Shown in pieces: positions 1 through 64,000 of a DNA stretch of 64,000 nucleotides. Below the pieces are notes generated by a model that was not told the DNA's origin, did not search any database, and was given only the letters and a program-made list of their open reading frames with translations. The DNA is taken from assembly GCA_040218145.1 (NCBI GenBank), contig JAVJQK010000053.1, positions 1 through 64,000 of the forward strand, written 5' to 3'. Within the stretch, counting starts at the first letter, position 1, and the number at the start of each line of letters is the position of its first letter. The position numbers were made by a program, and so were the translations under genes. The stretch comes from Sandaracinaceae bacterium. Lineage in GTDB: Bacteria; Myxococcota_A; Polyangia; Polyangiales; Sandaracinaceae.

Positions 1-109
1 CGATTACATCCATTTCTTCTACAATCTCGAGCGGCGCCACTCGCTGCTGGGTTACCTCAGCCCCGTCGAGTTCGAACTGAAGACCCAGGTCGCCGCGTCG
101 GCGGCATAG
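1..109 (+). CDS. IS3-family transposase, C-terminal fragment (5' end outside window)
   Basis: The reading frame entering the window from the left (frame starting at base 2) encodes 35 residues and ends with TAG at 107-109. It contains FFYNLERRHSLLGYLSPVEF, the conserved C-terminal signature of the rve integrase domain of IS3-family OrfB transposases (YIxFYNxxRxHSxLGYxSPxxFE). The upstream DDE catalytic part lies outside the window, so intactness cannot be judged. The fragment is followed within 10 bases by a sequence resembling an IS3-type terminal inverted repeat, so the element probably ends near base 140. Confidence 0.88.
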   Translation, partial: DYIHFFYNLERRHSLLGYLSPVEFELKTQVAASAA

Positions 110-115
110 TCAGAC

Positions 116-140
116 TGTCCACGAGACCGGGGGAACCTCA
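116..140 (+). repeat. probable right terminal inverted repeat of the IS3-family element
   Basis: The segment beginning TGTCCACGAGACC and ending GGGGGAACCTCA lies just after the transposase stop. The TGTCC...GGGGAACCTCA pattern resembles the terminal repeats of IS3-family elements. The left end is outside the window, so the repeat and any target-site duplication cannot be confirmed. Confidence 0.5.
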
Positions 141-152
141 CAACGCGCGAGC

Positions 153-273
153 AAGCGACGCGCGAGCGACCAGCGACGCGCGAGCGACCAGCGACGCGCG
201 AGCGACCAGCGACGCGCGAGCGACCAGCGACGGCGAGCGACCAGCGACGCGCGAGCGACCAGCGACGCGCGAA
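153..273. repeat. 18-bp tandem array (about 6.7 copies)
   Basis: The unit CAGCGACGCGCGAGCGAC is repeated head to tail from 153; the first copy begins with A instead of C, and the copy at 225-241 lacks one base. The array starts about 12 bases after the presumed IS end and runs directly into the 37-bp hairpin core at 274. It has no plausible coding role. Confidence 0.85.
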
Positions 274-310
274 GGCGGCCAGCTTTCGCGAAGCGAAAGC
301 GCGAGCCGCG
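274..310. repeat. 37-bp hairpin core of a dispersed composite repeat, copy 1
   Basis: This 37-bp segment is identical to 13311-13347. It contains the hairpin GCTTTCGC-GAA-GCGAAAGC (282-300). In both places a tandem array precedes it and a G-rich stretch with a stem-loop follows, so it looks like a mobile or REP-like intergenic element rather than a chance match. Confidence 0.8.
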
Positions 311-412
311 GGGGCCCCAGCGCCCCGTCGCTGGGGTCGGCGTGGGAGCGCGCGGAGCGCGCGACCCGCCGTAGTTGGGAGGGGGGCCCCATGGGCGCTT
401 CGCCCCATGGGG

Positions 413-436
413 GGAGGGCCTGCGTTCAGGCCCTCC
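413..436. repeat. perfect 10-bp stem-loop
   Basis: GGAGGGCCTG (413-422) and CAGGCCCTCC (427-436) form a perfect 10-bp stem with a CGTT loop. A second, nearly perfect GC hairpin built on CCCCATGGG lies just before it (about 387-412). On the plus strand the stem is followed by A residues, not T, so it is not a typical terminator for the transposase side. It corresponds in position to the stem-loop at 13404-13428 in the second copy of the composite element. Confidence 0.7.
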
Positions 437-438
437 AG

Positions 439-469
439 AAAAAAAAAGCGACCCTCCGTCGAGGGTCGC
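439..469 (-). terminator. strong intrinsic terminator reading on the minus strand
   Basis: On the minus strand GCGACCCTC, loop GACG, GAGGGTCGC (469 down to 448) is followed directly by nine T residues (447-439). This is a textbook Rho-independent terminator. No minus-strand protein gene with a recognisable product lies immediately upstream; the nearest is the BNR-type gene whose stop is at 2976, more than 2.4 kb away. The terminator therefore argues for a transcript across 480-2640. Confidence 0.85.
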
Positions 470-2636
470 TTTCTGAAGCTCGCTGGCGTGCAGGGTGGTC
501 ACCCACCGTCGCTCGGTCTCCCGCGCGACCCGCTCCGTACGACACGGGAGTCTCACCCATGCCGCCGGTGGCGGCTGCCCGCCGATGGTGCGAGGCCTCG
601 CACCACCGACACGGCCATCTCCTCGTGAGTCCCGCTCCGGGCGCGTCCGAGGACGCACACCGGGTCACGGCGCGTCGAGCGATCCGAGGATCGCCCTCCG
701 GCTTCGGCAGACTCCGCGCCAGCCCTCCGCGTCCGGCGCCGTCCGAAGACGGCGTCGCGGCGCGATGGGCGGTCTCGACGGTCCTTTTAGACTTGTCTCG
801 ACCTGCTCGCTGGACGGTCACCCGCTGTCTGACATCTCTTCGTCACGACTCGGCGAGCGATGCCCGGGTCCCACCCGATGCCCCGCTCTCCCCACACGGA
901 CCGGCTCACGAGCCGGTCGCCCAAAGGCCGAAGCCATTCGGTCGCCCGAAGGCCAGAGCCTCCGGCCCACCGCGTCCTCTCGAACGCGATGGAGGGGGAT
1001 GGTGGCCACACGCGAACGCACGCCACCACCTCGTCGTCGAGGATCACCGTCATCGTTCCCCCGCCGCGCGAGCGGCCGGGAGGGCGAGAGGGGGTGACCC
1101 CGATGTCTTTCGTCGTACCGATCTCCGAGCCCGCTTCAGGCTCGCAGCGCGCGCCCCTCCTCTCGGAGAGACCCGCTCGGATCCGTGTTCACTCCCCGAA
1201 CGCATGTCTGCGTCCGAGCCGATCGTTCTCTCACGCGCGCCCCCCGACGGCGGCTCGGTTGCCCGAGACCTTCAGGGGTGCTTGCTCCTCTCTCGAGGAC
1301 GCGTGCGATCGTCGCCGAGCTCGCTCCCCCAGCGTTTCACCTGGGGACGCGACTCGATGAGCTAGGTCGCCTCGCGGACGAAGAGCCAGGCTCTCCGCCA
1401 GCGGCCCGAGAGATTCGGGCGATTCGAGGGCACGTGGGTGTGCCTCGAGGGCGACCGCGGTCCTTTCGACCGACGTCTGCAACTCACGATTCATCATTGT
1501 CAAAGATGGGTACCCCGACTTCGTCTGTCTCGGCGCACGCCGCGTCGCGTTCCCACACGACACGAGCCGTTCCGGATGCACGTCGGAACGACGCTTTGGC
1601 GAGCCGGCGAGCCTTCCCGAGGCGTTGTCTTCCTCGAGCGCTCCCTCCGACGTACCGCTGACGCCCCTTTGCCACGCGGGCTTTCCAGTGGATCCTCCGC
1701 GAACGGTTGGTCCACCAGCTCGGCCCACCGATCCCCTCTCGAGGATCACGGGTCGAACCCGTTGGCCTGGGTCTCCCTCCACCGAGCCGCATGCTCGGTC
1801 CCGGCTTCGATGAGACCCGAAGCGCCTTCTCACCCTCCGTCGCTCTTCGGCCTGGTCCGATCGTCTCGGACCTCGCCTGTTCAGCTGGCCTAGTTGGCTG
1901 GCGCCAACGGGCGGCGAAAGGTGTCTGCCGTGTCAACCGACCCTCGGGGCACTGATGCGTGCCTTCAGTCTCCTCCCGACCCTCGGCTGCGCGTGGTGAC
2001 GCGCGGTGAGGACGAGCGCCCCGGTGAAGGGACAGCCCTGCCGACCCGCCCTCCGGAGAGGATGAGTCTGCTCGTTCGGACGACGCCCTCTCGGGACCCT
2101 CTCGGACCTCGAGAAACCTCCGCCCTCTCCCAGAGGACGTCGGCGACGACCCGACCTCGCGATCGGACCGCCCGCGTCGGTGGGACGAGTTGCTCGAGGT
2201 GGCCCGAAGACCTGCCCCCGCCAACCTGCGCCCCGACACCCTCGTCACCCGTCCGTGAGCACGCGGAGCTGGGTAGCCCTGCGCCCCTGCGGGCGGATCG
2301 AGACCCTCCACCGTCCACGAGGGACGGCTTCCGGCCGGGTGCCTTCCCCCCCCGACATGTGTTCCGCCGGAGCTTCCCACACACCGTTCACGCCCCACCC
2401 CGCTCCGAGCACCCCGTCACCGGACATGCCCATCTGCGATGGCTTCGCGCGTTCGAAACGCCTTTGTGACGCGGTGACTCGAGGACCCGTGAAGGGGCTC
2501 CCCTCGAGACCGCGCTCGACCCCCGGCTCAATGACCCTCGCAGGCCCTCTCCCCCGGAGCCGCAGCGCCTCGGAGGCTTCTGCGACCTGAAGGCCCGAAC
2601 TCGTGTTCCGCGACCTTCATTCCGGAGAGTACCCGA
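439..2636 (-). ncRNA. candidate long structured RNA (about 2.2 kb), function unknown
   Basis: No reading frame here on either strand encodes a recognisable protein; the longest frames are Arg/Pro/Ser/Gly-rich with no domain, signal peptide or hydrophobic pattern. The region is crowded with inverted repeats, for example 18-bp palindrome GGTGCGAGGCCTCGCACC near 587, GACCGGCTcacgAGCCGGTC near 900, CGCCGTCcgaaGACGGCG near 738, CCCCAGcgtttcacCTGGGG near 1328, ACCGAGccgcatgCTCGGT near 1780, and GGTCCGAtcgtcTCGGACC near 1854. The minus strand is the purine-rich one, ends in a strong terminator at 448-439, and begins next to sigma70-like elements and DnaA-box-like sites. No known RNA family (rRNA, tmRNA, RNase P RNA) was recognised. 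The start is a guess from the promoter-like element at 2643-2671. The alternative is an untranscribed hairpin-rich spacer. Confidence 0.35.
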
Positions 2637-2642
2637 CGAGTC

Positions 2643-2671
2643 TCCATACGCAACAAGAAAACGCTCATCAA
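2643..2671 (-). promoter_or_regulatory. weak sigma70-like promoter candidate P2
   Basis: On the minus strand TTGATG (2671-2666) and TATGGA (2648-2643) are separated by 17 bases. Matches to the consensus are partial (4/6 and 3/6). The interest is its position at the upstream edge of the hairpin-rich region and the reuse of the same TATGGA hexamer as in P1 (2784-2779). Confidence 0.25.
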
Positions 2672-2760
2672 ACGAATCTTTTTTCATCCACAGGCCATCC
2701 ACAGAAGAACCACACCCCTCCCCACAGGGTTTTTCAGCATGTTTCCACAAGTTCTCCACA
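2645..2760. other. oriC-like region: AT-rich stretch plus five co-oriented DnaA-box-like 9-mers
   Basis: Five 9-mers ending in CCACA lie on the plus strand in 77 bases: TCATCCACA (2684-2692, 8/9 match to TTATCCACA), CCATCCACA (2695-2703, 7/9), CTCCCCACA (2718-2726, 6/9), GTTTCCACA (2741-2749, 7/9) and TTCTCCACA (2752-2760, 8/9). Immediately left, about 2645-2690 is strikingly AT-rich for this genome, with runs such as CTTTTTT, and could be the unwinding element. This is the usual architecture of a bacterial replication origin. No dnaA, dnaN, rpmH, gidA or parAB gene is visible in the window, so it could instead be a DnaA-titration or DnaA-regulated site. Confidence 0.55.
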
Positions 2761-2778
2761 GCCCAAAGAAGGGGACAC

Positions 2779-2808
2779 TCCATATGGTGACGGACAGCGG
2801 ATCGTCAA
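2779..2808 (-). promoter_or_regulatory. sigma70-like promoter candidate P1 reading through the DnaA-box cluster
   Basis: On the minus strand TTGACG (2808-2803, 5/6) and TATGGA (2784-2779, 3/6) are separated by 18 bases. Transcription from it would cross the DnaA-box-like cluster and enter the candidate RNA region. The -35 hexamer lies inside the inverted repeat at 2802-2817. Confidence 0.3.
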
Positions 2809-2817
2809 CATTGACGA
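2802..2817. promoter_or_regulatory. 7-bp inverted repeat, operator-like
   Basis: TCGTCAA-CA-TTGACGA is a perfect 7-bp inverted repeat with a 2-base centre, overlapping the -35 hexamer of candidate P1. It has the size of a binding site for a dimeric regulator. No cognate regulator can be named. Confidence 0.35.
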
Positions 2818-2975
2818 CTGAATGACGCATTGACTGCGGCACGATTCACTGTTTGAAGCACGTCTGTGCGCGGCACGCGTCGACGGCGCAGATCACCGGC
2901 AACACGGCGCTTTTCAGGAGCGCACAGATCCCGAGGGTCTCCAGGCTGGAGACCCCGTTTGGGCGTCCTGAGGCG

Positions 2976-4256
2976 TCACTTCTTCGTCACACGGCGCAGG
3001 ATCAACGCGAGCAGCGCGAGCCAGGCCGGCGAGCCCGCGCCGCGGCCGGCCGAACGGCACCCGCATCCGCTCCCCGCCTGCGGCGAGCACTCCGCGGGCA
3101 GCCCCGCGTCGCGCGGCGCGCCGGTCCCGCCGTCACCGAACGGCACGCTCGCGTCCCGGCCGAGGTCGTACGCCACGTCGGCCGCCCACGCCGGGCACAC
3201 GACCCCCGAGGTGCTGCAGCGCGGACACGAGACGAGCTCGGCGATCTCGGACAGGGAGAGCAGCGGCGCCTGGGTAGGCGCCACACGCACGATTCCATGG
3301 CCCGCGCGCGCCTGGTCGGTGCACGCCCATACCTCTCCGCCGATCTCCGCGAGGCACGTGACGGGGAGGGTCGGATCGACCTCCACGAACGCGCGTCCGT
3401 CCGGGGCGCGGTGAAGCCCCCCGAGGCGGCTCCCCACCCAGACGCCGTCTCCGGTCGCGAGCACGCCGCCGACCTGCGGCACCGCGATCGGGCTCGTCCA
3501 GGTGCTCCCGCCATCGTCCGAGCGGAGCACGCGCTCGGGCGCCTCCTCCCCGGAGAAGTGCAGCATCGTCGCCCACAGGAGCTCCGGATCCGTCCGGTCG
3601 ATCGCCTCGAGTCGGAGCAGGCGCTCTCCGGGCTCGAAGGGGACGACCACGCGCTCGAACGATCGTCCACCGTCGTCGCTGCGGAGGAGGAAGGTCTGCC
3701 GCTCCACGCCCTCGCGCGCCGGGATGGAGCCGCTGGCGTAGACCCTCGAGGGGCGGGAGGGCGCGACCCTCACCCGGTCCACCAGCACCTCGCCGAACCC
3801 GCCGACGGGCGCCCACTCGAGCCCGCCGTCCTCGGAGCGCCAGAGCTGGTCCTCCATCGACACGTCGCTCACGACGAGGAGGAAGGTCTCCGCCCCCACG
3901 CGGCGCACGTCGATCGCGAACACGTCGCGGAGGTCGTCGCTGGGCCTCTCCCAGGTGCAGCCGCCGTCGGGGCTGCGCCAGAGGCCCTCGAACGTGCCAG
4001 CCAGGATCGCGCCGTCGGGTCCGGCCACGATGACCGGGTCCTCCATGCGTGGGTCGACGCCCAGCGCGGCCGCGCAGAGCCAGCGCCACTCGCCGCCGCC
4101 GCGCACGGCCAGCCCCCACGTCGCCTGCGCGATGAGCACGTCGGGCGTCGAGGGGTGGGCGTCGAGGCTGTGGAGCGCGGGCGGCCGACCGTGCGCGAGC
4201 GCCGCGCCGGGGCGCAGCGTGAGCACGAGGAACAGGACGGCGGACGCGACGCGCAC
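2976..4256 (-). CDS. exported BNR/sortilin-type beta-propeller protein with C-terminal sorting tail
   Basis: 426 residues. A signal peptide (MRVASAVLFLVLTL...ALA) is followed by several BNR/Asp-box-like blades, visible as LWRSPDGGCTWE, LWRSEDGGLEWA, LLRSDDGGRSFE and VLRSDDGGSTWT, as in sialidase or sortilin-like propellers. The C-terminus has a Cys-rich linker with a GCGC motif, a short hydrophobic helix and basic residues, resembling the MYXO-CTERM surface-anchoring tail. No sialidase catalytic arginines can be assigned, so the role is likely structural or binding at the cell surface. It diverges from the small sorted protein at 4324. Start chosen at the ATG giving the signal peptide. Confidence 0.82.
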   Translation of the reverse strand: MRVASAVLFLVLTLRPGAALAHGRPPALHSLDAHPSTPDVLIAQATWGLAVRGGGEWRWLCAAALGVDPRMEDPVIVAGPDGAILAGTFEGLWRSPDGGCTWERPSDDLRDVFAIDVRRVGAETFLLVVSDVSMEDQLWRSEDGGLEWAPVGGFGEVLVDRVRVAPSRPSRVYASGSIPAREGVERQTFLLRSDDGGRSFERVVVPFEPGERLLRLEAIDRTDPELLWATMLHFSGEEAPERVLRSDDGGSTWTSPIAVPQVGGVLATGDGVWVGSRLGGLHRAPDGRAFVEVDPTLPVTCLAEIGGEVWACTDQARAGHGIVRVAPTQAPLLSLSEIAELVSCPRCSTSGVVCPAWAADVAYDLGRDASVPFGDGGTGAPRDAGLPAECSPQAGSGCGCRSAGRGAGSPAWLALLALILRRVTKK

Positions 4257-4323
4257 GGCCAGGATCTACCATTTCTGGTACCGTTCGGCGCAGCGGCGGG
4301 AGCCGCAGGAAAGGACCGACCAG

Positions 4324-4686
4324 ATGCGCACCGCTTCGTTCGCTTCTCTGCTCACCGTGCTCAGCCTCTTCGCCGTCCCCGCCCTCGCGCAGGAGGACGA
4401 CGTCGCCTCTCGCGTCGACGCGATCTGCTGTGGCGGCAACTGCTGCCTCATCGGGAGCGACTGCTTCAGCAACGGCGACACGAACCCCGACAACGCCTGC
4501 CAGACCTGCGACGTCAGCGCGACGCAGACGGCGTGGACCGACGTCTCCGGCTGCGCGCCCGAGGACTCCGGCGTGACCCCGGCGGCCGACTCGGGCACCA
4601 CCCCTCCGGCCGAAGGCGGCGGCTGCAGCGCCTCGGGCGCCACCTCTGGCGCGGGCCCGCTCGCGCTCCTCGGCATGCTGGGCGCC

Positions 4687-4713
<27 letters not shown>
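4324..4713 (+). CDS. small exported Cys-containing protein with MYXO-CTERM-like tail
   Basis: 129 residues. The ATG at 4324, preceded by an AGGAAAGGA-type ribosome site, gives a clear signal peptide (SLLTVLSLFAVPALAQ). The short mature part has CC and CxxC pairs (ICCGGNCC, CQTCD), then a Ser/Thr/Pro/Gly linker and GGGCSASG, a hydrophobic helix (LALLGMLGALLVW) and RRRA. This layout matches myxobacterial C-terminal sorting signals. Its last 27 bases overlap the end of the convergent cbpM gene. Function beyond surface display is unknown. Confidence 0.8.
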
Positions 4714-10444
<5,731 letters not shown>

Positions 10445-10465
10445 GCCCGATCGGGTGGTAGCTTC

Positions 10466-11602
10466 GTGCCGATGCAGGAGCGCTTCGGCCGCTACGAGCT
10501 CCTCGAGCGCATCGGCGTCGGCGGGATGGCCGAGGTCTTTCGCGCCGTGCAACGAGGTGCGGCCGGCTTCTCCCGCCCGGTGGCGATCAAGCGGATCCTC
10601 CCGCACATCGCGAGCGACCCCGAGACGGTCGAGATGTTCATCGACGAGGCGAAGCTCGCCGTCCAGCTGAGCCACCCGAACATCGCCCAGATCTTCGATC
10701 TCGGGCAGGCCGAGGGCCAGTACTTCATCGCGATGGAGTACGTCGACGGGCACAGCCTGGAGACCATCTGGGACCGCTGGGCCGAGCGTCAGAGGCGGCT
10801 GCCGGCGGAGGCGGTGGCGCATCTGCTCGTGCAGGTGTGCGAGGCGCTTCATCACGCGCACTTCGCCGAAGACGCCGAGGGTCGCCCGCTCGGGATCATC
10901 CACCGCGACGTCTCCCCGTCGAACGTGCTCATCTCGTTCAACGGCGAGGTGAAGGTGATCGACTTCGGGCTCGCCAAGGCGGAGAACCGGGTCAGCCGGA
11001 CCCGCGACGGCATGGTGAAGGGCAAGCTCGCGTACCTCTCGCCCGAGCAAGCCCACGGCCGCCCGCTCGACCGACGGAGCGATCTCTTCTCGCTCGGCGT
11101 CTGCGCCTGGGAGCTGCTCACGGGCAAGCGCGCCTTTCGACGCGACGACGACCGCAAGACCGTGCTCGCCATCCGCGCGGGCAAGATCGATCCGCCGTCG
11201 CGTCACGCGGTCGTGCCAGAGCCGCTCGAGCGGATCGTGGGCCGCCTGCTCGCGACCCAGCTCGAGCTCCGTTACCGCACCGCGCTCGAGGCGCGGGAAG
11301 ACCTCGAGGCGTGGCAGCGCCAGGGCGGCCCGGAGTTCGGTCGGCGCAACCTCACCGCGCTGATGCGCAGCACGTTTCCCGAGCGCTTCGCCGAGGAGCC
11401 GGGCGCGAACGGCGCGATCGAGCTGGTGCGCGCCAAGCCGAAGGAGGCCGCGACGAGGACCCGCCCGCCACCGCCGCCGCCCTCGCCTGCCGACACGGTG
11501 GACGAGGATTGGGTCGACGACGCGACCGACGTCCGACCGCACCCGGCCGACGCCGCCGACACGGTGCCGGGCATCGAGCTGCCCGAAGAGCGCGACCGCT
11601 GA
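10466..11602 (+). CDS. Hanks-type serine/threonine protein kinase, soluble
   Basis: 378 residues. Kinase motifs are complete: glycine loop IGVGGMAEVF, VAIK lysine K42, catalytic loop HRDVSPSN (D148) and DFG (166-168), followed by an activation segment GKLAYLSPEQ. After the kinase domain (to about residue 280) comes a Pro-rich, acidic tail with no membrane helix. The HRDVSPSN variant (SPS instead of LKP) is common in myxobacterial kinases. It lies 21 bases after the receiver/TPR gene, likely the same operon. Start GTG 10466 or ATG 10472. Confidence 0.92.
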   Translation: MPMQERFGRYELLERIGVGGMAEVFRAVQRGAAGFSRPVAIKRILPHIASDPETVEMFIDEAKLAVQLSHPNIAQIFDLGQAEGQYFIAMEYVDGHSLETIWDRWAERQRRLPAEAVAHLLVQVCEALHHAHFAEDAEGRPLGIIHRDVSPSNVLISFNGEVKVIDFGLAKAENRVSRTRDGMVKGKLAYLSPEQAHGRPLDRRSDLFSLGVCAWELLTGKRAFRRDDDRKTVLAIRAGKIDPPSRHAVVPEPLERIVGRLLATQLELRYRTALEAREDLEAWQRQGGPEFGRRNLTALMRSTFPERFAEEPGANGAIELVRAKPKEAATRTRPPPPPPSPADTVDEDWVDDATDVRPHPADAADTVPGIELPEERDR

Positions 11603-11655
11603 GCGAGCCCGAGAGACGAGCGGCGAAGCGCCCCGGGGGCTGCTAACGAGGGGCG

Positions 11656-12972
11656 GTGCCCAGCCTCCGCTCGATGTCGCCCACGCGCGCGGTGTGGACG
11701 GTGGCCTGGCCGATGGCGGCGCTCGGGCTGCTGCGCTCGTTCTACTACCTCACCGACAGCTTCTGGGTGGGCAAGCTCGGCCCCACGCAGCTCGCGGCGC
11801 TCGGCGGCAGCGCGTTCGCCTGGTGGATGATCAACCTCGGCTGCGAGCTCGCCGCGACGGGGGCCCACGCCCGCATCGCGCGGCACGAGGGCGCAGGCGA
11901 GCTGGCGCGCATCCCGACCACCCTCGCCCACGCCATCGCCCTCGGCCTCCTCGTCTCGGCGCTGCTGGCCCTCGTCTACCCGCTGCGCCACGTCTACTTC
12001 GACCTGCTCGGCTTCAGCGTCGGCAGCCCCGAGCACGGTCACGGCCAGGCCTACGTCGGCGCCGCCCTGCTGGGGGCCTCCACCCTCGCCGTGCACGCCG
12101 TCGTGGGCGCCGCCTTCCGCGGCCTGGGAGACACCCGCGTCGCCCTCGCGTTGACCGCAGCCACGCTGGTCGCGAACGCCGCCCTCGACCCGCTGCTCAT
12201 CTGGGGCCTCGGGCCCATCCCCGCGTTCGGCGTCGCCGGCGCGGCGTGGGCCACCGCCCTGGCCAACGCGCTCGGCGCCGCGCTGGGCTTCTGGCTGCTG
12301 GCGTCGCGCGGCCACCGCGTGCGCTGGCTCGCGCCCACCGCGAAGGCGCTCTGGGAGATCGCCCGCATCGGCGCCCCGGTCAGCCTCTCGGGTCTCGGCT
12401 TCGCCCTCGTCTACGTCCTCCTCGGCCGCGTGATCACCGGCTTCGGCAGCGAGCAGATGGCGGCCCTGGGCGTCGGCCATCGCCTCGAGAGCCTCGCGTA
12501 CTTCTGCTGCGTCGCGTTCGGCGTCGGCGCCGCGACCATGGTCGGCCAGCACCTCGGCGCCGGAGACGTTCAGCGCGCTCGCCAGAGCGCGGCCAGCGCC
12601 GCGCGCCTCGCCTTCGCGGCCATGCTCCCCTTCACCCTCCTGCTCTTCGCCCTCGCCCGCCCGCTGTTCGGCCTCTTCACCGACGATCCCGCCACCCTCG
12701 ACGCCGGCGTCCTGTACCTCCGCATCCAGACCGCCGTCCTGGCGCTGATGGCGCTCGAGGAGACCTACAAGGGTGCGTTCACCGGCAGCGGCCGCACCCT
12801 CGCGGCCAGCCTCATCGGCTTCGGCTTCACCGCCGCCCGCATCCCCGCCGCGTGGGTCCTCGCCTACCCGTTGGGACTCGGCATCGCCGGCGTCTGGCTC
12901 GCCATCGCGGCCTCGACCGCGATCAAAGGAGCGCTCCTGTGGCTCCTGTGGCTGAGGCGCCCCCCCGCCTGA
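11656..12972 (+). CDS. MATE-family multidrug/cation antiporter
   Basis: 438 residues, about 12 hydrophobic segments in two similar halves. The family signature is seen in SFWVGKLGPTQLAALGGSAFAWWMI in the first half and GFGSEQMAALGVGHRLESLAYF in the second, and the helix pattern matches the NorM/DinF fold. It probably exports cationic compounds with Na+ or H+ coupling. GTG at 11656 gives the full frame; an internal ATG (11674, MSPTRAVWTVAWP) is an equally plausible start. The gene ends 20 bases before a 26/27-bp tandem array. Confidence 0.88.
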   Translation: MPSLRSMSPTRAVWTVAWPMAALGLLRSFYYLTDSFWVGKLGPTQLAALGGSAFAWWMINLGCELAATGAHARIARHEGAGELARIPTTLAHAIALGLLVSALLALVYPLRHVYFDLLGFSVGSPEHGHGQAYVGAALLGASTLAVHAVVGAAFRGLGDTRVALALTAATLVANAALDPLLIWGLGPIPAFGVAGAAWATALANALGAALGFWLLASRGHRVRWLAPTAKALWEIARIGAPVSLSGLGFALVYVLLGRVITGFGSEQMAALGVGHRLESLAYFCCVAFGVGAATMVGQHLGAGDVQRARQSAASAARLAFAAMLPFTLLLFALARPLFGLFTDDPATLDAGVLYLRIQTAVLALMALEETYKGAFTGSGRTLAASLIGFGFTAARIPAAWVLAYPLGLGIAGVWLAIAASTAIKGALLWLLWLRRPPA

Positions 12973-12993
12973 CCCACCATCACGCACGCCCCC

Positions 12994-13280
12994 GCGACGA
13001 GCGAAGCGAAGTCGCCCCCCGCGACGAGCAAAGCGAAGTCGCCCCCCGCGACGAGCAAAGCGAAGTCGCCCCCGCGACGAGCAAAGCGAAGTCGCCCCCC
13101 GCGACGAGCAAAGCGAAGTCGCCCCCGCGACGAGCAAAGCGAAGTCGCCCCCGCGACGAGCAAAGCGAAGTCGCCCCCCGCGACGAGCAAAGCGAAGTCG
13201 CCCCCCGCGACGAGCAAAGCGAAGTCGCCCCCGCGACGAGCAAAGCGAAGTCGCCCCCCGCGACGAGCAAAGCGAAGTCG
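12994..13280. repeat. 26/27-bp tandem array, 10 full copies plus one partial
   Basis: The unit GCGACGAGCAAAGCGAAGTC followed by GCCCCC or GCCCCCC repeats from 12994; units of 26 and 27 bp mix irregularly through loss or gain of one C. The first copy has one substitution. Each unit can fold, as GCGAC pairs with GTCGC. There are no unique spacers, so it is not a CRISPR. It lies between the MATE stop (12972) and the 37-bp core at 13311. Confidence 0.92.
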
Positions 13281-13310
13281 CGCTCCCGAAGCAGATCCCC
13301 CGCGGCAGCG

Positions 13311-13347
13311 GGCGGCCAGCTTTCGCGAAGCGAAAGCGCGAGCCGCG
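13311..13347. repeat. 37-bp hairpin core of the composite repeat, copy 2
   Basis: Identical over 37 bp to 274-310. As in copy 1, a tandem array precedes it and GC-rich stem-loops follow: CGGGCGAC-GAA-GTCGCCCG (13372-13390), then the stem-loop at 13404-13428. The array units differ between copies (18 bp versus 26/27 bp), so only the core and general layout are shared. Confidence 0.85.
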
Positions 13348-13403
13348 CGGCTCACGCGCGGAGCGCGGGACCGGGCGACGAAGTCGCCCGAATTTGGGTG
13401 GGG

Positions 13404-13428
13404 GGGAGGGGCTCAAAAAGCCCCTCCC
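13404..13428. terminator. perfect 10-bp stem-loop at a convergent gene junction
   Basis: GGGAGGGGCT (13404-13413), loop CAAAA, AGCCCCTCCC (13419-13428). It lies 5 bases past the stop of the minus-strand lipoprotein gene, so it probably ends that transcript, although there is no long T run on either side. It is the counterpart of the stem-loop at 413-436. Confidence 0.5.
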
Positions 13429-13432
13429 AAGA

Positions 13433-13801
13433 TCAATTGTCGGGGACGCAGATGAAGTCGATCAACCCGCCGCCGAGCGAGACCTCGATGCAGACGCTGC
13501 CGAATTCGCAGTCGCTGTTGAAGTCGCACTGCTGGAAGCAGAGCGGGGTCGGGTCAGTCGTGCCGAGCGAGTAGCAGACGCCCTCCCAGCCGCGGTTGCG
13601 ATCGCAGTCGAGATCGCTGCCGCAGATGCGGGAGCAGAACTCACCGTTCGTGCGCTCCGCCGGGATGTCTACGGTGAAGCACTGGTCGACCGCGCGGTCG
13701 CAGCCGTCGCCGCCGGATCGACACTCCTCATAGGTGCCGCCGACGGTGCCGCACCCCATCGCGAGCGCGCCAAAGGCCAAGATCAACGAAAGCTTCCTCA
13801 T
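13433..13801 (-). CDS. Cys-rich lipoprotein
   Basis: 122 residues. The ATG at 13801 has a strong ribosome site (GAGGAGGGGG) directly upstream; the longer frame beginning at 13978 has no signal peptide at its start. The N-terminus is a lipoprotein signal (LSLILAFGALAMGC). The mature part has about 12 Cys in spaced pairs (CRSGGDGCDRAVDQC, CSRICGSDLDC, CFQQCDFNSDC), typical of the small disulfide-rich domains of myxobacterial lipoproteins. No enzymatic motif is seen. It is convergent with the MATE gene across the repeat element. Confidence 0.8.
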   Translation of the reverse strand: MRKLSLILAFGALAMGCGTVGGTYEECRSGGDGCDRAVDQCFTVDIPAERTNGEFCSRICGSDLDCDRNRGWEGVCYSLGTTDPTPLCFQQCDFNSDCEFGSVCIEVSLGGGLIDFICVPDN

Positions 13802-14026
13802 TCCCCCTCCTCGGGTTGGTTCGCAGAGCGATGATGCTCGAAAGAGTCCGGATGGTTCCAGTCGTTTCCGACGCTGGTGGGGTGTCCAGCGCGCAGCCTC
13901 GGGGGATGGTCCATCGACGTGGACCGCTCGGAACCTATTCACCGAGAACGGCCGGACAACGGATCGACGGACGAACATGGAGGAAATCGCGAATTTTTCG
14001 CGCGCGGCTGATACGATCGGCCCTCG

Positions 14027-15115
14027 ATGACGGGAGCGCCCTCAGAAGCTTTGGGGCGGTGCGGGCCATACGCGCTCGTGCGCCGCATCGGTGCGGGCGG
14101 GATGGGGGAGATCTTTCTCGCCCGCGGCCCGAACGGCGAAGAGGTGGCCATCAAGCGCCTGCTCGCGGAGTGCGCCAAGGACCCCGTCTTCATCGGCATG
14201 TTCCTCGACGAGGCGCGGCTGGTGAAGCGCATTCACCACCCGAACGTGTGCGAGGTGTTCGAGCACGGGCAGGAGGGCGCGCACTACTACCTCGTGATGG
14301 AGCACATCGACGGGGTCAGCCTGCGTGACCTCCTCGAGCAGCGCGCCTTCCGGGGGCTGCCCTTCCCGCTCGCCGCGCGGATCATGGCCGAGGTGGCCGC
14401 GGGCCTCGACCACGCGCACCGGCTGGAGGACGAGCTGGGCGTCCCGCTCGGGATCGTGCACCGCGACGTCAGCCCCGCGAACATCATGATCCGCAAGGAC
14501 GGCCAGGTGAAGCTCGTCGACTTCGGGCTGGCCAAGGCGCGGACGCAGCTGATGAAGACCCAGCCCGGGCTGGTGAAGGGCAAGTTCGGCTACCTCGCCC
14601 CCGAGCAGCTGGGGGGACGCGTCGACTGGCGCACCGATCTGTTCGCGCTCGGGCTGTGCTTCTACGAGGCGATGACCGGGCAGCAGCTGTTCGGGCAGCG
14701 CACGGCGGCCGAGACGGTGCAGGCCATCCAGGGCTTCTCGGGACCACCGCCCCTCGCGGCCAAGATGAACGCGCCGGCCGCGCTCGACGCGCTGCTGGGC
14801 AAGGCGCTCGCCCCACAGCCCGACGCGCGCTTCCAGTCCGCGGCGGAGCTGCGCGGGGAGCTGGGCAAGCTGGTCCGCGAGGTCCCGGCCGAGAACATCA
14901 GCGCCGTCGCGCTCGCGGCCGAGCTGAAGCGCGGCGTGCCCGGCAAGCGCAGCCCCTCCGCGCCGCCGCCGGCGCTGGGCCGGAAGCAGCTCGACAGCCT
15001 GGAGCTCGAGGCGGACCTCCGGAGGAGCAAGGGCGTTTCCCCGGTGCTGATCGCGGGCGTGGCCATCGTGGTGCTCGCGCTCGCGGTGGCGGTGAGCGCG
15101 GTCCTGTTGCTCTGA
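14027..15115 (+). CDS. Hanks-type serine/threonine kinase with C-terminal membrane anchor
   Basis: 362 residues. Glycine loop IGAGGMGEIF, VAIK lysine K43, catalytic loop HRDVSPAN (D147), DFG (165-167) and GKFGYLAPEQ. The kinase domain ends near residue 280; a linker leads to one C-terminal membrane helix (about 341-361) that ends the protein, so the kinase domain faces the cytoplasm with no extracellular sensor. Alone on its strand, about 225 bases after the divergent lipoprotein start. A short palindrome CGCGAA-TTT-TTCGCG (13988-14002) sits in the leader. Confidence 0.92.
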   Translation: MTGAPSEALGRCGPYALVRRIGAGGMGEIFLARGPNGEEVAIKRLLAECAKDPVFIGMFLDEARLVKRIHHPNVCEVFEHGQEGAHYYLVMEHIDGVSLRDLLEQRAFRGLPFPLAARIMAEVAAGLDHAHRLEDELGVPLGIVHRDVSPANIMIRKDGQVKLVDFGLAKARTQLMKTQPGLVKGKFGYLAPEQLGGRVDWRTDLFALGLCFYEAMTGQQLFGQRTAAETVQAIQGFSGPPPLAAKMNAPAALDALLGKALAPQPDARFQSAAELRGELGKLVREVPAENISAVALAAELKRGVPGKRSPSAPPPALGRKQLDSLELEADLRRSKGVSPVLIAGVAIVVLALAVAVSAVLLL

Positions 15116-15336
15116 ATCGGGGAGCCCCGCCCTCGGTCCCCGCTTCGTGGACCTTGTCGCCCCCCTCCGCGCCGGTATTCTGGTCGTCTTCTCGAGAACG
15201 CCCGGGGGGGCGTAGATGGGGGCTGAGATGGGCTGGGCAATCCGGGTGTGGGGACTCGCGCGGGCAGTGTGGACCACGGCGCGAGACGTGCGGTGGAGCG
15301 CGGACAGCTGGGAGAGGGGCTGACGGCAGGAGCCGC

Positions 15337-17589
15337 TCAGGGCTCCTCGATCCGCACGCGCGCGGGCGCGCTGCGCGAGGCTCCCAGGACCGCGACGAGC
15401 TCGTGCTCGCCAGGACCGGGAGACCACTCGGGCGCGCCGTGAGGGGCGCCGTCGATCTCCCAGCGTGCGTCGGTGGTCACCCCGCCGACGGTCGCGCGCA
15501 GGGGGATCGCCCCGCCCCTCACGATGAGCCGCGCGCCGTCCTCGGGATGGGCGACGCGCGGTGTGCCCGCCGCGTGCGGATCGGCGGCGAGGGAGAACCC
15601 GGCCGGGTGGTTCGCCTCGAGCCAGCGCGCGTACCGCGCGTGGAGCGCGACGGTCCCGTCTTCTCGATGGGCCGCGCAGCGCGCCTCGGGCAGGTGGCCC
15701 GGCGCGAAGCGCTCGTCGAGGGTGTGCGAGCAGCCCGCGCCCGCGAGCCGGCCCGTCACTGCGCAGATCCGCGCCGTGGCCAGCGTCGGCGCGTCGCGCG
15801 TCGGCGCGCCGAGGTCGAGCGCCTCGAGGCGCGCCTGCGCGGCGGCGAGCAGGCGCACGGCGGGGGGCGCGGCGCCCTCGAAGCCGCTCACGGCCGACAG
15901 CGGGCGGCTGGCCGGATCGCCCAGCCAGACCACCACCGTCACCTCGTCGGTGAAGGCCGCGGTCCACGCGTCGCGCCAGCCGCTGGAGGTGCCCGTCTTG
16001 AGGCCGAACCGCGTGAGCGGGAAGAGCGCGGAGAGGTCGTCGCCGAAGGCCTCGCGGCGCGCGCGCGCGTCCATCAAGACGTCGCGGGTGAGCGCGGCGT
16101 GGGCGGGGTCCATGACCGGCCGAGGCTCGGGGGCGGCGCGCCCGAGCGAGAGCGGGACGCGCGTGCCGCCGCGCGCGAGCGTCACGTAGGCCTCGGCCAG
16201 CTCGAACGCGGTCACGTCCGCGCCTCCGAGCACGATGGCCGCGCCGTAGCGGTCGGCGCCGTCCAGCTCCCGCACCCCCAGCTCGCCGAGGCGCGCGACC
16301 ACCCGCTCCGCGCCCACCTGCCTCGCCGCGTCGAGCGCCGCGAGGTTGAGCGACGCGCTCAGCGCCTCCCTCGCGCGCACGGGACCGCGCTCGCGCCCGT
16401 CGTAGTCGCGCGCGGTGAAGAGGGCCCCGCCTCCGCCGACCATCGGGCGCGACAGGTCGTCGAGCAGGCTGGCCGGCGTGCCGCCGCGCTCGAAGAAGAG
16501 CTCGTAGACGAAGGGCTTGAGCGTGGAGCCGGGTTGACGGCGGGCGCGCGCGAGGTCGAGCCAGCCGCCGGGGCTCTCGCCGCCGCGCGCCGCCCCCACG
16601 TGCGCCAGCACCTCGCCGCTCTGATTGGAGACGACGACCGCGGCCCCGTTCGTCACGCCGCGCTCCTCGAGCCGCTCCACCGCGTCTCGCAGGATGCGCT
16701 CCGCCTCGCGCTGGAGCGGGAGATCCAGGCTCGTCCGCAGCGTCTGCCCGGAGCGAGAGAGCGATCCGTCGCGCCAGCCCTCGAGCGCCGCGTCGGCGAA
16801 GCGAGGCGCGCGCCACGGCCGCACGGGGCGCGCGCGGATGGCGGCCGGCTCGGCAGAGGCGCTCGAAAAGGTCGCCTCGTCGATGCGCCCCGTGTCCCGC
16901 ATCCGGCGCAGCACCACCGCTCGCCGGCGCAGCGCGGCCGGGAGGTGGCGGCGCGGATCGAGCGCGCTGGGCGCCTGCGGGATCCCGGCCAAGAGCGCCG
17001 CCTCCGCCACGCTCAAGCGGGAGACCGGCTTGCCGAAGTAGAGCTCGCTCGCGCGCGCGACGCCGACCACCTGGTCTCCGTAGGGCAGCCGGTTCAGGTA
17101 CTGCTCCAGGATCCAGTCCTTGTCACGCTCGCGCTCGAGCATCACCGCGCGCAGGATCTCGCGCGGCTTGTCCCACAGCCCATCCGGGCGTCCGTGGGTG
17201 AGCTTGATCAGCTGCTGCGTGATCGTCGACGCGCCGCTGACCCTTCGCCCGGGCAGCGCGAAGCTGAGCCCCGCGCGCGCGGTCGCGCGGAGATCGACCC
17301 CGCCGTGCGAGCGGAAGCGCTGGTCCTCCACCGCGAGCACCGCGTCGACGACGTGCGGCGAGACCTGGTCGAGCGAGACCCAGCGGCGATCCCGTCCGTC
17401 CGAGCGCTCGTGCCGCAGCGGCGTGCCGTGTCGGTCCGTGATCGTGACCGCGTCGCGGGGCCGCTCGAAACGCGCGCGCTCCACCTCCGTCGTCGTGGCC
17501 AGGTAGGCGACGAGCGCGGCGGTGCCCACCGCGAGCGACAGCGCGCCCCGCAGCAGGGCGCGCGAGAGGCGGCGCAGCGCGCGTCTCAT
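15337..17589 (-). CDS. pbpC: penicillin-binding protein 1C (glycosyltransferase/transpeptidase)
   Basis: 750 residues. N-terminal membrane anchor (about 15-33); GT51 glycosyltransferase with catalytic EDQRF (E88) and GASTITQQLIK; transpeptidase with STLK (S355 nucleophile), SLN (413-415) and KTGTS (531-535); and a C-terminal BiPBP_C-type beta domain typical of PBP1C. It polymerises and may cross-link peptidoglycan in the periplasm. The ATG overlaps the TGA of the upstream alpha-2-macroglobulin-like gene (ATGA), the same pairing as E. coli yfhM-pbpC, so both are probably translated together. Confidence 0.95.
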   Translation of the reverse strand: MRRALRRLSRALLRGALSLAVGTAALVAYLATTTEVERARFERPRDAVTITDRHGTPLRHERSDGRDRRWVSLDQVSPHVVDAVLAVEDQRFRSHGGVDLRATARAGLSFALPGRRVSGASTITQQLIKLTHGRPDGLWDKPREILRAVMLERERDKDWILEQYLNRLPYGDQVVGVARASELYFGKPVSRLSVAEAALLAGIPQAPSALDPRRHLPAALRRRAVVLRRMRDTGRIDEATFSSASAEPAAIRARPVRPWRAPRFADAALEGWRDGSLSRSGQTLRTSLDLPLQREAERILRDAVERLEERGVTNGAAVVVSNQSGEVLAHVGAARGGESPGGWLDLARARRQPGSTLKPFVYELFFERGGTPASLLDDLSRPMVGGGGALFTARDYDGRERGPVRAREALSASLNLAALDAARQVGAERVVARLGELGVRELDGADRYGAAIVLGGADVTAFELAEAYVTLARGGTRVPLSLGRAAPEPRPVMDPAHAALTRDVLMDARARREAFGDDLSALFPLTRFGLKTGTSSGWRDAWTAAFTDEVTVVVWLGDPASRPLSAVSGFEGAAPPAVRLLAAAQARLEALDLGAPTRDAPTLATARICAVTGRLAGAGCSHTLDERFAPGHLPEARCAAHREDGTVALHARYARWLEANHPAGFSLAADPHAAGTPRVAHPEDGARLIVRGGAIPLRATVGGVTTDARWEIDGAPHGAPEWSPGPGEHELVAVLGASRSAPARVRIEEP

Positions 17590-20500
17590 TCGTCTCCGTC
17601 CACCACGCGCAGCACGTGCACCTGCGAGCGGGCCACGAAGCCGCGGTCGTAGAGCGCCTCGATCTGCGCCGGCGGGACCGTGAACTCACCCACGCTCGAG
17701 GCGCGCACCGCGTACGTATACTCCTGCAAGCCCGCTGGCGCCTGGTCGAAGTAGAACGAGGCGCCCTCGCTCGTGAACGCCCGGTGCGCGAGGTGTCCGA
17801 GCGAGCGCATCGCGTGATGAGCCCGCGCGTCCACCACGTCGTCGTCGGGACCCATGCCCAGCAGCGCGGCGAGCGAGGCGCGGGGCGTCGTCTCGAGGTC
17901 GGCGTCGACCGCCTCGAACCCCGCGGGGAGCGGGTCGAAGATGCCCGCCACGTCCGGGCCGGCGCCCTCGGTGTAGACGAAGAGGCGCACGCGGATCAGC
18001 GCGCCGAGCGGGACCGTCGCCCCGTCTTCGATGGGTCGACCGTCCTGCGTCTCGAACACGCGATGGATCGCCGTGCGGCGGCCCCGCGGCGTCTCGTCGG
18101 CCTCGGTGAGCGGCACGGCCCAGCGGCCGTCGAGGCTGAAGAACACCGCGCCTTCGTCGCCGCCCGTCACCCTGAGGGTGTGCGCCCCGCGGAGCTGCGC
18201 GACGTCCACCCGGTACGACGCGCTGGCCGCGCTGCGGGTGATGGCGGGCAGCGCCTGGCCGTCGAGCGAGACCGAGGGCGCCTCGCCGTCGACCCACGCC
18301 CAGCGCCGCGCGTAGGCCGCCAGCCCGAGGAGCGCGCGCGCCGTCTCGAGCGAGCTCGTCCAGGGGTGCCCCGGCCGGCCGCCCCGCACCACGAGGAGGT
18401 GCCCGGCCAGCTCCCCCGCGCGGTCGTGCCCGACCTCGAACCGGCTGGCGGCCTCGAGCACCGCGCCGAAGGTGCGCGCGCTCCGCTCCACCCATCGCAG
18501 CTGCGACGGATCTCGCGCCTCGTCGTCCCGGTCCGCCAGGACCTGCCGACTCGCGGCGAGGACCAGCGTGTCCGTCCGTGGGTCGTCGTCGCCGAGCGCG
18601 AGGGCGAGCTGCGCCGTGCCGAACGGGCTCAAGCGCTCGCGCTGCTCGTAGATGGCGGTGGCCCGGCCGCCCTGCGGCTGCCCCGCCTCGGCCAGCACGC
18701 GCAGGGCGTACGCGAGGCGGTCGAGCCCGCCCTCGCCATAGGCGTCGTGGAAGGACGCCCCGTTGACGAGCGGGATCAGCGCCTCCACCGCCCGCTCCGT
18801 GTCGGCTTCGGCCACCCAGCCGTGCCGTCGGGCCGCGACCAGCGCGTGGGTCGCCACCGCCGACTCGTGCGGGATCGTCCAGCCCGCGCTCGTCCAGCGC
18901 GCGAAGCCGCCGTCGGCGTTCTGCCGCTGACGCAGCTGGCGCACCAGGCGCTCGGCCCGCGCGCGGATCTCCGCCGGCGCGAGGTCTCGCGAGGGCGCGG
19001 CCACGCCGAGGTCGGCCCACGCGGCGAGCGCGATCAGCGTCGCCGCGATCGACTCGGTGTCGCTCCAGGGCGAGGCCTCGAGGCTGTCCACCGCGCCCTC
19101 GAAGCCGATGAAGGGATGCGACGCGACCGTCACGCGCAGGCCGCCTCCGGTTCGCGGCGTGCTCTCCGGCAACCCGACCTGCACGTCGCGCGCGCCCTCG
19201 GCCGCGCCGAAGACCTGGCTGCGCACGTAGCGACCGCGCGGCGCGACGCCGATCTCGTCCCGCACCGCCACGGCCTCTCCGTCCGCTTCGGCGTCGAAGC
19301 GCAGCGCGAGCGGCCCCTCCTCGGGCGCGACCAGGGACTCGGCGACGCGGAGCTCACCGCCCGCCGGCAGCGTCACGCGGTGCGCCTCTCCGCGCGACTC
19401 GCCCACGGTCAGGCGCCAGCTCACCTCGAGCGGCGCCTCGGTGGCGTTGTGCAGGAAGGCCGCGGCCTCCACCCGGTCGCCCGCCGTGAGGAAGCGGGGG
19501 AACGCGGGCCGGATCACCAGCGGCTGCTCGGCGACGAGCTGGGCCGAGGCCCGCCCGGCCCGCGCCCCCGCGTCGACCGCGACGGCCATCACGCGGTACT
19601 CGGTCGCGCGCGTGGGCAGGGTGACGGTCGCGCTCACCCTCCCCTGCGCGTCGGTCTCGAGCGCGGGCGCCCAGAGGGGGGTCGGCTCGAAGCGCTCGCG
19701 ATCGTCGAGCAAACGGCGCGTCGCGTCGCCCTGGCCGCCGTCGCCGCTCGCCTCGGGCAGCGGCGGGGGCTGGACGCGGGAGACGAGGTCGCGGCGCGTG
19801 TCCTCCCAGGCGAAGGCGGGGGGACGCGGGCGGAAGAGGTTCCCGACGGGGCTCGGCGTCTGGTAGCCGGTCAGCCGCAGCGTGCCTTCGTCGACGGCCC
19901 AGAGCGTCACCTCGCCCCGGACCGGCCGCCCGCGCTCGTCGCGCACCTGCACCGCGACGGGCACCACGTCTCCCGGTCGCGCGGTGTCGGGCGCCTCGAC
20001 CGTCACCTGCAGGCGCGAGGCCTGCGGCACCACCCGCAGCTCCGCCACGCCGAAGCGCAGGTCGGGCGCGTGCAGATCGATCGTGTCGCCGGGCGGCCCG
20101 GTGCGGGGGCGCACCAGGGTCACGCCCACGAAGACGTTGGGCACCATCTCCGAAGTGAGTGGCACGCGGATCACGTTGCCGCCCGCGGTGACCGGTCGGC
20201 GCTCGAGCGCGCGCGCGCCGTTCGCCGTCTCCAGCGTGATCAGCGCCATGCCCTCGGGGAAGGGAGACTCGAAGGCGAGCTCCGCCGTCTCGCCGACGCC
20301 CCAGCGCAGGCGCGTGGGCGTGACCGCGATGGGGGCGCCGGGCGGGTCGCGGTCGGGCTGCTCGTCCGGGCCGGCGACGTAGACGCGACGGCTCGCGACG
20401 CTGCGGCGTCCGTCGTCGTCGACCGCCTCGACCTCGATGAGGTAGGTGCCGGGGCGCGACGGCGCGTGCGCGCAGGCCGTCGGCTCCTCGGCGCTCTCGA

Positions 20501-23339
20501 GCCGGCAGCGGTGCACGGGCGCGCGGCGCTGATCGCGACGCAGCTGGTAGCTGCCGTCGGCGTGGCTTCGCTCGGACCACTCCCACCAGGAGTGCCAGCC
20601 CTCGCGGAAGAAGCGCGCCTCGATCGAGCGCCCGCTCACCGGCGCGCCGTCGTGGTCGACGAGCACCGCGCGCGCCTCGAGCGGCTCGCCAAGCGCCACC
20701 CAGTCGTCGCCCCGGGCGAGGCCGACCTCGAGCGCGGCCGGGTAGCCCACGAAGCTCCGGCGCGTGGCGTGCGCGTGCCCGGCCGCGTCGGTGATCTCCG
20801 CCTCGAGCTCGAAGCGGGTGCGCGTGGTGGCCGCGAGCTGCACCGTCATCTCGAGCGGCACGCGTCCGGTCCCCTCGAGCTCCACCTCGCCGCCCGCCAC
20901 CGTGCCCGATCCCGCGCCGACGCCGGCCGGGGTGAAGCCGAAGCGCGACCAGCGCTCGGGGTAGGACGCGCCGCCGGCCCGGACGAGTGACCAGCGCAGC
21001 CGCCCGTTCGTGACCGGCGCGCCGAAGAGGTACGTGCCCGCGGCGTCGACGGTGAGCGCGTCGCCCGCGTGCACGGGGCCCTCGATCTGGCTCAGGTCCA
21101 CGCGGAAGGTCGGCTGACGGAACTCCGCGACCCGGAAGCTCGCGCTGCCGGACACGACCTCGTCCGAGAGCACCTCGACCCGCCAGCTGCCCAGCGTGGC
21201 CGCGACGGGCAGCTCGAGCTCGACCGCGGCGGTGCCGAAGCGCGAGGGCTGGATGCTGATCTCGCGGAAGGGCGCCTCGCGCTCGGGGTCGAACACACGC
21301 ACGACGTGCTGCCCGCCCGAGACCGCGCTCACCCGCGTGCCCTCGACGCTGCGCAGGACCACCTTGGCGAGGAGCGACTCGCCGGGTCGGTAGGCGCCGC
21401 GGTCGGTGAAGACCGTGGCGATCGGGCCCTCCGGCGGCGCCGCGCCCGGCGACAGGCTCATGCTCGACGGGCCCACGGCGCGGCGCGGGTCGAGCAAGAT
21501 CGCCGTGCGGTCGTCGCCGCGTTGGACGAGCAGCGCGTGGCTCACCACGAGCGGGCTCGCCGAGAGCGGCAGGTGCGCGACGCCCTCTCGATCGGTCGTC
21601 GCCCGCCCTCGCTCGCGCCCCTCGGCGTCGGCGACGAGGACCTCGGCCCCCGCGACGGGCTGCGCGGAGTGAATGGACGTGACCCAGACGAGCAGCTCGC
21701 GCGGGTGGGCCCGGACCGTCACGCCGAGATCCGTCGCCTGCACGAAGGCGGTCTGGGCGGCGTTGGGGAGCCGCGAGGGGTCGGGCCGGAAGGACACCAC
21801 CGACATCAGGCCGCCCGGGGTCGGATCCTCGTCGCGCCACGGGTAGCGGCCGGCGCCCCACCGGTTGGCGCGGGCGTCGGGCGCCAGGCCCGCGAGCGGG
21901 GTCGACGCGCCGCCGTCGCGGACGAACCGGAGCGGGGAGACGAGCGCGGCGAGCTCCTGCCCGGGCTCCACGCGGCGCTGGAGCACGTCGCTGGGCGCCG
22001 GGTGAATGGTCGCGAACGGGAGCAGCCCCGCGGCGTCGCGCTCGTAGGTGAGCCGCCCCGACGCGACGCGGATCTGTGGCGCGTGGCCCGCGCTCCGCAC
22101 CGCCAGCGGGGGCAGCGGCCGGACCGCCTCGCCCTCCTCCGTGCGCAGCCCGCTGACGCGCACCTCGTAGACCTGGTCGGGCTCCCACTCGCCCGACAGC
22201 TCGACGAGCCTGTGCTGCGGCGGCCCGTGCGGAGCGAGGCGCACGCGGAGGTCTCGGACGGCGGGGCGCACCCGGAAGTTCGCGACGCTCGCCCCCGCGA
22301 GGCGCGCGCTCGAGAGCAGGCGCAGGCTCGGCCCGATGCTCACGATCTCGCCCGGCGAGCCGCGGTGATCGCACTGCCCGAGATAGGCGGCGCCCTCCTG
22401 GCAGCCGACGCCCTCGATGTGCGGCCGCGGCGCCAGCTCGTAGCTCATCACCGCGGGGCTCGAGCCACCCCAGGGCAGGTAGCGCGGCGCGAGCGCGAGG
22501 CCGATGCGCGCGCCGGGCTCCAGCGCCCGACGCAGGCGCACGTCCACCCGGTAGCCGTCCTCGGGCTGCTGACGAGCGGCCGTCAAGGTGATGGGCACGC
22601 TGCGATGGCCGCCGCCGATCTCGTAGGCGAGCAGCTCCTGGCGGAGGCTGCCGGGCTGCACCGGCGCGTCGAAGTAGAGCGGCAGCGGCGCGCCCGCCGC
22701 CACGCGCCCCTGCGAGCGGTAGGGGCTGACGCGCGGCGCGCCGTCGAGCACGAGCACGCGCTCGAGGTCGTCGACGAGCGCCTCCCCGCCGAGCGACGTG
22801 AGCCCGCCCACGAAGCCGAGGCGCACCTCGCGCACCCCCGGGGTCCAGGCCGAAGGCGCGGGCGCGAAGACGACCGTCGAGCGCGAGACCCAGCGCGCCT
22901 CGCCGCGCAGGGCGGGCCGGAACGTCAGCGGCGTCGGCGACGCGGGCCGACCGACGCGCCAGCCCTCCACCATGGGGCGGTTGAAGCGCACTGTCAGCGA
23001 CTGCCCTCGCCGCAAGCTCGTCGCGCCCTCCCGCGGCGTCATCACCGCGAGCGCGTCCGGCTGGTCGGCCACGAGCAGCGGCGCGAGCGGCGTGCTCGGC
23101 GGCAGCGCCTCTTCGGGCGGCGGCCACGCCGCGACGTGCTCCCAGAGACCCACGGGGACCGTGCTCAGCGCGGGACGATCCGGGGGCGCCTCGTCCCAGG
23201 ACAGCACCCCGACGAGGACCGCGAGCAGCGCCGCCGCGCCTCCGACCATCCAGGGGATCCAGGCCCTCCGGATGCGGCGCCCGCGGGCCGAGGTTCGATA
23301 GGGTCCATCTCCGGGCGGCGGCAGCTCTCGGCTCGTCAT
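17586..23339 (-). CDS. bacterial alpha-2-macroglobulin-like protein lacking the thioester
   Basis: 1917 residues from the ATG at 23339 (MTSRELPPPGDG); the frame continues upstream to 23426 without clear signals. A membrane helix near residues 25-48 replaces the lipoprotein signal of E. coli YfhM. Then come MG-type beta domains, a bait-like central region, an A2M domain (ATEYRVMAVAVDAGARAG) and an alpha/alpha toroid (RQNADGGFARWTSAGW). Where the thioester CLEQ belongs the sequence reads P-W-S-D-T-E-S, with no Cys. Family members trap proteases in the periplasm and partner PBP1C; this one would have to act without covalent bonding. It overlaps pbpC by 4 bp. Confidence 0.9.
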   Translation of the reverse strand: MTSRELPPPGDGPYRTSARGRRIRRAWIPWMVGGAAALLAVLVGVLSWDEAPPDRPALSTVPVGLWEHVAAWPPPEEALPPSTPLAPLLVADQPDALAVMTPREGATSLRRGQSLTVRFNRPMVEGWRVGRPASPTPLTFRPALRGEARWVSRSTVVFAPAPSAWTPGVREVRLGFVGGLTSLGGEALVDDLERVLVLDGAPRVSPYRSQGRVAAGAPLPLYFDAPVQPGSLRQELLAYEIGGGHRSVPITLTAARQQPEDGYRVDVRLRRALEPGARIGLALAPRYLPWGGSSPAVMSYELAPRPHIEGVGCQEGAAYLGQCDHRGSPGEIVSIGPSLRLLSSARLAGASVANFRVRPAVRDLRVRLAPHGPPQHRLVELSGEWEPDQVYEVRVSGLRTEEGEAVRPLPPLAVRSAGHAPQIRVASGRLTYERDAAGLLPFATIHPAPSDVLQRRVEPGQELAALVSPLRFVRDGGASTPLAGLAPDARANRWGAGRYPWRDEDPTPGGLMSVVSFRPDPSRLPNAAQTAFVQATDLGVTVRAHPRELLVWVTSIHSAQPVAGAEVLVADAEGRERGRATTDREGVAHLPLSASPLVVSHALLVQRGDDRTAILLDPRRAVGPSSMSLSPGAAPPEGPIATVFTDRGAYRPGESLLAKVVLRSVEGTRVSAVSGGQHVVRVFDPEREAPFREISIQPSRFGTAAVELELPVAATLGSWRVEVLSDEVVSGSASFRVAEFRQPTFRVDLSQIEGPVHAGDALTVDAAGTYLFGAPVTNGRLRWSLVRAGGASYPERWSRFGFTPAGVGAGSGTVAGGEVELEGTGRVPLEMTVQLAATTRTRFELEAEITDAAGHAHATRRSFVGYPAALEVGLARGDDWVALGEPLEARAVLVDHDGAPVSGRSIEARFFREGWHSWWEWSERSHADGSYQLRRDQRRAPVHRCRLESAEEPTACAHAPSRPGTYLIEVEAVDDDGRRSVASRRVYVAGPDEQPDRDPPGAPIAVTPTRLRWGVGETAELAFESPFPEGMALITLETANGARALERRPVTAGGNVIRVPLTSEMVPNVFVGVTLVRPRTGPPGDTIDLHAPDLRFGVAELRVVPQASRLQVTVEAPDTARPGDVVPVAVQVRDERGRPVRGEVTLWAVDEGTLRLTGYQTPSPVGNLFRPRPPAFAWEDTRRDLVSRVQPPPLPEASGDGGQGDATRRLLDDRERFEPTPLWAPALETDAQGRVSATVTLPTRATEYRVMAVAVDAGARAGRASAQLVAEQPLVIRPAFPRFLTAGDRVEAAAFLHNATEAPLEVSWRLTVGESRGEAHRVTLPAGGELRVAESLVAPEEGPLALRFDAEADGEAVAVRDEIGVAPRGRYVRSQVFGAAEGARDVQVGLPESTPRTGGGLRVTVASHPFIGFEGAVDSLEASPWSDTESIAATLIALAAWADLGVAAPSRDLAPAEIRARAERLVRQLRQRQNADGGFARWTSAGWTIPHESAVATHALVAARRHGWVAEADTERAVEALIPLVNGASFHDAYGEGGLDRLAYALRVLAEAGQPQGGRATAIYEQRERLSPFGTAQLALALGDDDPRTDTLVLAASRQVLADRDDEARDPSQLRWVERSARTFGAVLEAASRFEVGHDRAGELAGHLLVVRGGRPGHPWTSSLETARALLGLAAYARRWAWVDGEAPSVSLDGQALPAITRSAASASYRVDVAQLRGAHTLRVTGGDEGAVFFSLDGRWAVPLTEADETPRGRRTAIHRVFETQDGRPIEDGATVPLGALIRVRLFVYTEGAGPDVAGIFDPLPAGFEAVDADLETTPRASLAALLGMGPDDDVVDARAHHAMRSLGHLAHRAFTSEGASFYFDQAPAGLQEYTYAVRASSVGEFTVPPAQIEALYDRGFVARSQVHVLRVVDGDE

Positions 23340-23407
23340 GCCGGGAGCCAAACGCAAGCATCGCGCCGCGGGGCCGCGCGCCCGCGCCACGGCGCTCCGC
23401 CGCCCGC

Positions 23408-23450
23408 GACGTGTCTTTGGGCACACGCGGCGTCTTCACGCCGACACGTC
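23408..23450. terminator. stem-loop between two minus-strand genes
   Basis: Outer arms GACGTGTC (23408-23415) and GACACGTC (23443-23450) enclose a compact hairpin CGGCGT-CTTC-ACGCCG (23428-23443). It follows the stop of the 23463-24077 gene and precedes the start of the alpha-2-macroglobulin gene, so it may partly terminate or process the upstream transcript. There is no T run. Confidence 0.35.
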
Positions 23451-23462
23451 CCCGAACGACCC

Positions 23463-24077
23463 TCACCCGATCAGGAGCGCGAACGAGAGGCTGGCCCGCA
23501 AGGACCACCCGCGCTCGGAGAACACCCCGTCGGAGCTGGGGTTGCGGGGCGGCCCGCTGAGCCCGTCGGGTGAGTACGCCGCGAGGCCGAAGCGCCCCTG
23601 GAAGCGGAGCCCGTCGCCGATCGGCACCTCGAAGCCGGCGTGGCCGCCCAGCACCATGCCCGCCACCCAGCTGTCGAGGAAGCCATAGAGCATCTGCGCG
23701 ACGCACACCCCGGCCGTGGCCCCCATCGAGAGCGCGAGCCCGTGGCGCAGACGGAGCACCAACCCCGGCTCGATCGTGGGCAAGAGGTAGGGCTGGACGC
23801 GCGAGAACGGCTCGAACAGGGCGCCGCCCTCGAGCCGCCCCTCGAGGCGAAACCACTCGACGTCGAAGCCGCCTCCGACCGAGAGCCCGAGGGCGTGCTC
23901 GAGCCGCTGGCCGCCGCGGGGGATCTCGCTGCCGTCGGTGTCTTCGACGCGGCTGCCGGCGAGGATGGGGGCGTCGAGGGCGAACCGGCCGAAGCCCGCG
24001 GGCGCGCCCCCCTGCGCGGAGACCGATCCCACCGCCGACGCGAGCCCGAAGGCGGCCACGAACAAACCCCACCGCAT
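23463..24077 (-). CDS. probable outer-membrane beta-barrel protein
   Basis: 204 residues. The ATG at 24077 gives a signal peptide (MRWGLFVAAFGLASAVGSVSAQ). The mature part is Gly-rich with alternating polar and hydrophobic strands and ends WSLRASLSFALLIG, a pattern of small beta-barrels. The frame opens further to 24113, but that extension has no signal character. No specific family recognised. It lies between the cyclophilin lipoprotein gene and the alpha-2-macroglobulin/pbpC pair on the same strand. Confidence 0.68.
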   Translation of the reverse strand: MRWGLFVAAFGLASAVGSVSAQGGAPAGFGRFALDAPILAGSRVEDTDGSEIPRGGQRLEHALGLSVGGGFDVEWFRLEGRLEGGALFEPFSRVQPYLLPTIEPGLVLRLRHGLALSMGATAGVCVAQMLYGFLDSWVAGMVLGGHAGFEVPIGDGLRFQGRFGLAAYSPDGLSGPPRNPSSDGVFSERGWSLRASLSFALLIG

Positions 24078-24125
24078 GACCCGATGGTGCCCGAGGCGGC
24101 CGGATCGTTGCACGCCCTCGGACTG

Positions 24126-24890
24126 TCAGTCCTCGACGATCGACGCCGAGCGGATGTAGTCGAGGTCCGGGAAGTCACGCCGCAGGTAGGCGTTGCCCTC
24201 GCTCTGGATGCGCCCCTGGATCGGCCCGCGGCCGCGCGGCGCGCCCTCGCCGTACCCGGCGTGCAGCCGATCGACCACCGCCATGTCCCGGACCCGGCCG
24301 AAGGGCGCGAAGCCCATCGAGTTCAGGCGCGAGTTGTCGGTGAAGCTGATGAAGAACTGCGTGGTCCGGGTGCCCGGGCCCGCCATGGCGTAGCTGACCA
24401 TGCCGCGCGTGTTCGACTGCACGACCGGATCGTCCGGAATGTTCCGCTCGCGCCAGCGGGTGTTGACGGCGGGATCGCCGTGGAGGCCCGCCTGCGCCAT
24501 GAAGCCCTCGATGACGCGGAAGAACGCGATGTCCTCGAAGTAGCCCTCGCGCACGAGGGTGTAGAAGCGGTCCGCGCCGTGCGGGGCCCACGCGCGCGTG
24601 ACGTCGATGAGGATCGGCCCCTTCGTCGTGTCGAGGCGCACCGTGAACGTGTCGGGCGCGCGCTGGTCGCCGGTCTCGACGGCCTGGGCGGGCGGCGCAG
24701 GCGGCGGCTCCCGACGAGGCGGCGGCTCCCGGCGAGGCGGGGCGACGCGCTCGGGCGGCGCCTCGTTGCTGCCAGCGTTGCTCGCGGAGCGCAGGCGCGG
24801 GAGGTCCTCCGGATCCGTCGAGGGCTCGGCCGAGCGAGAGCAGCCGACGGCCAGGAGCGAGAGCGCGAGGAGCGGGACGAGTCGACGCAA
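24126..24890 (-). CDS. cyclophilin-type peptidyl-prolyl isomerase lipoprotein
   Basis: 254 residues. No ATG or GTG fits; a TTG at 24890 lies 6 bases after a GGAGG ribosome site and gives a lipoprotein signal (LVPLLALSLLAVGCSRS). A Pro/Arg/Glu-rich linker with a PPRREPPPRREPPP repeat leads to a cyclophilin domain (from about residue 85): GADRFYTLVREGYFEDIAFFRV, FMAQAGLHGDP, TTQFFISFTDN and FAPFGRV. It probably speeds prolyl isomerisation of exported proteins at a membrane surface. It may head the minus-strand run to the outer-membrane protein, alpha-2-macroglobulin and PBP1C genes. Confidence 0.87.
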   Translation of the reverse strand: MRRLVPLLALSLLAVGCSRSAEPSTDPEDLPRLRSASNAGSNEAPPERVAPPRREPPPRREPPPAPPAQAVETGDQRAPDTFTVRLDTTKGPILIDVTRAWAPHGADRFYTLVREGYFEDIAFFRVIEGFMAQAGLHGDPAVNTRWRERNIPDDPVVQSNTRGMVSYAMAGPGTRTTQFFISFTDNSRLNSMGFAPFGRVRDMAVVDRLHAGYGEGAPRGRGPIQGRIQSEGNAYLRRDFPDLDYIRSASIVED

Positions 24891-24962
24891 GGGATTCCTC
24901 CGAAGTTCGTTGGGAAGAGCGGGCACGGTATAGCGTCTCTCCCTGGTACTGTCTCGCCGTCC

Positions 24963-25766
24963 ATGAAGACCTGGATCGTGCGCGCGCTGGTCGTGATCGG
25001 GCTGCTCTTCTTCGGGTGGATCGGTCACTTCTTCCTCGCGCCGCGGGGGCTGGCCTGGATCGTCTGGACCGTCGCGAGCGTCATCGGCGCCTTCGTGGCG
25101 CTCGAGGTGATCCTGCGCACGCGCAAGCGCCGCAAGGAGCGCGCGGACTGGGCCCGCTTCGAGGCCGCGGTCACCGATCCCGGGTCTCGGCGAGAGGTCA
25201 TCCGTGAGCTGGTGCGTGAGATCGACCGGGCGCGCCGCTTCGGCCCCCGCGGGCGCATGCCGCACGCGCGCCTCGCGGTGCGCCTCGCGGAGCTGCACCT
25301 GGCGAACGACGACGCCGAGAAGGCGCTCCAGGCGCTCGCCAAGGTCCCGGTCACGGAGCTCGAGCCTCTGCCGGCCGCCGTCGTGCGCTGCGCGCGCGCC
25401 CAGGCCTACCTGCACGCGGGCGACGCGGACGGCGCCCACGCCGCGCTCTCTCCCCTCGGCGCCGAGCTCGACGCGGCGGCGATCGGCGATCCGGTGCTGG
25501 ACGCCACCCTGGCCCTCGCGCGCGGCGGCCTGGCCCTCGAGCGCGGAGATCCGGACGCGGCGCTCCAGGCCGCGCGCTCGGTCACGGCGCTGGCCGAGCC
25601 GCACGACGAGCTCTGGGACGAGGCGCGCGCGCTCGAGGCGGCGGCGCTCGACGCGCAGGGCGCGAGCGACGAAGCGGCGGAGACGTTAGGGTCGATCCGA
25701 GCGACCGGACGCGCTCGCCTCGAGGCGATCGGGACCGCGCGCGTTCGCCGTCTCCTGACCGCATGA
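24963..25766 (+). CDS. membrane-anchored TPR-like protein
   Basis: 267 residues. Two N-terminal membrane helices (ALVVIGLLFFGWIGHFFLA and WIVWTVASVIGAFVALEVIL), then a basic stretch and an alpha-helical domain with TPR-like pairs (ARLAVRLAELHLANDDAEKALQAL, CARAQAYLHAGDADGAHAAL). No catalytic motif, so probably a scaffold facing the cytoplasm. First gene of a three-gene plus-strand cluster; its TGA overlaps the next ATG (ATGA at 25763). Confidence 0.75.
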   Translation: MKTWIVRALVVIGLLFFGWIGHFFLAPRGLAWIVWTVASVIGAFVALEVILRTRKRRKERADWARFEAAVTDPGSRREVIRELVREIDRARRFGPRGRMPHARLAVRLAELHLANDDAEKALQALAKVPVTELEPLPAAVVRCARAQAYLHAGDADGAHAALSPLGAELDAAAIGDPVLDATLALARGGLALERGDPDAALQAARSVTALAEPHDELWDEARALEAAALDAQGASDEAAETLGSIRATGRARLEAIGTARVRRLLTA

Positions 25767-26560
25767 TGCACCCCGACACGCGCTGGCTCGAGATCGACGA
25801 GGAGCGCTTCGACGCCGAGGCGACGCGGATCGGGGAGCGGCTCCTGCGCGACGCGGCGCTCGTGGCGGGCGGCGTCGCGCACCGGATCGCGGAGGTCGAG
25901 CTCTACTACTTCGGCGACCGCCACCGCGACCCGTTCGCGCACCGCGATCCGGCCCAGCTCGAGCCCGGCCGCTGGTACTTCCACAAGAGCGGGCAGAGCT
26001 ACCGCGGCGGCAGCTTCAAGGGACTCGACCTCAGCCTCGGTCGACGCGGCACCTGGGGCGGCGCGCTCATCCGGAGCGTGCGGGGGCCCGACGGCGCGCT
26101 CGTCAGCGGCCCCTCGCTCGTGGTCGACCACCTGCTGCGGCTGACGGGACTGCCCGACGTCGCCTCCCTCGCGGCCCGCGCCGACGCGCTGCTGCAGCTG
26201 AAGCCCGGCGCCCCCGTTCCGTCGTCGATCCTTCGGACGGCGCGCGTCGGGCTCACGCTGAAGCGCTTCGAGGACGCCAAGCCCGCCTACCTGATGCGCC
26301 CCGATCGCTTCCTCAACGCGCCGGCGGAGATCAAGAAGGGGCGCGTGCACACCGTGGTCGCCTTGCACAAGGCGGGGCTGGACACGCCCGCGATCAAGCG
26401 CCGCACGGGCAGCCCCGGCCGGACCATCGAGCGCTACCTCAGCCGCTACGAGGAGGGGCGCGCGCGCGGACGCTTCCAGAGCTTCGTCGGCAAGTCGCTC
26501 TCGCCGCTCGACCTGGCCGCCCTCCACGGCGTCTGGGAGGCGCGCTTCGGCGGTTCGTGA
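25763..26560 (+). CDS. Mpg-like (3-methyladenine glycosylase fold) protein with C-terminal helix-turn-helix
   Basis: 265 residues. The order RIGERLLRDAALV, RIAEVELYYF, DPFAHRD, GRWYFHKSGQSYRGGSFKGLDLSLG, GGALIRSV resembles the alkyladenine DNA glycosylase (AAG/Mpg) fold, where xxETExY and the MY-G-YVY segment form the active site; here ETE is replaced by EVE and the match is weak. The C-terminal part (VVALHKAGLDTPAIKRRTGSPGRTIERYL) looks like a DNA-binding helix-turn-helix. A nucleic-acid role is likely but a glycosylase activity is only a suggestion. Translation is coupled to the upstream TPR gene. Confidence 0.5.
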   Translation: MMHPDTRWLEIDEERFDAEATRIGERLLRDAALVAGGVAHRIAEVELYYFGDRHRDPFAHRDPAQLEPGRWYFHKSGQSYRGGSFKGLDLSLGRRGTWGGALIRSVRGPDGALVSGPSLVVDHLLRLTGLPDVASLAARADALLQLKPGAPVPSSILRTARVGLTLKRFEDAKPAYLMRPDRFLNAPAEIKKGRVHTVVALHKAGLDTPAIKRRTGSPGRTIERYLSRYEEGRARGRFQSFVGKSLSPLDLAALHGVWEARFGGS

Positions 26561-26575
26561 GAAGATCGGTGGAGC

Positions 26576-27334
26576 GTGTCCTACCGCTCTCCCCTGGAAG
26601 CCGCCCGCGCCCGCATCTCCGCGCTCGAGGATCTGCTCGACTCGCAGGATCGCGTCGTCACGGGAGAAGGCGATGACGCGGGGGGCAACGCCCTCCGAGA
26701 GGTCCGCGCCCTGCTCGCCGAGGAGCGCGCGGAGCACGAGGGCCGCCTCGCGGACCTCCGCCACGAGCGAGAGGCCCTCGACGCCAAGCTCGCGGGGCTC
26801 GAGACGCAGCTCGTCGAGGAGCGCGCGCGGCGACAGGCCGAGGTGTCGCTCCTGCGCACCAAGCTGGAGGAGGCGGAGCGCGCCATCACCCACAACGCGT
26901 CGCTGTTCGAGGCCGAGCAGACCATGCAGCGAGCGCAGGCGGAGGCCGAGCGCGCGCGCCTCGAGCAGAAGCTCGTGCAGCGAGACACCCAGCTGCGGGA
27001 GCTTCGCGAGGAGATCCGCGTGCATCTCTCGGGCGACCGCCGGGAGATCCGGGCCCACTACGAGGCGCGCGTGCGGACCGTGGGCACGGAGCTGGCTGAG
27101 CAGGGCTCGCTGTCGCGCCGGCTCGAGCAGAGCCTCGAGGAGGCGAAGGCCGCGGTGGACAGCCTGCCGCCCGCCGACGAGCGCGACCGCGAGGGCATGG
27201 TGGAGCGGGAGATGGCCCGCCGGAAGCTCGCCATCGGGCAGGTGGAGCTCGAGCGCACGCGGGCGCGCATCGAGCGGCTCGAGCTCGAGCTGGAGCGCAT
27301 CACCGCGGCCGAAGCGCAGCTCGCCGCGCGTTGA
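26576..27334 (+). CDS. long coiled-coil protein of unknown function
   Basis: 252 residues from a GTG at 26576, 15 bases after the preceding stop. Nearly the whole chain is charged heptad-like helix rich in Glu, Arg, Leu and Ala (LEDLLDSQDRVV, AEERAEHEGRLADLRHEREALDAKL, RARIERLELELERITAAEAQL). No signal peptide or membrane helix. Probably a cytoplasmic scaffold acting with the two upstream proteins. It converges on the hydrolase gene at 27351. Confidence 0.65.
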   Translation: MSYRSPLEAARARISALEDLLDSQDRVVTGEGDDAGGNALREVRALLAEERAEHEGRLADLRHEREALDAKLAGLETQLVEERARRQAEVSLLRTKLEEAERAITHNASLFEAEQTMQRAQAEAERARLEQKLVQRDTQLRELREEIRVHLSGDRREIRAHYEARVRTVGTELAEQGSLSRRLEQSLEEAKAAVDSLPPADERDREGMVEREMARRKLAIGQVELERTRARIERLELELERITAAEAQLAAR

Positions 27335-27350
27335 CGGCGGGCGCGGTCTC

Positions 27351-28028
27351 TCAGAGCGCGAGCGCGAAGCGACGGATCTCGTCCGCCGCCTCCTCGGCCG
27401 CGCGCTGCAGGACCAGATGCGGCGCGTCGAGGCGCCGACGGGGCAGGTCCGGGCGCTCCCAGCCCACGCTCCGGCGCGGCCCGATCAGTCGATCGTCCGT
27501 GCCCTCCATCACCAGCACGGGTATGCGCGCGCGCCGCAGCTCCTCGCGCACGTCGACCGCGAGCATCGCCTGCACGCGCCGCGCGAGCACGTCGGGCCGG
27601 ACGGCCCGCACCGCGTCGCGCACCGCCTCGACCAGCTCGTCGCTCGCGTCGTCCCCGGCGAGGAAGCGCCGAACGGCGAACGCCGGCAAGGGACGCGCGA
27701 GCAGCCCCGGCCGGGCGAGCCAGCCGAGCGGGCGCGGGGCGGGCGCCTCGGCGAAGGTGGCCACGAGCACGACCGCGCGGAGCGAGGGCGGAGGATCGGC
27801 CGCGAGCCGGATGGCGACCGGACCGGAGAAGGACTGGGCGACGAGCACCGCGAGCCTCGGGTCGCCGTGGAGCGCCGCCCGCACCCGCGCCTCGAGCCGT
27901 CCGTAGTCGAGGGCCTGGTCGGTCGGATAGTCGAGCGCCTCGACCTCGAAGTCGGCGAGGAGGTGCGCGCAGAGCTCGCTCGACATCGCCGAGCCGCCGT
28001 CCAACCCCGGAAGGACGATTGCGCGCAT
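27351..28028 (-). CDS. alpha/beta hydrolase
   Basis: 225 residues. Starts with the oxyanion-hole segment IVLPGLDGGSAM; the nucleophile elbow is AQSFSG (a G-x-S-x-G variant with Ala first). The Asp (VMEGTDDRLI) and a near-terminal His (DAPHLVLQ) complete the triad. No signal peptide. Substrate unknown. It follows the DUF839 gene on the same strand after about 95 bases. Confidence 0.8.
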   Translation of the reverse strand: MRAIVLPGLDGGSAMSSELCAHLLADFEVEALDYPTDQALDYGRLEARVRAALHGDPRLAVLVAQSFSGPVAIRLAADPPPSLRAVVLVATFAEAPAPRPLGWLARPGLLARPLPAFAVRRFLAGDDASDELVEAVRDAVRAVRPDVLARRVQAMLAVDVREELRRARIPVLVMEGTDDRLIGPRRSVGWERPDLPRRRLDAPHLVLQRAAEEAADEIRRFALAL

Positions 28029-28122
28029 GCGATCGATGTAGCACCGCGAGGCGCGCCGTCGACGTCAAATTGACTCGATCTCACCCTCCACCGACGTGGA
28101 CAGGTGCACGAATCCAGGAGGC

Positions 28123-29427
28123 TCAGACCTCTTCGTGGAAAGGTCCGGTGACCTCGTAGGTGATGCCGCCGCTGCCGCCGCGCTGCGAGCTGAAGTAGAG
28201 GCGCGTCCCGCTCGGATCGAAGGCGGGCCCGGTGATCTCGGACGAGTCTTGCCCGACGATCTGCAGGAGCGGCTTCGGCTCGCCGCTCGGGAGGATGGCG
28301 ACGACCTGCATCGAGCCGCCGTCCTCCGCCACCAGCACGTCGCCGCAGCAAGACACGGTGATGTTGTCGACGCCGCTCAGGGGCACGGGCGTGAAGTCGT
28401 CGTCGTCGTAGAGCACGCTCATCGACTCGCCCGCGACGTCGTAGGCCCAGACGCGGTCGTCGCCCTTGGTGCTCATGTAGACGACGCCGTCGTGGTGCCA
28501 GATGCCCTCGCCGCCGTCGAAGCCGGTGCTCTCGGCGACCTGGTTGCGCGTCGAGACGGAGCCCTCGCGCAGCGGGTCGGGGACCTCGTGCCAGGTGACC
28601 GCGCCGCCGGGCGCGACCTCGGCGATCTCGAGCAGGCCCTCCGACAGATCGGGGTAGTCGTACTCGTTCATGCCGGCCGGCGTGAAGCGGTAAAAGCCGC
28701 CGCCCGACGCGTCCTCGGAGAGGTAGAGCTGACCGTTGACGGGATCGACCGTCACCGCCTCGTGCTTGAACGTGCCGAGCGCGGGGCGCAGGACCGGGTC
28801 GCGCTCCCCCCACGGATCGGTCTCGTAGACCTGCCCCGCCTCGAGCTCCTCGCACGAGAGCCAGGTCCCCCACGGCGTCGGACCGCCCGCGCAGTTGATG
28901 TCGGTCCGGTCGAGGATGCGATAGGCCGCCGTGATGGTCCCCGAGGCGTCGAAGCGGATGGCGCCCACCCCGCCGGCCAGGGGGATCTCGCTGTTGGAGA
29001 CGTAGATCCAGCCGCCGTCCATCGTCGCGAAGGTCGCGCCTCCGTCGGGGGCCGTGTGCCACTCGTAGTCCGTCCCCTCGACGAGCTCGCCCGAGCGCGC
29101 GACCACGCGCGAGCTGAAGCCCTCCGGGAGCCGGATGTCGTTGGCGTCGGGATCGCCGAGGGGGCCGATGTCCGCGATGAGCGATCGGAGCGCGGGAGGC
29201 GTCGGCATCTCGCGCGGCGGGAAGGGGCTGCCGGTCCCGGAGTCCGGATCGCCGATGACCCCCGTGTCCGCCGTGCCGCCGTCGACGCTCCCGTCGAGCG
29301 GCGCCATGCCGTCGTCGCAGCCCTTCAGGGCGGGCGAGAGGAACACGGTGGCCAGGCCCGCGAGGCTGCCGCGCAGGACGCGGCGGCGAGGGATCGGGAT
29401 CTCGATTGCGCGCTTCTTGCTGCTCAT
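28123..29427 (-). CDS. Tat-exported DUF839 (PhoX-type) protein
   Basis: 434 residues. A twin-arginine leader (PRRRVLRGSLAGLATVFLSPALKGC) ends in a lipobox-like Cys; an Asp/Gly-rich linker follows. The mature part has DUF839/PhoX signatures: TPWGTWLSCEE, ALGTFKHEAVTVDPVNGQLYLSED, GGEGIWHHDGVVYMSTKGDDRVWAYD and DNITVSCCGDVLVAEDGG. PhoX enzymes are Ca/Fe-dependent alkaline phosphatases; this protein is shorter than typical PhoX, so activity is uncertain and a DUF839 surface propeller is equally possible. Confidence 0.83.
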   Translation of the reverse strand: MSSKKRAIEIPIPRRRVLRGSLAGLATVFLSPALKGCDDGMAPLDGSVDGGTADTGVIGDPDSGTGSPFPPREMPTPPALRSLIADIGPLGDPDANDIRLPEGFSSRVVARSGELVEGTDYEWHTAPDGGATFATMDGGWIYVSNSEIPLAGGVGAIRFDASGTITAAYRILDRTDINCAGGPTPWGTWLSCEELEAGQVYETDPWGERDPVLRPALGTFKHEAVTVDPVNGQLYLSEDASGGGFYRFTPAGMNEYDYPDLSEGLLEIAEVAPGGAVTWHEVPDPLREGSVSTRNQVAESTGFDGGEGIWHHDGVVYMSTKGDDRVWAYDVAGESMSVLYDDDDFTPVPLSGVDNITVSCCGDVLVAEDGGSMQVVAILPSGEPKPLLQIVGQDSSEITGPAFDPSGTRLYFSSQRGGSGGITYEVTGPFHEEV

Positions 29428-29498
29428 CGCGCGGAAGGATGGCAGAGACGCGCCGCCTTGAAAATGTGGGAGGGCTCAGCCGGCGCGCGCAGCCTCGC

Positions 29499-30383
29499 TC
29501 AGGCCGCCTCGGACACGCTCGCGAAGCAGGCGTCGAGCGCCTCCGCGAACACGTCGGGCGCCTCGAACTGCAGCAGGTGCCCGGCGTCCGGCGCGAGCAC
29601 GAGGCGCGCGCCGGGGATCTTGCGCGTGGCGCTCTCGGCGAGCTTGCGCGGGCTCAGGTGCGGGTGGAGGAGCGGGTTCGGGATCAGCCGGTCGCGCAGC
29701 CCGAACGCGATCGACGTCGGCACGCGCACGTCCGACAGCTCCACGGGCTCGTCGAGCATGGCGCGCACGCCGTTGACCACCGCGGCCGCGTAGCCCTCGA
29801 GCTCGTCCCCCGTGAACGCGAGCCGCGCTCGGACGAGCAGCTCCGCCTCGGCCGGCATCTCGTGAAAGGCCATCGCGAGGTTGCGGCGCACGGCCGGCTC
29901 GCTCTGCGTGCTGAGCACCCAGTCCCGCGTCACCGCGTTCTGCAGCATGCTCTTGGCGTAGATGCTGAAGCGCTCGAGGCCCGCGGGCGCGACGAGGGTG
30001 AGCGCCGCGACCTGCTCGGGGGCGGAGAGGGCGCGCCAGATCGCGATCTGCCCGCCCATGGAGTGGCCCACCCAGATCGCGCGCTTCACGCCGAGCTGGT
30101 CGAGCAGCCGACCGACGATCTCGCCCTTCTCGCGCAGGGACGTCACCCCGGGGTCCTTCTGGCTCGCGCCGTACCCGGGGAGATCCACCACGATGGCCCG
30201 GCCGCGCCGGCCGAGGGCCGCGAAGTTCCGCGCCCAGCACAGGCTCGAGCTCCCGAGCCCGTGAACCGCCACCACCGGCAGCGCGCGGCTCCGAGGGTCC
30301 CCGAGCTCGCGATACCCGATGCGCCGCCCTCGCACCTCGGCGAACGAGAGGGGCGGCACATCTGCGTCGAGCGAACCAGGCAT
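29499..30383 (-). CDS. alpha/beta hydrolase
   Basis: 294 residues from the ATG at 30383 (MPGSLDADVPP). Family motifs: oxyanion loop VAVHGLGSSS, nucleophile elbow GHSMGG, Asp region FGLRDRLIPNP and catalytic His in DAGHLLQFEAPDVFAEAL. No signal peptide. Resembles the broad lipase/esterase/haloperoxidase group; substrate not predictable. It heads the minus-strand run with the DUF839 and smaller hydrolase genes. The frame extends to 30497, but that region overlaps the nested hairpin at 30448-30508 and is probably leader. Confidence 0.85.
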   Translation of the reverse strand: MPGSLDADVPPLSFAEVRGRRIGYRELGDPRSRALPVVAVHGLGSSSLCWARNFAALGRRGRAIVVDLPGYGASQKDPGVTSLREKGEIVGRLLDQLGVKRAIWVGHSMGGQIAIWRALSAPEQVAALTLVAPAGLERFSIYAKSMLQNAVTRDWVLSTQSEPAVRRNLAMAFHEMPAEAELLVRARLAFTGDELEGYAAAVVNGVRAMLDEPVELSDVRVPTSIAFGLRDRLIPNPLLHPHLSPRKLAESATRKIPGARLVLAPDAGHLLQFEAPDVFAEALDACFASVSEAA

Positions 30384-30443
30384 TCGTGGGACCCTAGCAG
30401 GGTCCGGCGAAGATGCGCGCGATGCATCGCCGAGCGCGACGGC

Positions 30444-30556
30444 GTGTCCAGCGCGCCGGGCCGACGACGAAATGCTGAAGCATTTCGGAGGAGCCACTGG
30501 CGCGCTGGGCGCGCTGTCCCGCCGGCGAGGCGCGCGCAGTCATCTTTGCCGGACAC
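30444..30556. promoter_or_regulatory. nested perfect inverted repeats in a 290-base intergenic region
   Basis: CCAGCGCGCC (30448-30457) pairs with GGCGCGCTGG (30499-30508), and inside it GAAATGC-TGAA-GCATTTC (30469-30486) forms a second perfect stem. GTGTCC (30444-30449) and GGACAC (30551-30556) could close the structure further out. It lies about 65 bases upstream of the divergent hydrolase start and 165 upstream of the reductase start. Could be a leader RNA structure, an operator or a small mobile repeat. Confidence 0.5.
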
Positions 30557-30672
30557 TGCTAGCAACCGGCGAACGCGCGAGCCCGAAGGTTTTCCCGAGC
30601 AGCACGCGGATCGGGAGGTCGCGTGGTACGACCGGACTACCCAATGGCGCGCGTTGGAGCTAATCGGAGGAG

Positions 30673-31206
30673 ATGCCTCAGCGCGTGCGCGCGTACATCG
30701 CCTGCTCTCTCGACGGCTTCATCGCGGGCCCCGGCGACGACCTGTCGTGGCTGCCCCAGCCCTCCGGCGAGAGCGACACCTCGGCCTTCGACGCCTTCCT
30801 CGAGCAGATCGGAGCGCTCCTCATGGGGCGACGCACCCACGACGTGGTGGCGAGCTTCGACGTGGCCTGGCCCTACGGCGAGCGGGCCGTGCTGGTGGCG
30901 ACCCACCGCCCGCTCGAGCCCGCGCACGGGACGGTGCGCGCGGTCGAGGGATCGATCGAGGCGCTGGTCGAGGAGGCGAAGCGCGTGGCGGAGGATCAGG
31001 ACGTGTACGTCGACGGCGGCGCCCTCATCCGGCAGGCGCTCGACGCCGACCTGCTCGACGAGATGATCGTGACGGTGGTGCCGTACGTGCTCGGCGAAGG
31101 CCACCCGCTCTTCGCGGGCGCGCAGCGGCGACCGCTCGAGCTGATCGCCCACGAGCACATCGGCGAGGGCATGATGCAGATGACCTACCGCCCGGCCGGA
31201 GAATAG
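30673..31206 (+). CDS. RibD C-terminal/DHFR-like reductase
   Basis: 177 residues, with a strong ribosome site (GGAGG) just before the ATG. Motifs of the RibD_C family: YIACSLDGFIAGPGDDLSWL at the N-terminus, LLMGRRTHDVV, VYVDGGALIRQAL (NADPH-binding loop) and IVTVVPYVLGEGHPLF. These proteins have the dihydrofolate reductase fold and reduce pteridine-like or other substrates with NADPH; the actual substrate is unknown. Stand-alone gene. Confidence 0.9.
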   Translation: MPQRVRAYIACSLDGFIAGPGDDLSWLPQPSGESDTSAFDAFLEQIGALLMGRRTHDVVASFDVAWPYGERAVLVATHRPLEPAHGTVRAVEGSIEALVEEAKRVAEDQDVYVDGGALIRQALDADLLDEMIVTVVPYVLGEGHPLFAGAQRRPLELIAHEHIGEGMMQMTYRPAGE

Positions 31207-31341
31207 GCGTCGCCCGCGCCCGCTCGACGACGGTGCGAGCGGCGGGGCGCGTGAACGGTCCACCGGACATCGGGCACCGACCTCCGAACGCGCGCTGAAC
31301 GCCCGCCCGAGTGCGCGGCGCAGCGCAGCGCGGAGGAAACG

Positions 31342-32139
31342 ATGGAACGACGATGGATCGCCGTGGCGCTGCTCTCCGTCCTGAGCGGCTGCAACTACTA
31401 CGACAGCCCGCACCTCGGGTGCTGGGAGGACGAACGCCCCGATCGAGACCACGGACGGACGCCGCGGCTCGCCGACGGCGGCGCTCTCGATGACGGCGCT
31501 CCGGATGACGGCGCCCTCGATGACGGCGCTCTCGATGACAGCGCAGCGCCCTCCGTCCCCTGCCCCGGCGGCTGCCCCGCGGACGAGGCCTGCGTCGAGG
31601 GCGCGTGCACGCCGCTCGACGCGCTCTGCCGACACGCGACCGACTGCGGCCCCGGTCGCGCCTGCGTCGACAACGCCTGCCGCCCCCACTGCGCGGACGA
31701 CGCGGACTGCGCTCACGGCACCGCGTGCGCCGACGGCCTCTGCGTCCCCGCCTCCGAGTGCGCGGGCGCGGACGACTGCCCCGCGGACGCGGACTGCCTG
31801 GAGATGCGCTGCTTGACCCGATGCGCGATGGACCCCGAGTGCGGCCCCGACGCGCGCTGCGTCGCGGGGGTCTGCCGCCCCGACGTGGCGCCGCGGCCCT
31901 TCTGCGCCAGCGACGCCGACTGCGCGGCCGGTCATCTCTGCGTGGCCGGGGTCTGCCGCACGCCGTGCCCGAGCGGAGAGGACGCGGAGTGCCTCCGGTG
32001 GGACGCCCAGCTCGTCCAGTGCGCGGAGCCCGAGCCGGGGCTGCGGCTCTGCTACACGCGCGGCGAGTCGAACCCCGAGTGCGTCACGCGCAGCGAATGC
32101 GACCCGTCGCGCCACTGCATCGACGGCCTGTGTCGATGA
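31342..32139 (+). CDS. Cys-rich lipoprotein, first gene of the ECF operon
   Basis: 265 residues. Lipoprotein signal (IAVALLSVLSGCNYY). A linker of repeated DDGAxDDGA units (12/15-bp repeats in the DNA) leads to a domain with about 30 Cys in CxxDADC/CVxGxC modules (CPADEACVEGAC, CGPGRACVDNAC, CAAGHLCVAGVC), an EGF-like disulfide pattern common in myxobacteria. The TGA overlaps the ATG of the ECF sigma gene (ATGA at 32136), so it may be the surface input of that regulatory unit, but this is inference. Confidence 0.82.
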   Translation: MERRWIAVALLSVLSGCNYYDSPHLGCWEDERPDRDHGRTPRLADGGALDDGAPDDGALDDGALDDSAAPSVPCPGGCPADEACVEGACTPLDALCRHATDCGPGRACVDNACRPHCADDADCAHGTACADGLCVPASECAGADDCPADADCLEMRCLTRCAMDPECGPDARCVAGVCRPDVAPRPFCASDADCAAGHLCVAGVCRTPCPSGEDAECLRWDAQLVQCAEPEPGLRLCYTRGESNPECVTRSECDPSRHCIDGLCR

Positions 32140-32771
32140 GCGCGCTTTTCCTTGAACGCGTCGACGTCCCCCGGGCACGGACTCGCGTGCCCTCGTTGGC
32201 AGATGTGATCAGGCTCCCCGTCCGTGGCGACGCGTCCGCCGATCTCGTGGCCCTCCGCGAGGGTGACCCCGCGGCGATCGCGCGATGTTACCGGGCTCAC
32301 CACGGCGCGGTGGAGGCCTTCGCGCGCCGGATGCTCGGTGACCCCGAGGCCGCGCGGGACGTGGTCCACGACGTCTTCGTCTCGCTCCCCGACGCGGCGC
32401 GGCGCTTCCGTGAGGGCGCCTCGCTGCGGACCTTCCTCATCGGCATCGCCCTGAACCTCTGCCGCCGCCGCATCCGCACCGCCGTGCGCAAGCGGCGCGC
32501 GCTCACCCGCATCGAGGAGGGTGCCACCCACGAGTCGCCCTCCACGCCCGAGGCGGAGACCTCCCGCCTGCGCCTCGCCGACGCGCTGCGTCGGGGGCTC
32601 GAGACCCTGCCGCTCGCGCAGCGGGAGGCCTTCGTCCTCTGCGCCGTCGAGGAGCGCCCGAGCCCCGAGGTCGCGGAGATCCTCGGCGTGCCCGAAGGCA
32701 CGGTGCGCACGCGGCTCTTTCACGCCCGCAAGAAGCTGCGCGCGTTCCTGGAAGCGGAGGGCGTGTCGTGA
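32136..32771 (+). CDS. ECF-family RNA polymerase sigma factor
   Basis: 211 residues. Region 2 is seen in YRAHHGAVEAFARRMLGDPEAARDVVHDVFVSL and SLRTFLIGIALNLCRRRIR; region 4 in LPLAQREAFVLCAVEERPSPEVAEILGVPEGTVRTRLFHARKKL. No region 1.1 or 3, as expected for ECF sigmas. About 50 residues precede region 2, more than usual. The ATG overlaps the lipoprotein stop and its TGA overlaps the GTG of the next gene, so the operon is tightly coupled. Confidence 0.9.
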   Translation: MSALFLERVDVPRARTRVPSLADVIRLPVRGDASADLVALREGDPAAIARCYRAHHGAVEAFARRMLGDPEAARDVVHDVFVSLPDAARRFREGASLRTFLIGIALNLCRRRIRTAVRKRRALTRIEEGATHESPSTPEAETSRLRLADALRRGLETLPLAQREAFVLCAVEERPSPEVAEILGVPEGTVRTRLFHARKKLRAFLEAEGVS

Positions 32772-33481
32772 CCGACGAGCTGCTGGAGCGCGCCGCGTCC
32801 GCGCTGGCCGAGACGACGCACACGCCGACCGCCGACGACGAGGCGCTGGCCGCCATCCTCCGGGACGTGGCCGCGCGACCGCCGAGGCGCGAGCGCCGCT
32901 GGGGCTGGATCGCCGCCGCCGCCGCGGTGCTGCTCGCCTTCGCCGGCGGCCCCACCGCGTGGGCGTGGACCGGGGAGTGGGTCCAGGCGCTGCTGAGCCC
33001 CTCGGAGCCGGCGCGCGCCGAGCAGGCGCCCGTCCCCCGCGCCGCGCCGACGCCCCCGTCCCGCGCGAGCGCACGCCGCCCCGCCGCCGAGCCGCCTCCG
33101 GAGCGGGAGGTCGAGGAGCCCGAAGCGCCCCCTCCGCCCCCGGTCCCGTCTGCGCGGGTCGCCCGGCGCAGCCCCCGACCAGCGGTCGCCCCTGCGTCGC
33201 CGGCAGACGGCGCCGCGCGGATCGAGCGCGAGCGCTTCGAGCGCGCCTACCGCCTCCACTTCCGCGGTGACTCGCCCGAGGCCGCCCTCGGCGCCTGGGA
33301 CGCCTACCTCCGCGCCCACCCCGACGGCCGCTACGCGCTCGAGGCGCGCTACGACCGCGCCCTGTGCCTGGTGCGGCTCGACCGCCTCGCCGCCGCGCGC
33401 GTCGCGCTCGAGGACGTGGTCCAGCGCGGCTATCGCGTCTCCGACGCCCGGGCGCTCCTCGACGCGATGGGGGCGCCGTGA
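32768..33481 (+). CDS. membrane protein, probable anti-sigma factor with TPR-like periplasmic tail
   Basis: 237 residues, GTG start overlapping the sigma-factor TGA. A short acidic N-terminus (DELLERAASALAETTHTPTADDEALAAIL), one membrane helix (WGWIAAAAAVLLAFAGG), a Pro/Arg-rich spacer and a C-terminal helical repeat (FERAYRLHFRGDSPEAALGAWDAYLRAHPDGRYALEARYDRALCLV). The position after an ECF sigma and the one-helix topology suggest an anti-sigma factor, although no zinc-binding HxxxCxxC motif is present. The stop overlaps the next gene (GTGA). Confidence 0.65.
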   Translation: MTDELLERAASALAETTHTPTADDEALAAILRDVAARPPRRERRWGWIAAAAAVLLAFAGGPTAWAWTGEWVQALLSPSEPARAEQAPVPRAAPTPPSRASARRPAAEPPPEREVEEPEAPPPPPVPSARVARRSPRPAVAPASPADGAARIERERFERAYRLHFRGDSPEAALGAWDAYLRAHPDGRYALEARYDRALCLVRLDRLAAARVALEDVVQRGYRVSDARALLDAMGAP

Positions 33482-35436
33482 GGCCGGCGCGGCTCCCCCT
33501 CTCGCTGCTCCTGGCCCTGACCGCCGCGTCTCCCGTTCTCGCCTGGGCGCAGGTCTCCAGCGCGCAGGTCCTGACGGTGCACGTGCAGGCGGGGACGCCG
33601 ATCAGCCAGACCCTGTTCGTGAGCCAGCTCGAGGCCGACCTCGAGGTCTCGGTGGAGACCACCGCGCCCCAGCACGCCCGGCTCCACCTCCGCCTCGAGG
33701 GTGAACAGATCGCGGTCCGCCTCCGCGCGATCGACGTGCCGACCCGCCTCCGCCGCCTCACCCCCCTCGCCGACGTCGGCGAGACCACCCGCGCCGTCGC
33801 CCTCGTCGCCGCGAACCTCCACCGAGACGAGTCCGCCGAGCTCCTCGCGTTGCTCCGCGCCCGCCGCATGCGGCCGGAGGCGGTAGCGGGAGCCGGAGCG
33901 GGAGCGGGAGCGGGAGCGGGAGCGGGAGCGGGAGCGGGAGCGGGAGCGGGAGCGGGAGCGGGATCGGGATCGGGTTCGGGGTCGGGGTCGGCTTCGGGAT
34001 CGGGCTCGGGTTCGGGTTCCAGATCGGGATCGGGTTCGGGTTCGGGTTCGGGATCGGGTTCGGGTTCGGCTGCGGCAGCGGGCTCGGGTTCGGGAGCGGC
34101 AGCGGGCTCGGGTTCGGCCACGGCAGCGGATTCGGCTGCGGCAAGGGACTCGGAAGCGGACTCGGAAGCGGACTCGGAAGCGGACTCGGAAGCGGGAGCG
34201 GGAGCGGGAGCGGGAGCGGGAGCGGGTGCGGGAGCGGGAGCGGGAGCGGGAACGGATGCGGATGTGGGAACGGATGCGGGAGCGGAAGCGGATGCGGATG
34301 CGGGAACGGATGCGGAAACAGCAGCACCCCCGCCTCTGGCCCCGGCCCCGAAGCGCCCCGCGACCCCCTTCGGCCTCGATTTCCTCCCCGGCGTCGGCTG
34401 GTCCAGCGCGGACGGCGTCGCGGTCCGCCGCCACCTCTCCCTCGGCGTGCTCGGCGCGCTCTCCGGGGGCGTCGACGGCGTCTCCCTCTCTGGCGTGACC
34501 GACCTCGCGCTCGGCGACGTCGATGGCCTCCAGGCCTCGGGTGTCTTCTCCCTCGCCGAGGGGGACCTCGACGGCGTCCAGCTCGGCGTGGTCGACGTCG
34601 TCGGCGGCGGCATGGCCGGGACCCAGCTCGGCGTGCTGGCCTTCGTCGGCGGCGCCGCGTCGGGGCTCCAGGGTGGCGTCCTGACCGTGAGCGGGGGGCG
34701 CCTCCACGGCGGTCAGCTCGGCGTCGTCGACGTCGCGGGCGGGGGCGTCAGCGGCGCGCAGCTCGGCGTGATCACCGTGGCGGGCGGCCCGCTCGAAGGC
34801 CTCCAGGCGGGCGTGGTCAACGTCGTCTCAGCCCGCGCCGACGGCGCGCAGCTGGGCGTGGTCAACGTGGCGGGCGACGTGCATGGCGCGCAGCTCGGCC
34901 TCGTCAACGTGGGCGGCCGCGTGCACGGCGCGCAGATCGGCCTGATCAACGTCGCCGACGAGGCGGACGCGCAGATCGGGCTCGTCGGGGTGCAGGGCAG
35001 TGGCTGGGCGCGCCTCCGCGTCAGCGGCGACTCCACCGGGGTGCTCCAGGCGGAGCTCGTGCACGGCGGCGCGTGGACGCACATGATCCTGACGGCGGGC
35101 GCCGCGCCCTTTCTGCAGCGTCCGCGCGCGAGCGTCGGCGCGGGCCTCGGGGCGCACGTCACGCTGGTCGAGGACGTGGAGCTGCACGTGGAGCTCCTCG
35201 CGCGGGTGATGCTGGGCGACGGCGTGGAGCTACGCGGGCCCGAGATGCTCGTCGAGCCGCGCGTCCTCGTCAGCGGCGCGCTCGTCCCCGCGGTGCGCCT
35301 CTACGGCGGGCTCGGCTACCAGATGCACTTCACGCCCGACGCCTCCTCGGAGCTGCGCGGGCCGGTCGGCGCCCACGCGCTCGGGTCGTTCATCGACGCG
35401 TGGCCGGCGCTCGTCGCCGGGCTCGAGCTCTTCTGA
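33478..35436 (+). CDS. exported surface protein with long hexanucleotide-encoded linker and GLQLGVVNV-type repeats
   Basis: 652 residues, GTG start overlapping the preceding stop. Signal peptide (LPLSLLLALTAASPVLAWAQ). Residues about 30-135 form an alpha/beta domain. Residues about 137-281 are Ala-Gly, Ser-Gly and Asp-Ser-Glu-Ala repeats encoded by 6- and 12-bp DNA repeats. Then come roughly ten short repeats ending in QLGVV/QLGLVNV (GGMAGTQLGVLAFV, GGQLGVVDVAGG, HGAQLGLVNVGGRVHGAQIG), like LA_2272-type surface repeats and probably a beta-solenoid. The C-terminal part looks like membrane beta strands. Probably the output or partner of the ECF system. Confidence 0.75.
   Translation: MRPARLPLSLLLALTAASPVLAWAQVSSAQVLTVHVQAGTPISQTLFVSQLEADLEVSVETTAPQHARLHLRLEGEQIAVRLRAIDVPTRLRRLTPLADVGETTRAVALVAANLHRDESAELLALLRARRMRPEAVAGAGAGAGAGAGAGAGAGAGAGAGAGSGSGSGSGSASGSGSGSGSRSGSGSGSGSGSGSGSAAAAGSGSGAAAGSGSATAADSAAARDSEADSEADSEADSEAGAGAGAGAGAGAGAGAGAGTDADVGTDAGAEADADAGTDAETAAPPPLAPAPKRPATPFGLDFLPGVGWSSADGVAVRRHLSLGVLGALSGGVDGVSLSGVTDLALGDVDGLQASGVFSLAEGDLDGVQLGVVDVVGGGMAGTQLGVLAFVGGAASGLQGGVLTVSGGRLHGGQLGVVDVAGGGVSGAQLGVITVAGGPLEGLQAGVVNVVSARADGAQLGVVNVAGDVHGAQLGLVNVGGRVHGAQIGLINVADEADAQIGLVGVQGSGWARLRVSGDSTGVLQAELVHGGAWTHMILTAGAAPFLQRPRASVGAGLGAHVTLVEDVELHVELLARVMLGDGVELRGPEMLVEPRVLVSGALVPAVRLYGGLGYQMHFTPDASSELRGPVGAHALGSFIDAWPALVAGLELF
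33886..34320 (+). repeat. in-frame hexanucleotide/12-mer microsatellite inside the surface-protein gene
   Basis: About 435 bases made of GGGAGC, GGATCG/GGTTCG and GACTCGGAAGCG-type units. All periods are multiples of three, so changes in copy number keep the frame and only alter linker length. Several homogeneous blocks (33892-33960, 33960-34140, 34140-34200, 34200-34260) show repeated local expansion. Confidence 0.92.
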
Positions 35437-35760
35437 TCAGTCGCCGTCCTGGCGCGAGCCGGAGGCGGCCCCGTCGGCGAAGAGGCCGTCCTGATCGAAG
35501 AAGGACGAGCCGTCGACGATCTCGACCTCGAGCTGCGAGCCCGCGAGCCGACGGCCCTGGAGCGCCTCCGCTGCGGCCTCGGCCGCCGCTTCGTCGAGGG
35601 TCGCGAGGTACGCCTCGCCCTCGTAGCGCCCCGACTCGGGGTCCCGCGCGAAGTGCGCCTCACCCTCGAGCCCGAGCTTCCGGCAGAACGCCTGGAACTG
35701 CTCGAGCGTCACCGAGAAAGGAACATTGCGAACGTGGAGCCTGAACACCGTCTCTCCCAT
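35437..35760 (-). CDS. RRM-domain RNA-binding protein
   Basis: 107 residues. A single RNA recognition motif: RNP2-like FRLHVRNVPF at the N-terminus, helix 1 TLEQFQAFCRKLG, and RNP1-like RYEGEAYLATL; strand 4 is LEVEIVD. A short acidic/Gln tail follows. Bacterial single-RRM proteins of this kind bind RNA and are often cold-induced. ATG at 35760 starts right at the domain. The stop abuts the plus-strand surface-protein stop (tail to tail with no gap). Confidence 0.85.
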   Translation of the reverse strand: MGETVFRLHVRNVPFSVTLEQFQAFCRKLGLEGEAHFARDPESGRYEGEAYLATLDEAAAEAAAEALQGRRLAGSQLEVEIVDGSSFFDQDGLFADGAASGSRQDGD

Positions 35761-35932
35761 CGTGACGAAGAGGTCCGAAGGTGACCGCGCCCGACGCCCC
35801 GAAGGTGACACGCGCGCCCGAGCGTTGCCAGAGCGCTTCGGTCCGGCACTGTCATGGTTTGGTCATCGCGTGGCGGCCCCGTCGCGGCGCCGCATCCTGG
35901 GATCGCGCGCTGGCACGCCGCCGGCCGCCACC

Positions 35933-36736
35933 ATGTCGCACGAGAGCCCGCTCCCGTGTCCGGAGCCGCTCGTGCTGATCATCGCCATCTTCTTCGTGAC
36001 CCACTGGGTCCTCGCCGCGTTCGTACAGGTGTTCTTCCTGCATCGCTACGCGGCGCACCGGCAGTTCACCATGTCGAAGGGCTGGGAGCGCTTCTTCTAC
36101 CTGCTGACCTACGTGGTGCTCGGCTCGAGCTACCTGCCGCCGTACGCGTACGCGGTGCTGCACCGCATGCACCACGCCTACTCCGACTCGGAGAAGGACC
36201 CGCACTCCCCGGAGAACTATCGCACCCCGATCGGAATGATCCTCGCCACCCGGCGGAGCTTCGACGACCTCGCGCATCGCCGCACCGAGATCGAGCCGCG
36301 CTTCGCGGGCGGCTACCCCGAGTGGCCCGCGCTCGACCGCCTCGGCTGGTGGGCCCCCGGGCAGATCGCGTGGGGCGTCGCGTACGCCCTCGTCTACATC
36401 GTCTACGCGCCGACGGTGTGGCTCTGGCTGCTCATCCCGGTGCACGTCCTCATGGCGCTCGTGCACGGCATGCTCGTCAACTGGTGTGGTCATCGATACG
36501 GGTACCGCAATCACGACACGCGCGACGTCTCCACCAACGTCTTCCCCGTCGACCTGCTCGTGCTCGGGGACATGATGCAGAACAACCACCACAAGCACCC
36601 GATGCACACGAGCACCGCGTCGCGCTGGTTCGAGATCGACGTGGTGGGGTTGGTGATCCGAGGGCTCGCGCGCCTCGGCGTCGTGCACCCCCGCGTCCCG
36701 ATCGACGCGTCGCGCGTCAGCGCGGCCGGACGGTGA
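35933..36736 (+). CDS. membrane fatty-acid (acyl-CoA type) desaturase
   Basis: 267 residues from the ATG at 35933; the frame opens further upstream but only this start begins near the first helix. Three histidine boxes of the Delta9 family are present: HRYAAH (37-42), HRMHHAYSD (77-85) and NNHHKHPMH near residue 230. Several hydrophobic helices (VLIIAIFFVTHWVLAAFVQVFF, VAYALVYIVYAPTVWLWLLIP) fit a di-iron membrane desaturase. It inserts a double bond into fatty acyl chains, adjusting membrane fluidity. Its 3' end overlaps the convergent lipoprotein gene by 20 bases. Confidence 0.92.
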   Translation: MSHESPLPCPEPLVLIIAIFFVTHWVLAAFVQVFFLHRYAAHRQFTMSKGWERFFYLLTYVVLGSSYLPPYAYAVLHRMHHAYSDSEKDPHSPENYRTPIGMILATRRSFDDLAHRRTEIEPRFAGGYPEWPALDRLGWWAPGQIAWGVAYALVYIVYAPTVWLWLLIPVHVLMALVHGMLVNWCGHRYGYRNHDTRDVSTNVFPVDLLVLGDMMQNNHHKHPMHTSTASRWFEIDVVGLVIRGLARLGVVHPRVPIDASRVSAAGR

Positions 36737-37202
36737 AGCCGCCCTCGGCGCGCTGCCCGTCTCCGAACTCGGCCGTGAAGTGCACCACGCGGTCCTGCTC
36801 GTACGCGCCGGGCTGCACGGTGACCCGCACGTCGCGCGTGCCGCGGTCCCAGTCCCAGCTCCCGTGGGATCGGCCGGTGCAGCCGGTCGCGGACGCCCTG
36901 AGCGTCCCGGACGTGCCGTGCAGCTCGGCCACCGAGAGGTCGAGCCGGGTCATCGCCCAGCCGAAGTCCTCCCCGCCGCGCGCCCCCACGTGGATGGTGA
37001 CGTCGTCGGAGTCGAGGTCGACCTCGTAGGCGTCCGCGTCGAAGGTGCCCACGTCGGGCAGCTGCCCGGACAGCCAGGCGTCCTCCACGACGAAGTCCTC
37101 GGAGCGACCGACGTCCCCACCCGATTCGTGAGGGTCGTAGAGGCAGCCGAGCCAGAGCGCCCAGGAGGCGCAGACGATCACCCAGGTGGAGAGCTTCTTC
37201 AT
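36717..37202 (-). CDS. lipoprotein of unknown function
   Basis: 161 residues. Signal (WVIVCASWALWLGC) with lipobox Cys. The mature region is beta-rich (YEVDLDSDDVTIHVG, VRVTVQPGAYEQDRVVHFTAEF) with no recognised domain. The last 20 bases overlap the convergent desaturase gene. No shared promoter element was identified with the following lipoprotein gene on the same strand. Confidence 0.75.
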   Translation of the reverse strand: MKKLSTWVIVCASWALWLGCLYDPHESGGDVGRSEDFVVEDAWLSGQLPDVGTFDADAYEVDLDSDDVTIHVGARGGEDFGWAMTRLDLSVAELHGTSGTLRASATGCTGRSHGSWDWDRGTRDVRVTVQPGAYEQDRVVHFTAEFGDGQRAEGGFTVRPR

Positions 37203-37240
37203 CTCTCCAGCCTGGGCGATCCCCTGGCGCGGAGCCGGGG

Positions 37241-37272
37241 AAAAACCGCGGAGCCGCGCCGAAAAACCGCGG
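37241..37272 (-). terminator. terminator-like repeat after the 37277-37837 gene
   Basis: On the minus strand two CCGCGG hexamers (37272-37267 and 37251-37246) pair around a short loop, each followed by TTTTT. It begins 5 bases after the stop of the lipoprotein gene at 37277. The stem is short, so the call is tentative. Confidence 0.45.
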
Positions 37273-37276
37273 GCGT

Positions 37277-37837
37277 TCAGCTGCCGACGCAGGTCTCGCA
37301 GCTGGTCACCGTGAGCACGAGCGTGATCTCGTCCTCATCCACGGGCGTGGTGGACGCCCCGTGCGTGAGCGTGAGCCGGAAGCGGTATCGATTCTCCCCC
37401 ACCGCGTAGCTGCCGGGGTCGATGCCCCAGCGGACGCCGCTCGCGCCGGGCAGGTTGTCCCGGCGCATCGTCTCGCAGCTCTCCTCGCGGTCGGCCAGCT
37501 GCATGCAGCGCTCGAGCGTCAGCTCGTACTCGAGCGGGCTCTCGTCGTTGATGAGCTCGTACGGGTAGAAGAAGTCGAGCGCGATGTCACCGTCGATGGT
37601 CATCGGCTCCGGCTCGATGCCCCACTCCACGTCGCGCACCGGAGAGGGGCCCGCGTCGCCCTCGCCCGCGTCCTCGCCGCCGCCGTCCGGCGGATCGACC
37701 TGCGCGTCGGTCGCGCCCGCATCCCCGAGGCCCGCGTCGTCGGGCCCTCCGTCCTCCGAGCCGGAGTCACCTCCGCAGCCCAGCATCGAAACCGCCATCA
37801 CGAGAACGCCCAGTCGAACGCACGTACGCAGCAGCAA
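37277..37837 (-). CDS. lipoprotein with Asp/Ala/Gly linker
   Basis: 186 residues. Lipoprotein signal (LGVLVMAVSMLGCGGD), then a linker of DDAG/DAGAT units, then about 120 residues with a beta-sandwich look (YELTLERCMQLADREESC, RYRFRLTLTHG) and two Cys pairs, ending CETCVGS. No family recognised. One of a series of such lipoproteins on this strand; it is followed by the terminator-like repeat at 37241-37272. Confidence 0.75.
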   Translation of the reverse strand: MLLRTCVRLGVLVMAVSMLGCGGDSGSEDGGPDDAGLGDAGATDAQVDPPDGGGEDAGEGDAGPSPVRDVEWGIEPEPMTIDGDIALDFFYPYELINDESPLEYELTLERCMQLADREESCETMRRDNLPGASGVRWGIDPGSYAVGENRYRFRLTLTHGASTTPVDEDEITLVLTVTSCETCVGS

Positions 37838-37922
37838 GGGACACCTCTTGTGTAAGAAGGCCGCAATCTGACATGCGCCCGGCGCCGCGCCAGGGGCTTC
37901 AGGGGCAAGCTCAGGGGCCAGC

Positions 37923-38467
37923 TCAGGGACAGGCGGTGGCGACCCAGGGCTCCGTGATCCACCCCGTCGCGGGCGCGGGGCTCACGGACACCTCCACGCA
38001 CCCGTCGGGGAGCGGGGTGAGGGTCCCGGACGCCTCGGTCCGCGCGAAGCGCTCCTCCCCGCCCAGGAGAGGGTTGGCCCGCTTGATCTGCGCGGCCACG
38101 AACACGCCCGTGGGGACGAACCCGCCGAGGCGGGCGTCGCTCGGATCGTAGCGGTAGGTCGGGAACTCGCGCTCGATCAGATCGAGCGAGCCGTCGAACG
38201 AGAGCGGCTCGCTGGGCCACTCGACGAGCTCGAGGTGCAGGACCTGGAACTGCTCGTCGTCGACGTTCTCGGGGATGGGATCGAGGAGGCGCTCGCAGAC
38301 CACCAGCCGGTCCTCTCGCACGCAGGTCGTCTCCCGCGCCCGGCTCGCGGCGTCCGGCGCGTCGCTCGCGTCGGACGGGGCGCTGGCGTCTCCGTCCGTT
38401 CGTCCGAAGGCGCGCCGCAGCCGAAGAGCAGAGAGACCGAGGCAGCCACCAGGGTTGACGCTCGCAT
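37923..38467 (-). pseudogene. frameshifted lipoprotein gene
   Basis: The minus-strand ATG at 38467 begins a good lipoprotein signal (LVAASVSLLFGCGAPSDERT), but that frame then degrades into Arg/Ser/Thr-rich sequence. The sensible continuation (GDASAPSDASDAPDAAS linker, then VVCERLLDPIPENVDDEQFQVLHL to a stop at 37923) is in another frame that has no ATG, GTG or TTG start before the GTG at 38321. One extra base near 38393 (within ACGGAGACG) would join them. This is either a real single-base loss or a sequence error. Joined, it would be about 180 residues, function unknown. Confidence 0.7.
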
Positions 38468-38538
38468 GTAAACGAGACTACTCCCCTGCGTCGCTCCGCG
38501 CCATGGACACCGCGGGCCTCCTCGCCTACCTTGCTTTC

Positions 38539-39027
38539 ATGCTTCGCATCGCCTTTTGTCTTCTCGCGGCCCTCGCCCTCTCCCCCGCCGCCGCCTTCGC
38601 GTGCTCGGACGCGGGCCCACCCAACGCGACCTGCAACCCCGACGGAGGCGCGTGGATCGAGTGCGCGACGCACGACGACTGCCCGGGCGCTCAGCTCTGC
38701 GATCACCGCAACCGCTGCGCTTGCGGGTCCGGCTGTCCGTACGGCGAGGCGTGTGAGGGCGCCGCGTGTCAGTGCACGGGGCCCGAGCGGCCCGACGCGG
38801 GGCCGGAGTGCACGGCCACGCTCGACAGCTGCGACGTGTGGACCGTGCGGTGCCCCGACGCGGGCGTGACGAGCGACATGGACGGCGGCGCCTCCGCGGA
38901 CGGGGGCGGCTCCACGCCCTCCTCGGGCGGGTGCTCCGTCGCCGCGCGCGCGCCGCGCTCCCTCGGATGGGTCGGGCTCGTCGCCCTGGCCGCGCTCGGG
39001 ATCAGGCGATCCAGGCGCGCTCGATGA
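38539..39027 (+). CDS. small Cys-rich exported protein with MYXO-CTERM-like tail
   Basis: 162 residues. The ATG at 38539 begins a signal peptide (MLRIAFCLLAALALSPAAAFA); an upstream in-frame ATG at 38503 is less likely. The mature part holds about 18 Cys in spaced pairs (CATHDDCPGAQLCDHRNRC, CGSGCPYGEACEGAACQC). It ends SGGCSVAAR, a hydrophobic helix (LGWVGLVALAALGI) and RRSRRAR, the myxobacterial sorting layout. The end overlaps the convergent MYG1-like gene by 26 bases. Confidence 0.78.
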   Translation: MLRIAFCLLAALALSPAAAFACSDAGPPNATCNPDGGAWIECATHDDCPGAQLCDHRNRCACGSGCPYGEACEGAACQCTGPERPDAGPECTATLDSCDVWTVRCPDAGVTSDMDGGASADGGGSTPSSGGCSVAARAPRSLGWVGLVALAALGIRRSRRAR

Positions 39028-39865
39028 GCGCCTTCAGGCGGGCCGGCTCGCTCGCGCTCGTCTTGCACATGAAGCCGCTCTTGTGGGCGAAGTGCACGTC
39101 CGGCTCTCCCTCCACGCGGGAGAAGTCGAGCTTCGGGTGGTCCTCGTAGCGGCCGATGCCGTAGCCGTCGCCGCGGCGGTCCGGATAGACGATGGCGGCG
39201 ATGGTCTTCTCGAGCCCCTCGGCGCGGATGTAGCCTGCCACCGCGGCGCTCGGCTCGTCGGGCGGCGGCTCGCTGCGGGGCAGGAACACGCACTCGATGA
39301 CGTCGTCGCCGTGCGCGAGCGACCAGCGCTCCACCCGCGACGACACGTAGTCGATGCGCTCGCGGACCTGCTTCAGATAGTCGAGGAGGTCCTGCCCGAC
39401 GAAGCGCATGAACTCGTAGAGCGGGTCGCCCGCCGCGAGCTCGCGCTTCCTGGCGAAGCGGCGCAGCAGGGTCACGTCGATCGGCGAGTTGAGCTGCGAG
39501 ATGGCGCGGCGCGGGACCCCGAGCCACTCGGCGGTCTTGTTGGGGCCGCGCGAGTCGAACCACTCCGCCGGCTCGAGCCAGTCACAGAACTTCTTGGCGT
39601 CCTCGTAGAGCGCGAGGTCGTCGAGCACGAGGCTGAGCGCGCAGGTCGGCGCGTGCTCGCGCGGGAAGTGGTGATGATCGAAGTTCGACCGGCTCGGGTC
39701 GTGGCTGCCGCCGATGTCGACGATGGCGACCTCGGCGTCGTCCAGCTCCTCCGCCGTCGGCTCACGCCGGACGACCGGCGCCCCGTGCTTGGCGATCAGC
39801 ACGCACACCGCGAGCAAGTCGTCTTTGTGCGCACCGCCGGGGTGCGTGAGGATGCTGCGAATCAT
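39002..39865 (-). CDS. MYG1/UPF0160-like DHH-type phosphoesterase
   Basis: 287 residues. THPGGAHKDDLLAVCVL near the N-terminus matches the MYG1 metal motif (THxGxFHxDE), with DIGG near residue 50 and FDHHHF supplying the FDHH motif. Other conserved stretches: NKTAEWLG, ERIDYVSSRVERW and GRYEDHPKLDFSR. The family carries the DHH fold with a 3'-5' RNA-exonuclease activity known for eukaryotic MYG1. No signal peptide. The start region is copied in the decayed duplication at 40853-41080. Confidence 0.75.
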   Translation of the reverse strand: MIRSILTHPGGAHKDDLLAVCVLIAKHGAPVVRREPTAEELDDAEVAIVDIGGSHDPSRSNFDHHHFPREHAPTCALSLVLDDLALYEDAKKFCDWLEPAEWFDSRGPNKTAEWLGVPRRAISQLNSPIDVTLLRRFARKRELAAGDPLYEFMRFVGQDLLDYLKQVRERIDYVSSRVERWSLAHGDDVIECVFLPRSEPPPDEPSAAVAGYIRAEGLEKTIAAIVYPDRRGDGYGIGRYEDHPKLDFSRVEGEPDVHFAHKSGFMCKTSASEPARLKALIERAWIA

Positions 39866-40041
39866 GGCTGCGCTCTACCACGACGCTGCGCCAGCCGCCC
39901 TCCGCGGCTTTTCCCGTGGCCGGACGCCGGCGCGCAGCTAGGATTCCCGCCGTGCAGAGATGGAGACCATGGAGATCCGCGGGCGCGCCCCTGCTGCTCG
40001 CCCTCCTCGCATCGACGGGCTGCGGCGGCCCTCAGTACGTG
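39856..40041. repeat. segmental duplication, copy A
   Basis: The stretch from GCTGCGAATCATGG (start region of the MYG1-like gene) to the lipoprotein signal encoded by CTCGCCCTCCTCGCATCGACGGGCTGC is related to 40853-41080, where the same order of segments recurs with many substitutions and an insertion. Confidence 0.65.
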
Positions 40042-40167
40042 CACGATCCGCGCTGCGTCAACGATTGCCAGCGGTCGAACGACGCGTGCCTGCTGGAGGC
40101 CACCACGGCCGTGGCCGTGCAAGCGTGTCAGGAGAGGACGAGCGCGTGCGTGCACTGGTGTGGTTGA
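39952..40167 (+). CDS. small lipoprotein
   Basis: 71 residues from a GTG at 39952 (MQRWRPWRSAGAPLLLALLASTGCGG). The lipobox is LASTGC. The 45-residue mature part has six Cys (CVNDCQRSNDACLLEAT, CQERTSACVHWCG) that could form a helical disulfide hairpin. Its stop overlaps the next gene's start region by about 20 bases, so the two are probably co-translated. The 5' half is duplicated at 40988-41080 in decayed form. Confidence 0.65.
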   Translation: MQRWRPWRSAGAPLLLALLASTGCGGPQYVHDPRCVNDCQRSNDACLLEATTAVAVQACQERTSACVHWCG

Positions 40168-40823
40168 TCGCCGCCCTCGGCGGCACGGTCGCGAGCGGGT
40201 GCGTTCGCCACTACCAGGAGCCTGCGGTCAGCGAGCCGCACGCGGTGGTGCGCATACGCACCATCCGGCATCGCTGGGCGGGCCCGATGCTGGACGAGAC
40301 GGTTCGCCTCAACGCGTACGCGATCACCATGCCTCCCGCTGGCCCCGGCCCCACGACCCACGCCCTGCGCGTGAGGCCGGAGCCGGCGATGTGGCGGTTC
40401 GGGACCGACTTCTACCACCTGGAGCAGCGCAGCCGCCTCGAGACCTACCAGGAGTCGTACAGCTGCGGCACCTCGTCCTACCCGCAGACCTGCACCCGCA
40501 CGCAGACACGCACCGCCTACTACACCGCGCACGTCACCGACGCGGCCTGCCAGGGCGTGGTCCAGCACGAGCCCCTCGCGGGCGCGGCCTATCTGCTGCA
40601 ATACGAGTTCTACGACCACGGCCACTGCACGGCGAGCTGCTTCCGCCAGCTGAGCAGCCCGAGCGGCGAGTTCCAGCTCATCCCCTGTGGTCCGAACGAG
40701 CCTCCGGCGTACGCCACCCCGGCGTCGATGGCCCTCCCCCGCGCTCCGCACGCCGCCCCGCGCACCTCTGGCGGCGAGAACGCAGGCGGCGCGAGGCCCC
40801 GCAACACCCTCTCCCCGCCCTGA
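40146..40823 (+). CDS. lipoprotein of unknown function
   Basis: 225 residues from a GTG at 40146 giving a lipoprotein signal (VWLIAALGGTVASGCVRHY). The mature domain is beta-rich with Tyr/Cys-rich TYQESYSCGTSSYPQTC and TRTAYYTAHVTDAACQGVV, and a Pro/Gly-rich tail. No family recognised. It overlaps the preceding small lipoprotein gene; the pair may form a unit. Confidence 0.7.
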   Translation: MRALVWLIAALGGTVASGCVRHYQEPAVSEPHAVVRIRTIRHRWAGPMLDETVRLNAYAITMPPAGPGPTTHALRVRPEPAMWRFGTDFYHLEQRSRLETYQESYSCGTSSYPQTCTRTQTRTAYYTAHVTDAACQGVVQHEPLAGAAYLLQYEFYDHGHCTASCFRQLSSPSGEFQLIPCGPNEPPAYATPASMALPRAPHAAPRTSGGENAGGARPRNTLSPP

Positions 40824-40852
40824 GCTTCAACGGGCGCTCGTTCGGGGCGGCC

Positions 40853-41164
40853 TGCGAATCATGGCCACGCTGTACCTCGAAGCCGGCCCGGCCGCCCTCG
40901 CCGCCCGACCGCCGTGGGCTGCGCTCCGGGCTACTTGTCTCGTGGCTCGGCGTCGGCGCACGGTCAGGGTTCCCGTCGTGCGGAGATGGAGACGCGCGTA
41001 GTACACATTGCTGCACACACGGAGACGCGCGGGGCCAGCCGCTGTTCGCCCTCCTCGTGGCGTCGACCGGCTGCGCTGCGCGGCCCACAACTGGAGCACG
41101 AGCCGCGAGAGCGTCTGCCTCTGCGACCGCACCCGGCGGCTACGTCGCCCCGCCCGGACCGTGA
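40853..41164 (+). pseudogene. decayed duplicate of the 39856-40041 segment with a remnant lipoprotein start
   Basis: This fills most of the 389-base gap between 40823 and 41212. It begins with CTGCGAATCATGGC as in copy A and retains GTGCGGAGATGGAGACG (compare GTGCAGAGATGGAGACC), then after a stop (TAG) and about 30 inserted bases a lipobox-like FALLVASTGCAARP (compare LALLASTGCGGP) leading to a stop at 41162-41164. On the minus strand the remnant of the MYG1 start reads MIRRPP. The start codon and signal peptide are out of frame, so it is considered non-functional. Confidence 0.6.
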
Positions 41165-41211
41165 TCGCACGTCGAGTTGCGACCCCTCGTCACGCGTGAT
41201 AGCAGCCACCC

Positions 41212-41790
41212 ATGAGTGACGGGGAGCGTGGAGCGAGCGCGTTCAAGCTCGTCGCGATCGTGCTGGGCGGCGCCCTGACCCTCGCGGCGGCGGGGTACTC
41301 GCTCGCGCTCGGGCGCTACGCGTTCGACGGTCCGGCGATGGAGCCGACCCTCGTTCACGGCGAAGGCGCGTTCGTCCTGAAGCGCTGGCTCGCCGGTGCC
41401 CCGCTCGCGGGCGAGATCTGGATCCTCTCGTCCCCCGCCGACGGGATCGAGGTGGTCAAGCGCGTGATCGCCACCGGGGGCCAGACGATCGAGATCCGAA
41501 GCGACCGCCTCTACATCGACGGCGAGCCGGTGCCCACCGAGCGCGTCGACTGCCCCGAGACGGTCCGAAACGCGGACGAGGCCATCTGCCACCGAGAGCG
41601 CATCGGGGAGCGCTCCTGGCTCACTCTCAAGGCGTCGTACGGGGTGCCCGACGACCTCGCTCCGACGGTGGTGCCGGAGGGCTGCGTGTTCGTGCTCGGC
41701 GACCACCGGGACCGCAGCAACGACAGCCGGAACCCGCACATCGGCCCCATCTGCGCCGAGAACCACGTCGGGCGGGTCTTCGGGGAGTGA
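41212..41790 (+). CDS. signal peptidase I-like protein lacking the catalytic serine
   Basis: 192 residues. One N-terminal membrane helix (VAIVLGGALTLAAAGYSLAL), then box B AMEPTL: the nucleophilic Ser of the usual SMxPTL is Ala42 (codon GCG at 41335). The general-base region is kept (VVKRVIATGGQ, K83) and box E is GDHRDRSNDSR (163-173, His for the usual Asn). Box C (GEIWIL) is also present. The fold is clearly S26 signal peptidase, but cleavage by the usual Ser/Lys dyad seems impossible. It may be a regulatory or binding pseudo-enzyme. Confidence 0.85.
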   Translation: MSDGERGASAFKLVAIVLGGALTLAAAGYSLALGRYAFDGPAMEPTLVHGEGAFVLKRWLAGAPLAGEIWILSSPADGIEVVKRVIATGGQTIEIRSDRLYIDGEPVPTERVDCPETVRNADEAICHRERIGERSWLTLKASYGVPDDLAPTVVPEGCVFVLGDHRDRSNDSRNPHIGPICAENHVGRVFGE

Positions 41791-41922
41791 CCTCGGCGCG
41801 GCTCCCCTCGATTCGGCCCTGCGCCTGCCGACCCGTCGGTCTCCCCTCGTGGAGGTTCCTCCCCGCACCCGCTCGCTCACCCGACGCCTCGGCCCACTGG
41901 CGTCAGCGCCGGTCGACCTGGT

Positions 41923-42507
41923 TCAGGTAGTTCTCCTGGCCGCGCTCGTTCGGGGCGGCCGCGCCCCGATGACCGCGCACGCTCCGAGCGCGTCCGCGAG
42001 CACGATGAGCGGCAGGCCGAGCAGGAGCGACGGCCGCCCTCCGAGCCCCAGGACGATGAGGGTCCACGCCCCGGCGAGGAGCGCGAAGCCGCGGAGGAAC
42101 GAGCGCGCGTAGAAGTGCCCCGAGCCGAAGAGCGCGAGCACCATGGGCAGGATGATGGCCGCCGCGATGGCCACGCCCTTCTTGCGCGGCGCGGGCCCCG
42201 CCTGCTCCATCCCACCGCGATAGGGCCCGTCCACGTCGCTCATCGCCACCGCGCGGGGCGGCGCGTCCTCCGGGTCGACCTCGTGCTCCTCGAGCGCGTC
42301 GAGGATGGCCCGCGCCCGCTCCACCTGAGAGGCCGGCACCTTCAGAGGCACGTTCAGCGCTCCCCGCATCACGCCGCCGTAGAGCGCGTTGTGGTTCGTG
42401 CCGGGCGCCATCGCGGGGATGCCCTCCTGCTTCAGCAGGTCGAGCAGCATCTCCGCCTCGACGAAGTCGGGCACGTGGCGGATCGTGACGAAGTCGTCCT
42501 CGGCCAT
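41923..42507 (-). CDS. DUF2007-type signal-transducing domain protein with membrane helices
   Basis: 194 residues. The N-terminal part (FVTIRHVPDFVEAEMLLDLLKQEGIPAMAPG, then LKVPASQVERARAILDAL) matches DUF2007, a small ferredoxin-like domain thought to signal. After an acidic, Pro-rich linker come helices VAIAAAIILPMVLALFGSGHFYA and FALLAGAWTLIVLGL. Divergent from the gene at 42558, with 50 bases between the starts. Role unknown. Confidence 0.72.
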   Translation of the reverse strand: MAEDDFVTIRHVPDFVEAEMLLDLLKQEGIPAMAPGTNHNALYGGVMRGALNVPLKVPASQVERARAILDALEEHEVDPEDAPPRAVAMSDVDGPYRGGMEQAGPAPRKKGVAIAAAIILPMVLALFGSGHFYARSFLRGFALLAGAWTLIVLGLGGRPSLLLGLPLIVLADALGACAVIGARPPRTSAARRTT

Positions 42508-42557
42508 GCCCGGTCATAGCAGGGATCCCGCGGCGCCGCGTTGCACCTGTCACCGAC

Positions 42558-43679
42558 GTGTTCGACAGTGCACCCGTGCGCGATCTCCTCTGGGCCGGCT
42601 CGGCGTCCGTCGCGTTCCACGCGGCGCTCACGCTCGTGGTCGCGAGCGCGCCGCTCACCTGGGGAGCGCCCCCCGAGGACACCGCGCACGTGACCCTGGA
42701 GCTGCTCCCGCCGAGAGAGGAGCTGCCGCCCGAGCCCCGCGTCGCGCCTGCGCCCAGGCCCACGCCCTCGCAGGAGACGCCCCCTTCGCGGCCCGCCGCG
42801 TCCCGAGCGCGCCCGAGCGCATCGGTGCTCGAGCCGATCCCGCGCGCTCCGCTCGCGGCCGCGGAGCCCGAGGGCGCGCCGACGTCCATCGGGCAGGCGG
42901 ATCGCGAGCCGGCCGGGCCCGAGCGAGCGACCGACCGCCCGTCGCCGCGACCCAGGTTCGATCCGCGCGACCTCGAACCGAGCGCCGTGGCCCGGAGCTT
43001 CTATCAGCCGACCGGCCCCGGCCCCTCGAGGCGCGGTCGACCGGCCGGCCTGCAGCCCTCGACCCTGCGCCCCCTGACCGAAGAGGAGGCGGAGGCGCGG
43101 CACGGCGCGCACCTGCGCAGGCAGGCCATGGCCCGGCCCTGGCTCGAGCGCGAGACCCCGCGCCCGCGGCGCCAGCCCGACGGCTCCTACGTCTGGACGG
43201 GTCACGGCACCACGGCCCGCATCCTCCCCGACGGCGAGGTGCGGTTCGACCACGACGCGGCGGGCGTGGACCTGGCGACGGGGTCGGGGCACTTCGACCT
43301 CAACGACCTGGCCGCGGCGGCGCAGGGCCAGAACCCTTACTCCGCGCGCGAGGAGTGGTTCATGCGGCACACCGAGGCGCTGCGCGAGCAGATCGACCGG
43401 CAGTGGCGAGAGGGGGTCGAGCGGCGCGCGCTGGCGCGCCTGCGGGGTCGCCTCTCGCGTACGTGGGACGACCCGAGCCAGCCAGCCCCCGCGCGACGGC
43501 GCGCCCTCTTCACGATGTGGGACGAGACGGCGGACGACGGGCTGGGGGCCGAGGTGCGTCGACGGATCATCGCGTTCGTGCGCGAGCGCTTGCCGCGAGG
43601 TAGTGAGGACGCGTTCACCGACGCCGAGCTGCGCGCGCTGAACCGCGGGCGCGAGCGCGACGAAGCCTTCGCGCCCTGA
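42558..43679 (+). CDS. membrane-anchored Pro-rich protein of unknown function (TonB-like layout)
   Basis: 373 residues, GTG start. A single N-terminal helix (SASVAFHAALTLVVASAPLTW), then a long Pro/Arg/Glu-rich stretch, then a mixed charged domain (YVWTGHGTTARILPDGEVRFDHDAAGVDLATGSGHFDLND) and a helical C-terminus (HTEALREQIDRQW). The helix plus Pro-rich periplasmic region resembles TonB-type energy transducers, but no TonB C-terminal domain is seen. It precedes the helicase gene by 23 bases. Confidence 0.65.
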   Translation: MFDSAPVRDLLWAGSASVAFHAALTLVVASAPLTWGAPPEDTAHVTLELLPPREELPPEPRVAPAPRPTPSQETPPSRPAASRARPSASVLEPIPRAPLAAAEPEGAPTSIGQADREPAGPERATDRPSPRPRFDPRDLEPSAVARSFYQPTGPGPSRRGRPAGLQPSTLRPLTEEEAEARHGAHLRRQAMARPWLERETPRPRRQPDGSYVWTGHGTTARILPDGEVRFDHDAAGVDLATGSGHFDLNDLAAAAQGQNPYSAREEWFMRHTEALREQIDRQWREGVERRALARLRGRLSRTWDDPSQPAPARRRALFTMWDETADDGLGAEVRRRIIAFVRERLPRGSEDAFTDAELRALNRGRERDEAFAP

Positions 43680-43702
43680 CCGAGTCGCGCTCCGTCGAAC
43701 CG

Positions 43703-44986
43703 ATGACCCACCTCAACTCCGCCGAATCCTTCTCCTCCCTCGGGCTCACCGAGCCGCTGGTGCGCGCCACGCGAGAGCGCGGCTTCGAGGCGCCGACCCG
43801 CGTGCAGAGCGCGGTGATCCCGAGCGTGCTCGAGGGGCGCGACGTCTGGGCGTGTGCGCCGACCGGCTCGGGCAAGACGGCCGCGTTCGTGCTGCCGATG
43901 CTGGACGCGCTCGGCGCGCGCGAGCCGCGACAGGACGGGCGCGGTCGGCGCGCCGTGTCGGCGCTCGTGCTCTGCCCCACCCGCGAGCTCGCGGCGCAGA
44001 CCGCGGCCGAGATCGCATCGCTCGGCAAGCACCTCGCGTCACCGCCCGACACGCACGTGGTCTTCGGCGGCGTCTCCATCAACCCGCAGATGCTGGCCCT
44101 GCGCGGCGGGGCGGACCTGATCGTCGCCACCCCGGGCCGGCTGCTCGACCTCGTGTCGAAGAACGCGCTCTCGCTCGCGCGCGTCAGCACGCTGGTGCTC
44201 GACGAGGCCGACCGCCTGCTCGAGCAGGGCTTCCAGGAGGAGCTCGACCGCGTGCTCGCGGCGCTCCCCGAGGAGCGGCAGACGTTGCTCTTCTCCGCCA
44301 CCTTCCCCCCCGCGGTCGAGGCCCTCGCGGAGGCCGTGCTCGACGCGCCGGAGCGGGTCGAGATCACGGCCGAGGACGACGACGCGCCCGACATCACCGA
44401 GCGCGTGATCGAGGTCGACGCGCCCAGGCGCACGCAGCTGCTCCGCCACCTCCTCGAGGAGAGCGACGCCGACCGCGTGCTGGTGTTCGTCGCGACCACC
44501 TACGCCACCAAGCACGTGGCCCGGAAGCTCACCGACCTCGGCATCGCGGCGACGGCGCTGCACGGCAAGCTGAGCCAGGGCGCGCGCACGGGGGCGCTCG
44601 AGGATCTGCGCGAGGGCAAGGTGCGTGTCCTCGTCGCCACCGACGTCGCCGCGCGCGGCCTCGACATCGACGGGCTCGCCATGGTCGTCAACTACGACCT
44701 GCCTCGCTCCCCCAACGACTATCGCCACCGCATCGGCCGCACGGGTCGCGCGTCCGCGTCGGGTCTGGCCGTCAGCTTCGTCACCGCCGACATGCACGGT
44801 CACATCCGCCTCATCGAGCGGCGCGAGCGGCGCTACTTCCCCCGCGAGCACGTGCCCGGCTTCGAGCCCGAGGAGGAGGAGATCTCCATCACGCGCACCG
44901 ACGGCACGGGCGGCGTGAAGGGGAAGCGCAAGAGCAAGAAGGACAAGCTGCGCGAGGCGGCCGCGCGCGGCGAGAAGAAGCCCTGA
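43703..44986 (+). CDS. DEAD-box ATP-dependent RNA helicase
   Basis: 427 residues. Q-motif region (GFEAPTRVQSAVIP), motif I APTGSGKT, Ia PTRELA, II DEAD, III SATFPP, and in the second RecA domain VATDVAARGLDIDGL and motif VI HRIGRTGR. A basic Lys/Arg-rich tail (KGKRKSKKDKLREAA) probably binds RNA. It resembles RhlE/CshA-type helicases that remodel RNA in ribosome assembly or decay; the exact subfamily cannot be fixed here. Ends 6 bases before the convergent lipoprotein stop. Confidence 0.95.
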   Translation: MTHLNSAESFSSLGLTEPLVRATRERGFEAPTRVQSAVIPSVLEGRDVWACAPTGSGKTAAFVLPMLDALGAREPRQDGRGRRAVSALVLCPTRELAAQTAAEIASLGKHLASPPDTHVVFGGVSINPQMLALRGGADLIVATPGRLLDLVSKNALSLARVSTLVLDEADRLLEQGFQEELDRVLAALPEERQTLLFSATFPPAVEALAEAVLDAPERVEITAEDDDAPDITERVIEVDAPRRTQLLRHLLEESDADRVLVFVATTYATKHVARKLTDLGIAATALHGKLSQGARTGALEDLREGKVRVLVATDVAARGLDIDGLAMVVNYDLPRSPNDYRHRIGRTGRASASGLAVSFVTADMHGHIRLIERRERRYFPREHVPGFEPEEEEISITRTDGTGGVKGKRKSKKDKLREAAARGEKKP

Positions 44987-44991
44987 ACGCC

Positions 44992-45504
44992 TCAGCGCTC
45001 GATGCAGACGCAGGTGAAGCCCGCGAAGCCGCTGACGCACATCTCCGCGTCCCCGCACTCCGGGCCGTCCCCGCAGCGACAGCCGCGATCGTCACAGGTG
45101 TCGGCCCGCGCGCATCGCCCGCCCATGGACGCCACGCACTGCGCGACGGCCTGACTCCCGCCGTTGTCCTGCGCCCACATCCGGCAGATGGCCATGCCGC
45201 GCCCGTCGCACGCGCCGGCGATCCGGTCGTCGATCCGCGTCGGGCACGCGGAGCCCGCGTCGTCCCCCGCGCCCGAGTCCGGCTCGACCCCCGCGTCCGT
45301 GGGCCCCGCGTCCGCGAGCACGCCCGAGTCCGGGTCCGCGCCCGAGTCCACGTCCGTACCGGCGTCGAGGTGTCCGCCGTCCGCCGTCGCGCCCGCGTCG
45401 GCGCCGCCCCCGTCGCGCGAGCGCCCCGCGTCGTCGGTCACGGACTCCCCTCCGCACGCGAGGAGGAGCACGGAGGCGAGGAGGAGCGAGCGGCGAGAAG
45501 TCAT
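44992..45504 (-). CDS. Cys-rich lipoprotein with Asp/Ala/Gly linker
   Basis: 170 residues. Signal (SLLLASVLLLACGGE) with lipobox LLAC. A 60-residue linker of DAGATxDGG and DSGADPDSG repeats follows, then a domain with about 10 Cys (CDGRGMAIC, CVASMGGRCARADTCDDRGCRCGDGPEC) ending FTCVCIER. Typical surface lipoprotein of this genome; no enzyme motif. Confidence 0.78.
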   Translation of the reverse strand: MTSRRSLLLASVLLLACGGESVTDDAGRSRDGGGADAGATADGGHLDAGTDVDSGADPDSGVLADAGPTDAGVEPDSGAGDDAGSACPTRIDDRIAGACDGRGMAICRMWAQDNGGSQAVAQCVASMGGRCARADTCDDRGCRCGDGPECGDAEMCVSGFAGFTCVCIER

Positions 45505-45577
45505 TCGCGCATTGTACGCGAGCCCGCGTCGCGGGGCGCCGGATCCAGCACGTCGGCCATATGCCGAGGATACCCGA

Positions 45578-45964
45578 TCACTTCTGCCGCGCGCCGGGTG
45601 TCACGTGCTGCCGGCTTCGGGGCAGCTGTTCGAGGCGCCTCTGCTCCGCCGCCGCCGCGTGAGGCTGACGGCTCGAGAACCAGGAGCCACCGACGCGGTT
45701 GTAGACCTCGCGCTGGCCGCACCCCGTGACGCCCACCTCGGTGGGTCGTCGACCGACCTTGCGGATGAGGTACAGGTCGAGCTCGGCGCGCGGGCAGTCG
45801 AGCTCGAACGCGGCTCGACGCGTCACCTGCGCGCGAGCGCGCTGCCAGAGGCTGGCCTCGATCTGGACGCCGTCGATCCGGACGCTGGGGCCGCGACACC
45901 CCCACGCGGCGGCGAAAAGGGAGACCAGGAGCAGCACTTGGGGATACAGCTTGCGATCGGACAC
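45578..45964 (-). CDS. lipoprotein with myxobacterial FDCP...GCGxxxxY motif
   Basis: 128 residues. Signal (PQVLLLVSLFAAAWGC). The core ARAQVTRRAAFELDCPRAEL ... VGVTGCGQREVYNRV matches a motif seen in many myxobacterial lipoproteins (A-FxLxCP ... VxGCGxxxxY). The C-terminus is Gln/Arg/His-rich. Function unknown; possibly a periplasmic protein of the outer envelope. Confidence 0.75.
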   Translation of the reverse strand: MSDRKLYPQVLLLVSLFAAAWGCRGPSVRIDGVQIEASLWQRARAQVTRRAAFELDCPRAELDLYLIRKVGRRPTEVGVTGCGQREVYNRVGGSWFSSRQPHAAAAEQRRLEQLPRSRQHVTPGARQK

Positions 45965-46011
45965 CCGCGGACGTTCTCACATCCTCGCGGGGGCGACAAG
46001 GCGACGAGCCG

Positions 46012-46929
46012 TCAGATCAGGAAGGGCACCTTGGTGGTGACGCCGGCGCCGTAGAACTGCATCGCGCCGGTGGTGTCGGTGACCACGGTGGTGATGCCGG
46101 TCTCGCGGTCGATCTGGAGGAGCTGGCCCTCGGAGCTGAAGCCGTACAGGTCGCGGCCCCAGTAGCCGAGGCCGAAGAGCTTGGTGAAGGTCTCGCCGCC
46201 CGCGGTGCGGGTGGTGCCGATGATGCGGATGGTGGCGTCGCCGGAGCTGGGGATGGTGATCTCGGCCACCGCGTCGGGCTCGCCTTCGATGGGGCGGCCG
46301 TCGGCGTCGCGCTGCCGGAGCGTGGCGAAGGTGCCGAGCCCGGAGATCGACGTGATGTCGCCGGAGGAGCCCCAGTTGTCGGGGTAGCGGCCGCGCGGGG
46401 TCAGGCGCGCGGTGACCGGGTCGACCTCGTAGAGATCGCCGCTGTTCGTCGCGCCGATGAGGATCTCGCGGCCGCTGGGCGAGAGATCGGCCGGGATGAA
46501 GCTGAGCCCGAAGAGCGGGTCGATGTCGGGGTCTCGGTCCTCGCGGTAGGTGAAGGAGATCAGCGTCTCCATCGTCTCGGGGTCGACGACGTAGATCTCG
46601 GTGAAGCCGACCGTGACGATGCGCCCGGTCCCGTCGACCGCGAGGTCGAGCATGTTGGGGGAGCTGCCGTCCTCGATGTCGAACACGCCCAGCTCGGTCA
46701 CCGTGTTGGTGAAGGGCGAGAACTCGTAGAGGGTGTCCTCCGAGTGCGCGTAGATGAGCACGTCGTCGAGGCGCGGGCCGCCGTCGATGGGAGGCCCGGA
46801 GTCCCGGAGCCCGGAGTCGACCGGGCCGCTGTCGGGGTTGGCCTCGGCGTCACGCGACGGGATGCGCCCGCCGGTGTCACAGGCGGACAGAGCCAAAGAC
46901 AAGGATGCGAGAGCGACGACAATACGCAT
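46012..46929 (-). CDS. lipoprotein with beta-propeller-like repeats
   Basis: 305 residues. Signal (IVVALASLSLALSACDTG) and DSGxxDSGxxDGG linker. The mature part holds several repeats of the form DLAVDGTGRIVTVGFTEIYVVDPETME and GSSGDITSISGLGTFATL, as in NHL- or SMP-30-like propellers. No catalytic residues are recognisable. Surface-exposed binding role is likely. The 220 bases to the next gene show nothing notable. Confidence 0.72.
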   Translation of the reverse strand: MRIVVALASLSLALSACDTGGRIPSRDAEANPDSGPVDSGLRDSGPPIDGGPRLDDVLIYAHSEDTLYEFSPFTNTVTELGVFDIEDGSSPNMLDLAVDGTGRIVTVGFTEIYVVDPETMETLISFTYREDRDPDIDPLFGLSFIPADLSPSGREILIGATNSGDLYEVDPVTARLTPRGRYPDNWGSSGDITSISGLGTFATLRQRDADGRPIEGEPDAVAEITIPSSGDATIRIIGTTRTAGGETFTKLFGLGYWGRDLYGFSSEGQLLQIDRETGITTVVTDTTGAMQFYGAGVTTKVPFLI

Positions 46930-47152
46930 GGGAGACTTCCTCGAGGCAACGAGAGGACCGAATCGAGGGTCTGTACCTCATCCCGGGCCGCGAGTCAGGT
47001 CGACGCGCCCTCGCTTCTCTCCCGCCGAGGGCTCAGCCCACCCACTCGAACGCGATGTGATCGCGACAGAACGCGAAACGAAGGGCGCGGGCCGGACGCG
47101 ACGCCTGGCTCAGCGCGATCTCCGACCCCCCGGGGAAGCGACCCGTGCCCGC

Positions 47153-48007
47153 TCAGTCTGCGCCGAGCGCGGTGAGGCAGGCGCGGATGGCGGCCTCGAT
47201 GAAGCGCTGGCTGGCCGCGGGCTGCGGCTCGCCGACCAGCTCGGTCCCCGTGAGCACGGCGCCGACCCAGCCCTCGGTGTGCCAGCGGCCGAGCGGCAGC
47301 GGGGCGAGCGCGTCGGGCGCGGGGTACGGCCATGGCGTGACGTAGAGGTAGGGCTCGGCGTAGCTGCCGTCGCCCGGCGTCATGCCCACGCCGACCGAGC
47401 GCGCCTCTTCACCGCCGCGCTCGCCGCCGCCCTCGTCGAGCACGTCGAGCGCGAGGAGGGTGGCGATGTCGAAGTGATGCGGCCAGCAGCGGACGGGGCT
47501 CGCGCCGCGCTCGCGCGACACGCCCTCGAGCAAGGCCGACGCGTCGCCGAACCAGCGCGCCAGCTCCTCGCGCGCGCCCGGGTCGCCCGCCTCGAACGGG
47601 GCGCCCTCTTCGGCCGGGTGCGCCGGCAGGTCGTGCGCGGGGCGACGCAGCGCGGGTCGACGCAGCGCCGCGCCGCCCAGCTGCCCCGCCAGCCACGTCA
47701 GCCCCTCCTCGAGGGTCAGGCCCGCGAGCGCGCAGCGCGCCTCGACCGCGTCGTCGGCCAGCACCACCAGCGCGAGGTCCGCGAGCGACAGCCCCGCGCG
47801 ACGCCCATCGGGGAGCGCGACGCCCACGAGCGCGCCGTGCGCCTTCGACCAGGAGAGGCTCGTGTGGGAGTGGTCCTCCTTCGGCTCGGCCAGCGTCGCG
47901 CCGGCCGCGGCGGGGATCTGCGCCGCCCAGTGCGCGGCGAGGCGCGTCTCCGCGAGATCCGTCGGCGCGCGCGCGCCGAGGGGCGCCCAGTCGTCTTCGA
48001 GCGTCAT
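47153..48007 (-). CDS. conserved hypothetical protein
   Basis: 284 residues from the ATG at 48007. Motifs: SHTSLSWSKAHGALVG, PHHFDIATLLALD, SVGVGMTPGDGSYAEPYLYVTPWPYP and RWHTEGWVGAVLTGTEL. These resemble a conserved family of unknown function, and HFDIATL and TPWPYP look like active-site type conservation. No signal peptide or membrane segment. It diverges from the Rieske/ThDP gene with only 45 bases between starts, which suggests shared regulation. Confidence 0.72.
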   Translation of the reverse strand: MTLEDDWAPLGARAPTDLAETRLAAHWAAQIPAAAGATLAEPKEDHSHTSLSWSKAHGALVGVALPDGRRAGLSLADLALVVLADDAVEARCALAGLTLEEGLTWLAGQLGGAALRRPALRRPAHDLPAHPAEEGAPFEAGDPGAREELARWFGDASALLEGVSRERGASPVRCWPHHFDIATLLALDVLDEGGGERGGEEARSVGVGMTPGDGSYAEPYLYVTPWPYPAPDALAPLPLGRWHTEGWVGAVLTGTELVGEPQPAASQRFIEAAIRACLTALGAD

Positions 48008-48052
48008 GACGTCGCAGGTTACAGCCGCGGTCTGCACACGTAACCTCGCGGC

Positions 48053-50029
48053 ATGAGCGACGCGACGAAGCGCTGGCTGAAGGTCCTCGACCCCGACGAG
48101 CTGCCCGAGGGGCGGGTGAAGGCGGTGACCTCGGGCGCGCAGACCCTCTGCATGACGCACTTCGAGGGGCGCTACGGCGCGCTCGACAACCGCTGCCCGC
48201 ACCAGGGCGGGCCGCTCGGCGAGGGCTCCATCGAAGACGGCTGGCTCCGCTGCCCCTGGCACGGCTGGGACTACCACCCGCTGACCGGCGCCTCGCCCGG
48301 CGGCTTCGACGAGACGCTCACGACCTTCGCCGTCGAGGTGCGCGACGACGGCGTCTACGTCGCCCTCGACACGCCCCTCGACGGCGCGCTCTCGCACGTC
48401 CGCACCGCCACCGACGTCATGGCCGAGACCATGGTCGCGTGGGGCGTCAAGTGGGTCTTCGGCATGGTCGGCCACAGCAACCTCGGGCTCGCGGACGCCA
48501 TCCGACGCCGCGCGAACGCGGGAGAGCTCCACTACGTCGGCATCCGGCACGAGGGCGCCGCGTCCTTCGCCGCCTCCGCGTACGGCAAGCTGACTGGACG
48601 CCCCGCCGCGTGCCTCTCCATCGCGGGCCCGGGCGCCACCAACCTCCTGACCGGCCTGTGGGACGCGCACGTGGATCGCGCGCCCGTGCTCGCGCTCACG
48701 GGGCAGGTCCCGACCGCGCTCGTCGGCCGCGGCGCGTTCCAGGAGGTGGATCTCTCGGCCGCGTTCGGCGGCGTCGCGGTGCACACCGCCACCACCTACC
48801 CGCACAGCGACTTCGCGGAGCTGATGACGCTCGCGTGCAAGAACGCGATCCTGAAGCGCGGCGTCTCGCACCTGGTCTTCCCCGACGACGTGCAGACGCT
48901 CGAGCGCCCCGACGCGCCCGCGAGCCGGCCCGAGGGCCGCGTCACCCCGCTCGACATCACCCCGCCCGAGAGCGCGCTGACCGAGGCGCTGGCGCGACTC
49001 CAGGAGGCGAAGCGGCCGGTGATCATCGTCGGCCACGGCGCCGCGTTCGCGATGGACGACGTGGTGGCGCTCGCCGAGGCGCTCGACTGCCCGGTCATCA
49101 CCACCTTCAAGGCGAAGGGCCTCATCGGCGACGACCACCCGCTCGGCTGCGGCGTGCTCGGGCGCAGCGGCACGCCCATCGCCAGCTGGTTCATGAACGA
49201 GGCCGACCTGCTCGTGGTCTTCGGCGCGTCGTTCTCCAACCACACCGGCATCACCAGCAAGCTCCCCACCATCCAGGTCGACTACGAGGCGATGGCGCTC
49301 GGCCGCTTCCACGCCGTCGACGTGCCGGTGTGGGGCGAGGTCGGGGTCACGGCGCGGCTCCTGCGCGAGCGCCTCGGCGGCGAGCTCGCGGCCGGGAGTC
49401 AGCGCGACGAGATCGCTTCACGCTGGGCGCTCTGGCGGGACGAGAAGCGGCGGCGCGCCAGAGAGACGGGGGAAGGCGGCGTGCACTGCGTCTCGGTCTT
49501 CGACGCGATGACGCGCCTCGTGCCGGACGACGCCATCCTCGCGGTGGACGTCGGCAACAACACCTACTCGTTCGGCCGCTACTTCGAGTGCAAGGCGCAG
49601 CGCGTGCTCATGAGCGGCTACCTCGGCTCGATCGGCTTCGGCTACCCCGCCGCCATGGGCGCGTGGGCGGCCACCCAGGAGGCGGGCTCGCCCTTCCACG
49701 GCCGCAAGGTCGTCGCGATCACGGGCGACGGCGGCTTCGGGCAGTACATGGGCGAGCTCAACACGGCCGTGAAGTACGGCATGAACATCACGCACGTGCT
49801 CCTGAACAACGCGGAGCTGGGCAAGATCAGCAAGGAGCAGCGCGCGGGCCAGTGGGACGTGTGGGAGACCTCGCTCCACAACCCCGACTTCGCCCGCTAC
49901 GCGGAGCTCTGCGGCGCGCTCGGCGTTCGCGTCACCAAGGCCGAGGCGCTCGACGCGGCCCTCGAGGCCGCCCTCGCCCACCCCGGCCCGTCCCTCGTCG
50001 AGGTGGTCACCGACCCCATGCTCATCTGA
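48053..50029 (+). CDS. fusion of Rieske [2Fe-2S] domain and thiamine-diphosphate enzyme
   Basis: 658 residues. Residues 1-105 are a Rieske ferredoxin: CPHQGGPLGEG (C48, H50) and CPWHGWDY (C67, H70) bind a 2Fe-2S cluster. Residues from about 115 form a complete acetolactate synthase/pyruvate oxidase-type enzyme: PYR domain with catalytic Glu167 (IRHEGAASFAAS), AGPGATNLL, middle domain, and PP domain with GDGG...NN (AITGDGGFGQYMGELN ... LLNNAEL) binding ThDP-Mg. The substrate may be pyruvate or another 2-oxo acid. Linking a Rieske electron carrier to a ThDP enzyme on one chain is unusual and suggests direct electron transfer. Confidence 0.9.
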   Translation: MSDATKRWLKVLDPDELPEGRVKAVTSGAQTLCMTHFEGRYGALDNRCPHQGGPLGEGSIEDGWLRCPWHGWDYHPLTGASPGGFDETLTTFAVEVRDDGVYVALDTPLDGALSHVRTATDVMAETMVAWGVKWVFGMVGHSNLGLADAIRRRANAGELHYVGIRHEGAASFAASAYGKLTGRPAACLSIAGPGATNLLTGLWDAHVDRAPVLALTGQVPTALVGRGAFQEVDLSAAFGGVAVHTATTYPHSDFAELMTLACKNAILKRGVSHLVFPDDVQTLERPDAPASRPEGRVTPLDITPPESALTEALARLQEAKRPVIIVGHGAAFAMDDVVALAEALDCPVITTFKAKGLIGDDHPLGCGVLGRSGTPIASWFMNEADLLVVFGASFSNHTGITSKLPTIQVDYEAMALGRFHAVDVPVWGEVGVTARLLRERLGGELAAGSQRDEIASRWALWRDEKRRRARETGEGGVHCVSVFDAMTRLVPDDAILAVDVGNNTYSFGRYFECKAQRVLMSGYLGSIGFGYPAAMGAWAATQEAGSPFHGRKVVAITGDGGFGQYMGELNTAVKYGMNITHVLLNNAELGKISKEQRAGQWDVWETSLHNPDFARYAELCGALGVRVTKAEALDAALEAALAHPGPSLVEVVTDPMLI

Positions 50030-50044
50030 ACCCGGGACCCGCTG

Positions 50045-50527
50045 ATGAGCACGAGTGACCGCTTCGTCCTCCGCGACATCCCCCGCGCCCGGCTCGACCG
50101 GGAGTGTCGGCGCGTGCTCGCCCGACTGCAGGACGCCTTGCCGGAGGGGGCGGAGGCCCTCGAGGTCGGGAGCACCGCGGTCGAGGGCGTGATCGGCAAG
50201 GGCGACATCGACGTGCTGGTCCGGGTCCCCGCCCTCGCCTTCGACGAGACGCGCGCGCGGATCGACGCGCTCTTTCCTCGGAACCCGGAGCAGCTCTCGA
50301 ACGAGATCTACCAGGGCTACCTCGTCCCCTCGGAGCTCGACGTGGCCATCCAGCTCACCGTGAAGGGCGGCGCGTACGACGACTTCGTGCCCTTCCTCGA
50401 GCTGCTGCGCGCCTCGCCCGAGCTCCTCGGGCGCTACAACGCGCTCAAGCGCGCCCACGACGGCGGCCCCATGGATCGCTACCGCGAAGAGAAGGCGGCC
50501 TTCATCCGAGCCGCGCTCGACTCCTGA
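50045..50527 (+). CDS. GrpB/UPF0157-family nucleotidyltransferase-like protein
   Basis: 160 residues. GSTAVEGVIGKGDIDVLVRV is the nucleotidyltransferase-fold signature (GS...D-x-D) of GrpB proteins; YQGYLVPSELDVAIQLTVKG and FLELLRASPELLGRYNALK are the other conserved stretches. The activity of the family is not established. It begins 15 bases after the Rieske/ThDP stop, so it may share the transcript. Confidence 0.86.
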   Translation: MSTSDRFVLRDIPRARLDRECRRVLARLQDALPEGAEALEVGSTAVEGVIGKGDIDVLVRVPALAFDETRARIDALFPRNPEQLSNEIYQGYLVPSELDVAIQLTVKGGAYDDFVPFLELLRASPELLGRYNALKRAHDGGPMDRYREEKAAFIRAALDS

Positions 50528-50533
50528 GCCGCG

Positions 50534-51142
50534 TCAGGCGCTCGCGATCGGGCCGGGCTCGAAGCGCACGGTGAGCTCGCTCGGGTCGCGGTCGCCCGCG
50601 TCGTGCGGGAGGTTGCGCATGAAGAAGATCATCTCGGGCACGGTCGCGAAGCCCATCTTCTTCAGCGTGCCCGCGAGGCTCTCCTCGATCCCCGCTTCGG
50701 TGTCGTCGAGGGCGAGCGCGGCCACCGCGGCGTCGAGCACCGGGATCGACTCGGGCGTCACCTGGAGCACCGACGCATCGCGCATGCGCTCGCGCAGGGT
50801 CTCCGGGATGGTCCACACGCCGCCGCCGGGCTCGAGATACACGGCGGAGGTGTCGAAGCTCGCGTCGTCCAGCATCACCACGGGGAGCTCCCGGAAGCGC
50901 GCGCGCACCCAGCCGACGAGGTCGTAGGCGAACATGTCCGGCAGCTCGGGGTCGACGAGCACCAGCACGAACGCCGGGTCCGCCAGCGCCGCCTGCGCGT
51001 CGGCCGCGGTCTCGGCCACGTCCATGTCGAAGCCGCCCGCCTCGCGCAGCGCGACCAGGATCTCGCCCCACTCCCGCCAGCGCGGGCTGACCACGAGGGC
51101 CGGCGGCCCGCTCGGAGACGACGGCTCGGACGCTTCGTTCAT
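50534..51142 (-). CDS. response-regulator-like protein with unknown C-terminal domain
   Basis: 202 residues from the ATG at 51142. Residues 15-130 look like a CheY-type receiver: LVVSPRWREWGEILVALREAGGF, FVLVLVDPELPDMFAYDLVGWVR (phospho-acceptor Asp in LVDPELPD) and LPVVMLDD. After a helical C-terminal part (IEESLAGTLKKMGFATVPEMIFFMR) no known output domain is seen. Acidic Ser/Pro-rich N-terminus. Ends 7 bases from the convergent GrpB-like stop. Confidence 0.68.
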   Translation of the reverse strand: MNEASEPSSPSGPPALVVSPRWREWGEILVALREAGGFDMDVAETAADAQAALADPAFVLVLVDPELPDMFAYDLVGWVRARFRELPVVMLDDASFDTSAVYLEPGGGVWTIPETLRERMRDASVLQVTPESIPVLDAAVAALALDDTEAGIEESLAGTLKKMGFATVPEMIFFMRNLPHDAGDRDPSELTVRFEPGPIASA

Positions 51143-51236
51143 CGCGGGACGATTCCAGGCGTCTCGCCGCAACGCAAGTCGCGCGCGCCCCTCCCCAAGC
51201 GCGGCCGCGCACGCTATGCCGCGCGCGGACCTCGGC

Positions 51237-51893
51237 ATGCACGACGACACCCGCGATTCACCACGTCGGCCCCTCCGAGCGGCACCGGCGTCGCTCGCGC
51301 TCTGGCTCGCGCTCTCGAGCTGCGGCCCGGCCGAGGCGGTGTCCGACGGCGGCCTCGACGCCGGCGCCGTCGTGGACGCGGCCCGGGACGCCAGGGCGGC
51401 GCCTACCGACGCGAGCGACGGCGACGACGCGGCGCTCTCCGACGCCGGCGCGCGATCTCTGTCTCTCGGTCGGTGCGTGAACGAGGCCGGCGAGGACTGC
51501 GAGGGCGACGTCGAAGGCGGGCGCTTCGAGGCGCTCGCGCCCGACTCGGTCGTGCCCATCGTGATCGGCTTCCAGGGGAGCCCGATGTTCGTGCTCGCGA
51601 TCCGCGCCGTCGGCGTCGACCCCGGCGACCCGGAGGACCCGTTCGGGCCCGACAACCCCCAGGTCGAGCTCCTCGTGTTCGACGAGGCCGGGGTCGAGGT
51701 CGCCGCCTACCGCGATCGGGCCCCTCTCCACGTCGAAGCGGGGGGCGCCGAGGGGCTCTCGTACTTCGTCGTCCTGGGCGGCGCGACCTCGGAGGTCGCC
51801 GACGCGCCGCTGCGCGTCGACGCGTGGCTGCGCGATCGTGCTGGCGTGGAGCTGCGCGCCTCGCTCGACATCGTCGCCGGGCCCGCGCCCTGA
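51237..51893 (+). CDS. lipoprotein with Asp/Ala/Gly linker
   Basis: 218 residues from the ATG at 51237 (or 51216). Signal (ASLALWLALSSCGPAEA) with lipobox SSC, then DGGLDAGAVVDAARDA-type linker. The mature domain looks beta-sandwich-like (DSVVPIVIGFQGSPMFVLAIRAVGVDP, VELLVFDEAGVEVAAYRD, LSYFVVLGG). No family recognised. Convergent with the DUF4215 gene across the terminator at 51911-51958. Confidence 0.7.
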   Translation: MHDDTRDSPRRPLRAAPASLALWLALSSCGPAEAVSDGGLDAGAVVDAARDARAAPTDASDGDDAALSDAGARSLSLGRCVNEAGEDCEGDVEGGRFEALAPDSVVPIVIGFQGSPMFVLAIRAVGVDPGDPEDPFGPDNPQVELLVFDEAGVEVAAYRDRAPLHVEAGGAEGLSYFVVLGGATSEVADAPLRVDAWLRDRAGVELRASLDIVAGPAP

Positions 51894-51910
51894 GCGCGCG
51901 CGGACGGCGC

Positions 51911-51958
51911 AAAAAGAAGAGGGCCGAGCCCGGCGGTCGCCCACCCAGCTCGGCCCTC
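51911..51958 (-). terminator. intrinsic terminator of the DUF4215 gene
   Basis: GAGGGCCGAG (51919-51928) and CTCGGCCCTC (51949-51958) form a perfect 10-bp stem with a 20-base loop; on the minus strand it is followed by TTCTTTTT (51918-51911). It lies 18 bases after the stop at 51976. Confidence 0.75.
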
Positions 51959-51975
51959 GCGGTCACGGCTACGGC

Positions 51976-54180
51976 TCAGAAGAGCTCGAAGTAGGTCCCC
52001 GAGGCTCCGCCCGTCGAGCTGAAGCCCGAGAGCGACGCGCCGGCGCCGCCCTCGACGCGCGCGATCCCCGTCATGGTGCCGGCCGGGGCGAAGAGCTTGA
52101 TGCGCCCGCCGGCGCCGCCCGCCGAGCTGAACCCGGTGTTGTGCCCAGCCGCGCCGCGCGCGCTGAGCACGCCCGAGACGTCCACGCGCGTCGTGCCTTC
52201 GAGGAGGATGCCGCCGCCGGAGCCGCCACCACCCTCGTCGATGGTCCCGTCGTTGCCGCCTCGTCCACCGTCGGCCTCGATGCCGCCCGACACGGTGACC
52301 GTGCCGGCGCGGAGCACGACCCGACCGCCGCCGCGCCCGCCCGCGTCGCCGAAGCCGTTCGCGCCGCCCGAGCCCAGCTCCACCGAGCGCGATGTCCGGC
52401 TCCCGTAGGCCGGGCCGCCGGCGGTGCAGCTGTCGCCGATGCCGCCGACCCCGCCGTAGCCGGCGCCGGAGCCACGGCACGTGCTGGTGCCCGGCCCCTG
52501 CCCGCCGTTGAAGCCGCTCGCGTTCGCGTCGATGAGGCCGGCCACCGTGATGGTCGACGCGTCGATGACGAGGCTGCCCGCCGTCGGCACCGCGCCCGTG
52601 CGCGGCTGGACCCGGACCCGCCCCTCGATGACCGCGCCGCCGGAGAAGGCGTGCTCGCCGTACATCGTGACGACCGCGCCGCACGGCACGAAGAGCTCAC
52701 CGTCGACCGGCGCGCCGCACGAGGCGTCGCAGGTGTCGTCGAAGTTCACGACGGGCGAGTCGTCGCGGGTGCACTGGGTGGCGCAGCCGTTGTCGACCGT
52801 GCCGTCGCAGTCGTTGTCGATGCCATCACACACCTCGGTGCCGAGCGTCGCGGGGCAGCGGTCCGCGCGGCACTCGTTGGTGTCGCCGCAGACCGGCGCC
52901 GACGCGCCGCAGTCGCTGTCGCGCTGGCAGCTCGCGCCCGCGGCGCCCGTGGTGCAGAACCCGCCGGTCGCGCAGATCGGCGCGGAGGGGCCGCAGTCCG
53001 CGGCCGTGCCGCAGGGATCGCCGAACCCGCCGGGGGGCCCGCCGATCGACATCACGCCGGGGTCGCAGGTCTCGTGCGACTGGACGACGCCGTCGCCGCA
53101 GGAGCCGCTCGCGGTCTGGCAGTCCGCCGAGCAGTAGTCGCCGCCGACGGTGTTGCCGTCGTCGCACGCCTCGTTGCTCTGCACGGTGGAGTCGCCGCAC
53201 GCCCCGGTGACCGTCTGGCAGTCCACCGAGCAGTAGTCGCCCGCCATGGTGTTGCCGTCGTCGCAGGTCTCGTTGGTCTGGACCGTGCCGTCGCCGCAGG
53301 CGCCGCTGACGGTCTGGCAGTCCGCCGAGCAGTAGTCGCCGCCGGCCGTGTTGCCGTCGTCACAGCTCTCGTTGCCCTGCACGGTCGAGTCACCGCACGA
53401 CCCGGTCACCATCTGACAGTCGGCCGAGCAGTAGTCGTCGCCGGCCACGTTGCCGTCGTCGCAGCTCTCGTTGCTCTGCACCATCGCGTCGCCACACGCG
53501 CCGGTCACCATCATGCAGTCGGCCGAGCAGTAGTCGCCCGCCGCGGTGTTCATGTCGTCGCAGAGCTCGTTCGTCTGCGTGACGCCGTCACCGCACGCGC
53601 CGGTCACCGTCTGACAGTCCGCCGCGCAGTAGTCGCCGTCGGCCGCGTTCCCGTCGTCGCAGAGCTCGTTCGTCTGCATCATCGCGTCGCCGCACGCGCC
53701 GGTCACCGTCTGACAGTCCGCCGCGCAGTAGTCGCCGTCGTCGGTGTTCCCGTCGTCGCAGCCCTCGTTGCTCTGCGTCATCGCGTCGCCGCACGAGCCG
53801 GTCACGCTGCCGCAGTCGGACGCGCAGTAGTCGCCGTCGTCCGTGTTGCCGTCGTCGCAGACCTCGATGTCCTGCATCATCGCGTCGCCGCACGCGCCGG
53901 TCACCGTCTGACAGTCCGCCGAGCAGTAGTCACCGTCGTCGGTGTTCCCGTCGTCGCAGCTCTCGCCGATCTCGACGGTCCCGTCGCCGCACGTCGCGGT
54001 CGGGCCCGCGTCCGTCTCACCCGCGTCAGGGTCGTCGCCCCCGTCGCTCATCGTCACGGCGCCGTCGTCGGGGGCTGCGTCGCCGCCCGGGCCCGCGTCA
54101 TCCGTCATCGCGCCGCCGTCACAGCCCACCAGGGCCAGGACCAGAATCCAAGGCGCGCCATCGCGCATCAAGCGTTTCAT
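51976..54180 (-). CDS. DUF4215-repeat Cys-rich lipoprotein with MopE-like motif and Gly-rich C-terminal domain
   Basis: 734 residues. Signal (WILVLALVGCDGG), DAGxxDD linker, then nine full and one partial 33-residue DUF4215 repeats (residues 64 to about 375; CGDGTVxxxExCDDGNTxxGDYCSADC), a Cys-rich spacer with the MopE-like EVCDGIDNDCDGTVDNGC, and a Gly-rich beta region (GGQGPGTSTCRGSGAGYGG). The protein is clearly secreted or surface-exposed and Cys-cross-linked. The nearly identical 99-bp DNA repeats could expand or contract in frame. A terminator follows the stop. Confidence 0.85.
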   Translation of the reverse strand: MKRLMRDGAPWILVLALVGCDGGAMTDDAGPGGDAAPDDGAVTMSDGGDDPDAGETDAGPTATCGDGTVEIGESCDDGNTDDGDYCSADCQTVTGACGDAMMQDIEVCDDGNTDDGDYCASDCGSVTGSCGDAMTQSNEGCDDGNTDDGDYCAADCQTVTGACGDAMMQTNELCDDGNAADGDYCAADCQTVTGACGDGVTQTNELCDDMNTAAGDYCSADCMMVTGACGDAMVQSNESCDDGNVAGDDYCSADCQMVTGSCGDSTVQGNESCDDGNTAGGDYCSADCQTVSGACGDGTVQTNETCDDGNTMAGDYCSVDCQTVTGACGDSTVQSNEACDDGNTVGGDYCSADCQTASGSCGDGVVQSHETCDPGVMSIGGPPGGFGDPCGTAADCGPSAPICATGGFCTTGAAGASCQRDSDCGASAPVCGDTNECRADRCPATLGTEVCDGIDNDCDGTVDNGCATQCTRDDSPVVNFDDTCDASCGAPVDGELFVPCGAVVTMYGEHAFSGGAVIEGRVRVQPRTGAVPTAGSLVIDASTITVAGLIDANASGFNGGQGPGTSTCRGSGAGYGGVGGIGDSCTAGGPAYGSRTSRSVELGSGGANGFGDAGGRGGGRVVLRAGTVTVSGGIEADGGRGGNDGTIDEGGGGSGGGILLEGTTRVDVSGVLSARGAAGHNTGFSSAGGAGGRIKLFAPAGTMTGIARVEGGAGASLSGFSSTGGASGTYFELF
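53101..53991 (-). repeat. 99-bp tandem repeat array (nine units) inside the DUF4215 gene
   Basis: Nine in-frame units of 99 bp encode the 33-residue DUF4215 repeats; a tenth partial unit continues to about 53057. Each unit contains GTAGTC (Asp-Tyr in reverse), GTCGTCGCA and CTGRCAGTC-type blocks that are almost unchanged between copies. Units differ mainly at variable positions within each repeat. Confidence 0.92.
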
Positions 54181-54319
54181 TCCGAGCTCTCCTCACACTA
54201 CCCACACACGCACCTCCCAATGCGTCACCACGCGGGGGCGCTTGTAGCACGCGCGCGAGGCAGGGATGCAAGCGACATCGCCCCCGGATCATGCAGGACC
54301 GTGTGATCGGAGCAGCGCC

Positions 54320-57300
54320 TCAGCCGTGATCGGCGCGGCGCCGCGCCAGGAGCGCCAGGATCGCGAGGAGGACCCACGGCGACGGCGCGGCGCGAGGCGC
54401 GATCGCGCAGCCTCCCCCGGCGTCCGGCGGCGGCGCCTCACCGCCCGCGTCGAGCGGCGTCCACGCGTCGACGCGCGCGGCCGCGTCCCGTGGAGCCGGC
54501 GCGCCGGAGTCCGTGGACGCGCCGCCGTCGAGCGGCACGCCCGAATCGGGGGCCGGTGGACCGACGATCTGGACCTCCGCGCGCGCGACCGCGCCCGACG
54601 CGGTGACGGTGATCGCGTCGGTCCCGCCGTACCGATCGGGCCCGAGCCGACGCTCGTAGCGACCGAAGCCCACGTACGCGACGTCGCTCCGAAAGGCGCC
54701 GAGTCGGCTCTGCCAGACCTCACCCACGACGCCGCTGCCGAGGAGCCGCCGGTCCTCGCTGCGCGGCTCCCATGTCAGCACCGCGTGCTCGTCGGGCGCC
54801 GCCACGTCGAGCTCGGAGGGCCGCGCGACGAGCGTCCCGCGCGCGCTCGACGGGCTGTCGCGGAGCGCGCCCTCGAGGGTGACCTCGCACGAGACGCCGA
54901 GCGGGACGCCGTACCACTCGACGTGCATCGACGCTTCGCCGGCCGAGGTGCCCGCGCGCACGCGCTGCAGATGGTGGCTGTCGAAGCGCACGGCCGGCTC
55001 GGGGAGCGGCGAGAGATCGCCGGTGAGCTGCGGGGACGTCCCGAGGTCGGGCAGGAGCTGTCCGTGCTCGTCGCGCAGGAACACGAGGAAGTGCAGCACG
55101 TCCTGGCCATCGGGGCGCATCGTCTCCATCGCGGGCGCGCAGGTGGAGCGCGTGGGGGACACGAAGCGCGTGATGTCGGACGCGGCGGAGAGCCGGCGCA
55201 GGCGCGGGCTCGGCCCGAGCGGCGCGCCGTCCAGCGACAGCTCGATGAGCGCGCCGTCGGCCACCCCGGACGTGTTGAAGCCGAGGTCGAAGGCCCCGTC
55301 CACGCTCGACGCGGTGAGCGGCGCCCGCGCGATTCCGTCGACGGTGAGCGAGAACGCGGAGACCGGCGCGTCGACGCGCCGCCCGTTGACGTCGCGCACC
55401 ACGCCGCGCAGGACGAAGAAGGACGCGCCGAGCTGATAGAGCGTCTGATAGCGCACGAACGAGCGCGTCGGGTCGAACGCGCCGGCCACGTCGACCGTCA
55501 CGGTGTCCACGTCCACGCCGTCCACCATCAGCACCAGGGAGCGCGGCCCCGCGTCCTCGAACCGGATCGCGCCGACGTGCTGCCCCCGCCCATCGTCGAG
55601 GAGCGGGATCACCTCCGCGCCGTGGCGCACCGAGACGGCGGCCCCGGCCGGGAAGCCGGCGCGCGCGCTCGCGACGAGCCGGGCGGCGGCGCCGGCCACG
55701 GGCCGCTGCGGCACCGTGCGCAGGCCGTAGGCGGCCGGCTCGGTGACGGGGTGCGCGCCCCAGCGCCGCCCCTCGATCTCGAGGTCGATCCGCGCCGCGC
55801 CGCCGCCCGCGGGCCAGCTTGCCTCGAAGCCGCCGCCCGGCAGCGACGTCGCGCTCACCGGGCTCGCGCCGTCTCGCCGGATGACCACCGACGCGCCCGT
55901 CGAGAGCGGATCGCCGCTCGCGTCGGTCGGGCGCAGCGTCAGCCTCCCGGGCGAGAGGCTCAGCCAGTCCGGCTCGCGGACCGTGAGCGCGGCGCCCGTG
56001 GTGGTCGTCACCCGCTGCGTGTAGCCGCTGGGCCAGCGCACCGTCAGCGCGACCGCGCGGCCCGGCGCGTCGCAGGGCGGCGGGAAGGTCAGCCGGAGCT
56101 CCGCGTCGCTCGCGCCCGCGAACGATCCCCCGCCGACCCGGGCCACCGATCGCGAAACGCCGCCGCAGCGCCCCGTGACGCGCGCGCCGACCGCGTCCGC
56201 CGCGGTCTCGCTCGCGCGCAGGCGGATCCGCGCTGGCGCCACCGAGGCGAAGTCGTTCCGATGGAGCGCGACCGTGCCGTCCGTCTGCCCGATGGCCACG
56301 TCGGGGTCGCCGTCGCCGTCGACGTCGCCCACCGCGAGCCCGCGGCCCGAGCCGCGCGGGCGGAGCCCCCAGCCGGGGGGGTCCACCTCGACCCCGCTCG
56401 CGCCCCCCCGCATGACCACGTTCGGCTGGTAGGCGCCGTTCAGCGCGAAGTTGCTCGCGACGACGCGCCCCCCCGACATGACGACGTCGGCCCACCCGTC
56501 CCGGTCGAAGTCCTCGATGGCGAGCCCCCAGGTCGTCTGGTAGCCGTCGGACGAGAACACCACGTCGGCGCCCCGCGCGTGGGTCCGGTCGACGAAATCC
56601 TCGCCGCGCGCGAGGAGCATGGCGGGCCGGCCGATGCTGCTCGCGACCACGTCGCCGCGCCCGTCCGCGTCCAGGTCGCCCACCGCGACGCCCATGCCGT
56701 AGAGCCGGCTGGAGAAGCCGCTCTCCACGGAGCGCTCGGAGAAGGTCACCCCTCGCGCGCCGCTCGGGCCGTCGTTCCGGAGCAGCCGGTTGGGCGTGAC
56801 GAACATGCCGAAGTCGTTGACCACCAGCACGTCGACGTCGCCGTCGAGATCGTAGTCGTGCGTGACGACGGCCAGCCCGCACCCCTCGCTCGCGATCCCG
56901 GCCTCGGCCGCCACGTCCGAAAAGCGCCCTGCCCCGTCGTTGAGGAGGAGCATGTCGGGCGCGCAGACGTGTCGGGGGTACTCGAGCGTCTCGATGTAGG
57001 CCGTCACATAGACGTCGAGATCCCCGTCCCCGTCGAAGTCGGCCGGCGCGGCGGCCGCGCTCCAGCGCTCGACGTCCGGCAGGTGCGTGGCGCTCACGTC
57101 GGTGAAGACCAGCTCTCCCTCGTTCCGGAGCAGCGCGTCCGCCTGCAGGCCGAGCAGGAGCACGTCCAGGTCTCCGTCCCCGTCCATGTCGAACGGCAGA
57201 TGGCCCCCGGCCTCGACGGGCGACGCGGGCGCGAGCACGTCGTCTCGCCGCGTGAATGTCCCGTCGGGTCGCTGGTGATAGACCGTCGGCGCCTCGAGCA

Positions 57301-57502
57301 TCGTCAGGACGATGTCCAGGCGGCCGTCGCCGTCGAGATCGATCACCGAGACGCCGCCCCCGACCGCGTCGACGCCGGGTCGGCCCCCCGCGTCCGTGCC
57401 GAGCGCCGCGCTCACGTCGACGAAGCCCTGCGCGCGCGCCTCGCGGGTGGCGAGGCACGACAGCAGCGCGAGCGCGAGCGTGATCCGCAGGGTCTCGTTC
57501 AT
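54320..57502 (-). CDS. large FG-GAP/VCBS-repeat exported protein with MYXO-CTERM-like tail
   Basis: 1060 residues. Signal (ITLALALLSCLATREARAQ). The N-terminal half has several FG-GAP/VCBS repeats with Ca-binding-like DxDGDGxxD loops: VIDLDGDGRLDIVL, FDMDGDGDLDVLLL, DFDGDGDLDVYV, DYDLDGDVDVLVV, DLDADGRGDVVAS and DFDRDGWADVVM. An ASPIC/UnbV-like region follows (DVDGDGDPDVAIG). The C-terminal half has Ig-like beta domains. It ends with GGGCAIAPR, a hydrophobic helix (WVLLAILALLA) and RRRADHG, the sorting layout. Likely a surface adhesin or binding protein. Confidence 0.82.
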   Translation of the reverse strand: MNETLRITLALALLSCLATREARAQGFVDVSAALGTDAGGRPGVDAVGGGVSVIDLDGDGRLDIVLTMLEAPTVYHQRPDGTFTRRDDVLAPASPVEAGGHLPFDMDGDGDLDVLLLGLQADALLRNEGELVFTDVSATHLPDVERWSAAAAPADFDGDGDLDVYVTAYIETLEYPRHVCAPDMLLLNDGAGRFSDVAAEAGIASEGCGLAVVTHDYDLDGDVDVLVVNDFGMFVTPNRLLRNDGPSGARGVTFSERSVESGFSSRLYGMGVAVGDLDADGRGDVVASSIGRPAMLLARGEDFVDRTHARGADVVFSSDGYQTTWGLAIEDFDRDGWADVVMSGGRVVASNFALNGAYQPNVVMRGGASGVEVDPPGWGLRPRGSGRGLAVGDVDGDGDPDVAIGQTDGTVALHRNDFASVAPARIRLRASETAADAVGARVTGRCGGVSRSVARVGGGSFAGASDAELRLTFPPPCDAPGRAVALTVRWPSGYTQRVTTTTGAALTVREPDWLSLSPGRLTLRPTDASGDPLSTGASVVIRRDGASPVSATSLPGGGFEASWPAGGGAARIDLEIEGRRWGAHPVTEPAAYGLRTVPQRPVAGAAARLVASARAGFPAGAAVSVRHGAEVIPLLDDGRGQHVGAIRFEDAGPRSLVLMVDGVDVDTVTVDVAGAFDPTRSFVRYQTLYQLGASFFVLRGVVRDVNGRRVDAPVSAFSLTVDGIARAPLTASSVDGAFDLGFNTSGVADGALIELSLDGAPLGPSPRLRRLSAASDITRFVSPTRSTCAPAMETMRPDGQDVLHFLVFLRDEHGQLLPDLGTSPQLTGDLSPLPEPAVRFDSHHLQRVRAGTSAGEASMHVEWYGVPLGVSCEVTLEGALRDSPSSARGTLVARPSELDVAAPDEHAVLTWEPRSEDRRLLGSGVVGEVWQSRLGAFRSDVAYVGFGRYERRLGPDRYGGTDAITVTASGAVARAEVQIVGPPAPDSGVPLDGGASTDSGAPAPRDAAARVDAWTPLDAGGEAPPPDAGGGCAIAPRAAPSPWVLLAILALLARRRADHG

Positions 57503-57588
57503 CTGGACGCCGCGTATAGCGGCTGCGCCGCTCGAAGGCGAGACTCGGGCCGCTTGTCATCGGCCGCCCCGCCCCCGATCCTCCACCC

Positions 57589-58680
57589 ATGCTCCGGACC
57601 TGGCGAGGCATCGGCCTGGGCGCCACGGCGTCCTTCGCGTTCGCGTACGGCGTCGCGTTCTACACGCCGACCCAGGTCGGCACCGGCGCGTCGCGCTTGA
57701 CCGATCGGTGGATGGACACGCTCCACGAGGAGGCCCGGCACGGCGACTGGATCGTCGTGCGCGGCACCCACATCGGCGACCAGGTCGTCGCGGGGGGCAG
57801 CATGGCGGAGCTGACCCACGCCGCCCTCTACGACCGCGAGCGCGACGAGGTCATCGAGGCGGTGGGCAGCGGCGTGCACGCGAGCCCGGCGCGCGAGCTG
57901 CTCGCGCAGGCGTACCGCTTCCTCATCGTGCGGCCGCGCAGCTGGGACGCCGAGCGAGGCGCCGCCGCCGTCGAGCGCGCCCGCTCACGCATCGGCTACG
58001 ACTACGACTTCCTCGGCACGATCGGTCTCCAGTCCGACCGGCGCTTTTACTGCACGGAGCTCTGCGTCGACGCCTACCGCGCCCGCGAGCGGGGCTGGAT
58101 GCCGCGCGGGGTCATTCACCCCGAGCACATGACGCGCTTCGGCCAGCTCGTGCACGACTCGGGGCCGCGCCCGCGCACCGACGCGGTGGGCCAGGTCGAC
58201 GCGACCCTGCGCGCGCGCTTCGCCGCGGTGATGGCGCAGGCCCAGGGCGTCGACTACGCGGCCTCCGTCGCGCCGGGGCTGCTCCGCGGCGGCGCCCCGG
58301 ACGCGCGCGGCATCGAGTGGCTCGCCGAGCAGGGCGTGCGCACCGTCGTGAACCTGCGGCACTTCCACGGGCGCACCGAAGGCGATCGCGTCCGCGCGGC
58401 CGGCATGCGCTACGAGTGGATCCCGCTCGAGTCCACCGACGCGCCCACCGCCGCGCAGGTGGATCGGTTCATGGCCATCGTCACCGACCCGGAGGCGCAG
58501 CCCGTCTACGTGCACTGCCTGCACGGCGTCGATCGGACCGGCGCGATGATCGCGCTCTACCGCATGCGCGTCGACGGCTGGTCGAACAGCGACGCCCTCG
58601 CCGAGATGGAGCACTTCGGCGCGCACGATCTCCTCCACGACCTGCGCCACTTCGTCAGCGCCTACGTGCCCTCTCGGTGA
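57589..58680 (+). CDS. fusion of YiiX-type papain-like peptidase and tyrosine phosphatase
   Basis: 363 residues. An N-terminal helix (GLGATASFAFAYGVAFY) precedes a permuted papain-fold (YiiX/NlpC-P60-like) domain: GDWIVVRG, His77 in LTHAALYD and Cys155 in RRFYCTELCVDAYR. After a linker (about 190-225) comes a dual-specificity phosphatase: VAPGLLRGGAPDARGIEWLAEQGVRTVVNLR, Asp in ESTDAP and the P-loop HCLHGVDRTG (C310, R316). The two enzymes are joined in one chain of one frame. Substrates unknown; the helix suggests membrane anchoring. Confidence 0.85.
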   Translation: MLRTWRGIGLGATASFAFAYGVAFYTPTQVGTGASRLTDRWMDTLHEEARHGDWIVVRGTHIGDQVVAGGSMAELTHAALYDRERDEVIEAVGSGVHASPARELLAQAYRFLIVRPRSWDAERGAAAVERARSRIGYDYDFLGTIGLQSDRRFYCTELCVDAYRARERGWMPRGVIHPEHMTRFGQLVHDSGPRPRTDAVGQVDATLRARFAAVMAQAQGVDYAASVAPGLLRGGAPDARGIEWLAEQGVRTVVNLRHFHGRTEGDRVRAAGMRYEWIPLESTDAPTAAQVDRFMAIVTDPEAQPVYVHCLHGVDRTGAMIALYRMRVDGWSNSDALAEMEHFGAHDLLHDLRHFVSAYVPSR

Positions 58681-58686
58681 AGAGGG

Positions 58687-59061
58687 TCACGCCGCCGCGG
58701 ACGGCCCGGCGGCGGGGGGCGCCTGCGCGGCCTTCTTCTTCTTCGTCATGCGGGACGCGATCACGTTGGCGACGATCAGCGTCACGCCAGCCGCCCCCAT
58801 GGGGAACATCACCAGGAAGACCTTGATGAAGAAGTCCGTGTCGCCGGTGCGGGTGGTGACGTTCCGCGCGCCGTACTGGTAGCTGTGGATCTCGTCACCG
58901 CTGCAGAAGGTCTCGCGGTGCGTGTACCCGCCGTATCCATAGGGGTCGGTGTCGGAGATACTGCAAGGGTTGATCGGCGCGAACCAGTAGAGCGCGCCCG
59001 AGAAACACGCCGCGAGGAAGAAGGCGAGCCCGCCCGCTCCGAAGATCATCACGTTCTTCAT
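58687..59061 (-). CDS. small two-helix membrane protein
   Basis: 124 residues. First helix VMIFGAGGLAFFLAACFSGALYWF; then a Tyr/Gly-rich loop with two Cys (NPCSISDTDPYGYGGYTHRETFC); second helix FFIKVFLVMFPMGAAGVTLIVANVI followed by KKKK and an Ala/Pro tail. Loop topology suggests the Cys pair is outside. It is divergent from the gene at 59199. Function unknown. Confidence 0.68.
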   Translation of the reverse strand: MKNVMIFGAGGLAFFLAACFSGALYWFAPINPCSISDTDPYGYGGYTHRETFCSGDEIHSYQYGARNVTTRTGDTDFFIKVFLVMFPMGAAGVTLIVANVIASRMTKKKKAAQAPPAAGPSAAA

Positions 59062-59198
59062 GAGGCCCTTTCGATGAGTGGCCCGGTGTACGGATCACGG
59101 GGTCCGAAATTCCCGCGCAACCGCCGCGAGGTCGGCCCGAGACGGGAGCCACGCGCGCACTCTCGCGCGCCTCTCGACGAAGAAGAAAGCCAGTCGTG

Positions 59199-59885
59199 AT
59201 GAAGAACAAACCGCTCATCTTCGGCCTCGTGGCCTCCGCGCTCGTCTTCGGCCTCACCTGCTGCGTGGGCATCTTCAGCTTCGCCTTCCAACACCACGTC
59301 GAGAACGCCGGAGGGGGCGCCAGCGTCGGCGACGCCTGCGACCGGGCGACCGACTGTGACGTCACCGCTGGCCAGAGCTGCATGCACGACGACGCGGGCG
59401 GCTTCTGCACCACGCGCTGCCAGACGAGCGACGTCTGCGCGCCCGGGTGGGTCTGCGAAGGCAGCACGATCACCCGCAACGGGCAGGATCGCTCCGGCGG
59501 CAGCCTCTGCATGCGCCCCGAGCCCGGCCGCGAGGCGCTCCAGACCGGCCGCGCGCGCGTGACCCAGCTGACGGGGAGCGTCCCGGGGGTCGGCGTCGGC
59601 ACGCTGTGCAGCTACCGACAGATCGCGGTGCCCACCGACGGCCCCCTGAATTCCCGCTGGGAGGTCTCCTGCGGCACCACCTACCTCTACGGGGGCGGAA
59701 CCGTGGGCTACAACCCGCGCTCCGACCCGAGCTGGCCGCCGGGCGTGCTCGCGGACGACACCGGCACCACGGGCGAAGACGGCGACGCCGCGCTGCACGT
59801 CGAGGGCGGTCAGATCGTCGTGCGCGACGATGACCGGGGGCACCACCGCGCCTTCGAGGCCACGCTCCAGCTCGAGTCGCCGTAG
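59199..59885 (+). CDS. membrane-anchored or exported Cys-containing protein
   Basis: 228 residues from the ATG at 59199 (a GTG one codon earlier at 59196 is also possible). One N-terminal helix (LIFGLVASALVFGLTCCVGIFSFAF) then an external part with about 10 Cys (CDRATDCDVTAGQSCMHDDAGGFCTTRC), followed by a beta-type region (CSYRQIAVPTDGPL, EVSCGTTYLYGGG). Paired with the divergent small membrane protein gene at 58687-59061; the pair may act together. Confidence 0.7.
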   Translation: MKNKPLIFGLVASALVFGLTCCVGIFSFAFQHHVENAGGGASVGDACDRATDCDVTAGQSCMHDDAGGFCTTRCQTSDVCAPGWVCEGSTITRNGQDRSGGSLCMRPEPGREALQTGRARVTQLTGSVPGVGVGTLCSYRQIAVPTDGPLNSRWEVSCGTTYLYGGGTVGYNPRSDPSWPPGVLADDTGTTGEDGDAALHVEGGQIVVRDDDRGHHRAFEATLQLESP

Positions 59886-59906
59886 CGGGCGGCCGAGAGC
59901 TGCCTG

Positions 59907-60674
59907 CTACCCGACCTCCTGCATCTTGCGGATCTGCTTCAGCAGCACGCTCTTGGGCGTGATCGGGATCGACTTCATCAGCATGCGCTGGCCCAGGGTC
60001 ACGCCGGCGAGCACGTCGAGCTTGCCGGCCATCATTCCGTCGTAGCCCGCCTGGGCCACCTCGCGGGCGCCGAAGGTGTTCTCGAAGAGCGACGTCTCGT
60101 CCATGCCCGACGTCTCCGCGAAGCCCGTGTCGGTCGCGCCGGGGAGGAGCGCGGTGACCGTCACGTCCGTCTCGTGCAGCTCCTCCGCGATCGCGTTGCT
60201 GAACGACGTCACGTACGCCTTCGTCGCGTAGTACACGGCCTGCAGCGGGCCGGCCATCAGCGACGCGGTCGAGGAGACGTTGAGGATGCGCCCTTGGTTG
60301 CGCGCCACGAAGTCGGGCAAGAACAGGCGCGTCAGCGCGGTCAGCGCGACCACGTTCACCTGGATCATGTCGCGGTCGAGCTGCCAGTCCCGCTCGTGGA
60401 ACTTGCCCCGGCCTCCGAACCCCGCGTTGTTGATCAGGAGGTCGACCTCGATCCCGGCCTCCTTCACCGCGTCGTAGATCGCCTGCGGCGCGCCCTCCTC
60501 CGCGAGGTCGGCTCCGATGACGGTCACCGACACGTCCAGCTCGCTGGCCAGCGCGTTCAGCTTGTCGACGCTGCGCGCGACGACCACGAGGTCGCCCCCG
60601 CGCTCGGCGTGGATCCGCGCGAGCTCCCGACCGATCCCGCTGCTCGCGCCCGTGATGAGGGCTGTCTGTCCCAT
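59907..60674 (-). CDS. short-chain dehydrogenase/reductase
   Basis: 255 residues. Cofactor motif TGASSGIG at the N-terminus, LLINNAG in strand 4, catalytic Ser (NVSSTASLM) and YYATK (Y-x-x-x-K). The acidic/basic residues of the cofactor loop (VVVARSVDKL) favour NADP(H). The closest style is the DltE/YqjQ group of short-chain oxidoreductases. Substrate unknown. Single gene. Confidence 0.92.
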   Translation of the reverse strand: MGQTALITGASSGIGRELARIHAERGGDLVVVARSVDKLNALASELDVSVTVIGADLAEEGAPQAIYDAVKEAGIEVDLLINNAGFGGRGKFHERDWQLDRDMIQVNVVALTALTRLFLPDFVARNQGRILNVSSTASLMAGPLQAVYYATKAYVTSFSNAIAEELHETDVTVTALLPGATDTGFAETSGMDETSLFENTFGAREVAQAGYDGMMAGKLDVLAGVTLGQRMLMKSIPITPKSVLLKQIRKMQEVG

Positions 60675-60835
60675 GCGCTCTCTCCTCGTTGGGGCACCGC
60701 TCGGTACCCGACGTACGCACCATCATGCGAGGCGCGCGCCGGCACGGCACCCTCGGAACGCGTCAACGGGCTAGCGCATCGCGCCACCCTTTGCGCCACC
60801 CTTCGCGCTACCGTCGGCGCCCCAGGAGGTGACCG

Positions 60836-61834
60836 GTGTCCGATCGTCAGGTGATCCGAGGCTGCTACGCGTTTCCCGCCGGCGCGCTCGAGGAGGCGCT
60901 CGACCGCGTCGCCGACGACACCGACGAGCTGGTGATGGACCTCCTGCGCGGCGCGCGCGTCGGCGACGACCTGCTCGTCCTGTCCGAGGACAGCTTCTTC
61001 CCCGCGTCGCTCTGGCACCACTGGACCGGCGCCGTCGCCGAGCTCTCGGCCGTCGCCCACGCCGGGCTCGTCGCCTGCGTCTACCAGGGCGACGGCGACG
61101 AGATCGAGGTCTTCGAGGCGTCGGGAGAGAAGCCGGCCGCGCTCCTGGCCGCGCGGAGCGCGCCCGACTGGTTCGCGCTCGGCGAGAGCCCGCTGCGCTT
61201 CGACGTCGAGGGCGAAGACCACACGATCGAGCTCAGGCCCACCCAGCTCGCGCCGAACGTCCAAGCCCTGCGCCTCGACCGCTCCGACGAGTTCTTCCCC
61301 GACTTCGACGCCCCGCTCGGCGTGGCCTACTTCGCCTCCGACGGCGCCCGCCTCTACGCCGTCGACGCGTGGCGCGACGATCAGCTGAGCGCGCTCGACC
61401 TGAGCGCCCCGAGCCCCGCCCTGACCCTCGCGGTCGACGCCGACGCGTCCGCCCCCCGCCTCGTGCATCACCCCGGGAGCGAGGGCTGCCAGGTCTGGCG
61501 CGTCGAGGGGCGCGAGGACGTCGAGACCCCCGCCGGCGCCTTCCCCGGCTGCCTGAGAGTCGGCGTCACCGAGCACTTCGTGCCCACCGACGTGGGCGAC
61601 TACCAGGACGGCGCGCCGCCGCCCGAGCCGAGGCGCCGGACCCTCTTCTTCGCCCCGGACCGCGGCCTCGTCCGCGCCGTGCTCCCGAGCGGCGAGCTCG
61701 CCCTGGCCGCGCCCGAAGCCCTGGCCGCGCCCGCCGCGCGCGCCGACTCCGAGCCGCGCCCCGCCCTCGTGTTCGCGATCTTGATCGCGCTCGTCGTGGT
61801 CGGCTTCGTCGTGTGGCTGCTCGGCCTGCGGTGA
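60836..61834 (+). CDS. protein of unknown function with C-terminal membrane helix
   Basis: 332 residues; GTG start with an excellent ribosome site (AGGAGGTGA) 3 bases upstream. The chain is rich in Asp, Glu and Ala. A beta-type segment (CQVWRVEGREDVETPAGAFPGCLRVGVTEHF, LFFAPDRGLVRAVLPSGE) resembles the DUF3108-like or lipocalin-like strands seen in exported proteins, but here no signal peptide exists. It ends with one membrane helix (ALVFAILIALVVVGFVVWLLGL). Probably cytoplasmic and tail-anchored. Confidence 0.7.
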   Translation: MSDRQVIRGCYAFPAGALEEALDRVADDTDELVMDLLRGARVGDDLLVLSEDSFFPASLWHHWTGAVAELSAVAHAGLVACVYQGDGDEIEVFEASGEKPAALLAARSAPDWFALGESPLRFDVEGEDHTIELRPTQLAPNVQALRLDRSDEFFPDFDAPLGVAYFASDGARLYAVDAWRDDQLSALDLSAPSPALTLAVDADASAPRLVHHPGSEGCQVWRVEGREDVETPAGAFPGCLRVGVTEHFVPTDVGDYQDGAPPPEPRRRTLFFAPDRGLVRAVLPSGELALAAPEALAAPAARADSEPRPALVFAILIALVVVGFVVWLLGLR

Positions 61835-61838
61835 GCCG

Positions 61839-62195
61839 TCAGTCGAACTCGAACGGGGCCTCTTCGACGAGCTCCCCGAGCTTCGCGTGGTCGTGGAACG
61901 CCTGGTGGAGCAGGGTCGCGAGCTTCTTCAGCGCCGCGAGGTCGGTGGACGAGGCCACGAACGTGCCCGCCTCGGGATCCAGCTCCACCTTCTCCTCGAT
62001 CTCCGGCGCGTAGACCCGCATGGCCTGCAGCGCGACGTCCGCCCAGCCGTAGCCGTTGCCGTAGCGGCCGTGCTCGTCGAACACGCTCATCAGGTCGACC
62101 ATTTGATTGTCGGAGAGCATCAGGCAGTACTTGCCCGGCGCGTGTTCGTACTCGTACAGGTCGAGGGGGGCGTAGGACGTGTCGTCGCGAAACAT
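61839..62195 (-). CDS. Imm51-like immunity protein (orphan)
   Basis: 118 residues from the ATG at 62195 (MFRDDTSYAPLDLYEYEHAPGKYCL). The core FDEHGRYGNGYGWADVALQAMRVYAPEIEEKVELDPEAGTFVASSTDLAALKKLATLL follows the Imm51 pattern (E-GGYxGNGYdW...PELxxkixfDsEAGmFcaxS). Imm51 proteins neutralise contact-dependent or polymorphic toxins. No toxin gene lies next to it in the window. The frame extends to 62231 but the extension is not conserved-looking. Confidence 0.65.
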   Translation of the reverse strand: MFRDDTSYAPLDLYEYEHAPGKYCLMLSDNQMVDLMSVFDEHGRYGNGYGWADVALQAMRVYAPEIEEKVELDPEAGTFVASSTDLAALKKLATLLHQAFHDHAKLGELVEEAPFEFD

Positions 62196-62257
62196 GGCCG
62201 GAGTCTGGGGGGATCTGCGCGCGCGGAGCAAGAACCTGCCTCGCGCCTCCCGGGCGC

Positions 62258-62779
62258 TCAGCCGCCCTCGCGGTCCACGATCAGCACCGTGCGTCGGTCC
62301 ATGGCGGCGCGCTCCCCGGACGCCTCCATCACCTCGATCTGGAGCTCCAGGGTCTGGTCCCGGACCGCGTCCGGCGACGCGTCGTCGAGCACCAGGAAGT
62401 CGCCGACCCGCACCCAGGCGACGCCCTCGCGGGCCAGCCGGGCCGCCGACAGGACGTACGAGGCCGGGTTGCCCACGACCTCACCCGTCTCGGCGTGGCG
62501 GGCCGAGTAGACGAGGCTGGCCCCGTCGACCTGGAGGGCCGTGATGCGCGCCGTCAAGAACACGTGGAACCCGCCCTGCGGTCCACGGACCAGCTCGAGC
62601 TCCGCGCCGTCCTCCGGGATGGGCCGGAAGGCGCTCGTCCCGGTCCCCAGCTCGACGCTCGCCGGCAGGGGCACGCCCGCCTCGTCGAGCGGCACGTCGG
62701 GGTCGTCGGTGCACGCGACGCACAGCGTCAGCGCTCCGAGCATGAGGATGACGAGCGTCCGGCCCACCCGGCTCATCAT
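62258..62779 (-). CDS. lipoprotein of unknown function
   Basis: 173 residues from the ATG at 62779 (MMSRVGRTLVILMLGALTLCVACTDD). Lipobox CVAC. The mature domain is beta-rich (GGFHVFLTARITALQVDGASLVYSARHAETGEVV, DQTLELQIEVMEASGE). No family recognised. Divergent from the Kelch lipoprotein gene at 62870, so the two may share a regulatory region of about 90 bases. Confidence 0.72.
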   Translation of the reverse strand: MMSRVGRTLVILMLGALTLCVACTDDPDVPLDEAGVPLPASVELGTGTSAFRPIPEDGAELELVRGPQGGFHVFLTARITALQVDGASLVYSARHAETGEVVGNPASYVLSAARLAREGVAWVRVGDFLVLDDASPDAVRDQTLELQIEVMEASGERAAMDRRTVLIVDREGG

Positions 62780-62869
62780 GACGCGCCCTCGCGCCAACGC
62801 GAAGCGGCGTCCGTGGCTGCGCGCACGGGCCGCGTGGACGCCCCTGGCCGACCATGGTATCGAACGCGA

Positions 62870-64000
62870 ATGGGTCTCACTAGCACGCTTCGCACCATCT
62901 CGCTATTCGCCTGCGTCTTCGCACTCTTCGCGTGCGACTCGGCCTCCGGGCCCGACGGCGGCGTCGGAGACGGAGCGGTCCCGACCCAGGACGGCGAGGC
63001 CCCCACGGACAGCGGCGCCGTGGACTGCAGCGGGCGCCCCGCGGACGCGCCCGTCACCCGCAGCGAGGTCGGCATGGTGCACGACGCGGCCCGCGACCGG
63101 CTCATCATCTACGGCGGCAACACCGCGGCCTCGGAGCGCTGCGGCGTCCCGCCGAGCGAGATCGTGGCCGAGATGTGGGCCTTCCACTTCGACTGCGGCA
63201 GCTGGGAGCAGCTCACGCCCGCGGGCGGGCCCGGGGCGCTCGCCCGGCACGCGGTCGTGGCCGACACCGCGAACGACCGCATGCTGGTCTTCGGCGGCCG
63301 CGCGAGCAGCTCTTCGTACTCGAACGCGCTCTGGGCCTTCGATCTCACGACCGACACCTGGAGCGAGCTGGCCACCTCCGGCACGGCGCCTCCGCCCGTG
63401 GCCGAGGCGACGGCCAACCTCGACGTGGAGCGCAACCGCCTGCTCGTCTTCGGCGGCGACCCCGGCGGCTTCACCGGCTCGGACGGGCTCTACGCGCTCG
63501 ACCTCGAGGCGATGGCCTGGAGCCGGATCGACGCGGCCGACGCCCCGAGCCCGCGCCTCTACCACGCGAGCGCGATCGTGGGCGACGAGCTGCTGATCTT
63601 CGGCGGCGCGGCCGGGTTCAACCCGCCCTACCTGAACGACGTCCACGCCTTCGACCTCACCAGCGAAACCTGGCGCGCCGTCACCACCACTGGCACGGGG
63701 CCCAACCCGCGCTTCGGGGCCGAGCTCGTGCCCGACGAAGACAGCGGCCGCGTGCTCGTCATGTTCGGCCACGACGACACCAACCTCGGCAACCGCAACG
63801 ACATGTACGCGCTCGATCTCGCGACGAGCACCTGGAGCAACCTCCACGAGGGGGACACCTTCAACAACCCGCCCACGGGCATGTGCGAGTTCCCGGCCGA
63901 CTTCACCACCCTCGAGGAGGGCTCGCCCGAGCGCCGCTACTCCATCGGGCTCGCCGTCAGCGCAGACGGCCAGGCCTTCATCTTCGGCGGCAAGGCCGAC
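62870..64000 (+). CDS. Kelch-repeat lipoprotein (3' end outside window)
   Basis: 377 codons from the ATG at 62870 to the window edge, open throughout. Lipoprotein signal (ISLFACVFALFACDSA), linker DGGVGDGAVPTQDG, then Kelch-type repeats with GG doublets: DRLIIYGGNTA, MWAFHFDCGSWEQL, DRMLVFGGRAS, LWAFDLTTDTWSEL, RLLVFGGDPGG, ELLIFGGAAGF, VHAFDLTSETWRAV and MYALDLATSTWSNL. These form a beta-propeller, probably a surface binding platform. Completeness cannot be judged. Confidence 0.85.
   Translation, partial: MGLTSTLRTISLFACVFALFACDSASGPDGGVGDGAVPTQDGEAPTDSGAVDCSGRPADAPVTRSEVGMVHDAARDRLIIYGGNTAASERCGVPPSEIVAEMWAFHFDCGSWEQLTPAGGPGALARHAVVADTANDRMLVFGGRASSSSYSNALWAFDLTTDTWSELATSGTAPPPVAEATANLDVERNRLLVFGGDPGGFTGSDGLYALDLEAMAWSRIDAADAPSPRLYHASAIVGDELLIFGGAAGFNPPYLNDVHAFDLTSETWRAVTTTGTGPNPRFGAELVPDEDSGRVLVMFGHDDTNLGNRNDMYALDLATSTWSNLHEGDTFNNPPTGMCEFPADFTTLEEGSPERRYSIGLAVSADGQAFIFGGKAD

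Follow-up and report, generated by a model that had tools for sequence, protein, structure and literature searches.

What does a bacterial chromosome keep in a 2.2-kb stretch of DNA that encodes no recognizable protein? The question is raised by positions 439 to 2,636 of the window, by which we mean the whole 64,000-nucleotide stretch of Sandaracinaceae contig JAVJQK010000053.1 analyzed here. An earlier note on this DNA had proposed one large noncoding RNA on the minus strand, and comparison with relatives favors that proposal: homologues share the start, the length class, and the terminator and carry a strand-specific structure. We put the probability at about 85% that the protein-free stretch is a stand-alone gene for a structured noncoding RNA of very large size, predicted to occupy positions 439 to 2619 of the minus strand (∼2.18 kb) on the evidence of homologues across the order Polyangiales, structure z-scores, a strand-specific G-U excess, changes in held-out sequences, and noncoding character. 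Computational evidence establishes that the locus has homologues, that its structure is conserved on a defined strand between start and stop signals, and that it is noncoding.

Within the window's own family, plain DNA searches yield weak collinear matches to G002 and G004, where the gene order of the locus is partly shared; near-identical blocks alternate with variable stretches in the alignment of the three, and its indels are frame breaking. Covariance model R1, built on the 5′ block, led to copies in G052 and G135, from two further families. With a model comprising the promoter and 5′ hairpins (R2), copies were found in 49 of the 183 genomes of the order (E ≤ 0.05), and a sample of 377 genomes from the phylum gave none from other orders. 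The final model (R3), built on 41 sequences, detects 62 copies in 61 of the 183 Polyangiales genomes (E ≤ 1.3e-6), one copy per genome in all but one of these carriers, and none in the class's remaining 134 genomes at the same threshold. Carriers found with R2 and R3 span five families (f1, f4, f7, f8, and f12). The host order of myxobacteria is known for very large genomes, and very large complete genomes are among the carriers (G140, 16.04 Mb; G174, contig of 14,782,125 bp). Weaker R3 matches in G011 and G019 are probably true f4 copies, and that in G528 resembles a coding-sequence false positive. A DNA pattern taken from the 5′ block matches contig records named Labilithrix, Polyangiaceae, Sandaracinaceae, and Myxococcales; a match in Oscillospiraceae is attributed to chance. 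Some close relatives have no copy detectable with the models searched (G001, G003, G006, and G007 from the window's family, along with family f5), and in these the RNA has either been lost or diverged beyond the models' reach. Two differing copies lie on two contigs of G127 (L122 and L132), which may be a mixed bin, since its contamination estimate is 8%.

The copies follow a common plan in which DnaA-box-like repeats (TGTGGA) are succeeded by a short stretch rich in AT, then by a promoter of the TTGC...TANTAT-like type, a conserved 5′ double hairpin, 1.7 to 2.4 kb without protein, and a strong intrinsic terminator; in most loci with enough sequence, the protein-free gap after the promoter measures ∼2.2 to 2.7 kb. 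In the window, the predicted promoter (positions 2626 to 2653, minus strand) consists of a −35 element TTGCGT (2653-2648), a 16-nucleotide spacer, and a −10-like TACTCT (2631-2626). It matches the consensus, and its assignment rests on conservation because a generic promoter scan of the window did not call it: the −35 element has TTG in all 41 homologues aligned, followed after 15 to 17 nucleotides by a TA-rich −10. About 10 nucleotides past the −10 element, homologues carry GAAG(G/T)TCGCGG(A/C)ACA, where hairpin P1 begins (GAAGGTCGCGGAACACGAGTTCGGGCCTTC, 2589 to 2618, minus strand); more than 40 sequences show this hairpin to be conserved and covarying. P1 is followed by hairpin P2 (GTCGCAGAAGCCTCCGAGGCGCTGC, 2562 to 2586, minus strand) with its highly conserved AGAAGCC side, in which the pairing GCC/GGC is replaced by GTC/GAC in G014, G037, G126, and others. 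The central core (GAATCGTGAGTTGCAGACGTCGG ... GGCGACCTAGCTC, 1361 to 1492, minus strand) has a long-range stem between 1456-1450 and 1371-1365 that varies with clear compensation, reading GGUCGCC/GGCGACC in the window, GGUUGG/CCAACC in G002, and GGUCACC/GGUGACC in G004. The core signature UUGCAGA(A)GUCG ... CCUAGC, at 1492-1361 of the window, recurs in members of families f1, f8, and f12.

At its far end the gene closes with a strong intrinsic terminator (439 to 474, minus strand) made of a hairpin at 448-469 and a U-run at 447-439. As the earlier note had described, its 9-bp stem is perfect and followed by T at 439-447 (the stem reaches 14 bp if flanking A/T are counted). About 40 homologues have a strong hairpin and T-run at the equivalent place, 1.7 to 2.4 kb downstream of the start, and the terminator stem shows compensated variation among relatives. 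Of the two ends first proposed, the terminator coordinates hold, and the start is moved from near 2640 to nearer 2619, because a conserved 5′ hairpin, with the conserved promoter ahead of it, stands at 2618. A sub-threshold match to the Rfam family BjrC68 at the 3′ terminus of the copy in G052 (L032:12634-12698; 28 bits, gathering score 39) is probably the terminator hairpin.

The density of inverted repeats first noticed in this stretch is real: between about 2620 and 439 the minus strand, which at 56% purine is indeed purine rich, can form 27 stems of at least 6 bp, compared to 10.4 ± 4.4 in dinucleotide shuffles, 12 of at least 7 bp (shuffles, 3.0 ± 2.0), and 6 of at least 8 bp (shuffles, 0.9 ± 1.2). 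When the window copy is folded by itself, significance is confined to the middle and the 3′ part. The Labilithrix-clade alignment folds into ∼760 pairs with 93% of cells paired, and 262 of these pairs occur as at least two Watson-Crick types. Measured over 240-column segments against column shuffles that preserve gap pattern and conservation, this alignment gives z-scores from −3.3 to −12.5 in every segment across positions 80 to 2400, with flanks mostly near 0. Read in the sense direction it has 837 G-U against 118 A-C appositions and an energy of −1572, and read antisense, 306 against 250 and −1215. The G-U excess over A-C appears on one strand only and therefore indicates an RNA read from the minus strand. 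An R-scape-like scan of all column pairs in 10 sequences returned two pairs at E ≤ 0.05 and had little power; for this reason we chose a held-out compensatory test, in which one subset of sequences served to predict the structure and the remainder to score double changes, a design that avoids circularity. Of the held-out double changes, 352 of 502 and 616 of 864 (0.70 to 0.71) preserved pairing, as did 0.60 of those in a second clade, compared to 0.34 to 0.42 in slid-partner controls. The value for the window's own family, 0.50 against a control of ∼0.41, is weak and comes from three distinct sequences only. Covariation, which the earlier note had named as a check on its proposal, is thus found in related clades and is weak in the small family of the window.

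Could the locus instead hold a fast-evolving or unrecognized protein gene? Frames of up to ∼320 codons do stand open in the region, as expected because DNA of 69% GC makes such frames by chance, and they are what might suggest a gene here. Searches of these frames against Pfam and NCBIfam returned no match, and a reading frame shared among relatives, the kind of finding that the earlier note had set against its own proposal, was sought by comparison and not found, with open frames differing from one relative to the next. Moreover, 487 of the 577 internal gaps (84%) in the Labilithrix alignment (A8) are not multiples of three, which means that the region is not protein coding, and the RNA pairing is strand specific. 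The original judgment that these ∼2.2 kb contain no credible protein is upheld by all three lines of evidence (empty family searches, unshared frames, mostly frame-breaking indels), and a protein gene is extremely improbable. The variable stretches that part the conserved blocks might also be taken to separate several small RNAs, or the region to be a cis-regulatory leader. There is, however, a single promoter with a single terminator at the far end, the structural signal runs through every segment between them, and no downstream gene is fixed, so that we regard several small RNAs or a leader in place of one long RNA as quite unlikely. The predicted long RNA may itself be processed after transcription.

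The DnaA boxes raise a different set of alternatives. Five degenerate DnaA-box-like repeats, all imperfect, lie upstream of the promoter in the window (2684 to 2760, minus strand): TGTGGAGAA at 2760-2752, TGTGGAAAC at 2749-2741, TGTGGGGAG at 2726-2718, TGTGGATGG at 2703-2695, and TGTGGATGA at 2692-2684. Among homologues, 38 of 45 have at least one exact TTWTCCACA/TGTGGAWAA within ∼175 nucleotides upstream of the promoter, and exact boxes, which cluster in the upstream 200 nucleotides, are almost absent elsewhere within 3 kb of the locus. DnaA boxes beside an AT-rich stretch at a fixed place could mark the chromosomal origin, oriC, with the RNA as an origin transcript or by-product. That reading gains from a tandem pair of boxes, three bases apart, which a search of 18 genomes located in 8, a single time in each and without exception at the RNA locus, and from the small number of boxes near dnaA genes. 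It is nevertheless unsupported by the positions of dnaA, parB, and parS. The dnaA gene is distant (1.1 Mb in G155, 2.0 Mb in G140, and 0.7 Mb in G055), in G155 and G140 the distance to parS clusters amounts to 17 to 19% of the chromosome, and the genome of the window has parS and dnaA 75 kb apart on another contig; moreover, conserved RNA folding over 2.2 kb is nothing that an origin would need. In the genomes examined, GC skew at the locus gives no usable signal. We consider an origin unlikely. The same boxes, together with the many inverted repeats, would also suit a nontranscribed element that titrates DnaA in the manner of datA, with the repeats acting as DNA, but nearly all boxes are upstream, outside the structured part, G-U far exceeds A-C on one strand only, and both promoter and terminator are conserved, which leaves a titration or repeat element very improbable.

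DnaA-controlled transcription of the noncoding RNA would be a simpler reading of the boxes than an origin. In Escherichia coli, the nrdAB promoter has DnaA boxes upstream, and DnaA is able to activate or repress it (PMC8203912). The RNA locus resembles nrdAB in having boxes upstream of a promoter and differs in that its product would be a noncoding RNA. The fixed position of the boxes upstream of the promoter suggests that DnaA sets transcription of the RNA, a proposal to which we give even odds. Under the model that we favor, RNA polymerase would start near position 2619 at the conserved sigma-70-type promoter and stop at the intrinsic terminator near 440, and we infer a single transcript of ∼2.2 kb (∼2.18 kb here, 1.7 to 2.4 kb elsewhere). 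This transcript would fold into the 5′ double hairpin and the conserved central core, with numerous variable helices at the periphery; its amount, if set by DnaA, would be tied to replication state or growth. A constant neighbor gene was sought across the loci and none was found, flanking genes varying between families. Because neighboring genes are not conserved, a cis-regulatory role is disfavored, and the RNA would most likely act as RNA, in the form of a stable ribonucleoprotein or an RNA-only particle. Function as such a particle, rather than, say, as a regulatory sponge, is a tentative proposal, to which we assign a little under even odds.

Searches with Rfam 15 covariance models, including OLE, GOLLD, and ROOL, gave no match at gathering score for the window copy or nine homologous loci. 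The models of rRNA, tmRNA, RNase P RNA, and 6S RNA had no match at E ≤ 5 in the window or at E ≤ 1 in the nine loci; the predicted RNA is like these in being a structured, housekeeping-type RNA and differs in this lack of a match, which the earlier note, as far as it could recognize, had already stated for the first three. Beyond rRNA, very few bacterial noncoding RNAs exceed 500 nucleotides, and the largest recognized ornate classes measure from 600 to just over 800 nucleotides (PMC12286853). OLE forms a ribonucleoprotein whose function is incompletely known (PMC9723947). Like OLE, the Polyangiales RNA is predicted to be a large structured noncoding RNA with conserved blocks, whereas OLE is ∼600 nucleotides long and found in Gram-positive extremophiles, and the RNA described here measures 1.7 to 2.4 kb and lacks an Rfam match. 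GOLLD (often >800 nucleotides) and ROOL (∼660 nucleotides) are phage or prophage encoded, often near tRNA islands, and no protein partner is known for ROOL (PMC12286853). They share with the Polyangiales RNA a very large, ornate architecture; however, the contigs that carry the Polyangiales copies are chromosomal, genomes almost always have a single copy, and no viral-contig homologue was found with the pattern used. A phage or mobile origin was rejected on this basis, the viral-contig pattern scan having returned three chance matches that are nonhomologous. At two to four times the length of OLE, GOLLD, and ROOL (PMC12286853, PMC9723947), roughly three times that of the largest such RNAs known, and unrelated to them, the predicted RNA would be a new class within a general kind, the large structured RNAs, that is already known.

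The myxobacterial names that we searched for are absent from the main texts of three published structured-RNA screens. Screens that select GC-rich intergenic regions suit AT-rich genomes, which would explain why the RNA has been overlooked so far. If the reading is correct, this would be a deeply conserved RNA class of 2.2 kb, in the size range of 16S to 23S rRNA. The broader picture, of a ∼2.2-kb RNA machine under DnaA, the longest ornate class known in bacteria, built into cell cycle or growth control of a whole order, is possible but falls somewhat short of an even chance. The hosts are cultivable, making the function of the RNA directly testable, and the DnaA boxes offer a concrete first hypothesis on its role.

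The surroundings of the gene have features of their own. Just past the terminator, at window positions 143 to 272, lies an 18-bp tandem repeat (ACGCGCGAGCGACCAGCG; 7.4 copies, 95% matches), and the contig opens, at positions 1 to 108, inside a frame that, by eye, resembles the C terminus of an IS3-type integrase (DYIHFFYNLERRHSLLGYLSPVEFE...). The G182 contig stops ∼180 bases past the RNA, and an insertion element may lie beyond the RNA in both contigs. Elsewhere in the window, a MerR_2 (CbpM-like) gene and then a DnaJ-type chaperone gene occupy positions 4687 to 5996 and are followed by a divergent photolyase-family gene at 6075 to 7526, and this block (4687 to 7526) is partly syntenic with G002.
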